From Muribaculaceae bacterium (GTDB taxonomy: Bacteria > Bacteroidota > Bacteroidia > Bacteroidales > Muribaculaceae): a stretch of 64,000 nucleotides of DNA. Below, piece after piece: positions 1 through 64,000 of the stretch. Under the pieces are notes generated by a model. That model did no database searches. It saw nothing but the letters and a program-made list of their open reading frames with translations, and was not told the DNA's origin. A program made the position numbers and the translations under genes. The stretch is taken from NCBI GenBank assembly GCA_022509085.1, contig JAFLTW010000001.1, positions 310,001 to 374,000 on the forward strand, given 5' to 3'. Numbering within the stretch: position 1 is the stretch's first letter; each line of letters begins with the position of its first letter.

Positions 1-1
1 G

Positions 2-184
2 TTTCTCAACGATGTGCAGGCTAAAAACTGGCCATCGAAGTGGACAGTCCTGAAGAGCGCCGATGCCTCAGGAATAATGGACCTTAGAATGTTGCCCTCA
101 TTCTACATACTTGATCCCGACAACCGGATAGTAAAGAAAAACCTTAATGTCGATGCGGCCATCGACTACCTTGAACTCCCTTAA
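2..184 (+). CDS. C-terminal fragment of a thioredoxin-like (DUF5106/TlpA-like) protein, truncated by the window edge
   Basis: Open frame from base 2 to TAA at 182-184: ...WTVLKSADASGIMDLRMLPSFYILDPDNRIVKKNLNVDAAIDYLELP*; cis-Pro 'LPSFYILD' segment is thioredoxin-fold-like. Confidence 0.55.
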   Translation, partial: FLNDVQAKNWPSKWTVLKSADASGIMDLRMLPSFYILDPDNRIVKKNLNVDAAIDYLELP

Positions 185-209
185 AATTAGAGAATCCACT
201 CAATTCGCT

Positions 210-698
210 ATGCTCAACCGCAATCTGTTTTATCAACTTTACTTCAAGACAACTGGGTATTCCTTTACCCATATGGGGCGATTGTTCCTCCGTATGTTTG
301 CCGGCATCATGCTTGTGCAGTTTGGCGTGCGGCAACTGATTGCCGGGGGTGTGGGCCCCGCCGAAGGGGGCATCCCGCTCCTTACCGGTGGTCTGGAGGA
401 ATGGCTCGTAATCATAGTGCTGATAATCTGCCCCTTCTTCTTTATGATCGGACTCTTTGCCCGCGGCATGATCCTTCCACCTTTCGCCCTCATGATTGTA
501 AGCTGCTGCAAGGCGATGACCGGCAACTCCGAACCGGGCATATGGGGCGTGGAAAACATGTGCGTTCCCTTCCTTTTCCTGGGAATTTTTATGTTCCTGC
601 TCCTTGTGGGTCCCGGAAAGATATCTGTTGACTATTTCTATTCCCTTTACCTTATCAACCGCCATAAGGGTAAGGAGGAAGACCTGGAAGAGGTATGA
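210..698 (+). CDS. DoxX-like integral membrane protein
   Basis: ORF with four hydrophobic segments; MLNRN start at 210 preferred over ORF-track start at 147, which overlaps the previous gene; ATGA overlap with the next gene. Confidence 0.6.
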   Translation: MLNRNLFYQLYFKTTGYSFTHMGRLFLRMFAGIMLVQFGVRQLIAGGVGPAEGGIPLLTGGLEEWLVIIVLIICPFFFMIGLFARGMILPPFALMIVSCCKAMTGNSEPGIWGVENMCVPFLFLGIFMFLLLVGPGKISVDYFYSLYLINRHKGKEEDLEEV

Positions 699-1813
699 GG
701 ATTGCGGTGCTCGTTTCCGGTGGCGTTGACAGTGCCGTCGTGGTAGACAAGCTCTATCGCGAGGGTCATGAGCTCACCCTTTTCTATATCCGTATCGGTA
801 TGGACAACGATGAGGGCGACTGCTCTGCCGAAGAAGACATCGAGTTCTGCTCGCTGATTGCCTCCCGTTATGAGCTTCCGCTCAAGATTGTCTCACTGCA
901 TCAGGAATATTGGGACTATGTGATGGGTTACGCTCTCGACTCCGTGAAGCGGGGCCTTACACCTAATCCCGACATGATGTGTAACAAGTTTATCAAATTC
1001 GGCTTCTTTGAGCAACGCTACGGCAAGGATTTCGACAAGACGGCTTCGGGACACTATGCCGGAGTGGAAGAGATTGGCGGTCGAAAGTTTCTGGTAACCG
1101 CTCCCGACCCCGTGAAAGACCAGACCGACTTCCTCTCGGCTATCTCTTACGAGCAGCTCTGCCACGTCATGTTCCCCATCGGTTCGATGCCGAAGAAGGA
1201 AGTGAGGGAACTGGCCCTTAAAGCCGCGCTGCCCAATGCTACGCGCCGCGATTCCCAGGGAATATGTTTCCTCGGAAAGATCGACTATCGCGACTTCATC
1301 AGCCGGAAACTCGGTGTGATGGAAGGCAACGTTGTGGATATCGACTCAGGCAAAGTCATCGGCACCCATAATGGCCATTGGCTCTATACTATTGGTCAGC
1401 GTAAGGGACTTGGCCTGGGGGGCGGCCCTTGGTTCGTGATAAGAAAAGATATCGCCACCAATACCCTTTACGTATCGAAGGGCTACGAGACCCCCTTGCA
1501 ATACAAGAAGGAGATTCCCCTCGAACCCATCCATTGGATTTCGGGAGACCCCTGCTCCGATGATGACTTGCGGAAACTCCCTTTTATTTCGGATAATTTC
1601 CCTCTCGAAGGCCCGGCATCAATCTCGTTCAAGATACGCCATACTCCCGACTTTACCTCCGGTAACCTTGTAAAGGATAAAGAGGGTTGGATTATTATGG
1701 CAGATAGAGATATACAGGGGGTGGCGCCTGGTCAGTATGCCACAATCTACACCCCCGACCGCCATATCTGCCTTGGAAGCGCGATGATAGCCAGCAGGGC
1801 CACAACAGAATAA
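695..1813 (+). CDS. mnmA: tRNA 2-thiouridine(34) synthase MnmA
   Basis: SGGVDSAV PP-loop, NPDMMCNKFIKFG, TASGHYA, DSQGICFLG, YTIGQRKGLG motifs. Confidence 0.93.
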   Translation: MRIAVLVSGGVDSAVVVDKLYREGHELTLFYIRIGMDNDEGDCSAEEDIEFCSLIASRYELPLKIVSLHQEYWDYVMGYALDSVKRGLTPNPDMMCNKFIKFGFFEQRYGKDFDKTASGHYAGVEEIGGRKFLVTAPDPVKDQTDFLSAISYEQLCHVMFPIGSMPKKEVRELALKAALPNATRRDSQGICFLGKIDYRDFISRKLGVMEGNVVDIDSGKVIGTHNGHWLYTIGQRKGLGLGGGPWFVIRKDIATNTLYVSKGYETPLQYKKEIPLEPIHWISGDPCSDDDLRKLPFISDNFPLEGPASISFKIRHTPDFTSGNLVKDKEGWIIMADRDIQGVAPGQYATIYTPDRHICLGSAMIASRATTE

Positions 1814-1829
1814 TGACAGCCAAAACAGT

Positions 1830-2438
1830 TTGCTTATGGATGAAAATATACAGTTGAAACTTATAGGTATCACCTACAACCAGATAGAGAGCGGCGTCTA
1901 TGCCCTCGTGCTTGAGGAGCCCGTGTCCGGCACTCGCCTCGCCATTGTGATAGGTTACCCCGAAGCGCAGTCGATTGAATGCCGCCTGCAGAATGTGAGG
2001 ACTCCCCGCCCCCTTTCTCACGACCTCCTTGCCTCCGTAATCAAGGCCTTAGACGCCACGCTCGAGAGAATAGATATTCACCGCATTCCCGGAGGCCCAT
2101 ATGCCGCGCGTCTCACACTCGTGAACTTCTATGGCGAACGCTGCGAGATCGATGCGCGCTCCAGCGATGCCATCGCCCTCGCCATCAGGATGAACGCACC
2201 CATCTATACCACACGTGCGCTCCTTGACAAGGAGGGCTATACTCCCCAAAACACTACCCGGAAAGGTGCCCAAAAGGTCGGGGTGAAGCCGAAACCTGTA
2301 AGTGTAAATCCCTACGAAGGCCAGACCCTAACCCAACTCCACCAGCTCCTCGACAAGTATGTCCAGGAGGAAAACTATGAGGAAGCGGCCAAAATCAAGG
2401 CTGAAATTGAAAAAAAACAGGGCGGAAACGTCGATTAA
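1830..2438 (+). CDS. Bifunctional nuclease family (DUF151) protein with C-terminal UvrB/UvrC motif
   Basis: YALVLEEPVSGTRLAIVIGYPEAQSI..., RSSDAIALAIRMNAPIY; C-term YVQEENYEEAAKIKAEIE UVR motif. Confidence 0.85.
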   Translation: MLMDENIQLKLIGITYNQIESGVYALVLEEPVSGTRLAIVIGYPEAQSIECRLQNVRTPRPLSHDLLASVIKALDATLERIDIHRIPGGPYAARLTLVNFYGERCEIDARSSDAIALAIRMNAPIYTTRALLDKEGYTPQNTTRKGAQKVGVKPKPVSVNPYEGQTLTQLHQLLDKYVQEENYEEAAKIKAEIEKKQGGNVD

Positions 2439-2504
2439 AGTATATTTTTTCAAAAAATATTAGCAAACTTTGCATTTTTATTTGATTGATAGCTGAATTT
2501 AATG

Positions 2505-2512
2505 TAACTTTG
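2505..2512 (+). promoter_or_regulatory. Bacteroidetes-type -7 box (TAACTTTG) upstream of argR
   Basis: TAnnTTTG match in an AT-rich leader just upstream of the ORF. Confidence 0.55.
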
Positions 2513-2540
2513 CACTTTGTCTAATTGAAGAAACAAAAAA

Positions 2541-3038
2541 ATGAAGAACAGAAAGAAAAGAGTTGAAGTAATCGTAGACATCATCAACAGGCAATGTGTA
2601 GGGAGTCAGGAAGAACTCTCGCAGCTGCTTAAGAAAGCCGGCTATAACGTTACGCAGGCCACCCTTTCGCGCGACCTGAAAATGCTCAAGACCACGAAGG
2701 TGCCCACCGACCGCGGAACCTATATGTATATCCTCCCGGACTCTAACGTGATCAAAGACAAACTTCTGGCGACGGGGCAGACCGACCTCAACAACCGCGA
2801 CCAGAGCGGCTTTATCTCCCTGAAGTTTTCAAACAATATTGCCGTGATCAAGACACGCAACGGCTATGCGCCCGGTCTTGCCTACGACATAGACATTAGC
2901 AATGTGGAGGAGATTATCGGCACAATTCCCGGTACGGACACCATCCTTGCCGTGCTCGCCGAGGGCGTGAGCCACGAGAAGGCTCGCGAAGTGCTGGCTC
3001 GATTCCTCCCCCTCGACAATAAAATTCCCAATTACTAA
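2541..3038 (+). CDS. argR: Arginine repressor ArgR
   Basis: N-terminal wHTH (SQEELSQLLKKAGYNVTQATLSRDLKML) and C-terminal GTIPGTDTILAVL arginine-binding region. Confidence 0.92.
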   Translation: MKNRKKRVEVIVDIINRQCVGSQEELSQLLKKAGYNVTQATLSRDLKMLKTTKVPTDRGTYMYILPDSNVIKDKLLATGQTDLNNRDQSGFISLKFSNNIAVIKTRNGYAPGLAYDIDISNVEEIIGTIPGTDTILAVLAEGVSHEKAREVLARFLPLDNKIPNY

Positions 3039-3041
3039 GAG

Positions 3042-3962
3042 ATGATTAAGGTAGGCGTTATCGGTGCCGAGACCCGTATGGCGGGTGAACTGCTCCGTAT
3101 TCTTCTCCACCACCCGGAGGTGGAACTCGTGTTTGCATATTCGGCAAAGCTTAGCGGCCAACCCCTCACGGGCCACCACAAGGGACTCGTGGGCGACACG
3201 ACGCTGGAGTTCACCGATGCGCTGCCCCTTGACGAGATCGACGTGGCCTTCATAGCCAGCAATGATTATGTGGTGGAGGCCGGAATCATTTTGCCTGAAT
3301 CGCTCAAGACCATCCAGATGTTTCCCGCTGCCGGCGAACAGCCCAAGGCTCCGTTCGATTCGGTTGTGGCTGTCGGTGCCGTCTCAGAGCTGTATCGCAA
3401 ACCCCTTGTAAGGGGAGCCAGGGCAGCAAAGGTGCTTCCTCCGGCTACCACCGTGGCGCTGATTGCCCTCTTCCCTCCTGCCCTTCATCTTCTGCTCAAC
3501 GACGACCTCGACGTCAGAATAAATGTGCCGAAGACGCGCGCGCTGCTTAATGCCGACAAGATTAAGGAGGAGATCGACCGTAGAATCCATGAGGTGCAGT
3601 TCAGCTTCAATAGCATCAGAAAGCTCGAACTCACCTCTTCCGGCAACATACGGGCCATCGACGTGGAGATAGAATTCCCCTGTGGCATCGAAAAGGATGA
3701 GATCCTGAAGATTTACGAAAGCATCTACGACGACCATAACTTCACGTTTATGGTGGATACTCTCCCGACACCCAATGAAGTGGCCGGCACCCATAAGTGT
3801 CTTATTCATATATCCAAGCCCTCTACGGATGTGTTGAGGATTCACGCCGTGGCCGATAGTATGCTCCGCGGGGGCGCAGGCGATGCCGTACATGCAATGA
3901 ATCTCCTTTTCGGTCTTTTTGAAAAAACCGGCCTGACGTTTCCCGCAGGTCTGGCCTTCTGA
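3042..3962 (+). CDS. N-acetyl-gamma-glutamyl-phosphate reductase (ArgC)-like protein, probably non-catalytic
   Basis: ArgC-like MIKVGVIG...MAGELLRILLHHPEVE, LPLDEIDV, HKCLIH, GGAGDAVHAMNLLFGL; but the NPGC(F/Y) catalytic Cys is replaced by LPPAT. Confidence 0.8.
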   Translation: MIKVGVIGAETRMAGELLRILLHHPEVELVFAYSAKLSGQPLTGHHKGLVGDTTLEFTDALPLDEIDVAFIASNDYVVEAGIILPESLKTIQMFPAAGEQPKAPFDSVVAVGAVSELYRKPLVRGARAAKVLPPATTVALIALFPPALHLLLNDDLDVRINVPKTRALLNADKIKEEIDRRIHEVQFSFNSIRKLELTSSGNIRAIDVEIEFPCGIEKDEILKIYESIYDDHNFTFMVDTLPTPNEVAGTHKCLIHISKPSTDVLRIHAVADSMLRGGAGDAVHAMNLLFGLFEKTGLTFPAGLAF

Positions 3963-3987
3963 TTATGCATCTTAAATCGATACGTTA

Positions 3988-4317
3988 ATGTCCGTAAACA
4001 AAGTAATTCTGCTCGGTTATGTGGGCAATGACCCCGAGATGACCTTCCCCGAATCGGGAACGGCAATAGCAAAATTTTCGCTCGCCACGTCTGAGCCGCG
4101 CGGTGCCGACGGAAGAGAAGTGACCGACTGGCATAAGATCGTGATGTTTGGCAACGGTGCACGCTTTGCCGAAAACTATATCCGGAAGGGCACCAAGCTC
4201 TATCTGGAAGGGAGGATAAAATATCGCGATTGGACCGACAAGTATAATGTGAGACATAAGACCACGGAGATCATAGCCGACAATTTCGAAATTATCGGAA
4301 AGACCCAGCAATCCTGA
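3988..4317 (+). CDS. ssb: Single-stranded DNA-binding protein
   Basis: MSVNKVILLGYVGNDPEM... WHKIVMFGNGARFAENYIRKGTKLYLEGRI. Confidence 0.92.
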   Translation: MSVNKVILLGYVGNDPEMTFPESGTAIAKFSLATSEPRGADGREVTDWHKIVMFGNGARFAENYIRKGTKLYLEGRIKYRDWTDKYNVRHKTTEIIADNFEIIGKTQQS

Positions 4318-4362
4318 TACTGACCCAAAAGATTACTAATACCGAGACACAATACATACGAA

Positions 4363-6261
4363 ATGAGAAAATGGCGCATAGAGGATTCCAACGAGCTGTA
4401 CAACGTTTCAGGTTGGGGCCTCAAATACTTTTCTATCAATGATAAGGGGCATGTGCAGGTAACGCCCAAGCCGGATTGCCAGCCCATCGATATTCGCGAA
4501 GTCATCGACGAGCTGAGGGTGAAGGATGTCTCCGCCCCTCTCCTCCTTCGCTTTCCGGATATCCTCGACGACCGCATCCGCAAGCTCTCCAACTGCTTCG
4601 ATAAGGCTTCTAAAGAATATAACTATTCCGGCCAGAGCTATGTGGTCTATCCTATCAAGGTGAATCAGATGCGCCAGGTGGTGGAGGAGATAATCAGCCA
4701 CGGCAACAAGTATAATATCGGGCTGGAGGCCGGTTCGAAGCCTGAGCTCCATGCTGTGCTCGGTCTTACAAGCCATGCCAATTCCCTCATCATATGCAAC
4801 GGCTATAAAGATGAGGATTATGTGGAGCTTGCCCTTCTTGCCCAGAAGATGGGTAAGAGAATCTATATCGTGGTGGAGAAACTCAATGAGCTGAAACTCA
4901 TCCAGACTGTATCCAGGCGCCTGGGCATCATGCCCAACATCGGCATCCGCATCAAGATCACCTCTGCCGGCAGCGGCAAATGGGAAGGAAGCGGAGGCGA
5001 CGTGAGCAAGTTCGGCCTCAACTCCAGCGAACTGCTCGACGCCCTCGAGTTTCTCGACAAGAACAAGATGCGTGAGTCGCTCAAGCTTATCCACTTCCAT
5101 ATCGGTAGCCAGATCACCAAGATCAGGCGCATAAAGAATGCTCTAAGGGAGGCCATGCAGTTTTACGTGCAGCTCTCCAAGATGAATTTCGACATCGAGT
5201 TTGTAGATATCGGTGGCGGTCTCGGTGTCGACTACGACGGCACCCGTTCCGCCTCCGGCGAAAGCTCGATGAACTATTCCATACAGGAGTATGTCAACGA
5301 CTCCGTGTTCGCCCTCGTGGACGCTTGCCAGAAAAACGACCTTAAACAGCCCAATATCATCACCGAGAGCGGTCGCTCCCTTACGGCCCATCACTCTGTG
5401 CTTATTATCGAGGTGCTCGAGACGACACAGCTGCCTCTCTGGAACGACAACGATACCATAGGGGATGATGCCCATGAGCTCACCAAGGAGCTCTATAATA
5501 TCTGGGACAAGATTAACCCCTCGAGGGTGTTTGAAGACTGGCACGATGCCCTCCAGATACGCGAGGAGGCGCTCGAACTTTTCAGCCTCGGCCTGCTCGA
5601 CCTCACCACCAGGGCCCAGATTGAAAAACTCTTCTGGTCCGTTGCGCGCGACGTCAACGAGATGACTCACTCCATGAAGCATCCCCCCGAAGAGCTGCAG
5701 AGAGTATCCAAAATGCTGCCGGAAAAGTATTTCTGCAACTTCAGCCTCTTCCAGAGTCTGCCCGACAGCTGGGCAATCGACCAGATGTTTCCCATCATTC
5801 CGATCGAGCGTCTCAATGAGAAACCTACTCGCGAATGTACCATCCAAGACATCACCTGCGACTCCGACGGCAAGATAAACCGCTTCGTATCTCCGCAAGG
5901 CACCTCGCATTCCCTGCCCGTGCATGCCCTCAAAGCCAATGAGCATTACTACATCGGGGTATTTCTTGTAGGGGCATACCAGGAGATTCTCGGCGACATG
6001 CACAATCTCTTCGGCGATACAAATGCCGTGCATATCTCTATCAGTAAGGACGGATATGAGATCGAGCAGATTATTGACGGCGAACCCGTGGCCGACGTGC
6101 TTGATTATGTGGAGTATAATCCCAAGAAACTCGTAAGAAACCTTGAGGCTTGGGTGTCGGCTTCGATGAAAAACGGCTCCATTACCGCTGAAGAGGGTCG
6201 ACAGTTTCTTAACAACTATAAGTCGGGCCTGTATGGCATCACGTATCTTGAGCGTGACTGA
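4363..6261 (+). CDS. speA: Biosynthetic arginine decarboxylase
   Basis: YPIKVNQMRQVVEEI (PLP Lys), GLEAGSKPEL, HFHIGSQI, ITESGRSLTAHHSVL; ~630 aa. Confidence 0.93.
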   Translation: MRKWRIEDSNELYNVSGWGLKYFSINDKGHVQVTPKPDCQPIDIREVIDELRVKDVSAPLLLRFPDILDDRIRKLSNCFDKASKEYNYSGQSYVVYPIKVNQMRQVVEEIISHGNKYNIGLEAGSKPELHAVLGLTSHANSLIICNGYKDEDYVELALLAQKMGKRIYIVVEKLNELKLIQTVSRRLGIMPNIGIRIKITSAGSGKWEGSGGDVSKFGLNSSELLDALEFLDKNKMRESLKLIHFHIGSQITKIRRIKNALREAMQFYVQLSKMNFDIEFVDIGGGLGVDYDGTRSASGESSMNYSIQEYVNDSVFALVDACQKNDLKQPNIITESGRSLTAHHSVLIIEVLETTQLPLWNDNDTIGDDAHELTKELYNIWDKINPSRVFEDWHDALQIREEALELFSLGLLDLTTRAQIEKLFWSVARDVNEMTHSMKHPPEELQRVSKMLPEKYFCNFSLFQSLPDSWAIDQMFPIIPIERLNEKPTRECTIQDITCDSDGKINRFVSPQGTSHSLPVHALKANEHYYIGVFLVGAYQEILGDMHNLFGDTNAVHISISKDGYEIEQIIDGEPVADVLDYVEYNPKKLVRNLEAWVSASMKNGSITAEEGRQFLNNYKSGLYGITYLERD

Positions 6262-6303
6262 GGGCGTAGGCAGCGTCTGACATCCCGATTCACAAGTAAA
6301 GCC

Positions 6304-7056
6304 ATGAGGTATTTTCTGCGACTCTCCTACGACGGCACCGACTTTCACGGCTGGCAGCGCCAGCCCAACGCGCCGAGCGTACAGCAGAAAATAGAGGAAG
6401 CTCTCGGCACGGTGCTTCGCCACGACACACCCGTCACCGGGGCCGGACGCACCGATACCGGGGTGCACGCCCGTGAGATGTATGCCCATTTCGACTCCGA
6501 CACGACTTTCGACCCCGAAGGTTTGAAGAGGTCGCTCAACAATATGTGTGGCCACTCGATAGCCATCCACGATATCCTTCGGGTGAAAGATGATGCCCAT
6601 GCGAGGTTTGACGCTACGGCCAGAACTTACCAATACCGTATCATCACCCGAAAAGACCCTTTTCAAGACCGATATGCATGGCGCCTTCAACAAATTCCCG
6701 ACCTGGATGTTATGAATTGGGCGGCTGCCCTCTTGCTTCTCACTGCCGACTTCACCTCTTTCGCAAAACTTCACGGTGACGCCAAAACAAATATCTGCAA
6801 CGTGTCGAATGCCGCGTGGACCATTGACGAAGCCTCCGGAGTCATCACGTTCACCATCACTGCCGACAGGTTTTTGAGGAATATGGTGAGGGCTGTAGTT
6901 GGAACTCTCATAGAGGTGGGACGCCACAAGCTCTCAATCCCGGAATTCAGACAGGTGATTAGAGCTAAAGACCGCTGCGAGGCCGGAATGTCGGTACCGG
7001 CTAAAGGCCTCTTCCTTACCCGCATAGAATATCCCGATGATATTTTTAAAGTTTAA
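6304..7056 (+). CDS. truA: tRNA pseudouridine(38-40) synthase TruA
   Basis: LSYDGTDFHGWQRQP, GAGRTDTGVHA catalytic Asp motif, FLRNMVRAVVGTL. Confidence 0.93.
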   Translation: MRYFLRLSYDGTDFHGWQRQPNAPSVQQKIEEALGTVLRHDTPVTGAGRTDTGVHAREMYAHFDSDTTFDPEGLKRSLNNMCGHSIAIHDILRVKDDAHARFDATARTYQYRIITRKDPFQDRYAWRLQQIPDLDVMNWAAALLLLTADFTSFAKLHGDAKTNICNVSNAAWTIDEASGVITFTITADRFLRNMVRAVVGTLIEVGRHKLSIPEFRQVIRAKDRCEAGMSVPAKGLFLTRIEYPDDIFKV

Positions 7057-7093
7057 GACCCTCAAATTATAAGACCCGATAAATCTTCACGCT

Positions 7094-9103
7094 ATGAATA
7101 CACAGGAAAGAATCGAACATCTGAGGCGCGAGCTCGAGCGCCACAACCATAACTATTATGTGTTGAACTCCCCGGAAATAAGCGATAAGGAGTTTGACAT
7201 GATGCTCAAGGAGCTGGAGAAGCTTGAGGAGGAAAACCCGGAGTTTTTCGACCCCCTCTCGCCCACCCAGCGTGTGGGCAGCGACCTCTCGAAGGGTTTT
7301 GAGCATGTGGTGCACGCGCGTCCTATGATGTCGTTGGCCAATACCTACAGCATCCAGGAGGTAGACGAGTGGTTCGACCGTGTGAAGAAAGCCCTGGAGG
7401 GCGAAAGCTTCGAGGTGGTTGGCGAACTGAAGTTTGACGGTACGTCGATCTCTCTCACCTATCGTGACGGCCGACTCGTAAGGGCCGTAACACGAGGCGA
7501 CGGCACACAAGGCGATGATGTGACTGCCAACGTGAAGACCATCCGAAGCATCCCTCTCGTGCTCCGGCCCGGCGACTGGCCCGCTGAATTCGAGATCCGG
7601 GGTGAGATCCTTATGCCATGGAAGGTGTTTGAAAGGCTCAATGAGGAACGGGCATACAACGAGGAACCCCTTTTCGCCAATCCGCGCAACGCGGCCTCCG
7701 GCACTCTGAAGACCCAAGACAGCAGGGAGGTGGCACGCCGCCAGCTCGACGCTCGCTTTTACGCTCTGCTGAGCGACGATCTTCCCTTCGACAACCACTA
7801 TCAGAACATGGAGGCGGCCAGAAGCTGGGGCTTTAAGGTTTCGCCTGCCATGAAACTGCTCCATACCCTCGAGGAGGTGGACGAATATATACACTACTGG
7901 GACGAACACCGTAAGGAACTCCCCGTGGCTACCGATGGCCTGGTGTTTAAGGTCAACTCCATCCGCCAGCAGCTCAATCTCGGATACACGGCGAAGTCGC
8001 CTCGCTGGGCAGTGGCATTTAAGTTTAACCCCGAAAATGCCTGCACGCGTCTGAGATTCGTTACCTTCGAGACGGGCCGTATGGGCATCGTTACCCCAGT
8101 GGCCAACCTGGAACCCGTGCTCCTTTCCGGCACGATAGTGAAGCGCGCGTCGCTTCATAATGAGGATATCATCAGGGAACTCGACATCCATGAGGGCGAC
8201 TGGCTCTATGTGGAGAAGGGGGGCGAGATTATCCCCAAGATTACGGGAGTGGATAAGAGTAGGAGGCAGTCCGGGGCACTCCCGATTGTCTTCGTTACGA
8301 AGTGTCCGGAATGTGGCACTCCCCTCGTTAAGCTCTTCGGCGATGCCCCCTGGTGTTGCCCGAACCATAACGGCTGCCGCCCCCAGATTACGGGACGCAT
8401 CGAGCATTTTGCTGCGCGCAGAATGATGAACATTGACGGAATTGGCGAGGAAACCGCCGAACTGCTTTTCGAAAGCGGTCTGGTAGAAAACATCGCGGAT
8501 ATCTACGATCTTACTGCCGAAAAACTCGCGGCTCTCGACCGTATCGGCGAAAAAACCTCCAACAGAATCATGGAGGGTATCGAGGATTCGAAGAAGGTGC
8601 CTTTCGAGCGCGTGGTGTATGCACTTTCTATACCGAATGTCGGGGAGACCACCGGCAAACGACTGGCTCTGGCGGTGCAGTCGATGGCTAATATGAGAGC
8701 TATGAGCGAGGAGGAACTCAATGCCGTGCCCGACGTGGGCCCGGTAATCGCCAAGGCTATCTATGAATATCTCAGCGATGAGAAAAACCAGAAGATTCTC
8801 GATCGTCTGGCGGCCGCCGGCGTGCAGATGCAACTGTCGGAAGAGAAGATGGCGCCGAAGGGCGACAAACTCGAGGGCAAGACTATCGTGATTTCCGGTA
8901 CGTTCTCCCACCATTCACGCGATGAATATAAGGATATTATCGAACGTGAAGGGGGTAAGAATGCCGGAAGCATCTCTAAGAAGACCTCTTTCGTGCTCGC
9001 AGGAGAGAATATGGGCCCCGCTAAACTGGAGAAGTGTCATCAGCTCGGCATTCCCATCGTTTCTGAAGATGAGTTTCTAAAGATGATCTCCGGCAATGCC
9101 TGA
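7094..9103 (+). CDS. ligA: NAD-dependent DNA ligase LigA
   Basis: VVGELKFDGTSISLTY active-site Lys, Zn finger CPECGTPL...CPNHNGCRPQ, HhH repeats, C-terminal BRCT. Confidence 0.96.
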   Translation: MNTQERIEHLRRELERHNHNYYVLNSPEISDKEFDMMLKELEKLEEENPEFFDPLSPTQRVGSDLSKGFEHVVHARPMMSLANTYSIQEVDEWFDRVKKALEGESFEVVGELKFDGTSISLTYRDGRLVRAVTRGDGTQGDDVTANVKTIRSIPLVLRPGDWPAEFEIRGEILMPWKVFERLNEERAYNEEPLFANPRNAASGTLKTQDSREVARRQLDARFYALLSDDLPFDNHYQNMEAARSWGFKVSPAMKLLHTLEEVDEYIHYWDEHRKELPVATDGLVFKVNSIRQQLNLGYTAKSPRWAVAFKFNPENACTRLRFVTFETGRMGIVTPVANLEPVLLSGTIVKRASLHNEDIIRELDIHEGDWLYVEKGGEIIPKITGVDKSRRQSGALPIVFVTKCPECGTPLVKLFGDAPWCCPNHNGCRPQITGRIEHFAARRMMNIDGIGEETAELLFESGLVENIADIYDLTAEKLAALDRIGEKTSNRIMEGIEDSKKVPFERVVYALSIPNVGETTGKRLALAVQSMANMRAMSEEELNAVPDVGPVIAKAIYEYLSDEKNQKILDRLAAAGVQMQLSEEKMAPKGDKLEGKTIVISGTFSHHSRDEYKDIIEREGGKNAGSISKKTSFVLAGENMGPAKLEKCHQLGIPIVSEDEFLKMISGNA

Positions 9104-10448
9104 CCCCCTGGATAGCGATATACGACGCAAGGCATTCAATAAGTTTAAAGGAGTCCTGAATGGCTCCGAGGCCGCCATCCCTGACGGGGAGGTGGTCCAG
9201 CAGGCTTCGGGTACCCTTACGGCGCGCTTCACGGCCTCGCTGATACCGGCAAACTCGCGTGTAGTTGACCTTACTGCGGGTCTGGGCGTGAACACTCTGT
9301 GGTTCAGCAAGAAGGCATCCCACGTCACAGCCATCGAGCTGAACCCACACCGGGCTGAAGTCCTGGAGGAAAATCTCAGGAACGCCGGTATCCGTAACGT
9401 AGATGTGGTAGCGGCCAACTGTCTGGAATGGCTCTCCGACAACACAATCTCTCCACAGGATGCCACAAAGGCTTTTGATATAGCCTACGTCGACCCCTCA
9501 CGTAGGTCTGATTCCGGCAAACGCGTATTCCTCTTCGATGACTGCTCGCCGAGCCTTTCCGCCGTAATCAATCTGTTTCAAGGCCGAACCTCGCGCCTTC
9601 TGGTCAAGGCCTCTCCCCTCCTCGACATCTCCTCCATTTTCAAGGAGTTCCCTCAGACAACGACCATCTACGTTCTCGAGAGCCACAATGAAGTCAAGGA
9701 ACTGCTCATAGATATGGATCTTTCCCTTGACCCGTCCTCCCAACCTGAGGCAGCGACCATTCCCAGAACAGTGAAATGTGTAATGCTCCCAGAACCTGTA
9801 GCCGAATCCTCAGCGCTCCCAGAACCTGGAGCCGAATCCTCAGCGCTCCCAGAACCTGGAGCCGAATCCTCAGCGCTCTCAGAAACTGGAGCCGAATCCT
9901 CAGCGCTCTCAGAAACTGGAGTTGAATCTGCAGCGCTCTCAGAAACTGGAGCTGAATCTGCAGCGCTCTCAGAAACTGGAGCTGAGCGTAAAGCGCTCTC
10001 AGACGGTGGAACTGCCATAGTATGGGAGTTCCCTTTCGATGAAAGCAGCGAACCTACTCCTGTCTTTTACCTTAAGAGCAGCGAAGAAGTACATCCCGGC
10101 TGCTATGTCTACGAACCCTCCCCCTCCATAATGAAGGCAGCCGGATTCAACCGCCTTCAATCCTACTTCCCGGAACTGAAGAAATTTTCACCCAACACTC
10201 ACCTCTTCATGGGCAATGAATTATTTGCCGATTTTCCGGGTAAGATCTTCAGGGTTGACGCCCTGCTCCGCAGCAGTGACCTGAAGAAAATGAAGGGCAG
10301 CCGCGCCAGCGTAATCTCCCGCAACCATCCCGCCAAGGCCTCCGAACTCGAGGCACGCTATCGCCTTAAATCCTCTGACACCACCTACCTCATCGCAGCC
10401 ACCATCGGCTCCTCCAAGCTCATCCTCTCCGCCTCCCGCCTCCCCTAA
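9096..10448 (+). CDS. Class I SAM-dependent methyltransferase with THUMP-like C-terminal domain
   Basis: VVDLTAGLGVNTLWFSKKASHVTAIELNPHRAEVLEENL; DIAYVDPSRR; overlaps ligA by 8 nt. Confidence 0.8.
   Translation: MPDPLDSDIRRKAFNKFKGVLNGSEAAIPDGEVVQQASGTLTARFTASLIPANSRVVDLTAGLGVNTLWFSKKASHVTAIELNPHRAEVLEENLRNAGIRNVDVVAANCLEWLSDNTISPQDATKAFDIAYVDPSRRSDSGKRVFLFDDCSPSLSAVINLFQGRTSRLLVKASPLLDISSIFKEFPQTTTIYVLESHNEVKELLIDMDLSLDPSSQPEAATIPRTVKCVMLPEPVAESSALPEPGAESSALPEPGAESSALSETGAESSALSETGVESAALSETGAESAALSETGAERKALSDGGTAIVWEFPFDESSEPTPVFYLKSSEEVHPGCYVYEPSPSIMKAAGFNRLQSYFPELKKFSPNTHLFMGNELFADFPGKIFRVDALLRSSDLKKMKGSRASVISRNHPAKASELEARYRLKSSDTTYLIAATIGSSKLILSASRLP
9786..10010 (+). repeat. 30-bp in-frame minisatellite (7 full + 1 partial units) inside the methyltransferase gene
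   Basis: ctcccagaacctggagccgaatcctcagcg-type units, encoding (L[PS]E[PT][GV][AV]ES[SA]A)n. Confidence 0.95.
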
Positions 10449-10449
10449 T

Positions 10450-10610
10450 CCCCCTCCTCCCCAATCCCCGCCTCCCCAATCCCTCGCCTCCCTTGTTTGT
10501 CTCCGGAGCGAGTCGCAGGCTCGCTTCATTTGTCCCCCGATCCTCCTCATGATTCATCATGCTTCATCACGCTTCATCATGCTCCATCATGCTCCCTCAC
10601 GTTGCGGCAA
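10450..10610. repeat. Interspersed C-rich intergenic element, copy A, with conserved hairpin and ~10-bp CATCA(T/C)GCTT-type tandem repeats
   Basis: 10495-10538 is ~39/44 identical to 60870-60914; hairpin GGAGCGAG-tcgcagg-CTCGCTTC. Confidence 0.7.
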
Positions 10611-10752
10611 TCCACACTGCAAAATTACAAATTATTTTTACGACTCCAATTTTTTGCATTATCACCGAAATGATATGGGCTGTCTGTATGTATTTGCCTT
10701 CCAACCAATTTAGCCCTGATAAAAAAATGTTGAAAGTTTCAGTGATTTTTTA

Positions 10753-10760
10753 TAACTTTG
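10753..10760 (+). promoter_or_regulatory. -7 box (TAACTTTG) upstream of mreB operon
   Basis: TAnnTTTG match ~50 bp upstream of mreB. Confidence 0.6.
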
Positions 10761-10808
10761 CATATTCAAATTAAATCAACGAAATCTCAACCCCGCATAT
10801 AGATATTA

Positions 10809-11831
10809 ATGGGACTTTTTTCATTCACACAAGAAATAGCGATGGACCTTGGCACGGCCAACACCATCATCATTCATAACGGCAAAATGGTTGTAGACGA
10901 GCCTTCTGTCGTAGCTTTGGAAAATCGTCAGCCCGTAAGGATGCTTGCAGTAGGCACCCAGGCCCACCAGATGGAAGGTAAGGAACCTCCCGGCATCATC
11001 ACCATCCGTCCGCTCCGCGACGGCGTTATCGCCGACTTTAAGGCCGCTGAGCTCATGATCCGCGGTATGGTGAAGATGATCAGCTCCAAAAGAAGCTGGT
11101 TTTCCCCCTCCCTCCGTATGGTGGTATGCATTCCCTCAGGTTCCACTGAAGTGGAGATCCGTGCGGTCCGCGACTCGAGCGAACATGCCGGAGGCCGCGA
11201 GGTGTACATGATCTATGAGCCTATGGCTGCCGCTCTCGGCATTGGCCTCGACGTGGAGAAGCCCGAGGGCAACATGATTGTCGACATAGGCGGTGGCACC
11301 ACCGAGATTGCAGTAATTTCCCTCGGTGGAATCGTGAGCAACAAGAGTATCCGCGTGGCCGGCGACGACCTTACTGCCGATATTGTGGAGCATATGGGGC
11401 GGGTACACAACCTCCGCGTCGGCGCTCCGATGGCAGAGAAAATCAAGATTAACGTCGGTTCGGCACTCCCCGTGCTCGACAATCCCCCTGAGCCCTATCT
11501 GGTGAGCGGGCCCAACAAGATGAACGCGCTCCCGATGGAGGTGGAGGTGACGCATGAAGAAATCTCACACTGTATCGACAAGAGCATATCGAAGATGGAG
11601 GAAGCCATAATGTCGGCTCTCGAACAGACACCCTCCGAACTCTATAGTGACATCATGCGCAACGGCATCTATCTCGCCGGTGGCGGCGCACTGCTCCGCG
11701 GCCTCGCCAAACGCCTCAGCGACAAGATCCAGATTGAATTCAAGGTGGCCGAAGACCCCTTGCACGCTGTGGCCCGCGGCACAGGTATCGCACTCAAAAA
11801 CATCCACAAGTTTAATTTCCTGATTCGATAA
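10809..11831 (+). CDS. mreB: Rod shape-determining protein MreB
   Basis: AMDLGTANTIIIHNGKMVVDEPSVVA, GNMIVDIGGGTTEIAVISLGGIV. Confidence 0.95.
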   Translation: MGLFSFTQEIAMDLGTANTIIIHNGKMVVDEPSVVALENRQPVRMLAVGTQAHQMEGKEPPGIITIRPLRDGVIADFKAAELMIRGMVKMISSKRSWFSPSLRMVVCIPSGSTEVEIRAVRDSSEHAGGREVYMIYEPMAAALGIGLDVEKPEGNMIVDIGGGTTEIAVISLGGIVSNKSIRVAGDDLTADIVEHMGRVHNLRVGAPMAEKIKINVGSALPVLDNPPEPYLVSGPNKMNALPMEVEVTHEEISHCIDKSISKMEEAIMSALEQTPSELYSDIMRNGIYLAGGGALLRGLAKRLSDKIQIEFKVAEDPLHAVARGTGIALKNIHKFNFLIR

Positions 11832-11838
11832 TTCTCGG

Positions 11839-11866
11839 GCCGCGGAAGCAATTCCGCGGCTTTTAG
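11839..11866 (+). terminator. 9-bp stem with GCAA tetraloop and T-tract between mreB and mreC
   Basis: GCCGCGGAA-GCAA-TTCCGCGGC-TTTT. Confidence 0.75.
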
Positions 11867-11888
11867 AGTCTTGATACAGGCGTAGGGA

Positions 11889-12728
11889 ATGCGCAATCTT
11901 ATAGATTTCATACTTAAGTATAGCGCCGTCTTCGTTTTCACGTTCCTTTTCGTGATCAGTTTCGTTTTGCTTGTGAGCAACGGCAGATTCCACTCCTCCG
12001 TATGGTTCACGAGCGCCAACGCCCTGTCTTCCAAACTCTACGGTATGAGCAACGGAGTCTCGAGCTACTTCAATCTGAAGGCCGTAAACGCCTCCCTGCA
12101 GCAGAACAATGCACTGCTTGAAAACGAGGTGCTCAACCTTCGAATGCAGCTTGCGCGATACAGGTCGCTCTATGCCGACAGCGTCGATTTCTCCGGCACA
12201 AGACGCTTCGACTATGTTCTGGCCACCGTACTCAACAACGGCACTCGCCACCCCCGAAATTATTTCACAATCGACAAGGGATATGCCGACGGTGTGGAGA
12301 GCGGTATGGGCGTGGCCGACCAGAACGGCATCGTAGGTATCGTCAATGTTGCAGGTAAGAATACATCCCGTGTAATCTCCCTGCTCAACACCACCCAACA
12401 TATTTCCGTGCGTCTGAAAGGCACCAACACCATCGGCTCGCTTTCCTGGAAGGTCAACGATCCCAATGTGGCATATATGGAGGAGGTGCCCCGGCACTCT
12501 ACGTTCCAGCTGGGCGACACGGTAGTGACAAGCGGCTACTCCACATCTTTCCCCGCCGACATACCCGTTGGCACGGTTTTGGGTAAGGTGAAGACTGACA
12601 ACGACAATTTCTATGTGCTAAAAGTCCGGCTCGCCAGCGACTTCAACCATCTCACCACAGTCAGGGTGCTGAAAGACAAGTTTAAAAACGAACTGGATTC
12701 TCTCCAGACTCTCGACATCTCGGAATAA
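11889..12728 (+). CDS. mreC: Rod shape-determining protein MreC
   Basis: N-terminal TM helix, coiled coil, GVVNVAGKNTSRVISLLN, DTVVTSGYSTSFPADIPVGTV. Confidence 0.9.
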   Translation: MRNLIDFILKYSAVFVFTFLFVISFVLLVSNGRFHSSVWFTSANALSSKLYGMSNGVSSYFNLKAVNASLQQNNALLENEVLNLRMQLARYRSLYADSVDFSGTRRFDYVLATVLNNGTRHPRNYFTIDKGYADGVESGMGVADQNGIVGIVNVAGKNTSRVISLLNTTQHISVRLKGTNTIGSLSWKVNDPNVAYMEEVPRHSTFQLGDTVVTSGYSTSFPADIPVGTVLGKVKTDNDNFYVLKVRLASDFNHLTTVRVLKDKFKNELDSLQTLDISE

Positions 12729-12736
12729 GCGAAGTA

Positions 12737-13270
12737 ATGATGGAAATCACGAATATCACCTCCCCCCTGAGGTTTGTGGCGCTCTTCATAGGGCTCCTGC
12801 TGCTTCAGGTGCTGGTGTGCAACAATATCCTCCTCTTTGGGGTGGCCGTGCCTTTCGTGTATATCTACTTCATCATCACTTTGCCCATGAATGTCTCGCT
12901 CCCGCTGCTGATGTCGCTCGCATTCTCAATGGGTTTCCTGATCGACCTCTTTGGCGACACCCTCGGCCTCAACTGCATGGCGTCGCTGATACTTTCCGTG
13001 CTCAAGAAACCGATTTTCTATGCCTACATGCACCGCGAGGAAAAATTCCTGGCAGCCATACCATCCATCTCCTCGATGGGATGGCCAAACTATCTCAAAT
13101 TCATTTTATCTCTCAGCACGATTTTCTGCCTTATCATATTCGGCATCGAGCTTTTCAGTTTTGCATCGTTCGGCAGAATCATTCTGATGGCGGCCTCCAG
13201 CTCTCTCTTCACCATCGTGACCCTCATCGCCGCCGATTCTCTTTTCAACCGTGAGCCTGACCGCTCTTAG
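12737..13270 (+). CDS. mreD: Rod shape-determining protein MreD
   Basis: Polytopic membrane protein in mreBCD-mrdA-rodA order. Confidence 0.85.
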   Translation: MMEITNITSPLRFVALFIGLLLLQVLVCNNILLFGVAVPFVYIYFIITLPMNVSLPLLMSLAFSMGFLIDLFGDTLGLNCMASLILSVLKKPIFYAYMHREEKFLAAIPSISSMGWPNYLKFILSLSTIFCLIIFGIELFSFASFGRIILMAASSSLFTIVTLIAADSLFNREPDRS

Positions 13271-13272
13271 AA

Positions 13273-15105
13273 ATGAAAGATTACAATCTCGAAAACAGAA
13301 AATATATCATCGTAGGCTTCCTGGTGCTGATTCTTCTCATATTCGGTATCAGGCTCTTCAACCTCCAGCTCAGCGACAACAAATATAAGGAAAGCGCTCT
13401 GAGCAACGCGTTTCTGCGTAAGGTTACCTTCCCGGCCCGCGGCCTCGTTTACGACCGTAACGGCAATCTGGTTGTGTTCAACGAACCTGCCTACGATGTG
13501 ATGCTCATCCCTAAAGACCTCGGTAAGGATTTCGACACTCTTGCGCTTGCCGGAGTGCTCGGCCTCACCCGTGAGGAAATTCTCGGCAAGTGGGAAGAGA
13601 TGAGGCGTCAGCCATCATATTCGGCATACACTCCCCAGAAACTGATTTCCCATCTCTCGCCGGAAGAATACGGGAAACTTCAGGAGAAACTCTACCTCTT
13701 TCCCGGAGTCTTCGTGCAGACGCGCACCATCCGCGACTATCGGTATCACGCCGGAGCCAATATTCTTGGCAATATCCGCGAGGTGTCGCAGTCGGAACTG
13801 GAAAACGATGACTATTATCGCCCCGGCGACTATACCGGCGACCTCGGCATCGAGAAGAGCTATGAGAAGACCCTGAGGGGCGTGAAGGGGGAGGAACTCC
13901 TTATGAAGGACGCCCTGGGCAGAATAAAGGGAAAGTTTGAGGGAGGCGCACGCGACGTTGCTCCCGTCTCGGGCAAGAACCTTACCCTCTCGATCGATAT
14001 GGAGCTGCAGGAATACGGCGAGCAACTGATGAAGGGCAAGAAGGGAGCCATCGTGGCCATCGAGCCATCCACTGGCGAGATTCTGGCTCTCGTCACCTCC
14101 CCTAACTATGATCCCTCGCTGCTTACCGGCAAGGAACGTGGACGGAACTATGCAGCCCTCAATGCCGACCCCCAGCTGCCGCTCTACGACCGCTCAATAC
14201 AGGGAGCCTATCCTCCGGGATCGACCTTCAAACCCTCCCAGGCCCTTATACTGCTGCAGGAGGGCGTTGTGACACTCGGCACGGCCTATCCGTGCTATCA
14301 TGGCTATGTTAACGGTCTGCGTGTGGGATGCCACGGCCACGCCTCCCCTATCGCTCTGAAACCCGCTCTACAGACTTCCTGTAACGCATACTTCTGCTGG
14401 GGACTGAAGAATTTTCTCGACCGTAAGGGAGGCAACCGCGACGAGCTATTCACACGCTGGAAAGACTATATGGTAAGTATGGGCTACGGCTACCCTCTCG
14501 GTGTTGACCTCCCGCACGAGCGCCGCGGGTTTATCCCTAATGCGGAGTTCTACAACAATTCTTTCCGTGGAAACAAGTGGTCGGCAAATTCCATTATCTC
14601 AATCTCTATAGGTCAGGGCGAGATTCTGGCCACCCCGCTTCAGATTGCCAACCTTTGCGCCACTATTGCTAACCGCGGCTTTTTCTATACTCCACACATT
14701 GTGAAGGCTGTGGAAGGCGAGGAAATCGACCCGAAGTTTAAGGAGAAACATGCCCCCGACATCAAGAGAGATTATTATGAGGCTGTTGCCGAGGGTATGC
14801 GAATGGCCGTGCTCGGAGGCACCTGCAAGGGGGCCAACATTCCGGGTTTGGAGGTGAGCGGTAAGACTGGTACAGCCCAGAATCCCCATGGCAAGGACCA
14901 TTCGGCATTTATGGGGTTCGCACCTTTCAATAATCCCAAGATTGCCGTGGTGGCCTATATTGAAAACGCCGGTTTCGGCGCCACTTATGGCGTACCAATC
15001 GGCTCCCTGATGATAGAGAAATACCTCAACGGTGAGATCAGTGAGTCCCGCAAGGGAGTGGAACAGCGCATGATGTCGACAAATCTTACAGGAGGGAAAA
15101 ATTAA
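13273..15105 (+). CDS. mrdA: Penicillin-binding protein 2
   Basis: GAYPPGSTFKP (SxxK), TSCNAYFCWG, VSGKTGTAQNPHG (KTG). Confidence 0.94.
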   Translation: MKDYNLENRKYIIVGFLVLILLIFGIRLFNLQLSDNKYKESALSNAFLRKVTFPARGLVYDRNGNLVVFNEPAYDVMLIPKDLGKDFDTLALAGVLGLTREEILGKWEEMRRQPSYSAYTPQKLISHLSPEEYGKLQEKLYLFPGVFVQTRTIRDYRYHAGANILGNIREVSQSELENDDYYRPGDYTGDLGIEKSYEKTLRGVKGEELLMKDALGRIKGKFEGGARDVAPVSGKNLTLSIDMELQEYGEQLMKGKKGAIVAIEPSTGEILALVTSPNYDPSLLTGKERGRNYAALNADPQLPLYDRSIQGAYPPGSTFKPSQALILLQEGVVTLGTAYPCYHGYVNGLRVGCHGHASPIALKPALQTSCNAYFCWGLKNFLDRKGGNRDELFTRWKDYMVSMGYGYPLGVDLPHERRGFIPNAEFYNNSFRGNKWSANSIISISIGQGEILATPLQIANLCATIANRGFFYTPHIVKAVEGEEIDPKFKEKHAPDIKRDYYEAVAEGMRMAVLGGTCKGANIPGLEVSGKTGTAQNPHGKDHSAFMGFAPFNNPKIAVVAYIENAGFGATYGVPIGSLMIEKYLNGEISESRKGVEQRMMSTNLTGGKN

Positions 15106-15113
15106 CGGACCCT

Positions 15114-16577
15114 ATGGAGCGCACCTATATCGAATCTCAGAGAGGCTTTTTCGGCAGTATCGACTGGATCACAATCGTGCTCTACCTGATCATGGTGGTG
15201 GCTGGCGCCGTCAGCATATATGCCGCAAGCTATGACTTCGAGGGTGAGCGAATGTTTGATTTCAACCAGTTTTCGGGCAAGCAGTTCGTCTGGATCGGTC
15301 TGGCCCTTGTGCTGGCAACGGTAATACTGCTCCTTGACGCGCGAATCTACGACATTTATGCCTTCCCGATTTTCGGCGCGGTGCTCCTCCTGCTCCTCGT
15401 CACCATATTTATAGCCCCGGACATCAAGGGGAGCCGCTCCTGGATAAGCTTCGGAGCCGTCAGCCTCCAACCGGCGGAGTTCGGCAAGTTTGCCACCTCC
15501 CTCGCCCTGGCAAAGCTTTTCGACTCCTATAATTTCTCACTCAACGCCAAGCCCTCCAACTATCTGAAGGCTCTCCTTATAGTTTTCCTCCCCGTAATGC
15601 TGATTCTTCTCCAGCATGAGACAGGCACCGCCCTGGCCTATTTCTCGCTCGTTTTCGTGCTCTATCGTGAAGGGATGAGCGGGCTGGTTCTCTTCGGTAT
15701 CGTTCTGCTCGTCACAATCTTCGTGGTGACTCTCAAGTATTTTGAGCCGCTGGCCATCGGCATGTCGGGGGGTGAACTGTCCGTCTTTATTCTGGTAACC
15801 GTGGTTTTCACAGCCATGCTCCTGCTCTACTGCAAGGATCCTCGCACGGCTCGCAACGTAGGGTTGTGGTTCCTTTTCTGCGCTGGAGTGATGGCGTTGT
15901 TATCAGCCTTGGGTGTTGACGTGCCTGGCACTCTCTGCTGCGTAATTTCCATTCTCGTGGCCGTGGGATACACGGCGCTGGTGATGATGCGCCGTACGTT
16001 GCAGAAGTTTATCGTCACTATAATTTTTGCCGTCATCGGCATCGGATTCATGTATTCCGTTGGTTATGTCTTCAATCATGTGATGCAGCCCCACCAGAAG
16101 GAACGCATCGAGGAGACGCTCGGAATCACCGACGATATTCGCGGCAGCGGCTACAATGTCAACCAGAGCAAGATAGCAATAGGCTCCGGTGGCCTCTCGG
16201 GCAAAGGTTTTCTCAACGGCACCCAGACGAAGCTCAAGTATGTGCCCGAACAACATACGGATTTCATCTTCTGCACCATTGGAGAGGAGGAGGGATTCGT
16301 GGGCGCCGTTGGTGTCCTGATCCTTTTCCTGCTGCTCATCTGGAGGGTAATCCACATCGCGGAGCGCCAGCCATCCAATTTCGGAAGGGTCTACGGCTAT
16401 TGCGTCGCATCTTTCCTTATTTTCCATGTCTGCATAAATGTGGGGATGGTGCTCGGCCTGTGCCCGGTTATCGGTATCCCGCTTCCCTTTTTCAGCTACG
16501 GGGGCTCTTCCCTGTGGGGCTTCACAACCCTCCTTTTCATCCTTCTGGCCATCGATGCCTCCAGAAAAGAGAGCTGA
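15114..16577 (+). CDS. rodA: Rod shape-determining protein RodA (SEDS family)
   Basis: GSRSWISFGAVSLQPAEFGKFA, PEQHTDFIFCTIGEEEGF, GIPLPFFSYGGSSL. Confidence 0.94.
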   Translation: MERTYIESQRGFFGSIDWITIVLYLIMVVAGAVSIYAASYDFEGERMFDFNQFSGKQFVWIGLALVLATVILLLDARIYDIYAFPIFGAVLLLLLVTIFIAPDIKGSRSWISFGAVSLQPAEFGKFATSLALAKLFDSYNFSLNAKPSNYLKALLIVFLPVMLILLQHETGTALAYFSLVFVLYREGMSGLVLFGIVLLVTIFVVTLKYFEPLAIGMSGGELSVFILVTVVFTAMLLLYCKDPRTARNVGLWFLFCAGVMALLSALGVDVPGTLCCVISILVAVGYTALVMMRRTLQKFIVTIIFAVIGIGFMYSVGYVFNHVMQPHQKERIEETLGITDDIRGSGYNVNQSKIAIGSGGLSGKGFLNGTQTKLKYVPEQHTDFIFCTIGEEEGFVGAVGVLILFLLLIWRVIHIAERQPSNFGRVYGYCVASFLIFHVCINVGMVLGLCPVIGIPLPFFSYGGSSLWGFTTLLFILLAIDASRKES

Positions 16578-16633
16578 TTACAACAGAATGCCTAAAATAT
16601 TGTTATACTAATAAGACCAAAACTTTTTTTACC

Positions 16634-16969
16634 ATGGCAAACAAAAGAGAATTCAAGAAATCTGTAGAGGCTCTTTCGTCAGCGCTCGCCAGCGAGATGA
16701 TGGCCAGCTATTACAACGAAAAGGAAGCCGACAGAGGTAAGATCTCGCTGGCCATAGCCAAGCTCGCTTCGGCTATGGGGCAGGCTAAGCAGCATGCCAA
16801 CCAGCTCTTCGGCAAAGGCGTTAAAGACTTTGAAAATCTTGCAGCCTACAATAAAGCCAAGGCCGCACACACCAAGACCAAATATCAGGAAGCCATCGCG
16901 AAATACAACGAGGCTCTCGAGGAGGCGCTTAAGGCCTACAACGAAGGAATGCCCAAAAACAGCAAATGA
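16634..16969 (+). CDS. Small helical hypothetical protein
   Basis: ATG at 16634 follows an A/T-rich leader; ORF-track start at 16400 lies inside rodA. Confidence 0.7.
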   Translation: MANKREFKKSVEALSSALASEMMASYYNEKEADRGKISLAIAKLASAMGQAKQHANQLFGKGVKDFENLAAYNKAKAAHTKTKYQEAIAKYNEALEEALKAYNEGMPKNSK

Positions 16970-17766
16970 TCCCAAACCTCCACATCTGCCTGCTCCCCAT
17001 GCCTATAAAGTGGGGCGACAAGGAGGCTAATCTGAATTATCTCGAGGAGAAGCTCCGGGAAGTGCATCCCGGAACGGATCTTCTCATTCTCCCGGAAATG
17101 TTTTCCACCGGTTTCATCACCTCCGGCAAGGAGGAGGTGCGCGCGCTGGCGGAACGCAATTCCGGAGAGACTGTCGACTTTCTCAAGAGACTCGCGGCAC
17201 GTCACGGGCTCGCAATCGCCGGCAGCTTTATTGCCGATACCGGTGGCTCGCTCTTCAACCGTGCCTTCTTCATAGATTCCTATGGCGAGGAGGCATTTGC
17301 CGACAAGCGCCATCTCTTCACGATGGGAGGCGAAGATAAGATATTCTCCGCCGGCGACTCGAGGCTCTCGGTGCGCTATCGCGGATGGAACATCTCTATG
17401 GTGGTATGCTACGACATCCGTTTCCCGGTATGGTGTCGCAACAAGGAGAATGAATACGACCTCCTGATTGCCGTCGCCAACTGGCCGAAGGCGCGCGTCG
17501 AGGCTTGGACACACCTCCTTAAGGCCCGCGCTCTCGAAAACCTCTCGTACGTATGCGGCGTAAACTGCACCGGCACCGACCTCAACGGCTATTCCTACGA
17601 CGGAGCTTCCCACGTCTTCGACTTCAAGGGAGCCGACATCTCGATGAGAAGCGACAACTCAGACCTGATCTATGCCTCCCTGTCCCACGAGAAACTCCTC
17701 TCCTTCCGCCAGAAGTTTCCGGCCTGGAAAGACGCAGACAGCTTCGAGATCAACCTGGATATCTAA
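16966..17766 (+). CDS. Carbon-nitrogen hydrolase (nitrilase/omega-amidase, YafV-like)
   Basis: LLILPEMFSTGF (Glu), lysine region, MVVCYDIRFPVWCR (Cys nucleophile). Confidence 0.87.
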   Translation: MIPNLHICLLPMPIKWGDKEANLNYLEEKLREVHPGTDLLILPEMFSTGFITSGKEEVRALAERNSGETVDFLKRLAARHGLAIAGSFIADTGGSLFNRAFFIDSYGEEAFADKRHLFTMGGEDKIFSAGDSRLSVRYRGWNISMVVCYDIRFPVWCRNKENEYDLLIAVANWPKARVEAWTHLLKARALENLSYVCGVNCTGTDLNGYSYDGASHVFDFKGADISMRSDNSDLIYASLSHEKLLSFRQKFPAWKDADSFEINLDI

Positions 17767-17796
17767 CTTTAAATATAACTTTAAATCAAAAATATT

Positions 17797-18114
17797 ATGG
17801 CACTTCAATTCACAGACCAGACTGCTAAGGAAGCCATCGCTTCCGGCAAACCCGTAGTAATCGACTTTTGGGCCACTTGGTGCGGCCCCTGCATCAAACT
17901 CGGTCCCGCTGTAGAGGAACTGGCCGAGAAATATGGCGACAAGGCCATGATCGGCAAACTCAATATCGATGAAAACGACGAGGTGGCAAGCGAAAACCGC
18001 GTCCGGAATATCCCTACCGTCCTCTTCTTTAAGGATGGCGAGGTGAAAGACCGCAGTGTAGGTCTCGTAAGCCTCAGCGCCCTGGAGGAGAAACTCCTCG
18101 CGCTCCTCGGCTAA
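17797..18114 (+). CDS. trxA: Thioredoxin
   Basis: VVIDFWATWCGPCIKLGP, NIPTVLFFKDGE. Confidence 0.95.
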   Translation: MALQFTDQTAKEAIASGKPVVIDFWATWCGPCIKLGPAVEELAEKYGDKAMIGKLNIDENDEVASENRVRNIPTVLFFKDGEVKDRSVGLVSLSALEEKLLALLG

Positions 18115-18147
18115 GCGGAATCTTCAACGAAAGTTTTGCGGCGGGTG

Positions 18148-18702
18148 TCAGTGTCTCATACACGGCACCCGTCCATATTTCTGGAAGTGGGTCTTGTAAT
18201 AGTCCGTCTCCATGCTCGACACCACTACCCCATGGCTCGAGGCGTGGATAAACTGCTTTTCGTCGATCATTATCCCCACATGGTTGATTTTTGACCCCTT
18301 GTTGGTGATGAAAAACACGAGGTCGCCCGGCTTCACCTGGCGTTCCTTTATCTCTTCGCAAAATTCAGCCTGCTTGGCCGAGTTACGCGGCAGTTTGCAT
18401 CCTATAGTCTGCTCATACACCACCATCACCATTCCGCTGCAGTCGGTGCCCTTCCCCTTGTCCTGTTTTCCGAAGACGTAGGGAGTCTCGAGCCATTTGA
18501 ACGCCTCGTCTACCACCCTTAGCTCATCACCCGCCAGGCTCCGCTCCACATCCTTCTCAATCTGATGCTCCACCTTAAGCCGCTCGGCCTTCGTCATCCC
18601 GCGCCTCACCGAACGCCGATGTGAAGAACACCCCGTAAGCAGAACCGCAAGGGAAAACACAATAATAAGGTATGAATGGGGTCTTGATCCTGATGTTCGC
18701 AT
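18148..18702 (-). CDS. C40 family (NlpC/P60) peptidase lipoprotein
   Basis: Lipobox LTGC; TDCSGMVMVVYEQ, KPGDLVFFI, NHVGIMIDEKQFIHAS; start MRTSGSR preferred over ORF start 18747. Confidence 0.87.
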   Translation of the reverse strand: MRTSGSRPHSYLIIVFSLAVLLTGCSSHRRSVRRGMTKAERLKVEHQIEKDVERSLAGDELRVVDEAFKWLETPYVFGKQDKGKGTDCSGMVMVVYEQTIGCKLPRNSAKQAEFCEEIKERQVKPGDLVFFITNKGSKINHVGIMIDEKQFIHASSHGVVVSSMETDYYKTHFQKYGRVPCMRH

Positions 18703-18772
18703 TCCGATTACAAAATTATATAAAATTGGATAAAAAAACTTCATCAAATTTGGTCAATTAAAAAAGAAATTG

Positions 18773-18780
18773 TAATTTTG
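18773..18780 (+). promoter_or_regulatory. -7 box (TAATTTTG) upstream of tRNA-Gln
   Basis: TAnnTTTG match 32 bp before the mature tRNA. Confidence 0.6.
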
Positions 18781-18812
18781 CATCGTCTTTCAGAGGAAAG
18801 GCATCCCGACAT

Positions 18813-18883
18813 TGCCTTGTGGTGTAATGGTAGCACGCAGGTTTCTGGCACCTTTAGTGAGGGTTCGAATCCTTCCAAGGCAA
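18813..18883 (+). tRNA. tRNA-Gln (CTG anticodon)
   Basis: Acceptor TGCCTTG/CAAGGCA; anticodon loop TTCTGGC; GGTTCGAATCC T-arm. Confidence 0.87.
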
Positions 18884-18927
18884 CTTATAGAATTATGCAA
18901 CAATAAGTTATTTGTTAAGAACGCTTC

Positions 18928-18970
18928 AAGCGGTGTCTCTTGTGATTAAGAAACACCGCTTATTTTTATT
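18928..18970 (+). terminator. Intrinsic terminator after tRNA-Gln
   Basis: AAGCGGTGT...ACACCGCTT followed by ATTTTTATTT. Confidence 0.75.
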
Positions 18971-19132
18971 TATGGTAAGCCTCTTATTTTTTTGCCTGCG
19001 TTCTCAAACTTTTGACTGCTAAAGAGTGTTTATTTTATATAAAATCCACAAATTGGATTTAAGCCATATAAACGGACTTAATCCATAAACGGGAAAAATA
19101 TATAACGGAATAAACCTAAAAAACTCAATACA

Positions 19133-19705
19133 ATGGAAAACTCTAATTCTCTTTACAACTTCAAGAAGCTTTGGTGGATTCCTCTCATCACTGGACTCTT
19201 CTTCATCGGCTTCGGCGTGTGGTGTCTCTGCGACCCCGGCGACTCACTGAAAATACTTGCCTACATCCTTGCCGGCACAATCGGTGCAGTGGGTGTCTTC
19301 AACGTGCTCTACTCCATCTGGGCAGCCAATGAATCAAACGGCTGGGGCTGGGTGGCAGCAGGAGGCGTGGTGGAAATACTTTTCTCCATTTTCCTCTTCT
19401 TTATCCCCGGACCCATCCTCACGTGGATTTTCGTCTACGGCGTGGGCTTCTATATCATCTTCATGGGTATTTTCGCATTCTTTGACGCATTTATGAGACG
19501 CTATTCCAAAGGCTGGCTCCTTTTCTCCCTGCTGCTTCTTGCAGCCACAATCGCCTTCGCTCTCATCTTTATCCTCGCCCCCGTCACCCCCGGTGTGATC
19601 GGATGGCTCTGGATCGGTATCTCCTTTATCTGCTTCGGTGTTTACCGCATCTTGCTCGCATGCAGAGTGCATGAACTCAAGAAGGAAGAAGGCGACGACG
19701 AATAA
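19133..19705 (+). CDS. HdeD/DUF308-like integral membrane protein
   Basis: Six hydrophobic segments; LITGLFFIGFGVWCLCDPGDSLKILAYILAG start typical of DUF308. Confidence 0.75.
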   Translation: MENSNSLYNFKKLWWIPLITGLFFIGFGVWCLCDPGDSLKILAYILAGTIGAVGVFNVLYSIWAANESNGWGWVAAGGVVEILFSIFLFFIPGPILTWIFVYGVGFYIIFMGIFAFFDAFMRRYSKGWLLFSLLLLAATIAFALIFILAPVTPGVIGWLWIGISFICFGVYRILLACRVHELKKEEGDDE

Positions 19706-19723
19706 ATCTGACAGTCAAACGAA

Positions 19724-19753
19724 TAAAGGGAGTCTCTGATTGACTCCCTTTTT
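19724..19753 (+). terminator. Intrinsic terminator
   Basis: AAAGGGAGTC-tctgatt-GACTCCCTTTTT. Confidence 0.85.
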
Positions 19754-19787
19754 AGTTGCCTTTTTAATATTTTTTTAATAAACCGAA

Positions 19788-19804
19788 TTGGCACAGTCTT
19801 TGTT
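19788..19804 (+). promoter_or_regulatory. Sigma54-like -24/-12 element upstream of dnaK
   Basis: TTGGCACAGTCTTTGTT: GG-N10-GT spacing, TGGCAC-N5-TTG core. Confidence 0.4.
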
Positions 19805-19880
19805 AATACTACAAAAGTAAGAGGCCAACACCTCATAACAAAACTTAAATAAGGAAACTTTAACTTAAATTATTAATATC

Positions 19881-21776
19881 ATGGGAAAGATAATTGGTAT
19901 CGACTTAGGTACGACGAACTCCTGCGTGGCAGTTCTCGAGGGTAAAGACCCCGTTGTAATACCTAATAATGAAGGGCGAAACACCACGCCTTCCGTAGTG
20001 GCATTTGTCGACGGTGGCGAACGCAAGGTTGGCGACCCCGCAAAACGTCAGGCTGTAACCAACCCCACACGCACCATCTACTCCATCAAGCGTTTCATGG
20101 GCGAGAAGTGCGACCAGGTTACCGACGAAATCAAACGTGTACCTTACAAGGTAGTTTGCCAGAACGATATTCCTAAAGTAGACATCGACGGCCGCGACTA
20201 TACGCCGCAGGAAATCTCCGCGATGATTCTTCAGAAGATGAAGAAGACGGCCGAAGATTATCTGGGCCAGCAGGTTACGGAAGCCGTAATCACAGTGCCC
20301 GCATATTTCGACGACTCTCAGCGTCAGGCCACTAAGGAAGCCGGCGAAATCGCCGGACTGAAGGTGCGCCGTATCATCAACGAGCCTACGGCCGCAGCCC
20401 TTGCCTACGGACTTGACAAGAGCACCAAGGAACAGAAGATCGCTGTATTCGACCTCGGTGGCGGTACGTTCGATATCTCCATCCTTGAGCTCGGCGACGG
20501 CGTGTTTGAGGTTAAGTCGACCAACGGCGACACCCACCTCGGTGGCGACGACTTCGACAATGTCATCATCGACTGGCTTGCCGACGAGTTTAACAAGGAT
20601 GAGGGCATGGACCTCCGCCAGGATCCTATGGCTATGCAGCGTCTTAAGGAAGCTGCCGAAAAGGCCAAGATTGAGCTCTCGAGCTCCACTTCCACCGAAA
20701 TCAACCTCCCCTACATCACGGCCAACCAGACGGGTCCGAAACACCTTGTAAAGACCCTCACCCGCGCCAAATTCGAGCAGCTTGCCCATAAGCTCATCGA
20801 TGCCGTGCAGGCTCCGTGTATGAAGGCTCTCGAGGATGCCAAGCTTACAGCAGCCGAGATCGATGAGGTAATCCTCGTAGGCGGCTCCACCCGTATCCCG
20901 GCAATCCAGGACAAGGTAAAGGAAATCTTCGGTAAGGAACCCAACAAGGGTGTCAACCCCGACGAGGTTGTGGCCATCGGCGCAGCCATCCAGGGCGGTG
21001 TCCTCAGCGGCGATGTGAAAGACGTTCTTCTTCTCGACGTCGTGCCCCTTTCAATCGGTATCGAGACAATGGGCAACGTGATGACGAAGATGATCGAGGC
21101 CAACACCACAATTCCTACCCGCAAGAGCGAGGTATTCTCAACGGCTGCCGACAACCAGCCCGAGGTAACAGTCCGTGTACTCCAGGGCGAGCGTCCTATG
21201 GCTCCCGACAACAAGCTCCTCGGCGAGTTCAACCTTACCGGCATCAACCCCGCTCCGCGTGGTGTGCCCCAGATTGAGGTAACCTTCGAGGTAGACGCCA
21301 ACGGTATACTTAACGTAACGGCTAAGGATAAGGCCACCGGTAAGGAACAGTCAATCCGTATCGAGGCATCCAGCGGACTCACCGAAGAGGAGATCAACCG
21401 TATGCGTGAGGAAGCAAAGGCCAACGAGGCAGCCGACAAGGCAGCCAAGGAAAGAGCCGACAAGCTCAACCGCGCCGACAGCGTGATCTTCCAGACCGAG
21501 CGTCAACTCAACGAGCTCGGCGACAAGATTCCGGCAGACCGCAAAGCAGCCATCGAGGTAGCCCTCGACCGTCTGAAAGAGGTTCACAAGAACCAGCTCA
21601 TCGAAGATATCGACTCCGCCGAGAAGGCCGTGCAGGACGCATTCCAGGCAGCAGCCCAGGACATCGCCGCAGCACAGCAGGCAGGTGCGCAGGCCGGTCC
21701 TCAGCCCGGTGCAGGCGCCCAGCCCAACCCCGACGAGAAAGACATCACCGATGTCGACTTCGAAGAAGTAAAATAA
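19881..21776 (+). CDS. dnaK: Chaperone protein DnaK
   Basis: [34 protein letters not shown]-terminal EEVK. Confidence 0.98.
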
Positions 21777-21809
21777 CCCTCCGATAAGAAACTTATCAAC
21801 ATAACGCGC

Positions 21810-21843
21810 AAGGAGTGTAATCTAACCGATTACACTCCTTTTG
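21810..21843 (+). terminator. Intrinsic terminator of dnaK
   Basis: AAGGAGTGTAATC-taacc-GATTACACTCCTTTT. Confidence 0.88.
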
Positions 21844-21867
21844 TTATTACCGTATCAATTATTTCAA

Positions 21868-22512
21868 TTATTTTATTATGATCTTTTTGTCTCTGAGCAA
21901 AATGCCTTCAAGTATGTCAAATAGATGCTGCATACCGGCATCTCGGCACTGATGACCGAAGTCGTCAACAATCATCAGACGCTCTGCGTCCATTACAGGC
22001 CGTAGCATATCGATATGCCGCGTTCCAATAAGTTCATCCTGCGTGGAACATAGTGCATAGAGCCGATTGAGTTTCTTCTTGACTTCGCCAAGCGTATCGT
22101 ATTTCGAATACCTGTCAAGCACTTCCTGCGTTAGAGTGTAAGTCTGCTCGCCGTCAAGGCGATTGCAGAAATATTGCTGCGGCTGATTGAGCCATCTCCC
22201 GAGTGTGACGTAGGGCTCCGTTGACGGATTGACAACAACAAGCTTTGCGTCATGACTATCGCACATCAACGTCATCCATCCCCCAAGCGACGTACCGATG
22301 ATTATTTCAGGTCGCTCACGCTTTATTATCTCGTTAAGGATTGCGAGCGATTTGTCGGGGTCGGCGTCAAGTTCCGGAGCTATTACTCGATAAAGACCCT
22401 TGAAATGGTCTTGAAGCTGCTTATGTTTTGATCCGTTCGCGCCCGACAAAAAACCATGCACATACATCATCACAGGCAACTCATCCCTCTTGTTTTCTAC
22501 CTCTGTCTTCAT
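21868..22512 (-). CDS. YqiA-like alpha/beta-fold esterase
   Basis: MMYVHGFLSGANGSKHKQL, IIIGTSLGGWMTL nucleophile elbow, DDFGHQC. Confidence 0.75.
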   Translation of the reverse strand: MKTEVENKRDELPVMMYVHGFLSGANGSKHKQLQDHFKGLYRVIAPELDADPDKSLAILNEIIKRERPEIIIGTSLGGWMTLMCDSHDAKLVVVNPSTEPYVTLGRWLNQPQQYFCNRLDGEQTYTLTQEVLDRYSKYDTLGEVKKKLNRLYALCSTQDELIGTRHIDMLRPVMDAERLMIVDDFGHQCRDAGMQHLFDILEGILLRDKKIIIK

Positions 22513-22553
22513 ATATATTTGTATATAATGTTATGATTGCACGGCATTCGTTA

Positions 22554-23456
22554 CTATATCTTATTAGCCCACTCAACACATTTTTTCCGTGCCGCTTTAA
22601 GTGCCTTACTGGGTGTAGGATTGTGGGTTATATTCAGTAACGGCTCGTATTTTCCAATCAGAGCTTTTTCCATTTCATTTAGTTCACCCGGATTAACCTC
22701 TATGAAGTTTACCAAAAGAGAGGCTCTCATCCATTCAATAATCTTTCGAGTATCATCTTCACTGAATCTGTAGTTCTTTTTGTTCTTTTTGTCAGCCAAG
22801 GAGCCCTTAGGGGGAAGAAAACCCAGAATTGCTCCAATACTTCTAAAGAAAGTGGCCGCCTTATGGTGATTCAGTTCTTCTTCCCAAAGCCTTTCTCTTA
22901 ATGATACAGAGGCTTTTCCAATATAGATTATGCCATCCCCATCCTCTCTTATTTTACCGAATTCCTTAGGAAGGGTAACTCCTTTACGTAACATAATACA
23001 ATATAAGCCGGGCCTATTTGGTATTTCCGAACCGTTTTTTAGTTCATCGATTTCAAAAAACTTTCCACCGATAAGATTCTCTTCAATATCTTCTGAACCT
23101 TCGTTATGAGCAGACACTCGATTGGTATATGCTTGTTTGAAGGGAGATTGTGGGGTGGAGCGGGGAAGCGAATCATGCGTGCAATACGAATCGTTAAAGT
23201 TATAAATCATATTTATCACGCTTGATTCGGCACTGTTAAGTTTGTTACCCTTTATTTGGGCTAACCGTTCTTTAAGACAGACCTTGTCACATGGTAGTAC
23301 AATCGAGCCGTTGACCAAAAATTCGTCAGCGTCTCTCATATACTCCCATACTCTTTTTAATGCGTTTTTTCTGATGTTGGGATTTTTCAGTCCCCGGGAA
23401 TCTAATTCTGCAAAAATCAGTTCAGTAATTTCTAATGGTGTCATATCATTATACAT
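22554..23456 (-). CDS. GIY-YIG nuclease domain protein
   Basis: NRPGLYCIML...DGIIYIGKASVSLRERLWEEE pattern; unassigned N-terminal ~110 aa. Confidence 0.6.
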   Translation of the reverse strand: MYNDMTPLEITELIFAELDSRGLKNPNIRKNALKRVWEYMRDADEFLVNGSIVLPCDKVCLKERLAQIKGNKLNSAESSVINMIYNFNDSYCTHDSLPRSTPQSPFKQAYTNRVSAHNEGSEDIEENLIGGKFFEIDELKNGSEIPNRPGLYCIMLRKGVTLPKEFGKIREDGDGIIYIGKASVSLRERLWEEELNHHKAATFFRSIGAILGFLPPKGSLADKKNKKNYRFSEDDTRKIIEWMRASLLVNFIEVNPGELNEMEKALIGKYEPLLNITHNPTPSKALKAARKKCVEWANKI

Positions 23457-23467
23457 AAAAATTTGTA

Positions 23468-23827
23468 CTATTCGTCTTGGAAGTCGAATATTTCGGGGTC
23501 AAACCGTAATTCATCCTCCGGATCGTCCAGATAGTCGTCGAGACGGTCGTTATATTCATCCTCGGCATTGGTAGTTTTCAAATTATTGTCATAGTGGAAA
23601 CCTGAGGGCTGATAGCCTGACGTTTCCTTCTCTTTCACCAGCTCTACCCTATCAGAGTCATATTCAGGCACTGTTTTGCCGGAAGTAGACGTTTCGCTAT
23701 CGGTCTTCGGCGTGCAACACATTAAAAATATGCATCCCACCACATAGAGGAGCCTGCATACCGAAATCTTTCCCACTCCTTTACTGATTCCTTTCCAATG
23801 CCTTTTCATATATCTTCCTGATTTCAT
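23468..23827 (-). CDS. Small putative lipoprotein, acidic C-terminus
   Basis: Hydrophobic N-terminus ending FLMCC; overlaps next gene upstream by 47 nt, true start may be internal. Confidence 0.5.
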   Translation of the reverse strand: MKSGRYMKRHWKGISKGVGKISVCRLLYVVGCIFLMCCTPKTDSETSTSGKTVPEYDSDRVELVKEKETSGYQPSGFHYDNNLKTTNAEDEYNDRLDDYLDDPEDELRFDPEIFDFQDE

Positions 23828-24692
23828 GTTTCAAAGATTCAGGCTTTATCACTTTCAACGATTTACTACGAGAAAGGAGGGCCATGATGAAATCATTAGT
23901 TATGCGAATTTGTAGTCTTATTCTGAATTCTGACTCACTATCCACAAGCACCTCCTGTGAAGAATGTAACGGAGTCGTCTTCAAGAAACTTCCGTCTAAG
24001 GGTGAATAGGAAAGCTCCACCTCTTCTATCGGCTTCGATGGGTCGTCCCATATTCCGTAACTATGCATGAAGAGGTTTTTCGTCTCTATTGACTCATCTC
24101 TTTTAAATTTGCTGTCTGTGAGTTCAAGATTGGAGATACGGTCTATTCCAAAAGTTCTCAATTCATTTTTTTCATCAAGGCATACAAGATACCATAACCC
24201 TAAAGATTCTTTGAGGAAATAAGGTTTAACCGTTTTAAATATCTTCTTGTTGTCTTTTCTAACCAGAGTGTAGGAAAATCCAATCACCCAAGATTCTTTT
24301 ATTGCCGTAATAAGAGTAGGAATCTGGTCGCTTCCTTTGGGACGGTGATGCTCGGGAATAATATAACCCGCACTTTGCCTGTCGTCGCTGATTGAGGTCA
24401 AGAGATCAAAATTCATCAACAAATCTTTGTAGCGTATATCTCTATCCTCATCCGACTCGGAAATATAATAACCATACCCGCGTCGGTTTTTTATCACAAC
24501 GCCAAACATTTCTTCAATTTCCTTTATATCCCTCTGAATAGTTCTAAGAGTGAGCCCTACATCATAACCTCTTATAGCAATCTGGTTATTAACATAATAT
24601 ATCAAATCGTCGGACGGTACATATTTTTGTAGTCCCGACAATCGGTTGATGATAAGAATATAGCGAATCAATCGCCCCATTTTCTGTTTCAT
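23781..24692 (-). CDS. WYL-domain transcriptional regulator
   Basis: N-terminal HTH (TLRTIQRDIKEIEEMFGVVIKNRRGYGYYI), WYL-like FKTVKPYFLKESLGLWYLVCLDE. Confidence 0.87.
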   Translation of the reverse strand: MKQKMGRLIRYILIINRLSGLQKYVPSDDLIYYVNNQIAIRGYDVGLTLRTIQRDIKEIEEMFGVVIKNRRGYGYYISESDEDRDIRYKDLLMNFDLLTSISDDRQSAGYIIPEHHRPKGSDQIPTLITAIKESWVIGFSYTLVRKDNKKIFKTVKPYFLKESLGLWYLVCLDEKNELRTFGIDRISNLELTDSKFKRDESIETKNLFMHSYGIWDDPSKPIEEVELSYSPLDGSFLKTTPLHSSQEVLVDSESEFRIRLQIRITNDFIMALLSRSKSLKVIKPESLKHEIRKIYEKALERNQ

Positions 24693-24832
24693 GATGCAAA
24701 ATTAATATCCCAAAACGACAATACATGTCGCTTTCAAAAAAAATCATATTTTTTTCAAAAAAAATTGTTTGACGACGCAAATTGACGCTTTGTCTTCATA
24801 ATTTTGTCAAATAAAAACAAAAAATAATTATC

Positions 24833-25258
24833 ATGAAAAAAGGAAAGAATTATGCAATGGTTTGGAAGTGCATCTTTGCATTTTCATTAATTTTTATCCT
24901 CAACTCCTGTTCCGATGATAATGAACCGGAATCAGATTCTGGTGAAAGTGTGGTTGGACGATGGCAGAAATATCAAGTGATGGATTCTAACGGGGACTTC
25001 TCAGAAGGAGATCTTGATGAATTCTGGATATTCTATGCCGACGGTTCATTCAAAAACGAGGATAGCGGAAGCATAACCACAACGGGATATTATACCGTAG
25101 AAGGCAGTATGCTTAATATATTCTCCCATTCTACCAATGACCTGGAAGAAGAAGAAAACTTTTCAGGCAATTATGTAATTGAAGATGAATATATGACCTA
25201 TTCGTTTACAGACTTGAGGGATGGTGAAGAATTAACCATACGTTTCAAGAGAATGTAA
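24833..25258 (+). CDS. Lipocalin-like lipoprotein
   Basis: Lipobox ILNSCS; VVGRWQKYQVMDSNG...GYYTVEGSML. Confidence 0.65.
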   Translation: MKKGKNYAMVWKCIFAFSLIFILNSCSDDNEPESDSGESVVGRWQKYQVMDSNGDFSEGDLDEFWIFYADGSFKNEDSGSITTTGYYTVEGSMLNIFSHSTNDLEEEENFSGNYVIEDEYMTYSFTDLRDGEELTIRFKRM

Positions 25259-25294
25259 CGATCACAAAAATCCTACACAGTAGGTTTTTAGAGT

Positions 25295-25690
25295 CTAGAC
25301 TCTAATGGAGATTTCGTAAATACTGCCAATCGGAATGATAGCGCCTGTATCAAGGGTCAGGAGGGAGTCTGCTTCAATTATCTTGGAAATTCTGCCTATA
25401 GTTGTGGTATACGTTCCTCCTGTTTTCGTCTTGTCCGGCACAAAATAAGTGACGGCAACAGTTTTATCATCGGCATACGCCTCTTGAATCTTCTTTGAAA
25501 TCTCCAACTTTTCCTCGTTGCTTAACTCTATACGGACATTGGTGATGCGTGCCGTCTCTGATATGGCGTCGTCATGACCCGACAGAGCAGCGAAAGGTGC
25601 AAACTGCGCTGCACGGTTTTCCATCGGCATCGGAGTCCGAAATGGCGACCGATAATGCGGAAGCTCTATGATATCATCATAATTCTCCAT
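25295..25690 (-). CDS. YolD-like protein
   Basis: MENRAAQFAPFAALSGHDDAISETAR and stop adjacent to a Y-family polymerase start; YolD-UvrX-like pairing. Confidence 0.65.
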   Translation of the reverse strand: MENYDDIIELPHYRSPFRTPMPMENRAAQFAPFAALSGHDDAISETARITNVRIELSNEEKLEISKKIQEAYADDKTVAVTYFVPDKTKTGGTYTTTIGRISKIIEADSLLTLDTGAIIPIGSIYEISIRV

Positions 25691-27178
25691 CTAAGCTTTA
25701 TGTCCTCCTATCTGTCTGTTGCGTTCTTTCTGGGTAGCGCCGTCTGCGAAGTTCAGCCCTTTGAGCACAACGTTTTTCCCGAATTTCTCACGCAGTCGAA
25801 GTATGGCCTCCTGTTGGCGACGCTCCTTATCTTGTCTCTCCTTTTCAGTCTTCTCGATCCTCCTTATCTCTTCCACATCGTCAAACAGGCTCAACTGCCT
25901 CGCTGCAGGTTGCCCCTTCTTCAAATCGTCTTCCGAAACAAGACGGTTGATCGATAATGTAAGGCGCCTTACAAGCAGTTTAGGATTGATTATCCTGTCA
26001 TAAAGCTCAGCAACCTTCTCAATCAGCACACTTGCCGAAGAGGTCGGTGTCTCGATATTGATTGTGCCGTGGGCATGAGTAGGCACATTCCGTCCGTACC
26101 TGTCAGTATGGATAGTGCCACGATATTGGGAGGCAATATTCTGGTTGGTCAATGACTCCACGTCATAACCCACTGTCAGCACCAGCTGGTCGGTGAGCAG
26201 TCTCTTCTCAATCAATTCATAAGACACTGAGTCTGCCATTTCCAGCGCAACAATTCTTGCCTTTTTAGCCGTATAAGCCGACTGTAGCACCTGCCCGCTG
26301 CTTATCGACTTCGACTCCGGCCTGTACGCCTTCACCTGGGCCATCGTCACGGGTTCCCATCCCCATGCATGGTCAATCAGGAGTTCGGCGTTGACTCCAA
26401 ACAGCTTATAAAGCAGATTCTCGTTGGTCAACGACCGCGTGGCCACATCGCCCATCGTAAACATTCCGTTAAGTGCCAGGGTGCGGGCAATCCCTGGTCC
26501 TACACGCCAGAAATCCGTTAGCGGCCTATGATTCCATAGCTCCTTCCGGTAGCTCATCTCATCGAGTTGGGCAATGCGCACTCCGTCCTTGTCAGGCTGC
26601 ATCTTCTTGGCCTTGATGTCCATCGCTATCTTGCATAGATACATGTTGGTGCCGATACCGGCCGTGGCCGTGATGCCGGTCTCTTTCAGAACGGTACGGA
26701 TTATCTTCATAGCCAGGTCGTGGGCCGAGAGATGGTATAGGTCAATATATTCGGTGGCATCGATAAACACCTCATCTATAGAGTAGACATGGATATCTTC
26801 CGGCGCCACAAACCGCAGATAGATCTCGTAGATCTTAGTGCTGAATGCAATGTAATGCGACATTCGCGGCGGTGCAATCAAGAAGTCCACGGCCAAGTCA
26901 GGGTTCTCTTTCAGCTGGCGGGCGGAATACGACTTTCCGGCATGTCCCCGGTAACGATTTGCATCGTTTACTTTCTGCACCACTTCAAAGAGCCGGGGTC
27001 GACCACCGGTGCCATAGACCTTGAGTGCGGGCGAAACAGCCAGACATATCGTCTTCTGCGTGCGCGACTCGTCGGCTACCACCAGACATGTGTCTAACGG
27101 ATCCAACCCTCGCTCCACACACTCCACGCTTGCATAGAAGCTCTTCAGGTCAATGGCGATATAGCACCTCTCATCCAT
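25691..27178 (-). CDS. Y-family (DinB/UvrX-like) DNA polymerase
   Basis: YIAIDLKSFYASVECVERG, VYSIDEVFID, GITATAGIGTNMYLCKIAMD. Confidence 0.92.
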   Translation of the reverse strand: MDERCYIAIDLKSFYASVECVERGLDPLDTCLVVADESRTQKTICLAVSPALKVYGTGGRPRLFEVVQKVNDANRYRGHAGKSYSARQLKENPDLAVDFLIAPPRMSHYIAFSTKIYEIYLRFVAPEDIHVYSIDEVFIDATEYIDLYHLSAHDLAMKIIRTVLKETGITATAGIGTNMYLCKIAMDIKAKKMQPDKDGVRIAQLDEMSYRKELWNHRPLTDFWRVGPGIARTLALNGMFTMGDVATRSLTNENLLYKLFGVNAELLIDHAWGWEPVTMAQVKAYRPESKSISSGQVLQSAYTAKKARIVALEMADSVSYELIEKRLLTDQLVLTVGYDVESLTNQNIASQYRGTIHTDRYGRNVPTHAHGTINIETPTSSASVLIEKVAELYDRIINPKLLVRRLTLSINRLVSEDDLKKGQPAARQLSLFDDVEEIRRIEKTEKERQDKERRQQEAILRLREKFGKNVVLKGLNFADGATQKERNRQIGGHKA

Positions 27179-27284
27179 GATTTTCTTACAACAAAGTTAC
27201 AAAAAATTTAGAGGATTATCAAGAGGCACGTATTGCAGAAAATTAAAAAATGGTCTAAATTTGTAGAAGATTAAGTCCTGAGCT

Positions 27285-27632
27285 ATGAAGAGAAGATTTT
27301 TTATTGGAATTTTAGCTGTTTGCGGTTTGTGTTTGAGCGCCAAGGCACAGAAGGTATATGCCACCAACTATGCTTACCAGGCCGACGTAAAGGTATACGT
27401 GGTAAACCACGATTATCAGGCCGACCTGATAGTGTATAAAACCGACAGGCCATATAATGCAAAAAAGGAGGAAAATAAGGGAATCTGGTATTTTACCGAC
27501 AAATCTTACAATGCCGACAAGAAAATATATTTCGTTGACCATCCCTACCAGGCCGACCTCAAGATATATTTCACTGATAAGGATTATCGAGCCGGCTGGA
27601 GGGAGAAATCGAAAATCTACATAATGTATTAA
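27285..27632 (+). CDS. DUF6150-like secreted protein with internal repeats
   Basis: Signal peptide; repeated (K)(I/V)Y-x-x-D-x-x-YQAD-L modules. Confidence 0.65.
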   Translation: MKRRFFIGILAVCGLCLSAKAQKVYATNYAYQADVKVYVVNHDYQADLIVYKTDRPYNAKKEENKGIWYFTDKSYNADKKIYFVDHPYQADLKIYFTDKDYRAGWREKSKIYIMY

Positions 27633-27639
27633 AGCCCCC

Positions 27640-27754
27640 TATAATCGCAAAAATTTGTAGAATCCGGCGTTATAATCGCAAAAATTTGTAGATTCCGGCC
27701 GTTATAATCGCAAAAATTTGTATTTTTGTTGTCTCCTAATCGTGATTTTTTGTA
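27640..27754 (+). repeat. Four iterated ~20-bp elements with 31/32/32-bp period ending at the fic start codon
   Basis: tataatcgcaaaaatttgta at 27640, 27671, 27703; degenerate cctaatcgtgattttttgta at 27735; ATG at 27755. Confidence 0.85.
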
Positions 27755-29242
27755 ATGACAGCTAAAATCGATACCCAGAAAGAAATCATATTCGGGTCTT
27801 CCGACCCAAATATCTCCCGACTGATAAGTCAAAAAGAGAAAAACGGTGAGCTCCGAAAGATAGCGCCACGCATTTACACTACAAACCTCCTTGACAGTGC
27901 TGAACATATAGTGCGCCGAAATCTTATCGATATTCTCACTTATCGATATCCGGAAGCCATCATCAGCCATAGGAGTGCAAAGGAGATGAGACCTACTGCT
28001 TCGGGAGATTTCTTCCTCACTAACTCTACTTCGCGAAGAGTTACCGACCTTCCGGGGATAAAACTCAATTTCGTTAAGGGTCCCAAAGCAATCTCTTCCG
28101 ACATTCCGTTTATGGGGATGTACATATCGGGCGAGCAACGATATATGCTCGAGAACATGCAGACCTCCCGGAAATCGGGAGATGAGTCGCGTGTATTGCC
28201 AATCGAGACTATCGAAAATAAACTCGAGCAGATACTGCTTACAGGCGGTGAAAACCGTCTCAACCAATATCGGGATGAGTTGCGGAATGTAGCAGAAGAG
28301 CTAGGAATGCATACGGAATTCGCAAAAATCAACAGTTTGATCTCCGCGCTCCTTTCCACTCACGAGGCAAGCGTACTCACTACGGAATCGGCAAAGGCTT
28401 TAGCAGTGGGCAATCCCTTTGACCCCGCAAGGGTTGAGCTGTTCGAAATCCTTTTCGACGCCATCAAAGACATGGTTTTCGTTATCAGAAACAACCGTAA
28501 CACCGATGAAGACTCCTTCAGGCTCTTCTCGTTTTTTGAAAGCTACTTCTCAAATTATATTGAAGGTACAGAATTCGATGTAGCCGAAGCCAAGGCGATT
28601 GTGGATTCCGGCATCCCTATACCCCGAAGGGATGAAGATTCTCACGACATTCTCGGCACCTTCAAAATCCTGTCAAATCGCACCGAAATGATGAAGACGC
28701 CCACGTCACCCGAAGAGCTTTTCTCTATTCTCAGCCATCGGCATTCCGTTTTGCTCGAGGGCCGTCCGCATCTTTCTCCCGGTATTTTCAAAATGAAAAA
28801 CAATCGGGCAGGCCAGACAGAATTCGTTGACCACAGACTTGTAAAGGGAACCCTCTCTCAAGGGTTCAAATATTACTCCGCTTTGACCGACCCCTTTGCC
28901 CGCGCCATTTATATGATGTTCATGATTAGCGAGGTCCACCCCTTTAACGACGGCAACGGTCGGCTCGCCCGTATCATGATGAATGCCGAACTGGTAAAAG
29001 CTGACAAGTCAAGGATTATAGTACCCACCGTGTTTCGCGAAGATTATCTGCTTTCTCTCCGAAAACTGACGCGCCACAAAGATCCGACAGCCTACATTAA
29101 TGTAATGACAAAGCTTCACCAGTTTAGCAACAACCTTTATGGCAATGACTTTTCTGAACTGCAAAACTATCTGGCGGCGTGCAACGCCTACGAAGAGCCC
29201 TCGCAAGCCAAACTCCAGATAATCGACCGTTCGGTAAAATAA
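27755..29242 (+). CDS. AbiEi-like wHTH N-terminus fused to Fic domain
   Basis: Fic motif HPFNDGNGRLAR (His codon at 28937); inhibitory-type SNYIEG; N-term ISRLISQKEKNGELRKIAPRIYTTNLLD resembles AbiEi. Confidence 0.85.
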   Translation: MTAKIDTQKEIIFGSSDPNISRLISQKEKNGELRKIAPRIYTTNLLDSAEHIVRRNLIDILTYRYPEAIISHRSAKEMRPTASGDFFLTNSTSRRVTDLPGIKLNFVKGPKAISSDIPFMGMYISGEQRYMLENMQTSRKSGDESRVLPIETIENKLEQILLTGGENRLNQYRDELRNVAEELGMHTEFAKINSLISALLSTHEASVLTTESAKALAVGNPFDPARVELFEILFDAIKDMVFVIRNNRNTDEDSFRLFSFFESYFSNYIEGTEFDVAEAKAIVDSGIPIPRRDEDSHDILGTFKILSNRTEMMKTPTSPEELFSILSHRHSVLLEGRPHLSPGIFKMKNNRAGQTEFVDHRLVKGTLSQGFKYYSALTDPFARAIYMMFMISEVHPFNDGNGRLARIMMNAELVKADKSRIIVPTVFREDYLLSLRKLTRHKDPTAYINVMTKLHQFSNNLYGNDFSELQNYLAACNAYEEPSQAKLQIIDRSVK

Positions 29243-29313
29243 TAGATATTGTTAAAGAAGTTCTTTCTTTCACAAACATACTTGTTCTACTCCATTTCAT
29301 ATAAAATCAAATA

Positions 29314-32300
29314 ATGAATTTTTTTAAATCGATTTTTCGCGGTTTCTTTGAAGAAGAAATCAATAAACTTCAAAGGGAACTAAATCTAGCAAATAGCCGT
29401 ATACGTGAGAACTATAACACTATTAGAAATCTTAATCTTGATCTTAAACAGACTCAGCAAAATTTAAGCACCTTAAATAACCGGAAGATTGAATTAGAGA
29501 CAACAAATTTACGTTTGCAAGAAAGCATCAGAGATAAAACATCTCAGAACGAGCGTCTCAACAATATGCTTGTTTCGATTCGTCAAGGATATTCAGTACG
29601 TATAGCAGATATCGAGAGAGAGCATCAGAATGAACTTGATACATTAAAAGAGCAAATAGAAAAACTAAGAGAAGAGTCAGCCCTAAAAGAGAATAAGCTT
29701 ACCGAAGACAATGCTATATTGAAACATCATCTGGAGAATAAAACAATTGAATTAAACGACTGTGAAAGCAAGTTGGAAGATGCCCAAATAAAAATTCAAC
29801 AGCTTGAAGCAAAGCTTCAAACAACCATAGAAGACTCCCGGCATAACTCCGATTTCTTAGCTGAAATTATAAGGGAAAAAGAGTTTTTAGAAAGCAAACT
29901 CGAGTCAAAGGAGACTGAAATTCACATGTATAAAGCTGATGTTGACGAACTCCAAAAGAAACTTAAAGAAGCGGGGAACAATTCCCATATTATCCGTGCG
30001 ATGCAAGCGGATATTCGAGCCAAACAGGATACTATCTCACTACATGAAAATGATATTCAGACATTAAATGAAGAACTTTCAAAGGCGAAAGACGCTAAGG
30101 ACAGTTTGTCATCAGAATTAGAGAAACTTCAAAATGATCATAAGGAGCTTCAAGACAAATTCAACCATTTATCGGATATTTCGTCGAGTGCGCTCGAAAA
30201 AGAACAAAAACTGAATAAAGCTCTAACAGAAATTGAAAATCTAACAAGACAACTCGCCCAAAGGCCGACAGATCAAGATCTGGATGATAAACAGAAAATC
30301 ATATCCGAACTAAGGACTCAAATCCAAAAGCTAGAAGAAAAACTCAAAGCATTAAAGAAAACTCCAGAAGAAGATAAGGGGCCTGTATCCCAGATTCCTC
30401 AGCAATCGGGACCGACGCCGGGAGAACCGCAAGGACCGTTCATTGGGAAGCAACCTGCAGCCGGAGGAGAAGGAATACCCGGACGGCTAAATCCCCAAAG
30501 GAAAAGATATCGTCCACTGAAATCTCCGTATGGGAAGAAGCCCAATCCGGTGCCTGAGATTCTTGCCGAAGAAGATTTTCCTCCGGTTGAGAATGACAAC
30601 AAATATTTCGTCTCTCAACGGTTAATAGATCATGTTTTTGATGTCCGTGCAGATGTATTGAAAGATGCAGAGGAAATTTTTAAAGAGAATTCAGTAGAAG
30701 AATTATCCAATCTACAACGAGAATTGCTGCAAGCCATAGATAATAACACTCCCTATTTGGTGTGTCCGTCTTGCAACCAGATGGTTAAAATAGCAAGCCG
30801 CAGATGTGGATGGGGAAATTCATTCCGTAAGGTCCAATATTTCACGCATGCGGTTAGAAACATACCTTGTGATTTAAAAAGAGAACCTACATATTCTCAT
30901 TTGGAGGGCGATTTTGTGGACAACATAGAAGACGTCGATATTAAGAATTTTCGACGACTCCTATATAATGCATTAAACCGCTCTGCAAGCCAAGAAAAAG
31001 GCGTTAAAGATATTGAAGAAAAAGCAACCATCTTCTCGAAGGAACTACCCTTTATGAATCGGCGCGTTGCCGATGTTGCTGCCACATACTTAGACCATCA
31101 ATTGGTATTTGAAATTGTAAGAAACACAACGGGAGTAAGAAAAGTATATGATCGGGACCGTTTTTACCTGATCAATAAAAGACAGGTGTTTTGGATTTTT
31201 GGTTTTAATGCTATAGTTGATTACAATGAACTAAGGAGTGATGTGGCTCATGATATTTTGTTCACAAACAAAAGAAACGTTTTTGTTTTTGACAAAGAGG
31301 CTCAGGACGCATCCTTAGCTCAGGGAGAGCTTGTGCTGAAATGTAACTGGCTTGACGCAGAAGGAGAATGGCATTATCAGATTGATAAGAACGGTAAAAA
31401 TGGCGAACTTATCACCTTAGACCAGATACACTATGATCCGGAGAGCTGTAGACCGTATAAAACAGATGCCGATATGCCTTATTTTGAAGCCCATCCCTAC
31501 GCGGAAAGGCCAAAGCCGGTTTCACGAGAAAAACTAAGGCAAGAATTAAAAGAACTCTACGAATTCGAACAGAAAAGACAAAAAGCATATCAGGACATGG
31601 AAACCTCGGGGACTGGAGTAACTGCATTTTTCGACGGACAGAAATGGGGATTCAAATATAAGGACATGATATTGATTGGGCCAACCTTCACTGAAGCGCC
31701 GCAATTTATTGCGGGTTTGGCAAAAGTAAATAAAGACGGAAGGTTTGGCGTCGTTAACCATTTCGGGGAATATATTCTCAACCCCGATTACAAAAACCTG
31801 GAAATTTTACCCAACGGGGCTATTATCTACGCTTACGAAAATGCATGGAAGGTTTCCGGAATATTGGATGCTATCACCCAGTTCAATACCAACGATGAGC
31901 TTGAAACTGAAATTATATCGGAAGAAAATAATATTTATAAACTCTTAATCCGCAAGAATATTTATAGGAATCAGTTGCCGATAGAATTTTATTTTGTCAG
32001 AGATGATATTTTTTCGAAAAATAACACTACGGGGAAATGGTCACTTTTGTATTCCAAAGGAGCAAAAATAACGAATATCACCTACGATTCAATGGAATTT
32101 ACGGATAATGCCAAAATCAAGGTTACAATAGGCAGGAGAACGCAGATTTTATCGTTAGAGGGGGTCATTTTGGAAGAAGAAAAATATAAATCGCTTTCCC
32201 CCCTCGTTGACGGCTATCAGCTTGCGCAGACTTTCGAGAATACGTATCATCTTATAAACTCGGAAGATGAGAAGATTTCAGACGAATATTTGCAACTTGA

Positions 32301-33459
32301 AAAATTATCGGATGAATATCTTAAATATTACAGGGATAGTAGATGGGGTGTAATAAGGTATGATGGCAAAGTAATTACCAGTCCTGAATATGAGGCTATC
32401 ACCGACTTCGACGGAAATCTTTTCACGGCACAGCTCCCCAATCCCTCTTCGCCTGATAAGCCTTTCGATGGAAAAATTGATGTTGACGGAAGAAGAATTG
32501 AAAATTCAATATCCCACATCGGAGAGTATGAAATAATCGAATCGTTCGGACAATATGGAGCGAAACGAAACAAACTGCAAATCATTCCGACTGTCTACTC
32601 CTCTCTTGAGTTTTGGGGTATTGATAAATTTATTGCAGGCAAAAATGGGAAATACGGTATTGTTGATGATCGGGGTATTATTGTTTTACCACTGGAACAT
32701 GACGGTATTACACCACTTCAAGCAGGAAAATCAAATATTTCTCGCAACGGAAAGATATGGTTTATAAACGATGAGTTACAAATCGTTGAAGATGAAGTAA
32801 TCAATCTTCAAGAGGGATATAAGAAAATCAAGAAGGAAGGCAAATGGGGAATTGTGAATCCACAAGGTGAAACAATAGTTGATTTTCTTTATGACGAAAT
32901 TACTACTTTCCGAGGACGTCTTATCGGGATAATCAACGGAAGGCTCGTTAAACTTTCTGCCTATTATCCTTATCGCTTAAGGATGCGTGGAAAGAATGTG
33001 GCTTCAAAAGAAAAAGATTTGGTTGATGTCGCAGGGATACAATTTCAAATAAGTCCACGTAGAAAAAATATTATGCCTAATGAATCGGTTGATATAGTTC
33101 TTATAAACTGGGTGCCCACTATGAAATTTCCCCAGGTATACACATACGACCCTAAGACTGAGCAAAAAAAGGTTCGGCACATTGATAAACCGGAAGATTT
33201 CATGACCGGGGAATCTTTTATTGCCTGTATTACATCATTTAAGAGAGGCTCTGGTAAGGGGAAAGGGAGAATTAAATGGGTAAATGTGAATATAGATGAA
33301 GATCGAATCTCACATATATCATTAAAGGATTTTGAAAATTCTGATGTCGATGTTTCCAAACTCAAAATAGGGACGAATTTGAACCTAACAAAAATGGGTT
33401 TTGATGAGGAAAATGATAGAACAACTTGGAGTGTGTCCATAGTTACAGAAATCGTATGA
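29314..33459 (+). CDS. 1381-aa protein: coiled coil + CoiA/DUF6035-like Cys/nuclease-like region + WG repeats
   Basis: aa ~1-350 heptad-rich; CPSCNQMVK..YFTHAVRNIPCDLKRE; RRVADVAATYLDHQLVFEIVRNT; WG repeats RFGVVNHFGEYI, RWGVIRYDGKVI, KYGIVDDRGIIV, KWGIVNPQGETI. Confidence 0.7.
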   Translation: MNFFKSIFRGFFEEEINKLQRELNLANSRIRENYNTIRNLNLDLKQTQQNLSTLNNRKIELETTNLRLQESIRDKTSQNERLNNMLVSIRQGYSVRIADIEREHQNELDTLKEQIEKLREESALKENKLTEDNAILKHHLENKTIELNDCESKLEDAQIKIQQLEAKLQTTIEDSRHNSDFLAEIIREKEFLESKLESKETEIHMYKADVDELQKKLKEAGNNSHIIRAMQADIRAKQDTISLHENDIQTLNEELSKAKDAKDSLSSELEKLQNDHKELQDKFNHLSDISSSALEKEQKLNKALTEIENLTRQLAQRPTDQDLDDKQKIISELRTQIQKLEEKLKALKKTPEEDKGPVSQIPQQSGPTPGEPQGPFIGKQPAAGGEGIPGRLNPQRKRYRPLKSPYGKKPNPVPEILAEEDFPPVENDNKYFVSQRLIDHVFDVRADVLKDAEEIFKENSVEELSNLQRELLQAIDNNTPYLVCPSCNQMVKIASRRCGWGNSFRKVQYFTHAVRNIPCDLKREPTYSHLEGDFVDNIEDVDIKNFRRLLYNALNRSASQEKGVKDIEEKATIFSKELPFMNRRVADVAATYLDHQLVFEIVRNTTGVRKVYDRDRFYLINKRQVFWIFGFNAIVDYNELRSDVAHDILFTNKRNVFVFDKEAQDASLAQGELVLKCNWLDAEGEWHYQIDKNGKNGELITLDQIHYDPESCRPYKTDADMPYFEAHPYAERPKPVSREKLRQELKELYEFEQKRQKAYQDMETSGTGVTAFFDGQKWGFKYKDMILIGPTFTEAPQFIAGLAKVNKDGRFGVVNHFGEYILNPDYKNLEILPNGAIIYAYENAWKVSGILDAITQFNTNDELETEIISEENNIYKLLIRKNIYRNQLPIEFYFVRDDIFSKNNTTGKWSLLYSKGAKITNITYDSMEFTDNAKIKVTIGRRTQILSLEGVILEEEKYKSLSPLVDGYQLAQTFENTYHLINSEDEKISDEYLQLEKLSDEYLKYYRDSRWGVIRYDGKVITSPEYEAITDFDGNLFTAQLPNPSSPDKPFDGKIDVDGRRIENSISHIGEYEIIESFGQYGAKRNKLQIIPTVYSSLEFWGIDKFIAGKNGKYGIVDDRGIIVLPLEHDGITPLQAGKSNISRNGKIWFINDELQIVEDEVINLQEGYKKIKKEGKWGIVNPQGETIVDFLYDEITTFRGRLIGIINGRLVKLSAYYPYRLRMRGKNVASKEKDLVDVAGIQFQISPRRKNIMPNESVDIVLINWVPTMKFPQVYTYDPKTEQKKVRHIDKPEDFMTGESFIACITSFKRGSGKGKGRIKWVNVNIDEDRISHISLKDFENSDVDVSKLKIGTNLNLTKMGFDEENDRTTWSVSIVTEIV

Positions 33460-34355
33460 AGAAAATTAAATTGAAAGATCCCATCGCAAGTATGGTGATG
33501 TGCGGAGCTTTGGACATTATTCCTTGCCCCTGGGATACTGTTAATCCAGAAGAAAAAATATTCATTTATTGCGATGGAGTGGACTGTAGCTTTGCCAATG
33601 CAGAATTTGATTTTTCAAAGGAACTGCATAGGCGAATTTATAATGAGTTTTTCTTTGGAAATCTCCCCTCAATTATAGGAGAAGAGGGTTTTATGGGATA
33701 TGTTATGATTGATGATGTCGTGAAACAACACAAAGGATACAATCAAAATTATGAGGACTCAATTGTGGTTAAAAACCCGTCTCGTTTTTCAAATAGATTG
33801 GAAGATTTTGATTTAGAGTTTGAACACCTTCTAAGGATGAAAACAAGCATTCCAAAACTTAACCGAATGAAAATAATTGGGGACGTTTTATATGTGCCTG
33901 TGGGAGAGAGAATATGGGAAAAACTCAAAACAAATCAAGATTGGGACGGCCTTGCAGTTGCTTACGAGCCTTATATGGCGGGGTTAGCACCGAATCCTTT
34001 TAATCTGAATGAGAAAAGAGAACCTATTTCAAAAATAGTGTTCATTCGAAATGGGAGAAAAATATGGGCAGAGTCTGACGGTGCAGGAATTAGCTTTATT
34101 CCAATATTAAACAAGAAAAATAATAAGATCCCAAATAACGATGATCAACGGGAAATTTTGTATATTTTTGTTTTTGGAATTACGACACTTTCATCTGACG
34201 GTTCTACGATAATTTCAAATTGCGTAATAACAGATAATCCCAAACCGATATTTACATATTGTAAAAATTACCAGATGGAAATTCATAAACCCCAAAAAGA
34301 TTTTGTCAAAATACTCTATACACCTATGGGTGGAATGACTCATTGGAAAAGATAA
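33456..34355 (+). CDS. ASCH/PUA-like hypothetical protein
   Basis: MKKIKLKDPIASMVMCGALDIIPCPWDTVNPEEKIFIYCDG...GEEGFMGYVMIDDVV; ATGA overlap (33456-33459) with preceding gene. Confidence 0.55.
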   Translation: MKKIKLKDPIASMVMCGALDIIPCPWDTVNPEEKIFIYCDGVDCSFANAEFDFSKELHRRIYNEFFFGNLPSIIGEEGFMGYVMIDDVVKQHKGYNQNYEDSIVVKNPSRFSNRLEDFDLEFEHLLRMKTSIPKLNRMKIIGDVLYVPVGERIWEKLKTNQDWDGLAVAYEPYMAGLAPNPFNLNEKREPISKIVFIRNGRKIWAESDGAGISFIPILNKKNNKIPNNDDQREILYIFVFGITTLSSDGSTIISNCVITDNPKPIFTYCKNYQMEIHKPQKDFVKILYTPMGGMTHWKR

Positions 34356-34657
34356 GCATGAACACAAGCTTTTAAGGAGTGCACCAGAATTTATAAAATT
34401 ATGGAAGAGCAAGACAATATCACTATTGATGCAAAGACCCTATATGGTCATAATAAATGAAAATACATTATTAAATCTTGCTTATGTATACAAGTTCAAT
34501 CGGTATAAATAAAGTGGGGGTAGTGGAAACTATTGCAAGTGTTTTAGCAGATGTTAGCGACACTCGCGTTAATGAACATTGTGTTAGCGGTGATGGGTTC
34601 ACCTTGAAGGATCACAGTCGGTCAAACGCCGTCTGATATATGCCTGAGGTAAGACGC

Positions 34658-36157
34658 TTACGATAGGATATCGCCTGACGAAGGTGGTGTCTCGACGATG
34701 GGAGGCGCCTGCGAACCCGGTACGTCGCCCTTAGGGGCTTCCGACGGAAGCATCCCTTCCGGCAAACCAAACACGGCCTGCGGCGGCTTCCCGGGGCTAA
34801 GATAACCCTCAAGCAGCGTGTCCCTCCCCGTTGGATACTCAAAGGTGTAGAGCCTGAAGCGGTAAAGCATCACGGCTATATGCTCGAAAATCGACGCCCC
34901 GATGGCCTCATATTGCGCCCACTGCGATGTGGAGGTGAAGAAGTAAAGCTGCAAGGGAATGCCCGCGCTTGTCTGCGGCAGGGTGGTTACGAAATGGATT
35001 GTGGTGCCGTCCTCACCCTGGTCAACATTGGGGTGCTTGCTCAGATATAAGGCCAGATAAGCCCTGAAGACTCCCAGATTGGTCTCTATCGATCCGTCTA
35101 CCAGTCCGGCACTGTTAAACACATCTTCTACCTTGCCGGCAGCCTTCTGCTCCCGCTTCTTCTGGATCCACTCTGTCAGCAGTGGTATCTTGGCAAATTC
35201 ATCGAGCATGGCCTCCGTTGTGGCCACTACGCTGTCAGCATCGATCAGGTAACTTCTCTCCACTCTGCGCGTGCCGCTCTCCTGCATTGTGCGATAGTTG
35301 GTGAAGCCCCCGCTAACCAGACTGTAGGGGGGCACGGTGGTGGTGGTCTTGTCCCAGTTGAGCACTTTTACCTGCGTCAGCGTCACCTCCATCACCGTAC
35401 CGTTGGCGTCGCCAACCTTGATCCAGTCGCCTACATGCAGTGAGTCGTTTTCCGACAGCTGCACACCCGCAACAACGCCCAGTATCGAATCTTTGAATAC
35501 GAGCATCAAAACCGCGGCAAAGGCTCCGAGTCCGGCCAACAGGGTGCCGGGCGATTTGTTGACAAGTAATGCCACCACGATTATCAAAGCCACAATCCAT
35601 ATGATGCCTTTGGTAAGGGATACGATTCCTTTCAACGGGAGCTTCTTCTTGTTTTCCCGATTGTCGATGTGAATCCAGGTAACGTCTGCAAGCGAACATA
35701 AGGCCACAGCCACCAGAATCACCATATACGAGATGGTGATGCGCGTGAGCCAATCCGACAATGTGGCGTGTGCCCCCAACGTAAACTGTATGAATATCAG
35801 AAACAATATTGCCGGTATCAGTCGGCATATACGTGTGAAAAACCTGTCGCGTACAAGGTTGGTATAGATGTCGTTGGAGGTGCGGTTCTGCAATTTCTTG
35901 CCCATCTTCACAATTATCCATTGAAGCAGCAATCCTATCCCGAAAGAAATGATAAACACCAGAATGGCATATACAAACACGAAGAGCTCCCGGTGCTGCT
36001 CCAGATGAAACAGACTTAGGAAGTCATACGTGACGCGCATCAGGAATTTGGCAATACCCCAATAGTGCTCGGTCCCGGTTCCGTCGGTCACCGGAACTGA
36101 GGTTGTCTCGTTAGCTATAGCCTCGGCATTGTCGTGGGGAATTAAAAACATAAGCAA
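34658..36157 (-). CDS. MscS-family mechanosensitive channel (YbdG-like)
   Basis: GTLLAGLGAFAAVLMLVFKDSILGVVAGVQLSENDSLHVGDWIKVGDANGTVMEV. Confidence 0.88.
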   Translation of the reverse strand: MLMFLIPHDNAEAIANETTSVPVTDGTGTEHYWGIAKFLMRVTYDFLSLFHLEQHRELFVFVYAILVFIISFGIGLLLQWIIVKMGKKLQNRTSNDIYTNLVRDRFFTRICRLIPAILFLIFIQFTLGAHATLSDWLTRITISYMVILVAVALCSLADVTWIHIDNRENKKKLPLKGIVSLTKGIIWIVALIIVVALLVNKSPGTLLAGLGAFAAVLMLVFKDSILGVVAGVQLSENDSLHVGDWIKVGDANGTVMEVTLTQVKVLNWDKTTTTVPPYSLVSGGFTNYRTMQESGTRRVERSYLIDADSVVATTEAMLDEFAKIPLLTEWIQKKREQKAAGKVEDVFNSAGLVDGSIETNLGVFRAYLALYLSKHPNVDQGEDGTTIHFVTTLPQTSAGIPLQLYFFTSTSQWAQYEAIGASIFEHIAVMLYRFRLYTFEYPTGRDTLLEGYLSPGKPPQAVFGLPEGMLPSEAPKGDVPGSQAPPIVETPPSSGDILS

Positions 36158-36465
36158 AGTCTAATTCGGGGTTCTATTTATTAACACTGTATTCCCCTTG
36201 TTGGTTGACCCTCCATTAACTTAATTTAACAATCAAAAATTTGTTCTTCTGCACATATGCCTGCGCCATGTGCAACCCGTATTTTATTACAGCAATTTTT
36301 TTATCCTACTTTTAAGTCTATAAATATTAATCATTTGCCTCCACATTTTACCTTTAAGTTGCCATAAGTAATTAAATTTTTACCCGATATTTTTTTGGTC
36401 TAATTGGAATTTTCGCTATATTTGAGAGTCAAACAAATCGAATTCTTAAAATTTATTAAAATACG

Positions 36466-36927
36466 ATGGAAAAAACTCTGGTTATTTTCAAACCCTCGGC
36501 AATCGACAGGCGACTTGTCGGCAAGATCATCTCCAGAATCGAAGATAAAGGTTTCGTGATTGCCGGCATCAAGATGATGCAGCTGGACGAGAAGATACTC
36601 CGCGAACATTATGCCCATCTTGTAGACAAGCCCTTCTTCCCCTCTCTGGTGGAATCAATGATATCCACTCCCGTAATCGTTGCCTGCCTTGCAGGCGTGG
36701 AGGCAGTGAGGGTGTTCCGAGAAATGACCGGTGTCACCAATGGCCGCAATGCAGCTCCCGGCACGCTGAGAGGCGACTTCTGCATGAGCTCGCAGACCAA
36801 CATCGTGCATGCCAGCGACTCCGTAGAGAATGCTGAAATCGAGCTTGCCCGCTTCTTCGCGAAGGGCGAGATTTTCGATTACCTCCCCTCCAATGTAAAA
36901 TATTTCTACGGCGACAACGAACTCTAA
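36466..36927 (+). CDS. ndk: Nucleoside diphosphate kinase
   Basis: MEKTLVIFKPSAIDRRLVGKII, GTLRGDFCMS, NIVHASDS active-site His. Confidence 0.95.
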   Translation: MEKTLVIFKPSAIDRRLVGKIISRIEDKGFVIAGIKMMQLDEKILREHYAHLVDKPFFPSLVESMISTPVIVACLAGVEAVRVFREMTGVTNGRNAAPGTLRGDFCMSSQTNIVHASDSVENAEIELARFFAKGEIFDYLPSNVKYFYGDNEL

Positions 36928-36929
36928 TC

Positions 36930-37667
36930 ATGAGAACGATAATAGGAATAGGAATCGCGATTCTCATTGCCGCATCCTCCGTGGCAGCTTTCGGACAGAA
37001 GAAGAGCTCCCAACACAACCGTGCCCACCGCGAACTCATGGCAAGCCAGAACCGCAAGGGTATGAAGCTCGTAAAGGAATCTACCTTCATTGACTTCACC
37101 GACGACATAGAACCCGAAATCGACATATACAACGAAGGATGGAACTCAAAGAGGGTTAACCCCTTCAGCGAGAGCCAGGTGCCCGATCAGTATATCATCG
37201 ACGTCACCGGCTACGTGATGCCCGTCCCCGGCTTTGTAACCTCCAACTACGGCTACCGCCCCAAGTTTGGCCGTACCCACAAGGGTATCGACCTCAAACT
37301 TAACTCAAACGATACGGTAGTAGCTGCTTTCGAAGGCAAGGTAAGGGTGGTGAACTATGAGGGAAAAGGCTACGGCAACTACGTGATTATCCGCCATCCC
37401 AACGGCCTTGAGACCGTCTACGGTCACCTCAACAAACATCTTGTGAAGGAAGACCAGATTGTAAAGGCCGGCGAACCCATCGGTCTGGGTGGCAGCACGG
37501 GGCGCTCCACAGGTCCGCACCTCCATTTCGAAACGCGCTTTATGGGCTATCCCATTAATCCGGCGGCAATCTTCGATTTCGCCAACCAATGTACGCATAC
37601 CGATTTATACACTTTCTCAAAGAAAACATACACACAGGCTCGAAACTATGCTCCCGCTAAGAAATAG
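36930..37667 (+). CDS. M23 family metallopeptidase (LytM-like)
   Basis: GYRPKFGRTHKGIDLKL, YGHLNKHLVKEDQIVKAGEPIGLGGSTGRSTGPHLHFE. Confidence 0.92.
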   Translation: MRTIIGIGIAILIAASSVAAFGQKKSSQHNRAHRELMASQNRKGMKLVKESTFIDFTDDIEPEIDIYNEGWNSKRVNPFSESQVPDQYIIDVTGYVMPVPGFVTSNYGYRPKFGRTHKGIDLKLNSNDTVVAAFEGKVRVVNYEGKGYGNYVIIRHPNGLETVYGHLNKHLVKEDQIVKAGEPIGLGGSTGRSTGPHLHFETRFMGYPINPAAIFDFANQCTHTDLYTFSKKTYTQARNYAPAKK

Positions 37668-37690
37668 CGGCGACGGAAATGGTTTCATAT

Positions 37691-37721
37691 AAAAAAGGCT
37701 GCCGGGGTGGCAGCCTTTTTT
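37691..37721 (+). terminator. Intrinsic terminator
   Basis: AAAAAAGGCTGCC-ggggt-GGCAGCCTTTTTT. Confidence 0.88.
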
Positions 37722-37751
37722 ATTTTTTAAATACAAGGAATTACTCAGTAA

Positions 37752-39305
37752 TTACTGCTTTACAAGCAGGTGGTGTATCGGTGAGAGATTGAAGAGCGGA
37801 GAATTGTTGCCCACGAGGTTATAGACGTTGCTGTAGCCGTTTTCAAGAGCTTTGTCTACATATTCCTTCGATTTCTCGAGATTGCCCGTCTGAGCGAAAT
37901 ATACGGCGATAAGATACAGGTCGTCCTTGTTTTTCCCGGCCTTTGCAGTCGCCTGGTTGATCAGACCGTCGGCATCGAGTTTCTTGTTGACTTTCGATTT
38001 GCCAAGGGCCGCATACACCATGTTGGCAACGCTGCCGTCCTGGTTCACATTGCCGGCTCTCGTATAGTCGGCCACTCCGGCTTTTCCGTCTTTCTTGTAT
38101 TCAGTGTTGAGATAGCCTCTGAGCAGGAGGGCCTCTGCATTGGCGGGATTGATCAGCACCACCTCATTGAGATATTCTGTGGCTTGGTCATATTTGCCCG
38201 AGAGCATCGCGGCGTTGGCGGCAAGCATCAGTGTGGACTCGTCGTTGTTGAGTTTCAACGCCTCGGTGGCCACCTGGTAAGCCTTCTCCGGATTCTGATT
38301 GAGGAGAATCTCCGCCTTGTCTACGAGCACACCGGCGCTTCCCGGGGCGAGCCGTTCTGCTGTCTCTATGCTTTGCAAGGCCTCGTCAAGCTTGTTTTGG
38401 GCAAGCTGCGACATTGCCATCATTCTGTAGACGGCCGCACTGTCTTCGTCCATGGCGGTGGCAAGTTCCTTTACCGCTTTCTCCGCGTGGGGATACATAC
38501 CGGCGTCGTAGGCGATTATGGCATTGAGATAGCGAACGGGGATATTGTCGGGTTTCGACTGGATGATGCTTTCTATGATTTCCAGAACGGGCCGCGGGTT
38601 CTTACGGGCAAGATACTTGAGCGACTCCACCGGACGCGGATTGCCGTCTTCCATCGAATAGGCGATGGCATAGTTGGTGGTAGCCTCCTGCACATTGCCC
38701 ATATCCGCATATAGGTCGCCAATGCGGCAATAGGTGATAAACGACTGCTTGCCGAGATTCTCAATCTCCTTTATCAGTTTCTCGGCCTCGTCTTTACGCC
38801 CGAGCTGCACGTTAGCCTTGGCCATGCCGTAGAAACCCTCCTGGCTCCTTGAATTCTCACGCTGCAGGCGGTCAAATGCCTTTAGAGCCTCCTCGGGTTT
38901 TTCTACAAGCAGGTAAAGGTTGCCAAGCCGATAGAGGTCGGGCTGCGACGCCGGATCCACGTTCAGTGCTGCATTGGTGGCCGCTATCGACTCCTCGTAT
39001 TTCTTCTGCGTTGAGAGGATGTCGGCCTTGAGCGAATATTCGGCCTGCCGGTATGCCTTCTCGCTTTCAGGCGTGTATTGTAGGGCCATGTCGAGGTCTG
39101 ACAATGCGCGGTCGTAGTCTCCGATGTTGTAATATTGCGATGCACGGTCGTAGAGCGTCAGGTAATCCTTGGGATCTTCGGCCAAAATCTCGCTGTAGTT
39201 TCGGATCACGGCCTCTGTCATGGGATTGATCTGTTGTGCCTGGCCTGCCAGAAAAGAGGTGGCCATTAGTCCTCCCAATCCCCATTTCAAAATTGTCTGC
39301 TTCAT
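37752..39305 (-). CDS. Tetratricopeptide repeat protein
   Basis: Signal peptide, multiple TPR units (YLTLYDRASQYYNIGDYDRALSDLDMALQY...). Confidence 0.87.
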   Translation of the reverse strand: MKQTILKWGLGGLMATSFLAGQAQQINPMTEAVIRNYSEILAEDPKDYLTLYDRASQYYNIGDYDRALSDLDMALQYTPESEKAYRQAEYSLKADILSTQKKYEESIAATNAALNVDPASQPDLYRLGNLYLLVEKPEEALKAFDRLQRENSRSQEGFYGMAKANVQLGRKDEAEKLIKEIENLGKQSFITYCRIGDLYADMGNVQEATTNYAIAYSMEDGNPRPVESLKYLARKNPRPVLEIIESIIQSKPDNIPVRYLNAIIAYDAGMYPHAEKAVKELATAMDEDSAAVYRMMAMSQLAQNKLDEALQSIETAERLAPGSAGVLVDKAEILLNQNPEKAYQVATEALKLNNDESTLMLAANAAMLSGKYDQATEYLNEVVLINPANAEALLLRGYLNTEYKKDGKAGVADYTRAGNVNQDGSVANMVYAALGKSKVNKKLDADGLINQATAKAGKNKDDLYLIAVYFAQTGNLEKSKEYVDKALENGYSNVYNLVGNNSPLFNLSPIHHLLVKQ

Positions 39306-39332
39306 GTTTTCTATCTGTTCTGCTACTTGTTT

Positions 39333-40040
39333 CTATCTGTTGAGCATATTGTTTATCACGTGCACGGCCGTCACGCTGTAGAGGGCTGCAGTCTCTGTGC
39401 GGAGCCTCTCTTTTCCAAGTGTCACAGCCTTGAATCCGGCCTGCCTCAGGCTCCCAACCTCCTCTTCCGAGAAGTCGCCCTCAGGTCCGATTGCTATCAC
39501 TACATCGCTGCCGGGCACGTATTCATTCACAAACTCTACCCTTTCCGTCTTTTCGTCGCAATATCCGAAGAATCGGCCTTCGGCATCTGTTTCAATCAGT
39601 TCCCTGAAGGTAACCTCACTGATTTCGGGCAAACGGGTCTTGAGACTCTGGTTCATGGCCGATATGGCGTTGCGGCGCAACCGATCGGTGTTTATGTTTT
39701 TCCTCTCGCTGTGGCGGCAGCTTACGAACCAGATGGTGTCCACTCCGATTTCGGTGGCTTTCTCCACGAGCCATGCCATCCTGTCGGCATTCTTTGTGGG
39801 AGCCACGGCGAGGATTATTCGGCAATCCCAGTTTTTCGCCACCTCGGTCCGGGAAATGATTTCCAGTTTTACGCCTCGTGTGTCGGCTTCGAGAATTCGG
39901 CATTCATACCGTGTTCCCCTGCCGTCGGTGACGTGGATTACGTCTCCGGCCCTCTTGCGGAGCACTCGCACACAATGCACGGATTCCTCCACGCTTAGGC
40001 TACTTGTGTTCTCTATGTCGGGGGCATAAAACTGAATCAT
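39333..40040 (-). CDS. rsmE: 16S rRNA (uracil(1498)-N(3))-methyltransferase
   Basis: HCVRVLRKRAGD, KNADRMAWLVEKATEIGVD, AIGPEGDFSEEEV, LGKERLRTETAAL. Confidence 0.93.
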   Translation of the reverse strand: MIQFYAPDIENTSSLSVEESVHCVRVLRKRAGDVIHVTDGRGTRYECRILEADTRGVKLEIISRTEVAKNWDCRIILAVAPTKNADRMAWLVEKATEIGVDTIWFVSCRHSERKNINTDRLRRNAISAMNQSLKTRLPEISEVTFRELIETDAEGRFFGYCDEKTERVEFVNEYVPGSDVVIAIGPEGDFSEEEVGSLRQAGFKAVTLGKERLRTETAALYSVTAVHVINNMLNR

Positions 40041-40085
40041 TCTTCTATTCTATGTTGTAGTGCGCAGGGTGCGTATGCCGGGCTT

Positions 40086-41468
40086 TTAAATCGCGGAGGT
40101 GTTCTGTTCCACAAAGTCGTCTCCGCCTCCGATAGCGTCGATGGCTTCGTCTTTCGAAATCCTGGCTCCCTTGTCTTCCTTGAAGAGCAACGCGAAGAAG
40201 ATCACTACGAGCAGGGCGTAGCCTGCGAATATGAGCCACGAGAGGTGCCATCCCTCGAGCTGGGCCGTAGGATTGGTGTCGATGGCCGGATTGTTGACAA
40301 GCTTGTTTACTACGAATGTGCCGGCGATAAACGTACCCAGCGAGGCCCCGATGCCGTTGGTCATCAGCATGAAGAGACCCTGGGCCGACGAGCGTAACGA
40401 AGTGTCGGTCTTGGCGTCTACATAAAGACCACCGGAGACGTTGAAGAAGTCGAAGGCCACGCCGTATACGATGCAGGATAGTATCAGGAATATGTATCCG
40501 GGGAAGGCGGTGTTGCCTATGCCGAAGAATCCGAACCTCAATACCCATGCAAACATGGCCATGAGCATCACCCCCTTGATTCCGAATTTCCGCAGGCAGT
40601 AAGGGATAAGCAGGATACAGAGTGCCTCGGCACACTGCGAGATGGAGATGAGGAATGTGGGATTCTTTGCCCAGAAGTCGTCCATGAATCCGGGCACGTC
40701 GGTGAAGTGGTTGATGAATGTTGAGCCGTAGCTGTTGGTAATCTGAAGCGACACACCCAGAAGCATACTGAAGATGAAGAAGATGGCCATCTGCTTCGAC
40801 TTGAAGAGCTTGAAGGCGTTGAGTCCGAATGCTTCTGCGAGGCTCGTCTTGCCCTCCCTTTTGCTTACGGGGCAGTTGGGGAGCGTCAGTGTATAAAGCG
40901 CGAGCGCAAGGCTAAGGATGCCGGAGGTGTAAAACTGCGTGTAGCTGTGCTGGATGGTCACCCCGTTGATGGGCACGAAGTTTACGAACAGCTCCGCCAC
41001 GATGAAACCCACCGTACCGAACACCCTAATCGGAGGGAAGTCGGTGATGGTGTTCATCTTGTTTTGTTCCAGAATGTTGAATGCCACCGAGTTGGAAAGT
41101 CCTATCGTAGGCATGAAGAATGCTACGGATGCGGTGTAGAGCGTGAAGACGGAGGCAAACGGCAATTGGTCGCCGAAGCCTGAGGCCACTATACCTGTGG
41201 CTATCATGAGTCCGCCTGCCAGGAAGTGGCAAAGGCTCAGGGCCTTCTGCGCCGGAATCCATCTGTCGGCAACAATACCGATCAGTGCCGGCATGAAGAT
41301 GGAGACGAGTCCTTGAACGGTGTAAAACCAGAAGACGTCTTTTGCAAGTCCGTGAGTGGCGAGATACATTCCCATCGAAATCAGATAGGCGCCCCATACG
41401 GCAAATTCAAGGAAGTTCATCACCGAGAGTCTCACTTTCACTCCCAAGGCGTTGCTGTTGCTGCTCAT
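40086..41468 (-). CDS. MFS transporter, nucleoside:H+ symporter (NupG)-like
   Basis: MNFLEFAVWGAYLISMGMYL, IRVFGTVGFIVAELFVN. Confidence 0.82.
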   Translation of the reverse strand: MSSNSNALGVKVRLSVMNFLEFAVWGAYLISMGMYLATHGLAKDVFWFYTVQGLVSIFMPALIGIVADRWIPAQKALSLCHFLAGGLMIATGIVASGFGDQLPFASVFTLYTASVAFFMPTIGLSNSVAFNILEQNKMNTITDFPPIRVFGTVGFIVAELFVNFVPINGVTIQHSYTQFYTSGILSLALALYTLTLPNCPVSKREGKTSLAEAFGLNAFKLFKSKQMAIFFIFSMLLGVSLQITNSYGSTFINHFTDVPGFMDDFWAKNPTFLISISQCAEALCILLIPYCLRKFGIKGVMLMAMFAWVLRFGFFGIGNTAFPGYIFLILSCIVYGVAFDFFNVSGGLYVDAKTDTSLRSSAQGLFMLMTNGIGASLGTFIAGTFVVNKLVNNPAIDTNPTAQLEGWHLSWLIFAGYALLVVIFFALLFKEDKGARISKDEAIDAIGGGDDFVEQNTSAI

Positions 41469-41520
41469 TCTGTTTTTTCAGTTTTAATGGATTCTAAAGG
41501 TTGACAAAAATAATGAAAAG

Positions 41521-43314
41521 CTATGATATATGCAAAATCTCGCCGTCGTAGGCCGGCTCTATTTTCCCGGGAAGGCGCTCCCGCAGTTCACAGTCGGTGC
41601 CTGCCTCGTGGCAGAAGTGTGTCAGATAAGCCCTCTTGGGCTTCAGCTCCTCTATCAGGGCCACTGCTTCCGATATGGTGAGATGCGCGAAGTGGTCGCG
41701 GTCGCGCAAGGCGTTTACAATCAATACATCCAGCCCCTTCAATTTCTCTTTCTCGCTCTCCTCTATCGTCTTGCAGTCGGTCAGATAACCGAAACGGCCT
41801 ATCCTGAATCCCACTATGGGGAGCTTCCCGTGATTATGGGATACGGGGATTACCCTTACTCCCTTTACCGTAAAGGGACTATCGGAGATGATGTGGGTGT
41901 CAAACCCCGGCACTCCGGGATATCTCACGTCTCTGAAGCAATAGTCGATTCGCCTTCTCAGGTCATTGTCCACATCCTTGCGGCAATAAACCGGGACATC
42001 TCCGTTGAGGCAGAAGGGTCGGAGGTCGTCGATTCCTCCTACATGGTCGTAATGCACGTGTGTCAGCAGAAGGGCGTCTACATGGTTTATGCCGTAACGC
42101 AATGCCTGTTCCCGAAAGTCGGGAGAGGCGTCGATCAATATGTCGAGACCCATTGTCCTCACCATCACTGAGCTGCGAAGCCTCTTGTCGTGAGGGTCTT
42201 CGGAGCGGCACACACGGCACCCGCAACCTATCTCGGGAATACCTTTGGAGGTTCCCGTACCCAGCACGGTCACTTCGATCGCCGTGTCAATGTAGTTTAC
42301 CTCCGGCTCAAGCAGTACCCCGAATTTACGGTTTACTTCGGTTTTTACTCTTTCAGCGAGTCTTTTCACGTCTTCGGCAGTTGCATTCCCCGTGTTGGCC
42401 AGAATCAGACAGTTGGCGGGATACACCTCTGCCCCTCCCTCGCGGGCTCCCTTGAGCCCTGCATGCTCTATGAGCCAGCCTGCCGGCAACTTCACCCTTC
42501 GGTAGTCTACCTCATACGAAGGCACGTCTGGGTCGCGCCTGAGCACCTCGTCTGCCAGATAGTTCTTATGGATTATGGGGTTCTTGAAGAAGCTCCCGGC
42601 CGACCCCACCAGTTCAGGATCAGGGAGGCGTTGCGCACGCAGACGCACCACCTCGTCGGCCACCTCCCGACAGGTCGGGGTGTGGTCAAGACTGTCGGCA
42701 AACTGCTGTATGCTCTTGTAGCTGAAGTTCTCGGCGATTACCGACTTTTTGAGCTTGAAGCTTACGCGCAACACAAAGTAGCGGTTTTTCCAGTCGCCCT
42801 TGAAGCGGCTCGTGCGGTAGCCGAACCCACACTCCTGGTTGGTGAATTTTACTGTCTTCTTGCTTTCGGTGTCGAAACATTCCACGCTGAAGATCACGTC
42901 TTTTGCCTCGGCGCCGAAAGCCCCGACGTTCTGCACGGGAGCGGCTCCCACCTCTCCGGGTATTCCGGCCATGCACTCCATGCCCGTATATCCGTGCTCG
43001 ATGGTCCAGTCTACGAGGTCCGTCCACTTCTCCCCGGCGCCGGCTATCACGTAGTGTTCTTCCGGGTTCTTTGAATATTCCGTGATTCCCTTGATGGCTG
43101 AGTGCACCACGAGACCGTCGAACTCGCCGAAGAAGAGAAGATTGCTTCCTCCCCCGATGTGCAGTAACTGGTTGTCGCGAAAGGCCGGCATCCGGGCTAT
43201 GCGCTCAAGTTCCTTGAGCGAACTGTATTCCGCAAAGAGCCGGGCCGTTGCCGGGATTCCGAAGGTAGTGTACCCTGTCAGGTCCACATTATGTCTCAAT
43301 AAACTTTCTTCCAT
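41521..43314 (-). CDS. murB: UDP-N-acetylmuramate dehydrogenase (MurB) fused to MBL-fold metallohydrolase
   Basis: TTFGIPATARLF, IGGGSNLLF, AGSFFKNPI, LLEPEVNYI; then EVTVLGTGTSKGIPEIGC, LTHVHYDHVGGIDDLRPF in one frame. Confidence 0.9.
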   Translation of the reverse strand: MEESLLRHNVDLTGYTTFGIPATARLFAEYSSLKELERIARMPAFRDNQLLHIGGGSNLLFFGEFDGLVVHSAIKGITEYSKNPEEHYVIAGAGEKWTDLVDWTIEHGYTGMECMAGIPGEVGAAPVQNVGAFGAEAKDVIFSVECFDTESKKTVKFTNQECGFGYRTSRFKGDWKNRYFVLRVSFKLKKSVIAENFSYKSIQQFADSLDHTPTCREVADEVVRLRAQRLPDPELVGSAGSFFKNPIIHKNYLADEVLRRDPDVPSYEVDYRRVKLPAGWLIEHAGLKGAREGGAEVYPANCLILANTGNATAEDVKRLAERVKTEVNRKFGVLLEPEVNYIDTAIEVTVLGTGTSKGIPEIGCGCRVCRSEDPHDKRLRSSVMVRTMGLDILIDASPDFREQALRYGINHVDALLLTHVHYDHVGGIDDLRPFCLNGDVPVYCRKDVDNDLRRRIDYCFRDVRYPGVPGFDTHIISDSPFTVKGVRVIPVSHNHGKLPIVGFRIGRFGYLTDCKTIEESEKEKLKGLDVLIVNALRDRDHFAHLTISEAVALIEELKPKRAYLTHFCHEAGTDCELRERLPGKIEPAYDGEILHIS

Positions 43315-43339
43315 AGGGCTGTGGGGTCTTCCATTCAGA

Positions 43340-44242
43340 TTATTTAAACCTTACCAAAAGTCCGTCGACAAACTGCAGATATGTGCCGTCGGCGTAGGTC
43401 CATATTTCCATCGTGTTGCTGTAATCGTGTCCTGTGTTCACGTCTTGAGGCGTTCCCTTGGCGAGCCGGCTCTCCTCTTTCGTCATTCCGAGCCGTAGCT
43501 CCTCCCTCTGGATGGCCGCCCAGTTCTCGGGCGAGATGTGCCGGTAGCTGTTTCGGGGGTCCGTAAGATAGAAGAGGCGCGAGAAACTGCGGCTCTCGTT
43601 GCCCGTGTTTCCGAGGTTCATCAGCAGCTGACCCTCCAGCTGGTCGCCGTCGGTAAATTTCACCCTCAACGGGAAGAAACTGTTGCCGGGTGCAACGTCT
43701 GTCACCCTCACTCCGTCAAACTTCTTCCCTTTCACGTATTGCAGTGAGTCGCCATACCATAGGGCTGTCCTTGTCCAGAGGTCCTTACCTTTCATCCGTT
43801 CTCTCACAGCCTCAACGATGTCCAGGTCAATGAGCATCGGTATGTCGGCCACTGTGGTGGTTTCTGTCACCTCCCGCAGCGGTTTTTCAACGGGATAGGT
43901 AAATCTTCCTCGAGGGGACGTGAAACCGATCAGTGTCCTCTTCTCACCGGCCACACTGTTTGTCTCCCGCAATCCTTCAAAATAGATGGTGTCGCCTGCC
44001 TGCAGTCCTAAGTCCGGGGCGTCGGATATCATTATTGAGAACTTGGAGTCGGCCACGAGAAACCGCTTTCCTTCCGTCCAGTTGCCCGCGGAGGGGTTCG
44101 TGATGTCGGAAAGGTAAAGGTCTTCCTTTGTTTGCCCTGCCACGGTCTCCTTCTTCGACATCGTGATCTTGCTCGTACCCTCCACGCCGGTGAAACACGA
44201 CTGCAAGGCCACCGCCAGCACGCAGGTTGCTGTCAGGCGCAT
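43340..44242 (-). CDS. Hypothetical lipoprotein
   Basis: MRLTATCVLAVALQSCF lipobox; C-terminal LGMTKEESRLAKGTPQDVN. Confidence 0.65.
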   Translation of the reverse strand: MRLTATCVLAVALQSCFTGVEGTSKITMSKKETVAGQTKEDLYLSDITNPSAGNWTEGKRFLVADSKFSIMISDAPDLGLQAGDTIYFEGLRETNSVAGEKRTLIGFTSPRGRFTYPVEKPLREVTETTTVADIPMLIDLDIVEAVRERMKGKDLWTRTALWYGDSLQYVKGKKFDGVRVTDVAPGNSFFPLRVKFTDGDQLEGQLLMNLGNTGNESRSFSRLFYLTDPRNSYRHISPENWAAIQREELRLGMTKEESRLAKGTPQDVNTGHDYSNTMEIWTYADGTYLQFVDGLLVRFK

Positions 44243-44400
44243 GATAAAGGTTAGTCGTCTCCTACGATTACGGGTCGGCATACTTACGGAAAATCTTTGT
44301 AAAATTAGGCAACAAAAAGGAATTACGGAAATTTAAGCATCGAAAAGATGATTTTAACCAACATTTTTGAAAAAAATTTTGTCAGTTGAGAAAAAGATAT

Positions 44401-44408
44401 TAATTTTG
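44401..44408 (+). promoter_or_regulatory. -7 box (TAATTTTG) upstream of tRNA-Met
   Basis: TAnnTTTG match directly upstream of tRNA. Confidence 0.55.
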
Positions 44409-44420
44409 CAGTCGCAAAAC

Positions 44421-44494
44421 GGCGGGATAGCTCAGTCGGTTAGAGCGTCGGATTCATAACCCGGAGGTCTCGAGTTCAATTCTCGATCCCGCTA
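44421..44494 (+). tRNA. tRNA-Met (CAT anticodon, elongator type)
   Basis: GGCGGGATAGCTCAGTCGGTTAGAGCGTCGGATTCATAACCCGGAGGTCTCGAGTTCAATTCTCGATCCCGCTA. Confidence 0.93.
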
Positions 44495-44500
44495 CACAAT

Positions 44501-44543
44501 GAAGCCCGAGTCATTTTTCTTATGACCCGGGCTTCGTTTTTCT
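44501..44543 (+). terminator. Intrinsic terminator after tRNA-Met
   Basis: GAAGCCCGaGTCA...TGACcCGGGCTTCGTTTTT. Confidence 0.8.
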
Positions 44544-44558
44544 TTTATATACGTTTGA

Positions 44559-46745
44559 TTATCTGATGAAGAGCAGCTCGCGATATTTGGGCAGAGGCCA
44601 AATTTCGTTGTCTACCATCAGTTCCAGATTGTCGATATTTTTCCTTATCTGCTCCATGCAGGGCGCCACGTCGTCGTGGTAGGCGATGGCTTTCTCCCTT
44701 TCCGAGGGCATGCGGTTGGCCTTGTGGCGCACGCTTACCATCTTCTCCACCTCGTCCTTTATGGCGGCTATCGCCTCCGAGATCTTCTCTATGGCTTTGA
44801 TGTCTTGGGCCGATATTTTGGCGGCTCTGTCGGCGTCAAACACCTGCTTGATCTTATATACGTTGTCGAGCAATACGCTCTGATACCTGGTGGCAGCGGG
44901 GAGGATATGATTGATGGCCAGGTCGCCGAGCACCCTGCTCTCTATCTGCAGCTTTTTGGAATACATCTCCCATTTCACCTCGTTGCGGGCTTCGAGTTCC
45001 TTCTCGGTGAAAACCCCCATGCGAGTGAACATCTCCACGGTCTTGGGTTCGAGATAGGCGTCATACATCAGGGGACCGCTGGTCTCAACGTCAAGGCCGC
45101 GTTTGCGGGCCTCCTCCTGCCACTCTTTTGAATAGCCGTTGCCGTCGAAGTGGATGGGCTTTGACTCCTTCACCATCCTCTTTATCTCGTTGAAGATGGC
45201 GGTTTCCACCCTCTCCCCTTTTGCCACGGCTGCCTCCACATTGTCGGCGAAGCCGTCGAGAGAGTCAGCAACGGCTGCGTTGAGCGCTATCATCGCGGCG
45301 GCGCAGTTTGACGAAGATCCCACTGCCCTGAACTCAAACCGGTTGCCGGTGAAGGCGAAGGGACTCGTGCGGTTCCTGTCGGTGTTGTCTATTCTCAGCT
45401 CCGGCACCTGTGCTATGTTGAGATTCAGCTCATCCTTGCCGCTTATCCTGAGCTCCTCGATGGTGGAGTTCTCTATCCTGTCGAGCACTTTGCTCAGCTG
45501 GTTTCCCATAAACATTGAGATGATGGCCGGAGGCGCCTCGTTGCCGCCGAGCCTGTGGGCGTTGGTGGCGCTGATTATCGCGGCCTTGAGCAGTCCGTTG
45601 TGGCGGTAGACGGCGTTCATCACGCTCGAGGTGAAAGCGAGGAAACGCAGGTTCTCCTCCGGAGTCTTGCCGGGCGAGAAGAGGTTGTCTCCCTTGTCGG
45701 TGCCGAGGCTCCAGTTGTTGTGCTTGCCCGAGCCGTTGATGCCGGCGAAGGGTTTCTCGTGGAGCAGCACTCGGAAGTTATGCCTGCGTGCCACCTCGTT
45801 CATCACCGACATCAGCAGCAGGTTATGGTCGTTGGCCAGGTTGGTCTCCTCGTATATCGGCGCGAGCTCAAACTGGTTGGGCGCCACCTCGTTGTGGCGG
45901 GTCTTCACGGGTATGCCGAGTTTGTGTGCCTCGAGCTCCAGCTCGAGCATGAAGGCCTCCACACGGCTCGGAATGGAGCCGAAATAATGGTCTTCGAGCT
46001 GCTGGTTTTTTGCGCTCTCGTGGCCCATCAGCGTTCTCCCCGTCAGGGCCAGGTCGGGTCTTGCTGCATAGAGCGCCTCGTCTACAAGGAAGTATTCCTG
46101 TTCCCAGCCCAGGAAGCTGTCCACATGGTTCACGCCCTTGTCGAAAAGCCGGGCCACTCTGGTGGCGGCCTTGTCGATGCTGTTGAGGGCCTTCAGGAGC
46201 GGGGTCTTGTAATCGAGGCTCTCACCCGTATATGATATGAAGATGGTGGGGATGCAAAGGGTGTTTTCAATTATGAAGGCCGGAGAGGAGATGTCCCATG
46301 CGGAGTAGCCGCGGGCCTCGAAGGTGTTGCGGATGCCGCCGTTGGGGAAGGAGGAGGCGTCGGGTTCCTGCTGCACAAGGAGCTTACCCGTGAAGGATTC
46401 CACCACTCCACCCTTGCCGTCGTGTTCTATAAAGGAGTCATGTTTCTCGGCCGTGCCGTCGGTAAGGGGATGAAACCAGTGGGTATAATGACGCGCTCCG
46501 CAGTCTATCGCCCATCTCTTCATGCCCTCGGCCACACTGTCGGCCACCTTCCGGCTTAAGGGTTTCTTGTTGTCGATGGCGTCAACGAGCGATTCGTAGG
46601 TCTCCTTGGGTAGGTATTCGAACATCTTGCTGCGGTTGAACACCTGGCAGGCGTAGTATTTCTCCACTCTCTCCTTGGGGAGCTCTACAGGGATGGCCTT
46701 GCGTCTCGAGGCCTCCATCACACTCTTAAACCTTAAACTTGACAT
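44559..46745 (-). CDS. glnN: Type III glutamine synthetase
   Basis: 728 aa; NGGIRNTFEARGYSAWD, KTRHNEVAPNQFELAPIYEE, LLHEKPFAGINGSGKHNNWSL. Confidence 0.94.
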   Translation of the reverse strand: MSSLRFKSVMEASRRKAIPVELPKERVEKYYACQVFNRSKMFEYLPKETYESLVDAIDNKKPLSRKVADSVAEGMKRWAIDCGARHYTHWFHPLTDGTAEKHDSFIEHDGKGGVVESFTGKLLVQQEPDASSFPNGGIRNTFEARGYSAWDISSPAFIIENTLCIPTIFISYTGESLDYKTPLLKALNSIDKAATRVARLFDKGVNHVDSFLGWEQEYFLVDEALYAARPDLALTGRTLMGHESAKNQQLEDHYFGSIPSRVEAFMLELELEAHKLGIPVKTRHNEVAPNQFELAPIYEETNLANDHNLLLMSVMNEVARRHNFRVLLHEKPFAGINGSGKHNNWSLGTDKGDNLFSPGKTPEENLRFLAFTSSVMNAVYRHNGLLKAAIISATNAHRLGGNEAPPAIISMFMGNQLSKVLDRIENSTIEELRISGKDELNLNIAQVPELRIDNTDRNRTSPFAFTGNRFEFRAVGSSSNCAAAMIALNAAVADSLDGFADNVEAAVAKGERVETAIFNEIKRMVKESKPIHFDGNGYSKEWQEEARKRGLDVETSGPLMYDAYLEPKTVEMFTRMGVFTEKELEARNEVKWEMYSKKLQIESRVLGDLAINHILPAATRYQSVLLDNVYKIKQVFDADRAAKISAQDIKAIEKISEAIAAIKDEVEKMVSVRHKANRMPSEREKAIAYHDDVAPCMEQIRKNIDNLELMVDNEIWPLPKYRELLFIR

Positions 46746-46825
46746 AATTTTTTACCTGATTTTTTACCTGTATGTGAGAATATGCTGCAAAATTAATGAT
46801 TTTTGTTCAATTCAAAAAAAATCGT

Positions 46826-46833
46826 TAATTTTG
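46826..46833 (+). promoter_or_regulatory. -7 box (TAATTTTG) upstream of gyrA
   Basis: TAnnTTTG match in the divergent glnN/gyrA intergenic region. Confidence 0.55.
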
Positions 46834-46895
46834 TGGGTTGAAATGCCCGTTTTCCGGCCTTTCGCAAAACTTTTCGAGTAAAAGAAAAACAGGTA

Positions 46896-49466
46896 ATGCA
46901 AGACAACAACAAGATCATCCCCATCAACATTGAATCGGAGATGAAAAGCGCCTACATCGACTATTCGATGTCTGTAATTGTTTCCAGGGCACTCCCCGAT
47001 GTCAGAGACGGTTTCAAACCTGTCCACCGCCGCGTGCTCTACGGAATGAACGAACTCAACAATTTCTTCTCGGGAGAAACAAAGAAATCCGCCCGTATCG
47101 TCGGCGAGGTGATGGGTAAGTATCACCCCCACGGCGACTCCTCCATCTACCTCACAATGGTGCGTCTGGCCCAGGATTGGGCTCTGCGCTACCCGCTGGT
47201 GTTTGGCCAGGGCAACTTCGGCTCCATCGACGGCGACTCCCCCGCAGCCATGCGTTACACGGAGGTCAAGCTCGCTAAGATGGGCGAGGAGATGCTCACC
47301 GACCTCGACAAGGAGACGGTAGATTTCGCCCCCAATTTCGACAATACTCTTACCGAACCCACCGTACTGCCCGCCAGGATCCCCAACCTCCTCGTCAACG
47401 GTGCTTCGGGTATAGCCGTGGGTATGGCCACCAACATGCCTCCCCACAACCTTACGGAGTCGCTCAACGCCACTCTGGCCCTTATCGACAATCCCGAGAT
47501 CGACCTCGACGGACTGATGAAACACATCCAGGCCCCCGACTTCCCCACCGGCGGCGAGATCTTCGGCCTCAAGGGCGTGCGCGAGGCTTACGAGACCGGC
47601 CGCGGCCGCGTGATTATCCGGGCCAAGGCCGACGTGGAGAGTGGTCCTAACCATGACAGGATTGTAATCTCTGAAATCCCCTACGGCGTAATCAAGTCAG
47701 ACCTGGTGAAGAGCATCTTCGACCTTGTAAAGGATAAGAAGATTGAGGGCATCTCCGACGTCTCCGACACTTCCGCCCGAGGAGAGCTCTGCATCACCGT
47801 CGACGTGAAACGAGAGGCAAACGCAAAGGTCGTGCTCAATAAGCTCTACAAGCTTACCCAGCTCCAGACCTCATTCAGCATCAACAATGTGGCCCTCGTA
47901 AACGGCCGCCCCAAGACACTCAACCTGAAAGAGATTCTGCAGGCCTTCGTTGACCACCGCCACGAGGTGGTGATCCGTCGCACTCGCTTCGACCTCCGCA
48001 AGGCCGAGGAACGTGCCCATATCCTGAGGGGCCTCATGATCGCCTGCGACAATATCGACGAGGTGATCCAGATAATCCGCAGCTCCAAGACCACTGAAGA
48101 GGCACGCAACCGACTCGCTGAACGCTTCGGACTCGACGAGATCCAGACCCGCGCCATCGTGGAGATGAGGCTCCGCCAGCTCACCGGCCTCGAGATTGAG
48201 AAACTGAAGGCCGAATACGATGAGCTCATGAAGCTGATTGCCCACCTTAACGATATCCTCAACGACGATGCCGTTTGCCGCGAGGTGATGAAGCAGGAGC
48301 TCATCGAGATCCGCGACAAATACGGGGATGAACGCAAGACCAAGATCAACCCCTTCTCCGCCGACATGAACGCGGAAGACTATTATGCCGACGACGAGAT
48401 GATCATCACCATCTCCCACCTCGGCTACATAAAGCGCACTCCCCTCTCCGAGTTCCGCCAGCAACACCGCGGTGGCGTGGGAGCCAAGGGCTCCACCACT
48501 CGCGACGAAGACTTCATAGAGCATATCTACCCGGCCACCAACCATAACTATATGCTCTTCTTCACCGAGAAGGGTCTCTGCTACTGGCTCAAGGTTTACG
48601 AGATTCCCGAAATGGGCAAGAACTCAAAGGGCCGCGCAATCCAGAACCTCCTCCAGATCGATGCAGACGACAAGGTGAGCGCCTTCATCCGTATCAAGCA
48701 TCTCAACGACCGTGAATACTGCGAAAGCCACAACCTCGTGTTCTGCACCCGCAGAGGCGTGATAAAGAAGACGGCCCTCTCAGCCTATTCCCACCCGAGG
48801 GCCATAGGCACGAAAGCCATCCTCCTCAACGAGGGCGACCAGCTCATCTCCGTGAAACTCACCGACGGAAAGTCGGAAATAATCATTGCCAACAAGGCCG
48901 GCCTCGCCATCCGTTTCAACGAGGAGAAGGTGCGCACCATGGGCCGCGTCTCCACCGGCGTAAGAGGTATGACACTCGTCGGGGAAGGCAACGAGGTGGT
49001 GGGAATGATTGCCATGACAGGTGCCCCGGAAGAGACGGTGATGGTGGTTTCGGAAAACGGCTACGGTAAACGCACCGCCCTCGACGACTACCGCATCACT
49101 AACCGCGGCGGAAAGGGTGTGCAGACGCTGAAGGTAACCGAAAAGACCGGCGACCTCGTGGCCATAATGAACGTGGACGACTCCAACGACCTGGTGATCA
49201 TCAACCAGAGCGGTATCACCATCCGCCTGGCAGTGTCGTCCGTAAGGGTGATGGGCCGTGCCACTCAGGGCGTGCGCCTCATCGACCTCTCGAAACGCGG
49301 CGACACGATAGCAAGCGTCTGCGTTGTCAACTCCTATGTGGAGGAAGACCAGGAGGGAGACACCCCGGCCGACGAAGCTGTCAGTGAAGCCATTGGCGAG
49401 GCCGTAAATGAGGCAGTCGAAGAGATTCTCGACAACGAGGGTTCCACCCCCAACGAAGAAGAATAA
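46896..49466 (+). CDS. gyrA: DNA gyrase subunit A
   Basis: [52 protein letters not shown]-terminal beta-pinwheel repeats. Confidence 0.96.
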
Positions 49467-49491
49467 ACAACTTAATTAAATCATACAAGTC

Positions 49492-50694
49492 ATGAAGAAA
49501 ATATTCACAATCGCACTCTGCGGCCTGGCGGTTCTCTCCGCCGGCGCCCAGAAGGCCACGGTAGACCAGGCTAAGAAGCTTGCAGGCAAGACCGATAAGA
49601 TCAACGAAGCCCGCGCCCTTATCCAGGAGGCCATCCAGAACCCTGAGACGGCCAACCAGGCTCTCACCTACTATACGGCAGGCAAGATTGAATGGGATGC
49701 CTACGACAAGCAGAAAGCCGTGCAGATGGCAAGCCCCGACAATGTAAATCCCCTCGACATGAGCAATGAGCTCCTCCAGGGCTTGGGCTATTTCGTGGCA
49801 GTGTTCCCGCTCGACTCGATTCCCAACGAGAAGGGTGAGGTGAAACCAAAGTATGTGAAGGAACTCCAGAAGAAGATTGCAGAAAAGCACACCGACTTCT
49901 TCGATGCCGGTGCAGTCTTTTATGGGGAGAAGATGTGGCCGCAGGCCTTCGTGGCATTCATGAATTATGGTGACCTCCCCGACATGGAACTCCTCGGCAA
50001 CCAGAGGCCCCAGGTGCCTGACACCACCCGCGCCCTGGCCTACTACTATGCCGGCCTTTCCGCTTGGAGCGGCAACCAGCTCGACAATGCAGCATATGCT
50101 TTCGCCAAGGCCCGCGAACACAACTACACGCAGCCCGACGCATATATCTATGAGATCGCCACATGGCAAAACATCGAGCAGAACGACACCACCCGCGAGA
50201 AGGAGGCCATGAACGCCATCTTCGACGCCAGCAAGGCAGGATACGAGAAGTTTGGTATGGAGCAGCCCATCTTCCTCAACAATATGGTGAACTCCATGCT
50301 CAATTCCGGCCATGAGAACGAGAGCCTCGAGCTTGCCAACGATGCTATCGGGAAATATCCCGATCATGCCGCACTCTACGGTCTGCGCGCTTTCGTCTAC
50401 GACCGCATGGGCAACTCCGACGCTTCCGAGGCCGACTATCGCCAGGCAGCCTCCATGCCCAATGTCGACTATGAGACCATGCTCAACGCCGTGAAGAAAA
50501 TCTTCCGTACAGGCCAGGAGAAGTGGAACGAGATTGAGCTCGGCGATCCCGACATCGTAGCCAAGAAGAAAGCCGTTCACACCAACTACTTTGAGGAAGC
50601 CAAGAAGATGGCCGAGAAGGCACGCACCCTTACCGACGACACTTCAGCCGTAGACTACCTCATCGAGAGCATCGACTACCAGCTGAGCCTCTAA
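49492..50694 (+). CDS. TPR-like secreted protein
   Basis: Signal peptide MKKIFTIALCGLAVLSAGAQ; helical repeat pattern. Confidence 0.72.
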   Translation: MKKIFTIALCGLAVLSAGAQKATVDQAKKLAGKTDKINEARALIQEAIQNPETANQALTYYTAGKIEWDAYDKQKAVQMASPDNVNPLDMSNELLQGLGYFVAVFPLDSIPNEKGEVKPKYVKELQKKIAEKHTDFFDAGAVFYGEKMWPQAFVAFMNYGDLPDMELLGNQRPQVPDTTRALAYYYAGLSAWSGNQLDNAAYAFAKAREHNYTQPDAYIYEIATWQNIEQNDTTREKEAMNAIFDASKAGYEKFGMEQPIFLNNMVNSMLNSGHENESLELANDAIGKYPDHAALYGLRAFVYDRMGNSDASEADYRQAASMPNVDYETMLNAVKKIFRTGQEKWNEIELGDPDIVAKKKAVHTNYFEEAKKMAEKARTLTDDTSAVDYLIESIDYQLSL

Positions 50695-50715
50695 GGCAGC
50701 AGCCTGTAATATTGC

Positions 50716-50745
50716 AGAGGGCCGGGTATTTCCCCCGGCCCTCTT
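50716..50745 (+). terminator. Intrinsic terminator
   Basis: GAGGGCCGGG...CCGGCCCTCTTCCTGTTT. Confidence 0.65.
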
Positions 50746-50779
50746 CCTGTTTCAATGATCAGGTACGCCCATCCAATCG

Positions 50780-51973
50780 TCAATGGTTGTGCTCACCATG
50801 GTCTGAAGCCATCGATGCCAGATAGAAGGCCTTGGCAGTTACGATGCTTGCATCTTCAGGGAGCGGCTTTGCTGTCTGTATCTCGACATAGCCGCCGCTA
50901 CGGTTTCCTTTAACCACCTCAATCGGCTTGAATACATACGCAGTCACCCCATTGTGCTCTTCCTTCTCTTCCAGGAGGAAAATGCAATCCTTACCCTCCA
51001 CATTCACCACAGCCTCCTCCGGCAGCGCCGTCACCCTTTCATGTCCCGTGCTTATAAAGCCTGCCACGGCCATACCCTGAATGAGGGTAGACTCTCCCTT
51101 CTCTCCCAGCCTTACCCTTACGGCTACAGTCTTCGTCTCGCTGTCTATGGCCCTTACAATGTCTTCTACGGTTCCTTTCAGTTTCCCTCCCCCGTTGGTA
51201 AGCGTCAGGTCCACAATATCCCCCTCCTTTATTTTATTGAGGTCTTTCTCATACACATTTAATCGGGCGTATATTCCGTTCGGATCGGATATTGTCATCA
51301 GAGTCTGGTAGGGTTCTACCCCACTTCCGATCCTGCAATCTATCTTCGTTACAATTCCGCTTATCGGAGCGGTAATGTATGCGATATTCCCGGCATTTTC
51401 CTTAGCTCCATTGTCAGGGTTCACGCCGGCGGTTTTCAATTTGGCGCGGCAGTTGTCAAGCAGCCTCACGGCCGTTTCATAATCGATGCGCGCCCTTATC
51501 AAATTTTTGGCGACACCGGCACCATGGGATGCGAGTCTCTCCTGCCTGTCCAGTTCCTCCCTGGCTATCTTTACGGCTGTCTGAGCCTCCACCCACTGGT
51601 TTTGCAATGACTCGATTTCAAGGTTCACCACAGCCGCAAGTCTGGCGCCGGCTTTCACGGTCTCTCCTTCTCTCACGTAAAGAGATTTTATTATTCCGGC
51701 CATCATCGGGCTCACCTCCGCGTTGTTCTGAGGGTTGGCTTCCAGCTCTCCGTAGGCTGTCACACCCTCACCGATGGGAATCAGAGATATGTGCCCCAGC
51801 TCTACTCCCACTGTAGACATCTGCTTTTCGGTGAGTTCTATTGTCTCCCCGTGTCCTTCCTCATGCTCGCCGTGCTCCTCACCGGCTGCCACGCCGGAAT
51901 GATTCGTGCATCCGAGAGCCATCAGCAAGGCTCCCACACCCACAGCCAGATATTTTATTTCCTTTATTTTCAT
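50780..51973 (-). CDS. Efflux RND periplasmic adaptor (CzcB/CusB-like), His-rich
   Basis: Lipobox MALGCT; EEHGEHEEGHGE; barrel-sandwich MMAGIIKSLYVREGETVKAGARLA; C-term DHGEHNH. Confidence 0.9.
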   Translation of the reverse strand: MKIKEIKYLAVGVGALLMALGCTNHSGVAAGEEHGEHEEGHGETIELTEKQMSTVGVELGHISLIPIGEGVTAYGELEANPQNNAEVSPMMAGIIKSLYVREGETVKAGARLAAVVNLEIESLQNQWVEAQTAVKIAREELDRQERLASHGAGVAKNLIRARIDYETAVRLLDNCRAKLKTAGVNPDNGAKENAGNIAYITAPISGIVTKIDCRIGSGVEPYQTLMTISDPNGIYARLNVYEKDLNKIKEGDIVDLTLTNGGGKLKGTVEDIVRAIDSETKTVAVRVRLGEKGESTLIQGMAVAGFISTGHERVTALPEEAVVNVEGKDCIFLLEEKEEHNGVTAYVFKPIEVVKGNRSGGYVEIQTAKPLPEDASIVTAKAFYLASMASDHGEHNH

Positions 51974-53229
51974 ATCTCTCCTTTTAAAACTTGCAGTTTC
52001 ACTGTAATCTCATTATACCGGTCGATTGTATCCATATACTCCAGCCAGATTTCCGCTACACTCTCCATGTTTTGCATATATTCCAGATAATTAATCTCTC
52101 CGAGTTCATACGAAATCTGTGCGAGCTTACGGATTTCGGTCGCTTGTCCTATTGCTTCATTCTGATAACAGCTCAACCTTTCCCACAGGAGAGCGAGGTC
52201 GTTGCATAAGGTGTCATATTCAGTTTTTTGCCGCAACATCTCATCCTCAAGTTCCAGCCGGGCAGATTCTGTCTCCATCTTTGCCGAGAGCAGATTCGAC
52301 CGTTTGGAGCCGAAGAAGAGAGGAACGGTAATACCTACTGAAAACCCCATAAAGTTTCCCTTGGTGAAACGCTGGCGTTCCACATGATAAGGGTTGAAAC
52401 CTTTTATTACGAGTTGGCTCGTGGCCGAAACGGAGAGCCCCGGCAAAAACTGCTGGCGTGCAAGCCACACATTTTTCCTGGTCAGCTCGATTCGGGCAGC
52501 CAGGGCCCGCGCACTGTAGGTAGACAAGGCATCAAAATCGTCGGCGCCAGCATATTCCAACACCACGAGGTTCCAGTCCGAGGCATCCACCGGGCCGTCG
52601 GCCCCGATAGCGCGTGCGAGTTGAAACTGCAGATTTTTCAAGGTATTGGCTGCCTCCTCAAGCCGGTTTCCCATTTTTGACTTCATCCTGTCGGCATTAA
52701 GGCATTCAAGGCGGCTTGCGTCTCCCTCTTCAAACCTTCGGTGGGTGATGCGCGAAAACTCCTCGTAAATATTCATCTCGCTTTGGAGGAAATCCATCCT
52801 TACATGGGCCACCTGAAGGGCGTTGTAGAGGGTGACAACATTGCCTCGCAATTCAGCGCACACTCCACCGTATTCTTCCCTCAACACGTCCTCTTCAGCC
52901 TTAAACACCCTTCTGCGGGCAACGTATACCGTTGGGAAGTCAAATTCCTGACTGAAGGTGAGGCCATTGTCCGGTCCGGCTCCCTCAATGGCATTCTGAC
53001 TCAATTCAATCGACGTGTTGGGAATGTCAAGGTAGGTGCCTCTCCTGGCTTCCGCCACGGCTATCTTTTGCTTGTTGCCGCGCAACGTCGGATTATTTTC
53101 CATCGCCTGCTCCAGACACTCCTCCAGGGTCAGCGTCTCTACCCGGGGAAAGGCCGTAACACAGATAAGACACAGCAGTGACAACAGACTATACCGTAAT
53201 TTCATCTTTCTTTTTTGTAAACAGTTCAT
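51970..53229 (-). CDS. TolC-family outer membrane factor (CzcC-like)
   Basis: LTLEECLEQAMENNPTLRGNKQKIAVAEA; long helical pattern. Confidence 0.86.
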   Translation of the reverse strand: MNCLQKRKMKLRYSLLSLLCLICVTAFPRVETLTLEECLEQAMENNPTLRGNKQKIAVAEARRGTYLDIPNTSIELSQNAIEGAGPDNGLTFSQEFDFPTVYVARRRVFKAEEDVLREEYGGVCAELRGNVVTLYNALQVAHVRMDFLQSEMNIYEEFSRITHRRFEEGDASRLECLNADRMKSKMGNRLEEAANTLKNLQFQLARAIGADGPVDASDWNLVVLEYAGADDFDALSTYSARALAARIELTRKNVWLARQQFLPGLSVSATSQLVIKGFNPYHVERQRFTKGNFMGFSVGITVPLFFGSKRSNLLSAKMETESARLELEDEMLRQKTEYDTLCNDLALLWERLSCYQNEAIGQATEIRKLAQISYELGEINYLEYMQNMESVAEIWLEYMDTIDRYNEITVKLQVLKGEI

Positions 53230-56200
53230 ATATGGCCGGCAACACTATTAAGGTAAGGAGCGTCGCGGTGATAAGACCGCCTATCACCACGGTGGCCAAC
53301 GGACGTTGCACCTCCGCTCCGTCTCCCCTCGAGAGGGCCATCGGCAGAAAACCAAACGAGGCTACCAGAGCCGTCATTATTACGGGTCGCAGGCGTTCCC
53401 GGCAACCTTTCATCACTCTCTCCCTTACGTTTCTTACTCCCTCCTTTTCCAGATTGTTGAATTGCCCTATCAGCACTATGCCATTCAACACGGCCACGCC
53501 GAAAAGGGCTATGAACCCTACTCCGGCCGAGATGCTGAAAGGCATTCCCCTCACCCATAGGGCCACCACTCCCCCTATCAGTGCCAGAGGTATGGCAGAA
53601 AACACAAAGAGGGTCTCGCGCAGACTCTTCAGTGTGGCGAAGAGCAGAAGCAATATCAGCACCAGCGCAAGAGGTACGGCTATAGAGAGCCGCGAAACGG
53701 CCTCCTTCAGATTCTGATATTCCCCTCCGTATGTGTAATAGTATCCCGTAGGCATTTCAAGGTGTTCATCCAGAATGGCCTGGACATCGCGCATGGTGCT
53801 CTGCACGTCGCGGCCTCTTACGTTAAAGCCAACATATACCCTTCTCTCACCCTCGTCATGGGTCACCTGCGAAGGCGCTCCCCTCTCTTCTACCAGGGCC
53901 AGCTCTCCGAGGCTCACAGTGCCACCACTTCTCATAGGGATTCTGAGGTTTTTTATCGCGTCAATATCGCTCTTATGCGCCTCGTCAATCCTCACCATGA
54001 TGTCGAATTGCTTCTCTCCCTCATACACCTCCCCGGCCTTCGCTCCAGCAAAGGATGACTCCAGCACCCTGTTGGCCTCCTCGATATCCACCCCATATGC
54101 CGCAAGGCGTCCCCGGTCATATTCCACCTGTATCTGGGGCAATCCCTGAATCTTTTCCACTATGGGGTCCGTAAGTCCGTCTACATCCTTTATCAGCTTC
54201 GAAACCTTTGTGGCCAGTGAGCTCAACACGTCGAGGTCTTCACCATAAATCTTGATGGCCACATCCTGCTTGATGCCCGTTATGAGCTCGTTGTTTCTCA
54301 TCTGTATCGGCTGCGTCATCTCCACCTCCATACCCGGAATCACGCTAAGACTCTCTTCCATCATCTCCATCAGTTCCTCCTTGGTCCTGGCTGATGTCCA
54401 TTGACCCTTCGGAAGAAGGGCTATGAGCATGTCTGCCCTCTCCACGGGCATGGGATCTGTGGGGATTTCCGCGCTTCCGATACGTGTCACCACCTGCTTC
54501 ACCTCGGGGAAATTATCCTTGAGAATCTTCTCCGCTATCGTCATGGTCTCCACCATCTGTGTCAGCGACGTACCCTGTGCCATGCTCACCTCAGCAGCGA
54601 AATCCCCCTCCTCGAGAGTGGGGATGAATTCACCGCCAAGCCGGGTAAACAGCCATATGCTCCCGCCAAATAATATCGCCATCGATACGATAAGCGCTAC
54701 GCCATGGTTAAGGCAATATCTCAATACGGGGCGATACACCTTCTGAAGCCAGGATATTATTCTGTCGGAAATGTTGTTGCTTTTGGGCACCTTCTTGCTC
54801 AGAAATACCGCGCTTGCCATCGGCACATAGGTGAGCGAGAGGATGAAGGCTCCGAGAATGGCAAAGAAGATTGTTAGTGCCATCGGGCGGAACAGCTTGC
54901 CCTCTATACCTCCCAATGTGAGGATCGGGAGATAGACGATCATTATTATAATCTCGCCGAAAGCCGCACTGTTGCGTATCCTTGAGGCTGAATATTCCAC
55001 CTCCCGGTCCATTTCGGGTTGCGTCAGTCTTCCGCCGGGATACCGCGATTTCATCAGTTCGATATGGTGCACCACGGCCTCCACGATGATTACAGCCCCG
55101 TCCACTATGAGTCCGAAGTCTATTGCTCCTAGACTCATAAGGTTGCCGCTGATATGGAAAAGCCTCATCATTCCGAATGCGAAGAGCATCGAAAGAGGTA
55201 TCACGGAGGCCACCACCAATCCGGCTCTGAGATTGCCGAGAAACAATACCAGAATGAAGATTACGATGAGGCCACCCTCCATAAGGTTGCGGCTTATCGT
55301 ACCGCTCACACGGTCTACGAGTTCCGTACGGTCAATGAACGGCTCTATCACTATACCTTCAGGGAGGGTCTTTTGGATATGTGATATTCTCTCCTTTACC
55401 CTTTCTATCACCTTCTGGAAATTCTCGCCCTTGAGCATGAGGGTGATTCCTGCCACCACCTCCCCCTCACCGTTTCGTGTTACGGCTCCATATCTTGTGG
55501 CATGGCCCTCTCTCACGTCGGCCACATCCCCTACCGTTATCAGGCGGCCGTCATGGCTGTTGATAGCCGTGGCGCGCAAGTCTTCAAGGCTCTCGGCCCG
55601 GCCTATTCCGCGAATATAATACTGGTTGCTGTTTCTTTCTATATAGCTGCCCCCGGTGTTGGCATTGTTACGGCTTATGGCGTCGTACACGTCGCTTATG
55701 GTGAGGCCGTAGTAGTCGAGTCTGGCTGGGTCGACCGCCACTTCATATTGCTTCACATAGCCTCCCCAGCCGCTCACTTCCGCGATACCCTCTGTGCCGG
55801 AAAGCTGTTTCCTTACTATCCAGTCCTGTATGGTGCGGATGTCGGATAGGCTATACTTGTCTTCATATCCCTCCTTGGCTCTGACGGTGTAATGGAATAT
55901 TTCCCCCAGACCGGTGGAAATCGGACCGAGACTCACTTCGGCCTTCCCGGCAGGAATGGCACCGTCACTTTCCTTCAATGCCTGCGTAACCTGTTCGCGC
56001 GCCCAGTAGATATCCGTGTCGTCCTTAAACACCAGGGTGATTACCGACAGACCGCTTCGGCTTATACTTCGGCGCTCTATCACCTCCGGGATGTTGGCAA
56101 GGCCCATTTCCAAGGGCGTGGTGATGTTCAGTTCCACCTCCTGGGCACCAAGCGACGGTGCCTGCGTAATTATCTGCACCTGATTGTTGGTGATGTCGGG

Positions 56201-56347
56201 TGTGGAATCAAAAGGTAGATTATGTAGGGATATGGCGCCCCAAACTATGAGGGCAACGGTCAATACGGAGATAATTACCTTATGTCCGATACTGAACCGG
56301 ATGAGTTTTTCAAACATCTTTTCATGATTTCTGATTGTAAGATTCAA
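53189..56347 (-). CDS. CusA/CzcA-family heavy-metal efflux RND permease
   Basis: 1052 aa; FDSTPDITNNQVQIITQAPSLGAQEVE, DFGLIVDGAVIIVEA, GGEFIPTLEEGDFA. Confidence 0.94.
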   Translation of the reverse strand: MNLTIRNHEKMFEKLIRFSIGHKVIISVLTVALIVWGAISLHNLPFDSTPDITNNQVQIITQAPSLGAQEVELNITTPLEMGLANIPEVIERRSISRSGLSVITLVFKDDTDIYWAREQVTQALKESDGAIPAGKAEVSLGPISTGLGEIFHYTVRAKEGYEDKYSLSDIRTIQDWIVRKQLSGTEGIAEVSGWGGYVKQYEVAVDPARLDYYGLTISDVYDAISRNNANTGGSYIERNSNQYYIRGIGRAESLEDLRATAINSHDGRLITVGDVADVREGHATRYGAVTRNGEGEVVAGITLMLKGENFQKVIERVKERISHIQKTLPEGIVIEPFIDRTELVDRVSGTISRNLMEGGLIVIFILVLFLGNLRAGLVVASVIPLSMLFAFGMMRLFHISGNLMSLGAIDFGLIVDGAVIIVEAVVHHIELMKSRYPGGRLTQPEMDREVEYSASRIRNSAAFGEIIIMIVYLPILTLGGIEGKLFRPMALTIFFAILGAFILSLTYVPMASAVFLSKKVPKSNNISDRIISWLQKVYRPVLRYCLNHGVALIVSMAILFGGSIWLFTRLGGEFIPTLEEGDFAAEVSMAQGTSLTQMVETMTIAEKILKDNFPEVKQVVTRIGSAEIPTDPMPVERADMLIALLPKGQWTSARTKEELMEMMEESLSVIPGMEVEMTQPIQMRNNELITGIKQDVAIKIYGEDLDVLSSLATKVSKLIKDVDGLTDPIVEKIQGLPQIQVEYDRGRLAAYGVDIEEANRVLESSFAGAKAGEVYEGEKQFDIMVRIDEAHKSDIDAIKNLRIPMRSGGTVSLGELALVEERGAPSQVTHDEGERRVYVGFNVRGRDVQSTMRDVQAILDEHLEMPTGYYYTYGGEYQNLKEAVSRLSIAVPLALVLILLLLFATLKSLRETLFVFSAIPLALIGGVVALWVRGMPFSISAGVGFIALFGVAVLNGIVLIGQFNNLEKEGVRNVRERVMKGCRERLRPVIMTALVASFGFLPMALSRGDGAEVQRPLATVVIGGLITATLLTLIVLPAIYELFTKKKDEITV

Positions 56348-56419
56348 GGAGCGGCCCGACGCATCTGCGGCGCCCTATGTTGAATGCTCCGATACCTCCC
56401 TTTCCAGGGAGGCCGTTTA

Positions 56420-56803
56420 TCATGAAAAGAGTGGTGAACCCCTTAATTTTTGAGCCTTTGCCCGATATCGGGGTCCTGAAGCGTTGAATGCCGGATTCTT
56501 TACCGCTCCCTCATATTCTCCGGCGTTAGGGGCATAACTCTGGGTTACTGTCTCTACGCCTTGAATCTCTATCAAAAGGTGTTTGCCTTGGAGAGCATTC
56601 TCTGCTTTCAGCTGAGGTATGTCCAACTGGCATTCCTCATGAGATGAATCATGGGTCGGGAGCCGGTCAGCGCGTTCCATACAGATAATGCCGTCATGAT
56701 GATGATGCGGCACATAAAAAGCCAACAGCCCCATAAGCAAAAGTCCAAGGAGCATGATGGCTTTGTTCTGTATGTCTCTTTGCTGTTTCATTTCCAACAG
56801 CAA
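56420..56803 (-). CDS. His-rich small protein (DUF6769-like)
   Basis: TM segment then YVPHHHHDGIICMERADRLPTHDSSHEEC; lies within metal-efflux cluster. Confidence 0.6.
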   Translation of the reverse strand: MLLEMKQQRDIQNKAIMLLGLLLMGLLAFYVPHHHHDGIICMERADRLPTHDSSHEECQLDIPQLKAENALQGKHLLIEIQGVETVTQSYAPNAGEYEGAVKNPAFNASGPRYRAKAQKLRGSPLFS

Positions 56804-56816
56804 ATTTAATAAAATA

Positions 56817-57872
56817 TCACCTAACTGCCAAAACCGCCCTCCTCTGGTTGGCTATCCTCACCAGGGTAAGCATTACCGGCACCTCTACCAAAACACCTAC
56901 CACTGTGGCCAGGGCTGCACCTGAATTAAGGCCGAAAAGGGAGATGGCTACGGCTACGGCAAGCTCGAAAAAGTTGCTGGCCCCGATCATGGCTGCCGGG
57001 GCCGCGATGCTCTGCGGCAGGCGCCAGGCTTTTGCCCAACCGTAGGCAATGAAGAAAATGACGAAGGTCTGTAGAATAAGCGGCACAGCGATCAAGACAA
57101 TGTGCAGAGGATTGGCGAGGATAGTGTCGCCTTGAAAAGCGAAAAGGATAATGAGCGTAAGGAGAAGTCCGACGGTGGTAAACGGTCCAAACTTACTTAC
57201 GAAAACATTGTTAAAGTAATCTATACCTTCTCGCTTTACGACTATTATCCGTGTTATGATTGCGGCGACCAAGGGTATCACCACAAATAGAACGACCGAT
57301 AGTATAAGTGTGGCCCAAGGGATGGCAACGCCCCCAATGCCGAGAAGGAAGCCGACTATCGGCACGAAGGCCACAAGGATTATAAGGTCGTTTACAGCGA
57401 CTTGCACGAGTGTGTAGGCAGCATCGCCTTTAGTGAGATAGCTCCATACGAACACCATGGCCGTGCAGGGAGCGGCACCAAGCAGAACTGCCCCGGCCAG
57501 ATATTGGTCGGCAAGCTCGGTCGGGATTAGTGTTTTGAAAATCACGAAGAAGAAAAGCCATGCGATGCCGAACATCGTGAATGGCTTGATAAGCCAGTTG
57601 GTGACGCAAGTAATCAAAATGCCTTTGGGACGCTTCCCGACGTTCATCACGCTCTTGAAATCCACCTTAAGCATCATCGGGTAAATCATCAGCCAAATCA
57701 ACACGGCAATCGGGATTGACACATTGGCATATTCCCACTTTCCGAGCGTCGCCGGAAACGCCGGAATAAAATAACCGATCGCAATTCCCGCAACGATGCA
57801 AAGCGCAACCCATACGCTAAGATATTTCTCAAAAAAGCCTATTCCTCCGGCCTGCTTCTTTGACTCGCTCAT
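56817..57872 (-). CDS. ACR3-family arsenite efflux transporter
   Basis: IGFFEKYLSVWVALCIVAGIAIGYFIP, GAAPCTAMVFVWSYLTKGD, IGASNFFELAVAVAISLFGLNSGAALATVVGVLVEVPVML. Confidence 0.95.
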   Translation of the reverse strand: MSESKKQAGGIGFFEKYLSVWVALCIVAGIAIGYFIPAFPATLGKWEYANVSIPIAVLIWLMIYPMMLKVDFKSVMNVGKRPKGILITCVTNWLIKPFTMFGIAWLFFFVIFKTLIPTELADQYLAGAVLLGAAPCTAMVFVWSYLTKGDAAYTLVQVAVNDLIILVAFVPIVGFLLGIGGVAIPWATLILSVVLFVVIPLVAAIITRIIVVKREGIDYFNNVFVSKFGPFTTVGLLLTLIILFAFQGDTILANPLHIVLIAVPLILQTFVIFFIAYGWAKAWRLPQSIAAPAAMIGASNFFELAVAVAISLFGLNSGAALATVVGVLVEVPVMLTLVRIANQRRAVLAVR

Positions 57873-57966
57873 TTCAAATTTTCTTTATAAAATTTGTAAA
57901 AAGTATCTTTGATTTCATCGCGCACTCGTGAACGGCAACTGGTCCCGGTGCAAAGCACCAATATCC
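57873..57966 (-). pseudogene. Internally deleted arsenate reductase (LMW-PTP-type ArsC) remnant
   Basis: Minus-strand frame between arsA stop and acr3 start: VRILVLCTGTSCRS|RVRDEIKDTFYKFYKENLK*; N-terminal CX5R loop joined directly to C-terminal helix; no ATG; stop overlaps acr3 start. Confidence 0.75.
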
Positions 57967-59679
57967 TTACTTCTCTTTCCATTCAATGATTGAGATGTTG
58001 TTGTCTGAAAGGTCTCGCACCATGTCAATCCATTTCTCCTCTCCGTTGGCACGGGCCTTAAGGAAGGGATTGTTGGTGTCGGTAAGGGCGAGCGACTGAT
58101 TTACGACCCACCATTTATTGTTGATGCCGGCACGGCGCAAATCGGCCTGGAGTCTTTCAGCTTCAAATACCGGAGTCGCTTCCGGAAGTGTCACGATCAC
58201 AACCTCTGTTTCATTCTTGTCGCGGAGTCTCGGAAGCAGTTTCTTTACAGATTCGGGGATGTCGCCATGGGTCCTCTCCACTTCGCGATGATAGCTTTGC
58301 GTGGCGTCAAGAAGTAGCAGCGTATGGCCCGTGGGTGCAGTGTCAATAACCACTATCTCGTCATCCGCCTTGTCAACAATTTCAGCGAAGGCACGGAAAA
58401 CCGCAATTTCCTGGGTGCATGGCGAGCGAAGATCTTCCTCGATATAGGCCATATCTTCCTCCGTCATGGCGGTTTTAGCCTTTGAGCGCACCTCGTTCTT
58501 ATAGTTTTCGAGCACTTCCGCCTCGTCAATCTTGCTCATTGTGATGCCGGCGCCTTTCATCGCGGAGTAGTCGAGATGGTTGGCAGGGTCGGTGGTGGTG
58601 AGATGCACTTTTTCCCCCTTTGCCGCAAGTTGCTTGGCTATTTCGGTGGCAATGGTGGTTTTGCCTACGCCACCTTTACCCATCGTGAAGATTACGCGCT
58701 TGCCGGATTTTTTGAGGTCGTCGACCAACTGCTCGAGAGTCGCATAGTTCTCCGGTTTCCTGTAATTCTCATCTGCTTTCAGTTCATCCGAAACAAGCAT
58801 TTTGCGGATTTTGGAGATGTCGGAAAGATTATAGGAACGGAGAGGTACGAAATAGGTTTTAATATTCCGTAATGCTTCCGGCATTTCATTCAGAGCATTT
58901 TGCTGACGCTCAAACATCTCATGGGTTATTCTGTCGGAGGGCTCATCCTTTTCAAGGAGAGCGTTTATCACGAGCACCTGGTTGTTGACACCGAGCAAAC
59001 TCAATTCGTGCGATGAACGTGCGGCCTCCTTCAAGGGAGAAATGTCGGGACGGCTCACCAACACCAGTGTTGTTAGTCTTGAATCCGAAAGCGTCGAGAC
59101 CGCCTGTTTGTATATTTCCTTCCTGGCTTCGAGTCCGGAAAGCTGCCCGAGGCAGGAGGCGCCGTGGGTGCTTTCGCTGATGAAGGTGCTCCAGGCGGAA
59201 GGCAACTGTAGCATGCGGAGAGTGTGGCCGGTGGGTGCCGTGTCGAATATGATGTGGTCATATTCGGACGCCTTGTCGGCAGCCGTGATGAAGTCGGAGA
59301 ATTCATTGAAGGCCGCTATCTCGACGGTGCAGGAACCGGAGAGTTGCTCCTCCATATTTGTTATCACGCTGTCGGGGAGTTTGCCACGGAAGGGAGCTAT
59401 CACACTCTCGCGATATTCGGCTGCAGCCTCCTCGGGGTTGAGGTTAACCACTGTCAAGCCGGGAACCTCATTTATGGCGCTACCATGTCCGTCGAGTTCC
59501 TGACCGAAAACGTCCTGCAGGTTACTTGCCGGGTCAGTACTAATCAGAAGAATTTTCTTCCCTTGGTCGGCAAGACCGATGGCCGTGGCGCAGGCTATGG
59601 AAGTCTTCCCAACTCCTCCCTTACCGGTAAAAAACAGATATTTGGTAAGGTCTATCTTGTCGATTGCGTATTTTTCCAT
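57967..59679 (-). CDS. arsA: Arsenical pump-driving ATPase ArsA
   Basis: Two P-loops: FFTGKGGVGKTSIACA and FTMGKGGVGKTTIATE; DTAPTGHTLRML/DTAPTGHTLLLL. Confidence 0.96.
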   Translation of the reverse strand: MEKYAIDKIDLTKYLFFTGKGGVGKTSIACATAIGLADQGKKILLISTDPASNLQDVFGQELDGHGSAINEVPGLTVVNLNPEEAAAEYRESVIAPFRGKLPDSVITNMEEQLSGSCTVEIAAFNEFSDFITAADKASEYDHIIFDTAPTGHTLRMLQLPSAWSTFISESTHGASCLGQLSGLEARKEIYKQAVSTLSDSRLTTLVLVSRPDISPLKEAARSSHELSLLGVNNQVLVINALLEKDEPSDRITHEMFERQQNALNEMPEALRNIKTYFVPLRSYNLSDISKIRKMLVSDELKADENYRKPENYATLEQLVDDLKKSGKRVIFTMGKGGVGKTTIATEIAKQLAAKGEKVHLTTTDPANHLDYSAMKGAGITMSKIDEAEVLENYKNEVRSKAKTAMTEEDMAYIEEDLRSPCTQEIAVFRAFAEIVDKADDEIVVIDTAPTGHTLLLLDATQSYHREVERTHGDIPESVKKLLPRLRDKNETEVVIVTLPEATPVFEAERLQADLRRAGINNKWWVVNQSLALTDTNNPFLKARANGEEKWIDMVRDLSDNNISIIEWKEK

Positions 59680-59696
59680 TTGAACTCTTTTGGAAG

Positions 59697-60062
59697 TTAA
59701 CAGCAGCAGCTATTATTATCTGATTCAGTCTTATCCTCCGGCATGGGTATGAAAGAGAGGTTAACTCCGCTCCATTCCGCCATCTGGGCTGTTGAGGGAT
59801 ACTCGCCTACAACTGCCACCTCTCCGTCAACGAGGGTTATCGGGAGTGCTTCAATTCCTTTTGATTGCAGGAGTTCGTTTACCTTGACGTTGGAAACATA
59901 GACAGCCGGCTCGTCTTTGAGATTATGACGTGTGATGTTGATTCCTTTCTTTTTGAGAGTATCAACGATGACAGCTATACGCATCAGATTGGGGTCGATG
60001 TTGGTTCCGCAGAGACCCGTCGGGCAACACATTGCAGGATCGAATATTTCAATTGTCTTCAT
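59697..60062 (-). CDS. arsD: Arsenite metallochaperone ArsD
   Basis: FDPAMCCPTGLCG; C-terminal SCCC; adjacent to arsA. Confidence 0.94.
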   Translation of the reverse strand: MKTIEIFDPAMCCPTGLCGTNIDPNLMRIAVIVDTLKKKGINITRHNLKDEPAVYVSNVKVNELLQSKGIEALPITLVDGEVAVVGEYPSTAQMAEWSGVNLSFIPMPEDKTESDNNSCCC

Positions 60063-60074
60063 ATCTTTTCTTAT

Positions 60075-60335
60075 TTATTTGGTTTTGTATTCTTCAAGAA
60101 TTTTGACTAACTCTTTTCTATTGTGGGGTCCTTTGGCCACAACTTTTTCGTCAATGACGAGGGCCGGAAGAGAAAGGATGTTGTAAGACATAATCTTCAT
60201 AAGATCTTCCTCCTTGGCAACATTTGCCTCAATACCTATTTCCTTTATTATTTCAGCCACATTCTCGAACATTGCCTTGCACTTTGAGCAACCTGTTCCT
60301 AAAACTTTTATATCCATTGTCTTTTTCATTTTCAT
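60075..60335 (-). CDS. Glutaredoxin/thioredoxin-like redox-active disulfide protein
   Basis: MDIKVLGTGCSKCKAMFENV (CxxC), SLPALVIDEKVVAKG. Confidence 0.87.
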   Translation of the reverse strand: MKMKKTMDIKVLGTGCSKCKAMFENVAEIIKEIGIEANVAKEEDLMKIMSYNILSLPALVIDEKVVAKGPHNRKELVKILEEYKTK

Positions 60336-60351
60336 AAGTATTTAGACAAAC

Positions 60352-60390
60352 AACTAACAGTATTGAGAAAAACTAACAGTATTGGGAAAA
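60352..60390. promoter_or_regulatory. Tandem aactaacagtattg(a/g)gaaaa, 19-bp period; candidate ArsR sites
   Basis: Two copies at 60352 and 60371; related actaacaatatttgaaaaa at 60758 in the arsR promoter region. Confidence 0.5.
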
Positions 60391-60395
60391 AGGGA

Positions 60396-60728
60396 TTAAT
60401 GACAGCATTGTCCCTTATCTTCGTTTTTGCAACATTGGTCGAATAGGGCTGTGAAAAGAGCCTTGGCCTCTTTCCAGGTGTCGCAGTTTAGACAATAGCG
60501 AACCTTTGGAGGTTCGATGGTGCCTTGAATGAGTCCGGCTTCTTTCAGTTCGCTGAGATGTTGTGAAACGGTTGGCTTAGAAACTGAGAGAACTTCATGG
60601 ATTTCTCCGAAGAAACATTCGTCTCTCTTGGCAAGAAACTCAAGTATGGCAACCCTAGTAGGATGTCCCATAGCTTTTGCCAGACGCGCAAGTCTCTCCT
60701 GCTCAGTGGTTATAATCAATTTAGACAT
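60396..60728 (-). CDS. arsR: ArsR-family transcriptional regulator
   Basis: LAKAMGHPTRVAILEFLAKRDECFFGEI, VSKPTVSQHLSELKEAGLI. Confidence 0.92.
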   Translation of the reverse strand: MSKLIITTEQERLARLAKAMGHPTRVAILEFLAKRDECFFGEIHEVLSVSKPTVSQHLSELKEAGLIQGTIEPPKVRYCLNCDTWKEAKALFTALFDQCCKNEDKGQCCH

Positions 60729-60799
60729 AATTCCTATTGTTTGTTGTTTGCAAAATTACTAACAATATTTGAAAAAACCAAATACAACCAATCACTAAC

Positions 60800-60955
60800 C
60801 CTCAAATGTCTCCCAGACGAGGCTCCGCCTCGCATCATATCTACCCCTCCGCCTTCCCCGCCCTCCCATGTTTGTCCCCGAAGCGAGCCGCAGACTCGCT
60901 TCATTTGTTCCCCCGCCTCATTCTCCCTCATTCTCCCTCATGCTTCCCCGGATTT
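60800..60955. repeat. Interspersed C-rich intergenic element, copy B
   Basis: 60870-60914 matches 10495-10538; hairpin GAAGCGAG-ccgcaga-CTCGCTTC; extra CGAGGC-tcc-GCCTCG hairpin at 60819-60833. Confidence 0.7.
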
Positions 60956-61026
60956 CTCTTCCTAAGAAGTTTGTCTGTCTCCGGGTGAAATGCCATCAGC
61001 TTTAGTATGGTTTCAGTGTCTATCCC

Positions 61027-62385
61027 TTAATCGAGGTATACGGTTTGTTCTTCCGACTCGTTGTGGAAGCACATTATCAGGTATATCGGAATATATGTCA
61101 TATTGTCTTTGGTGTATATATGCCTTTCGTTGGAAAGCACAAATCCTTGCCTGATATTATAGTCAGGATTGACCATGAAACTGTCCAAAGCACTGTGTAC
61201 AGTATAGTCTTTGCCGGATTTAACCTCTAAAGGAATGTTGGAGAGGTTTTCGACATCATCTATTAAAAAGTCAATTTCCCCCTTCTTCTTGTTATCGTAA
61301 TAAAACAGCTTGAAATCATGAGCCGCAAGTTCCTGCGCCACTACCGTTTCATAGAGGGCGCCGAGATTTGTGCTTTTATCGTCGTTCATAATGGCGTTAA
61401 TATTGTTTTTATAATAGATGCCCGATAAGATACCTACATCGTTCATATAGAGTTTAATGAGGTTCTTGCTGCTATTTTGTATCAGGGGATATGTAGGGGT
61501 ACTTACGGCCTTGTCTTCCAATACAACTCCGGCTGAAATGAGATATTCAAACTCTTCTTCATAATCTGCGCTTCTTTTCCATTTCTTATCTTCTATATCT
61601 TTAAAAATCATCCTTTTCTTTTTATTCTCAAGCATCGAAGGAATCATATCGTAAATCCTGCGGATTTTCAGTTTTTTATTTAATTCTTCTTCATACTTGG
61701 TACAATCCGCCTTATAGAGTTCATGAATTTCCTTTTGGACGGAACGTATTTTGTTGATATTTTTTGTATCTACAAATGTTTGTACAGCCTTTGGCATTCC
61801 ACCGATGATAAGATATTTTTTAAAAAAATCAAGCATTTTGTTATGCATTGCTTCATTCAGTGCGGTGCGATTCAGGAATGCGTGTCTCAAGTTGTCAATA
61901 GCGAGCTGGCCCATACCGTTGGCAATCAGAAACTCTTCGAAATCCATTGGATACATTGGGGCAATCTCAAGACTTCCCATAGGAACAGACTGAGTCTTTC
62001 GTAAAGTAACGCCTAACAAAGATCCGCTTGCTATATACGTGAACTTATCGTCCTGTTTGAGAAATTTAACGAGAGTAAGCAGATGCTCATAGGCCTGAAT
62101 TTCATCAATAAATACCAACGTCGAATGCTTGTCTTTCATCCGGTCGCCTGCCACCACACTGAGAGCCATATAGAAATCTTCTATAGTTTTAGCCTCGGCA
62201 AAAATCCTGTCTTTAAGTTTATCCTCCTCCATATTGAGTTCGATAAAATTTTTGAACAATCGTTGGCCGATATGCCGGATTATATAGGATTTGCCAATCT
62301 GTCTGGCACCCTCCACCATAAGAATACGGGAGGAATCTGACTTCAAATATTCTTCAATTCGACTACTGATTTTCCTGTAAAGCAT
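61027..62385 (-). CDS. AAA ATPase with DUF4143 C-terminal domain
   Basis: LMVEGARQIGKSYII Walker A, STLVFIDEIQ Walker B, LYETVVAQELAAHDFKLFYYDNKKKGEIDFLI. Confidence 0.88.
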   Translation of the reverse strand: MLYRKISSRIEEYLKSDSSRILMVEGARQIGKSYIIRHIGQRLFKNFIELNMEEDKLKDRIFAEAKTIEDFYMALSVVAGDRMKDKHSTLVFIDEIQAYEHLLTLVKFLKQDDKFTYIASGSLLGVTLRKTQSVPMGSLEIAPMYPMDFEEFLIANGMGQLAIDNLRHAFLNRTALNEAMHNKMLDFFKKYLIIGGMPKAVQTFVDTKNINKIRSVQKEIHELYKADCTKYEEELNKKLKIRRIYDMIPSMLENKKKRMIFKDIEDKKWKRSADYEEEFEYLISAGVVLEDKAVSTPTYPLIQNSSKNLIKLYMNDVGILSGIYYKNNINAIMNDDKSTNLGALYETVVAQELAAHDFKLFYYDNKKKGEIDFLIDDVENLSNIPLEVKSGKDYTVHSALDSFMVNPDYNIRQGFVLSNERHIYTKDNMTYIPIYLIMCFHNESEEQTVYLD

Positions 62386-62404
62386 AACGTATTGATTTAG
62401 ACCG

Positions 62405-62412
62405 CAAAGTTA
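62405..62412 (-). promoter_or_regulatory. -7 box (TAACTTTG on minus strand) of the DUF4143 ATPase gene
   Basis: TAnnTTTG match 20 bp upstream of start codon, immediately downstream of the 33-bp array. Confidence 0.5.
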
Positions 62413-62425
62413 ATTAAAAAATTCC

Positions 62426-62577
62426 AAAAAGGTGCGTTTTCCATAAAAATGACCCCCTAAAAAGGTGCGTTTCCCGTAAAAATAGACCCCTAAAAAGGTG
62501 CGTTTTCCGTAAAATCAGACCCCCAAAAAGGTGCGTTTTCCGTAAAAATAGACCCCTAAAAAGGTGCGTTTTCCGTT
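62426..62577. repeat. Five-copy 33-bp tandem array
   Basis: aaaaaggtgcgtttyccgtaaaaatagacccct units starting at 62426, 62459, 62492, 62525, 62558. Confidence 0.95.
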
Positions 62578-62703
62578 AGCCCATATTGGGTTGCCCGCTC
62601 CTATCATCTTTTCTCCTCCAGTATGCGAGAAATCTTCCGGGAAGAAAATGCTTCCTCTCGGGCTGCTTAGTATGACTTGTCTTATTTGTTCTATCCCACT
62701 CAT
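62515..62703 (-). pseudogene. Truncated DUF6088/AbiEi-like antitoxin fragment running into the 33-bp array
   Basis: MSGIEQIRQVILSSPRGSIFFPEDFSHTGGEKMI resembles the DUF6088 N-terminus; continues as (NGKRTFLGVYFY) repeat-encoded residues to stop. Confidence 0.5.
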
Positions 62704-63068
62704 ATATGAGCATAAATTGTAGAAAATTTAGTACAAATTTCCTATATAGTTAATTTCCCTTGATTTGGCTCTGTCTTTTAGTCTCCTACTTTAGGAGTAT
62801 TTAGGAATATTCTTTTACGGCAAGAATTCGGATGATTCCCTCACTCTTCATTTCGATGCAGTGCTCCCTCGGCATACCCATGCGGGGCTGCACTGCTTCC
62901 TCTCTTACCTACCGCGCTGTTCCGCTCGTTATTTCAAAACTGTTAATCAAAAAGTTCAATTAAATATCGCCGCGATTAATTCCATGTTGGATCGACTTTT
63001 AATGGCTGTTTTGTAAGATTGTTATAATATTCCGTTGCGCCTCCCTTGAACCTATGAAATTATTTTGC

Positions 63069-63076
63069 TAATTTTG
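63069..63076 (+). promoter_or_regulatory. -7 box (TAATTTTG) upstream of ABC-F gene
   Basis: TAnnTTTG match upstream of uORF. Confidence 0.5.
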
Positions 63077-63103
63077 CATATTAAGCATTTGAGATGAGAT
63101 AAA

Positions 63104-63142
63104 ATGATAAGTCTGAATGTAATTGAGCTCGATTTAAAATGA
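63104..63142 (+). CDS. Candidate 12-aa upstream ORF (MISLNVIELDLK) overlapping the ABC-F start
   Basis: TGA at 63140-63142 overlaps ATG at 63139-63141 (ATGA). Confidence 0.4.
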   Translation: MISLNVIELDLK

Positions 63143-64000
63143 TAAGTCTGAACGGTATAGGGGTTAGTTTCGGTGCCGTCACACTCCTTAAAGATATTAG
63201 TTTCATCATTAACAAAGGCGAGAAAATCGCCCTTACCGGCCGCAACGGTGCCGGGAAAAGCACAATCCTCAAAATCATTGCCGGTGTGCAGTCACCCTCT
63301 TCAGGTTCTCTGAGTCGTCAGAACGACATCTCTGTCGGTTACCTGCCCCAGCATATGACCATTTCAGACACCACTACCCTGCTCGAGGAAACCCGCAAGG
63401 CATTCTCAGACACCATAGCTATCAACGATGAACTCAACCGCTGCATGGAAGAGCTCGCAAAAGATGAGGGTAACGAGGAAGCCCACGCCAGACTGCTCGA
63501 AAAAATCGACACCCTGATGCATAAGGCATCGCTCAATTCCGCATCCGACATGGAAGCAGAACTCGAGCAGACACTCCTCGGACTCGGCTTTACCAAAGAC
63601 GACTTCTCTCGCCACACCTCCGAGTTCTCCGGCGGATGGCGCATGCGCATAGAGCTTGCCAAAATCCTGCTCAAAAAACCCGACGTGCTGCTGCTCGACG
63701 AACCCACCAACCACCTCGACATCGAGTCGATACAGTGGCTCGAGAACTTCTTGAAAAACCGCAACCGCACCATCCTGCTCGTGAGCCACGACAAGGCATT
63801 CCTCGACAACGTCACCACGCGCACCATCGACATCAACTGCGGCCGTAACTACGACTACAAGGTAAACTACTCCAAATTCGTGGTTTTGCGCCAGGAACGA
63901 CTCGAGCAGCAACGCCGCGCCTACGAGAACCAGCAGAAGGAGATTGCCGACATCAAAGACTTCATAGAACGCTTCAGATACAAGGCCACAAAGGCCGTGC
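63139..64000 (+). CDS. ABC-F family ATP-binding protein, truncated by window edge
   Basis: MISLNGIGVSFGAVTLLKDISFIINKGEKIALTGRNGAGKSTILKIIAG, FSGGWRMRIELAKILLKKPDVLLLDEPTNHLD. Confidence 0.93.
   Translation, partial: MISLNGIGVSFGAVTLLKDISFIINKGEKIALTGRNGAGKSTILKIIAGVQSPSSGSLSRQNDISVGYLPQHMTISDTTTLLEETRKAFSDTIAINDELNRCMEELAKDEGNEEAHARLLEKIDTLMHKASLNSASDMEAELEQTLLGLGFTKDDFSRHTSEFSGGWRMRIELAKILLKKPDVLLLDEPTNHLDIESIQWLENFLKNRNRTILLVSHDKAFLDNVTTRTIDINCGRNYDYKVNYSKFVVLRQERLEQQRRAYENQQKEIADIKDFIERFRYKATKAV

Follow-up and report, generated by a model that had tools for sequence, protein, structure and literature searches.

A CoiA-type protein with a remodelled nuclease core, a coiled coil and WG repeats: a candidate accessory of restriction-type defence islands in Muribaculaceae

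We analyzed a window of 64,000 nucleotides from a Muribaculaceae bacterium (assembly GCA_022509085.1, contig JAFLTW010000001.1, positions 310,001-374,000 of the forward strand), in which an open reading frame on the plus strand (29314..33459) encodes a multidomain protein of 1381 aa, here called CoiA-WG. Its stop codon overlaps the ATG of the gene for a 299-aa ASCH-like partner (P0002; 33456..34355, plus strand) through an ATGA at 33456, as stated in a preliminary description of this DNA. The same description had placed both genes in an AT-rich segment, which is borne out by GC contents of 0.38 for the CoiA-WG gene and 0.35 for its neighbor, compared to 0.53 for the adjacent MscS gene and 0.50 for the window. 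The MscS gene is kept in nine genus relatives and in eight of them adjoins an NDK gene and an M23-type peptidase gene; its 3′ side varies among the nine, none of which carries CoiA-WG or ASCH-like genes there. On this comparison, the segment beside MscS is an accessory insertion. Promoter and terminator scans gave scores no better than those of shuffles.

A Fic gene absent from the preliminary description (27755..29242, plus strand; 495 aa; Pfam Fic 5.9e-11) lies 72 bp upstream of the CoiA-WG gene and is read in the same direction. We considered it as a third member of the unit and rejected it on the basis of its GC content (0.47) and of the neighborhoods of CoiA-WG homologues, in which no adjoining Fic gene was seen; it is probably a separate acquisition. 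The N-terminal ~250 aa of the Fic protein are without a Pfam assignment, and the PADLOC models SoFic and PDC-S04 match its Fic part. Also near the island, the minus strand carries a YolD-like gene paired with a UmuC/DinP-like gene (25295-27178), and close to that pair lies a WYL regulator (23781-24692).

The N-terminal ~350 aa of CoiA-WG (aa ~13-360; 29350..30393, plus strand) matched SMC/Rad50/JetC coiled coils and nothing else, in agreement with the coiled coil of this length described earlier. With PADLOC, the only matches above noise were to JetC/LmuB and were confined to the coiled coil, and none of the known anti-phage system models matched CoiA-WG outside it. A Cys/His module (aa 451-523; 30664..30882, plus strand), likewise anticipated in the preliminary description, passed the Pfam cut-off for DUF7830 (1.1e-7), and its residues C484, C487, H512, and C519 are invariant in 15/15 sequences; the module lies in a low-confidence region of the AF2 model and would be expected to bind zinc. 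It is followed by a match to Pfam DUF6035 (aa 582-668; 3.1e-8, over cut-off), and all seven members of the clade match both DUF6035 and DUF7830. CoiA_nuc was over cut-off solely in L039, a distant homologue that carries DUF7830, DUF6035/CoiA_nuc, 18 WG repeats, and two S1 repeats in this order, all over the Pfam cut-off. Because L039 passes both CoiA_nuc and DUF6035, the CoiA resemblance claimed for the large protein is now tied to a tested match.

In the C-terminal half, the preliminary description had counted at least four WG repeats; we found five WG-type motifs (aa 777, 810, 1010, 1113, and 1177) in a region of serial beta strands in the model (aa ~777-1211; 31642..32946, plus strand), with Pfam WG_beta_rep over cut-off (1.7e-15) and two stretches passing. 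The C-terminal tail (aa 1290-1381; 33181..33456, plus strand), which had been left unassigned, consists of three strands, a helix, and two strands in the AF2 model (model residues 876-951), and its profile aligned with the S1 repeats of L039 in hhalign (E 1.1e-4, probability 56%). We therefore assign it, with moderate confidence, as OB/S1-like. The model itself covers aa 426-1381, was built from 7 sequences, and has a mean pLDDT of 70.6. Foldseek searches with all 956 model residues returned beta-propeller proteins at a TM of ~0.1, which we did not count as proof, and a PDB sequence search with CoiA-WG yielded no match.

The predicted strand order and the motif columns place a PD-(D/E)XK-like core at aa ~541-629 (30934..31200, plus strand). 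In the AF2 model, this core has the order helix-strand-strand-strand-helix-strand (model residues 116-204, mostly pLDDT 64-87), the restriction-endonuclease-like order for which an AlphaFold check had been proposed, so that the corresponding fold is predicted to be present in CoiA-WG. D587 lies on strand 2, E600 on strand 3, and V602 at the position where reference proteins have Q. We compared the motif columns of seven clade members with those of seven reference DUF6035 proteins and a relative from another genus (G324). All seven references contain E-x(2)-H, PD, and E-x-Q; motif III of CoiA-like proteins has been given as EXQ (PMC1913061). In the clade, all seven members carry I or L in place of the motif-I H, AD or VD in place of PD, and ExV in place of ExQ; at the motif-I acid position, six have D and one has G. 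The G324 relative departs differently, with K-x-Q. Read from these columns, the CoiA-type active site is remodelled in the CoiA-WG clade. The earlier claim of a nuclease-like core thus holds for the fold, as indicated by AF2 and DUF6035, and fails for the canonical site, and we rejected a plain nuclease effector with an intact site on these grounds.

The core is nevertheless strongly constrained. Among close homologues, to which this analysis applies alone (dS of the window copy was saturated, and no ratio was obtained for it), dN/dS was 0.03-0.05 in the core versus 0.17-0.24 in the coiled coil, suggesting that the nuclease-fold domain is still used. Together, the constraint on the core and its broken canonical signature point either to a pseudo-nuclease or to an active site that has migrated. 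Migration of catalytic residues is known in the PD-(D/E)XK superfamily, and CoiA-WG could accordingly be a working nuclease effector in which R584, R614, or another residue replaces the motif-III Q and which is activated by its WG or ASCH parts. The invariance of D587, E600, and R614 across the seven clade members, the D at the motif-I acid position in six of them, and the preserved order of the fold are all consistent with such an enzyme. However, the change of ExQ to ExV and the loss of the motif-I H, each without exception in the clade, make a plain nuclease effector doubtful, and both the G at the motif-I acid in one member and the K-x-Q of the G324 relative also speak against activity; we consider a working nuclease unlikely.

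The ASCH-like partner comprises an ASCH domain (aa ~1-120), a second domain (aa ~139-240), and a 60-aa low-confidence tail. P0002 had no direct Pfam match, to ASCH or otherwise, and no PADLOC match. Together with one homologue, it retrieves a protein family from Muribaculaceae whose members are mostly 250-300 aa long. Four of these proteins pass Pfam ASCH, and hhalign of P0002 and the homologue L042 against the four gave a probability of 97.8% and E 1.2e-12 over 192 columns, extending beyond ASCH into the second domain. The profile of the partner family matched ASC-1 in the PDB at 4e-7. The AF2 model of P0002 is of low confidence (pLDDT 55.7); its best Foldseek matches were to TRIP4 ASCH, in three entries with dsDNA, at E about 2e-3. 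Given the hhalign result, the ASC-1 profile match, and the TRIP4 fold match, we regard P0002 as ASCH-like, upholding the earlier assignment as ASCH/PUA-like, and by analogy it may bind DNA. Compared to ASC-1/TRIP4-type ASCH proteins, which it resembles in family profile and fold and whose matched structures include dsDNA complexes, P0002 has a second domain and is without a direct Pfam match. An N6 methyltransferase gene lies within ~2 kb in 7/15 partner-family loci, where a simple uniform model would predict ~0.08, bearing in mind that these loci include a near-identical pair and that one methyltransferase match is weak. Searches of phage, plasmid, and viral records yielded no relative of P0002 itself. 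Its wider ASCH family, in contrast, is well represented among IMG/VR contigs, with 246 matches, 80 of which were kept (L093-L172); in one such contig (L093) a WYL regulator adjoins the ASCH relative.

We then compared the neighborhoods of the CoiA-WG gene, which is sporadic in the genus (7/111 genomes, that is, the window's genome and six others), its homologues coming from Muribaculaceae, Bacteroides, or Bacteroidales MAGs. The related-locus search with the whole 1381-aa protein gave no match; the search with the core alignment recovered the six homologues already known plus two short relatives, and no CoiA-WG relatives were found in viral contigs. The preliminary description had proposed a two-gene unit and a survey for conserved pairing, and here the proposal did not hold, as the exact pair of CoiA-WG and P0002 was seen only once, in the window. 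We rejected a dedicated conserved two-gene system for this reason. In the closest relative (G040, 61% core identity), a different ASCH gene, encoding a GIY-YIG-ASCH protein, lies directly upstream of the CoiA-WG homologue, whereas the ASCH gene of the window lies downstream. An ASCH neighbor occurs in 2/7 CoiA-WG loci, compared to Pfam ASCH in 3/26 sampled genomes. The G040 neighbor (L033:15968-17566) is a 532-aa protein with GIY-YIG (T5orf172/MUG113) and ASCH domains, and the homologue beside it (L033:11201-15823) is split into two ORFs of 1261 and 276 aa, which may represent a real break or an assembly error.

An association was found with a Muribaculaceae type III restriction cassette composed of SNF2-HKD, DUF4391, Mod, and Res. 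Four of the seven CoiA-WG copies are housed inside this cassette, three of them following Res and the fourth, in G035, placed between DUF4391 and Mod. The remaining three carriers have the cassette elsewhere in the genome; these include the window's genome, where it occupies G000:C31:269-9666 (L193) with open reading frames and the CoiA-WG copy lies outside it. Overall, the cassette is present in 7/7 carrier genomes versus 23/104 other genus genomes (Fisher p=6e-5, ignoring relatedness), and most cassette-bearing genomes are without a CoiA-WG gene. In other cassettes, these places are taken by other extra genes, suggesting that CoiA-WG behaves like exchangeable cargo, and the cassette looks as if it had cargo slots. 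Across the cassette loci L193, L194-L202, and L034-L038, the extras at set places are a zeta-toxin-like kinase, Abi-like genes, and unknown genes. The G324 copy has SIR2, AIPR/MzaE, a C5 methylase, and a WG-repeat helicase as neighbors; the helicase (L061:13574-15232) is of ResIII type and lies next to the C5 DNA methylase and the AIPR/MzaE protein.

Since its relatives travel as swappable extras inside restriction-modification clusters, CoiA-WG is probably a phage-defence accessory. On balance, we favor the view that it is a 'cargo' protein that serves restriction-type defence islands as a scaffold or sensor in restriction-modification attack, its putative defence function being read from the neighborhoods. 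The defence architecture suggested in the preliminary description is thereby retained with regard to the restriction-modification neighborhoods of both families, and not with regard to a conserved pair. In the best reading, CoiA-WG would either bind nucleic acid as a scaffold or sensor or act as a nuclease whose site has changed. We envision that the coiled coil would form an extended oligomer, while the zinc module, the altered nuclease fold, the WG repeats, and the OB tail may contact nucleic acid, partner proteins, or both. DNA reading, perhaps of modified bases, could be contributed in the window by the ASCH protein, and CoiA-WG as scaffold or sensor might tune or widen how restriction enzymes attack foreign DNA. 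Any cooperation of CoiA-WG with the type III cassette in the window's genome could take place only in trans. More tentatively, a CoiA-type nuclease may have turned into a non-cutting scaffold or sensor through loss of its signature and fusion to the coiled coil, WG, and OB parts, and may be traded among type III cassettes and coupled to ASCH proteins outside them. Alternatively, CoiA-WG might serve something other than defence (DNA uptake, repair, or upkeep of mobile elements) and merely accumulate near restriction genes as island baggage, which we consider improbable. In favor of this reading, CoiA itself is a competence protein, the site next to MscS is variable in the nine relatives, and viral contigs contain ASCH relatives as well; against it, the G035 copy lies within the operon and CoiA-WG is associated with the cassette throughout the genus.

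A restriction accessory of this kind would share several features with known systems. Like DUF6035 / CoiA_nuc proteins (PF19500, PF06054; PD-(D/E)XK superfamily), CoiA-WG has a zinc-type module followed by a nuclease fold with the predicted core topology; unlike them, it has altered motifs I and III and a fused coiled coil, WG repeats, and an OB tail. Among the phage-defence systems reported from E. coli are proteins with a CoiA domain, with a beta propeller and a nuclease domain, and with a coiled coil and a DNA binding/cleavage domain (PMC9519451). The types of parts are the same, but there they reside in separate proteins, whereas CoiA-WG, known from sequence, combines them in one chain with an altered site. 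ASCH proteins, for which modified-DNA binding has been suggested, are described with type I restriction-modification systems (PMC7641849), a REase-ASCH fusion has been mentioned (PMC10853773), and BapA is an ASCH-like hydrolase in base-modification defence (PMC13160076). In the literature searched, outside which most subscription journals fall, we found no description of a coiled coil, an altered CoiA fold, and WG repeats in one chain, and one paper mentioning DUF6035 and one mentioning DUF4391 in the open-access literature searched appear to concern other subjects. If correct, our interpretation would give the CoiA/DUF6035 fold a new role, with a non-canonical or dead nuclease serving as scaffold, and would mean that accessory genes can be exchanged at dedicated slots in the type III restriction cassettes of Bacteroidales; it also names Mod, Res, SNF2-HKD, DUF4391, and ASCH as concrete candidate partners.

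Finally, a further locus of the partner family (L078:102-3308) contains a CoiA-like gene (CoiA_N just below cut-off), an ASCH-family gene, and HsdM in a row. By its gene content, this is evidently a second, unrelated CoiA-like plus ASCH pairing, beside a type I-like methyltransferase.

Follow-up and report, generated by a model that had tools for sequence, protein, structure and literature searches.

The ars operon and the arsA–acr3 junction

The window, by which we mean the whole 64-kb stretch of DNA analysed, comes from a gut-type Bacteroidales bacterium and encodes on its minus strand an operon of the Bacteroidales arsR-arsD-arsA-(arsC)-acr3 kind, with the same genes in the same order and on the same strand as its counterparts apart from arsC (Table 1). 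ArsR, the ArsE-type protein, ArsD, ArsA, and Acr3 all score above their family cut-offs, so that arsenite sensing and efflux are to be expected. In the position of arsC, the window has only a short open frame to which that gene has shrunk, whereas most same-genus operons carry a cation diffusion facilitator (CDF) gene there. Directly downstream and on the same strand, positions 50780-56803 encode an efflux system of HlyD/CusB-like, TolC-like, and CusA/CzcA-like RND pump components (named by inspection), along with a small His-rich protein that has a weak match, below cut-off, to DUF6769.

Table 1. Positions of the ars operon genes and of the arsC remnant within the window
Feature	Positions	Strand	Basis or description
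arsR-type metalloregulator	60396..60728	minus	NF033788, 64.5 bits, cut-off 55
ArsE/MTH895-family thioredoxin-like protein	60075..60335	minus	TIGR00412, 94.5 bits, cut-off 62
arsD metallochaperone	59697..60062	minus	NF033727, 129.9 bits, cut-off 90
arsA, arsenite-pump ATPase	57967..59679	minus	TIGR04291, 827.5 bits, cut-off 650
arsC remnant, 37-codon open frame	57869..57982	minus	between arsA and acr3; MEREVRILVLCTGTSCRSRVRDEIKDTFYKFYKENLK followed by a stop
5' part of the remnant, ArsC residues 1-18, CX5R loop CTGTSCR	57929..57982	minus	matrix score, alignment
3' part of the remnant, C-terminal helix, aligned to ArsC residues 124-142	57872..57928	minus	matrix score, alignment
acr3, arsenite efflux permease	56817..57872	minus	TIGR00832, 388 bits, cut-off 282.8

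The first-pass annotation had read the 94-bp gap between arsA and acr3 on the minus strand as the relic of an arsC gene whose ATG was gone and whose stop overlapped the acr3 start as that of an intact arsC would. The gap and its reading were borne out, with an open frame slightly longer than claimed, at 37 codons. The statement on the start codon held only in part: intact relatives begin arsC with ATGGAAAGAAAAATGAGA, which offers two in-frame ATGs, and of these the second is replaced by GTA in the window, whereas the first survives at 57982-57980, within the last arsA codons and in a different frame from arsA. It had been missed because the frame was read from beside the arsA stop. At the other end, the TGA at 57871-57869 does overlap the acr3 ATG at 57872-57870 (ATGA), and the same overlap is seen in G025/HAN054, a genome of the same genus with an intact arsC.

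The further claim that this ars operon lacks an arsenate reductase agrees with our searches of the genome. With PF01451, PF03960, and the ArsC of a relative as queries, no other ArsC of either type was recovered from this 93.9% complete genome, which has no member of the glutaredoxin-type ArsC family (PF03960), and the remnant itself occupies the arsC slot. The only candidate for a second arsC was the sole LMWPc-family protein of the genome, a 172-aa Wzb-like tyrosine phosphatase with the loop CLGNICRS, which was rejected. Given the completeness of the genome, there is still a slight chance of an arsC elsewhere.

ArsC signatures and the missing middle

A position-specific scoring matrix was built from 20 full-length ArsC of related loci and applied to the window in all six frames (82,905 positions), with six shuffles as a chance control. 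The N-terminal part of the remnant, RILVLCTGTSCRS, scored 40.1 bits, against 5.5 bits for the runner-up in the window and a shuffle maximum of 8.4, while the C-terminal part, RVRDEIKDTFYKFYKENLK, reached 44.8 bits, against 2.8 for the runner-up and a shuffle maximum of 1.2. The two matches adjoin in one shared frame and lie in the expected operon slot; two independent top matches in this arrangement leave the ArsC identity scarcely in doubt. The original assignment of the first half to the CX5R loop of an LMW-phosphatase-type, thioredoxin-coupled ArsC, and of the second to its C-terminal helix, is thereby upheld. When the translation was compared with ArsC as a whole, as had been proposed at the outset, all 37 aa together resembled the NCBIfam ArsC models weakly (E=0.018 and 0.057; 13.7 and 15.4 bits versus cut-offs of 174.3 and 215) and had no Pfam LMWPc match, because the fragment is so short; the separate scoring of each half superseded this family scan.

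Measured against the 142-aa ArsC of G025/HAN054, the window joins the first 18 and the last 19 residues in frame, with 14 of 18 identities in residues 1-18 and 11 of 19 in residues 124-142. Residues 19-123 are absent—105 codons, or 315 bp, exactly in frame—where the first-pass annotation had put a large internal deletion of about 100 residues fusing the N-terminal loop to the C-terminal helix. The best solved-structure matches of this intact relative are B. subtilis 1JL3 (E=1.6e-25) and S. aureus 1LJL, and it scores 115 bits against TIGR02691, below the cut-off of 174.3. Being of the thioredoxin type by structure matches yet under the NCBIfam cut-offs, it represents a divergent ArsC branch.

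In the ArsC reaction, the attack on arsenate comes from the loop cysteine, and another two cysteines relay a disulfide to thioredoxin. The remnant retains Cys11, Cys16, and the loop Arg within the CX5R loop CTGTSCR; the missing stretch takes in the intact relative's Cys83 and Cys90, counterparts of the redox cysteines in the solved ArsC structures 1JL3 and 1LJL. Given this chemistry and the loss of both resolving cysteines, the remnant cannot be such a reductase, and its predicted product could not reduce arsenate by the ArsC mechanism. Compared with thioredoxin-coupled ArsC of the S. aureus pI258/B. subtilis type (LMW-phosphatase fold, TIGR02691), it shares the N-terminal CX5R loop and the C-terminal helix, but it is without the 105 central residues and both resolving cysteines, falls short in length and fold (37 aa versus about 130-142 aa for a full LMWPc-fold ArsC), and carries Thr in place of the loop Asn (CTGNSCRS) found in 20 of the 20 compared ArsC. 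This substitution and the loss of one of the two starts are signs of relaxed constraint; elsewhere the fragment is well preserved, as might equally be expected after a very recent deletion, under selection on the short frame, or from a collapsed assembly.

Thioredoxin-like proteins of ars operons have been suggested as electron donors to ArsC (PMC2963123), and the putative ArsC partner of the ArsE-type protein is gone in this operon. It is a reasonable prediction from the gene content that the operon would keep arsenite sensing and pumping, and thus give arsenite resistance without reductase-dependent arsenate resistance.

Origin and retention of the remnant

Judged by sequence comparison, the remnant is very probably a pseudogene of a thioredoxin-type arsC that lost its middle through a single in-frame deletion or an intragenic recombination of equivalent effect. 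Starting from an ancestral arsA-arsC-acr3 operon like that of the intact relatives, such an event would have removed the 315 bp of codons 19-123; the product, if made, would have neither the fold nor the two resolving cysteines, and the leftover frame, running from inside arsA to the acr3 start codon, may still pass ribosomes from arsA to acr3. Neither a close relative with the same deletion nor an immediate full-length parent was found among the compared genomes; the event is therefore undated, and the deletion ends lack single-base precision. Direct repeats are absent from the 401 bp surrounding the junction, and no parent sequence was near enough to define junction microhomology.

The two genes flanking the remnant have different nearest relatives. 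The window ArsA has HAN064 as its tree neighbour (95% identity, support 98) and the window Acr3 has HAN051/HAN065 (about 90%, support 99), and DNA identity to HAN064 is 86% in arsA but 73% in acr3. The operon is therefore a mosaic: one of these lineages has a breakpoint at or close to the arsC slot, and the remnant may thus have arisen either by simple deletion or by recombination within arsC. This pattern is consistent with a scar at which arsA and the arsC start of one operon lineage were joined to the arsC end and acr3 of another, an origin that we consider fairly unlikely, as the mosaic is equally explained if acr3 was replaced in HAN064, which has a long Acr3 branch, and neither partner has an arsC half; HAN064, the closest genome by ArsA, has no arsC in the slot. 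Such a scar would also concern how the pseudogene arose, not what the remnant is.

Selection on the 37-codon frame, as a translational coupler or a functional small peptide, would account for an in-frame deletion in which both gene overlaps were retained and no stop has arisen, and the overlaps may preserve translational coupling. Some arsC-less operons have tight junctions as well, with arsA and acr3 joined at one ATGA in HAN051 and the acr3 start placed inside the arsA end in HAN064 and in an uncultured Bacteroides. Still, we regard such selection as distinctly improbable: a deletion has a one-in-three chance of an in-frame outcome, arsA and acr3 lie about 8 to 50 bp apart in other arsC-less operons, and no second example was found for a conservation comparison. 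Equally doubtful is the proposal that the remnant was retained since it couples arsA–acr3 translation, with arsC loss in this operon family tending to keep the overlaps and discard the enzyme in a reduced, arsenite-dominated gut.

That the organism has a full arsC whose middle was collapsed or mis-joined during assembly is highly improbable. In favour of such an artefact, the genome, in 36 contigs at 93.92% completeness, is consistent with a metagenome-assembled genome (MAG), and there is no full-length parent sequence for comparison at the junction. Against it, the join lies far within a 463,755-bp contig and is flanked by no direct repeat, the missing middle is found nowhere else in the assembly, the altered loop residue and lost second start point to real decay, and many operons of the same group are without arsC.

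The arsA–acr3 slot in related genomes

Comparison of the locus in related genomes, likewise proposed in the first-pass annotation, did recover full-length arsC: the gene of G025/HAN054 occupies this very slot and overlaps arsA and acr3 just as the remnant does, and HAN057 has an intact arsC at the same arsA junction, with the downstream acr3 frame broken. Relative to both, the window carries a homologous remnant in the syntenic slot of the intact gene, the arrangement by which an arsC pseudogene is recognised. More broadly, the slot holds an intact arsC in Bacteroides, Phocaeicola, Porphyromonas, and two Muribaculaceae-labelled MAGs (HAN054 and HAN057); a CDF gene in HAN055, HAN056, HAN059, HAN060, HAN065, and others; and nothing in HAN064, HAN051, a Prevotella MAG, two Bacteroides, and three others. 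A whole-genome ArsC search found a full ArsC in two (G025 and G095) of the 13 genus and family genomes with this arsA or acr3 type; across the 13 related genomes, the slot is mostly taken by the cation-efflux gene and is empty in two. At least eight changes of slot state are required on the ArsA tree or on the Acr3 tree.

Absence of arsC is thus the usual state in related genomes and is not peculiar to this one; the unusual feature here is a readable arsC fossil, the only one seen among them. No further copies of the remnant were detected among the acr3 carriers in 111 genus genomes or among the arsA carriers in 399 family and 395 order genomes, and a title-and-abstract literature search returned no report of arsC pseudogenes in Bacteroidales. 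The remnant is an ordinary pseudogene, and the loss belongs to a group-wide pattern. As evidence preserved in situ, it hints that in this Bacteroidales group ars operons lose arsenate reduction and keep arsenite efflux, which is relevant when the presence of an ars operon is used to predict arsenate reduction, and the slot pattern across relatives—arsC, a cation-efflux gene, or nothing or a remnant—is more useful than the lone pseudogene.

Most ars operons of related Muribaculaceae have a CDF gene in the arsC slot, encoding a protein of ~300 aa (loci L017, L018, L020, L039, L043, and L111). In HAN051 (L021, 5700-5715), a single ATGA forms the overlap between arsA and acr3, the arrangement that would result from precise excision of arsC between its two ATGA overlaps. 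In HAN057/G095, arsR-arsD-arsA-arsC is followed by an acr3 frame broken after four codons (L015, around 6120-6150), while another contig carries a CDF-acr3 pair preceded by a short arsA-like stretch (L164, 4831-6972); with its arsC part and its CDF-acr3 pair on separate contigs, the operon of this genome is split.
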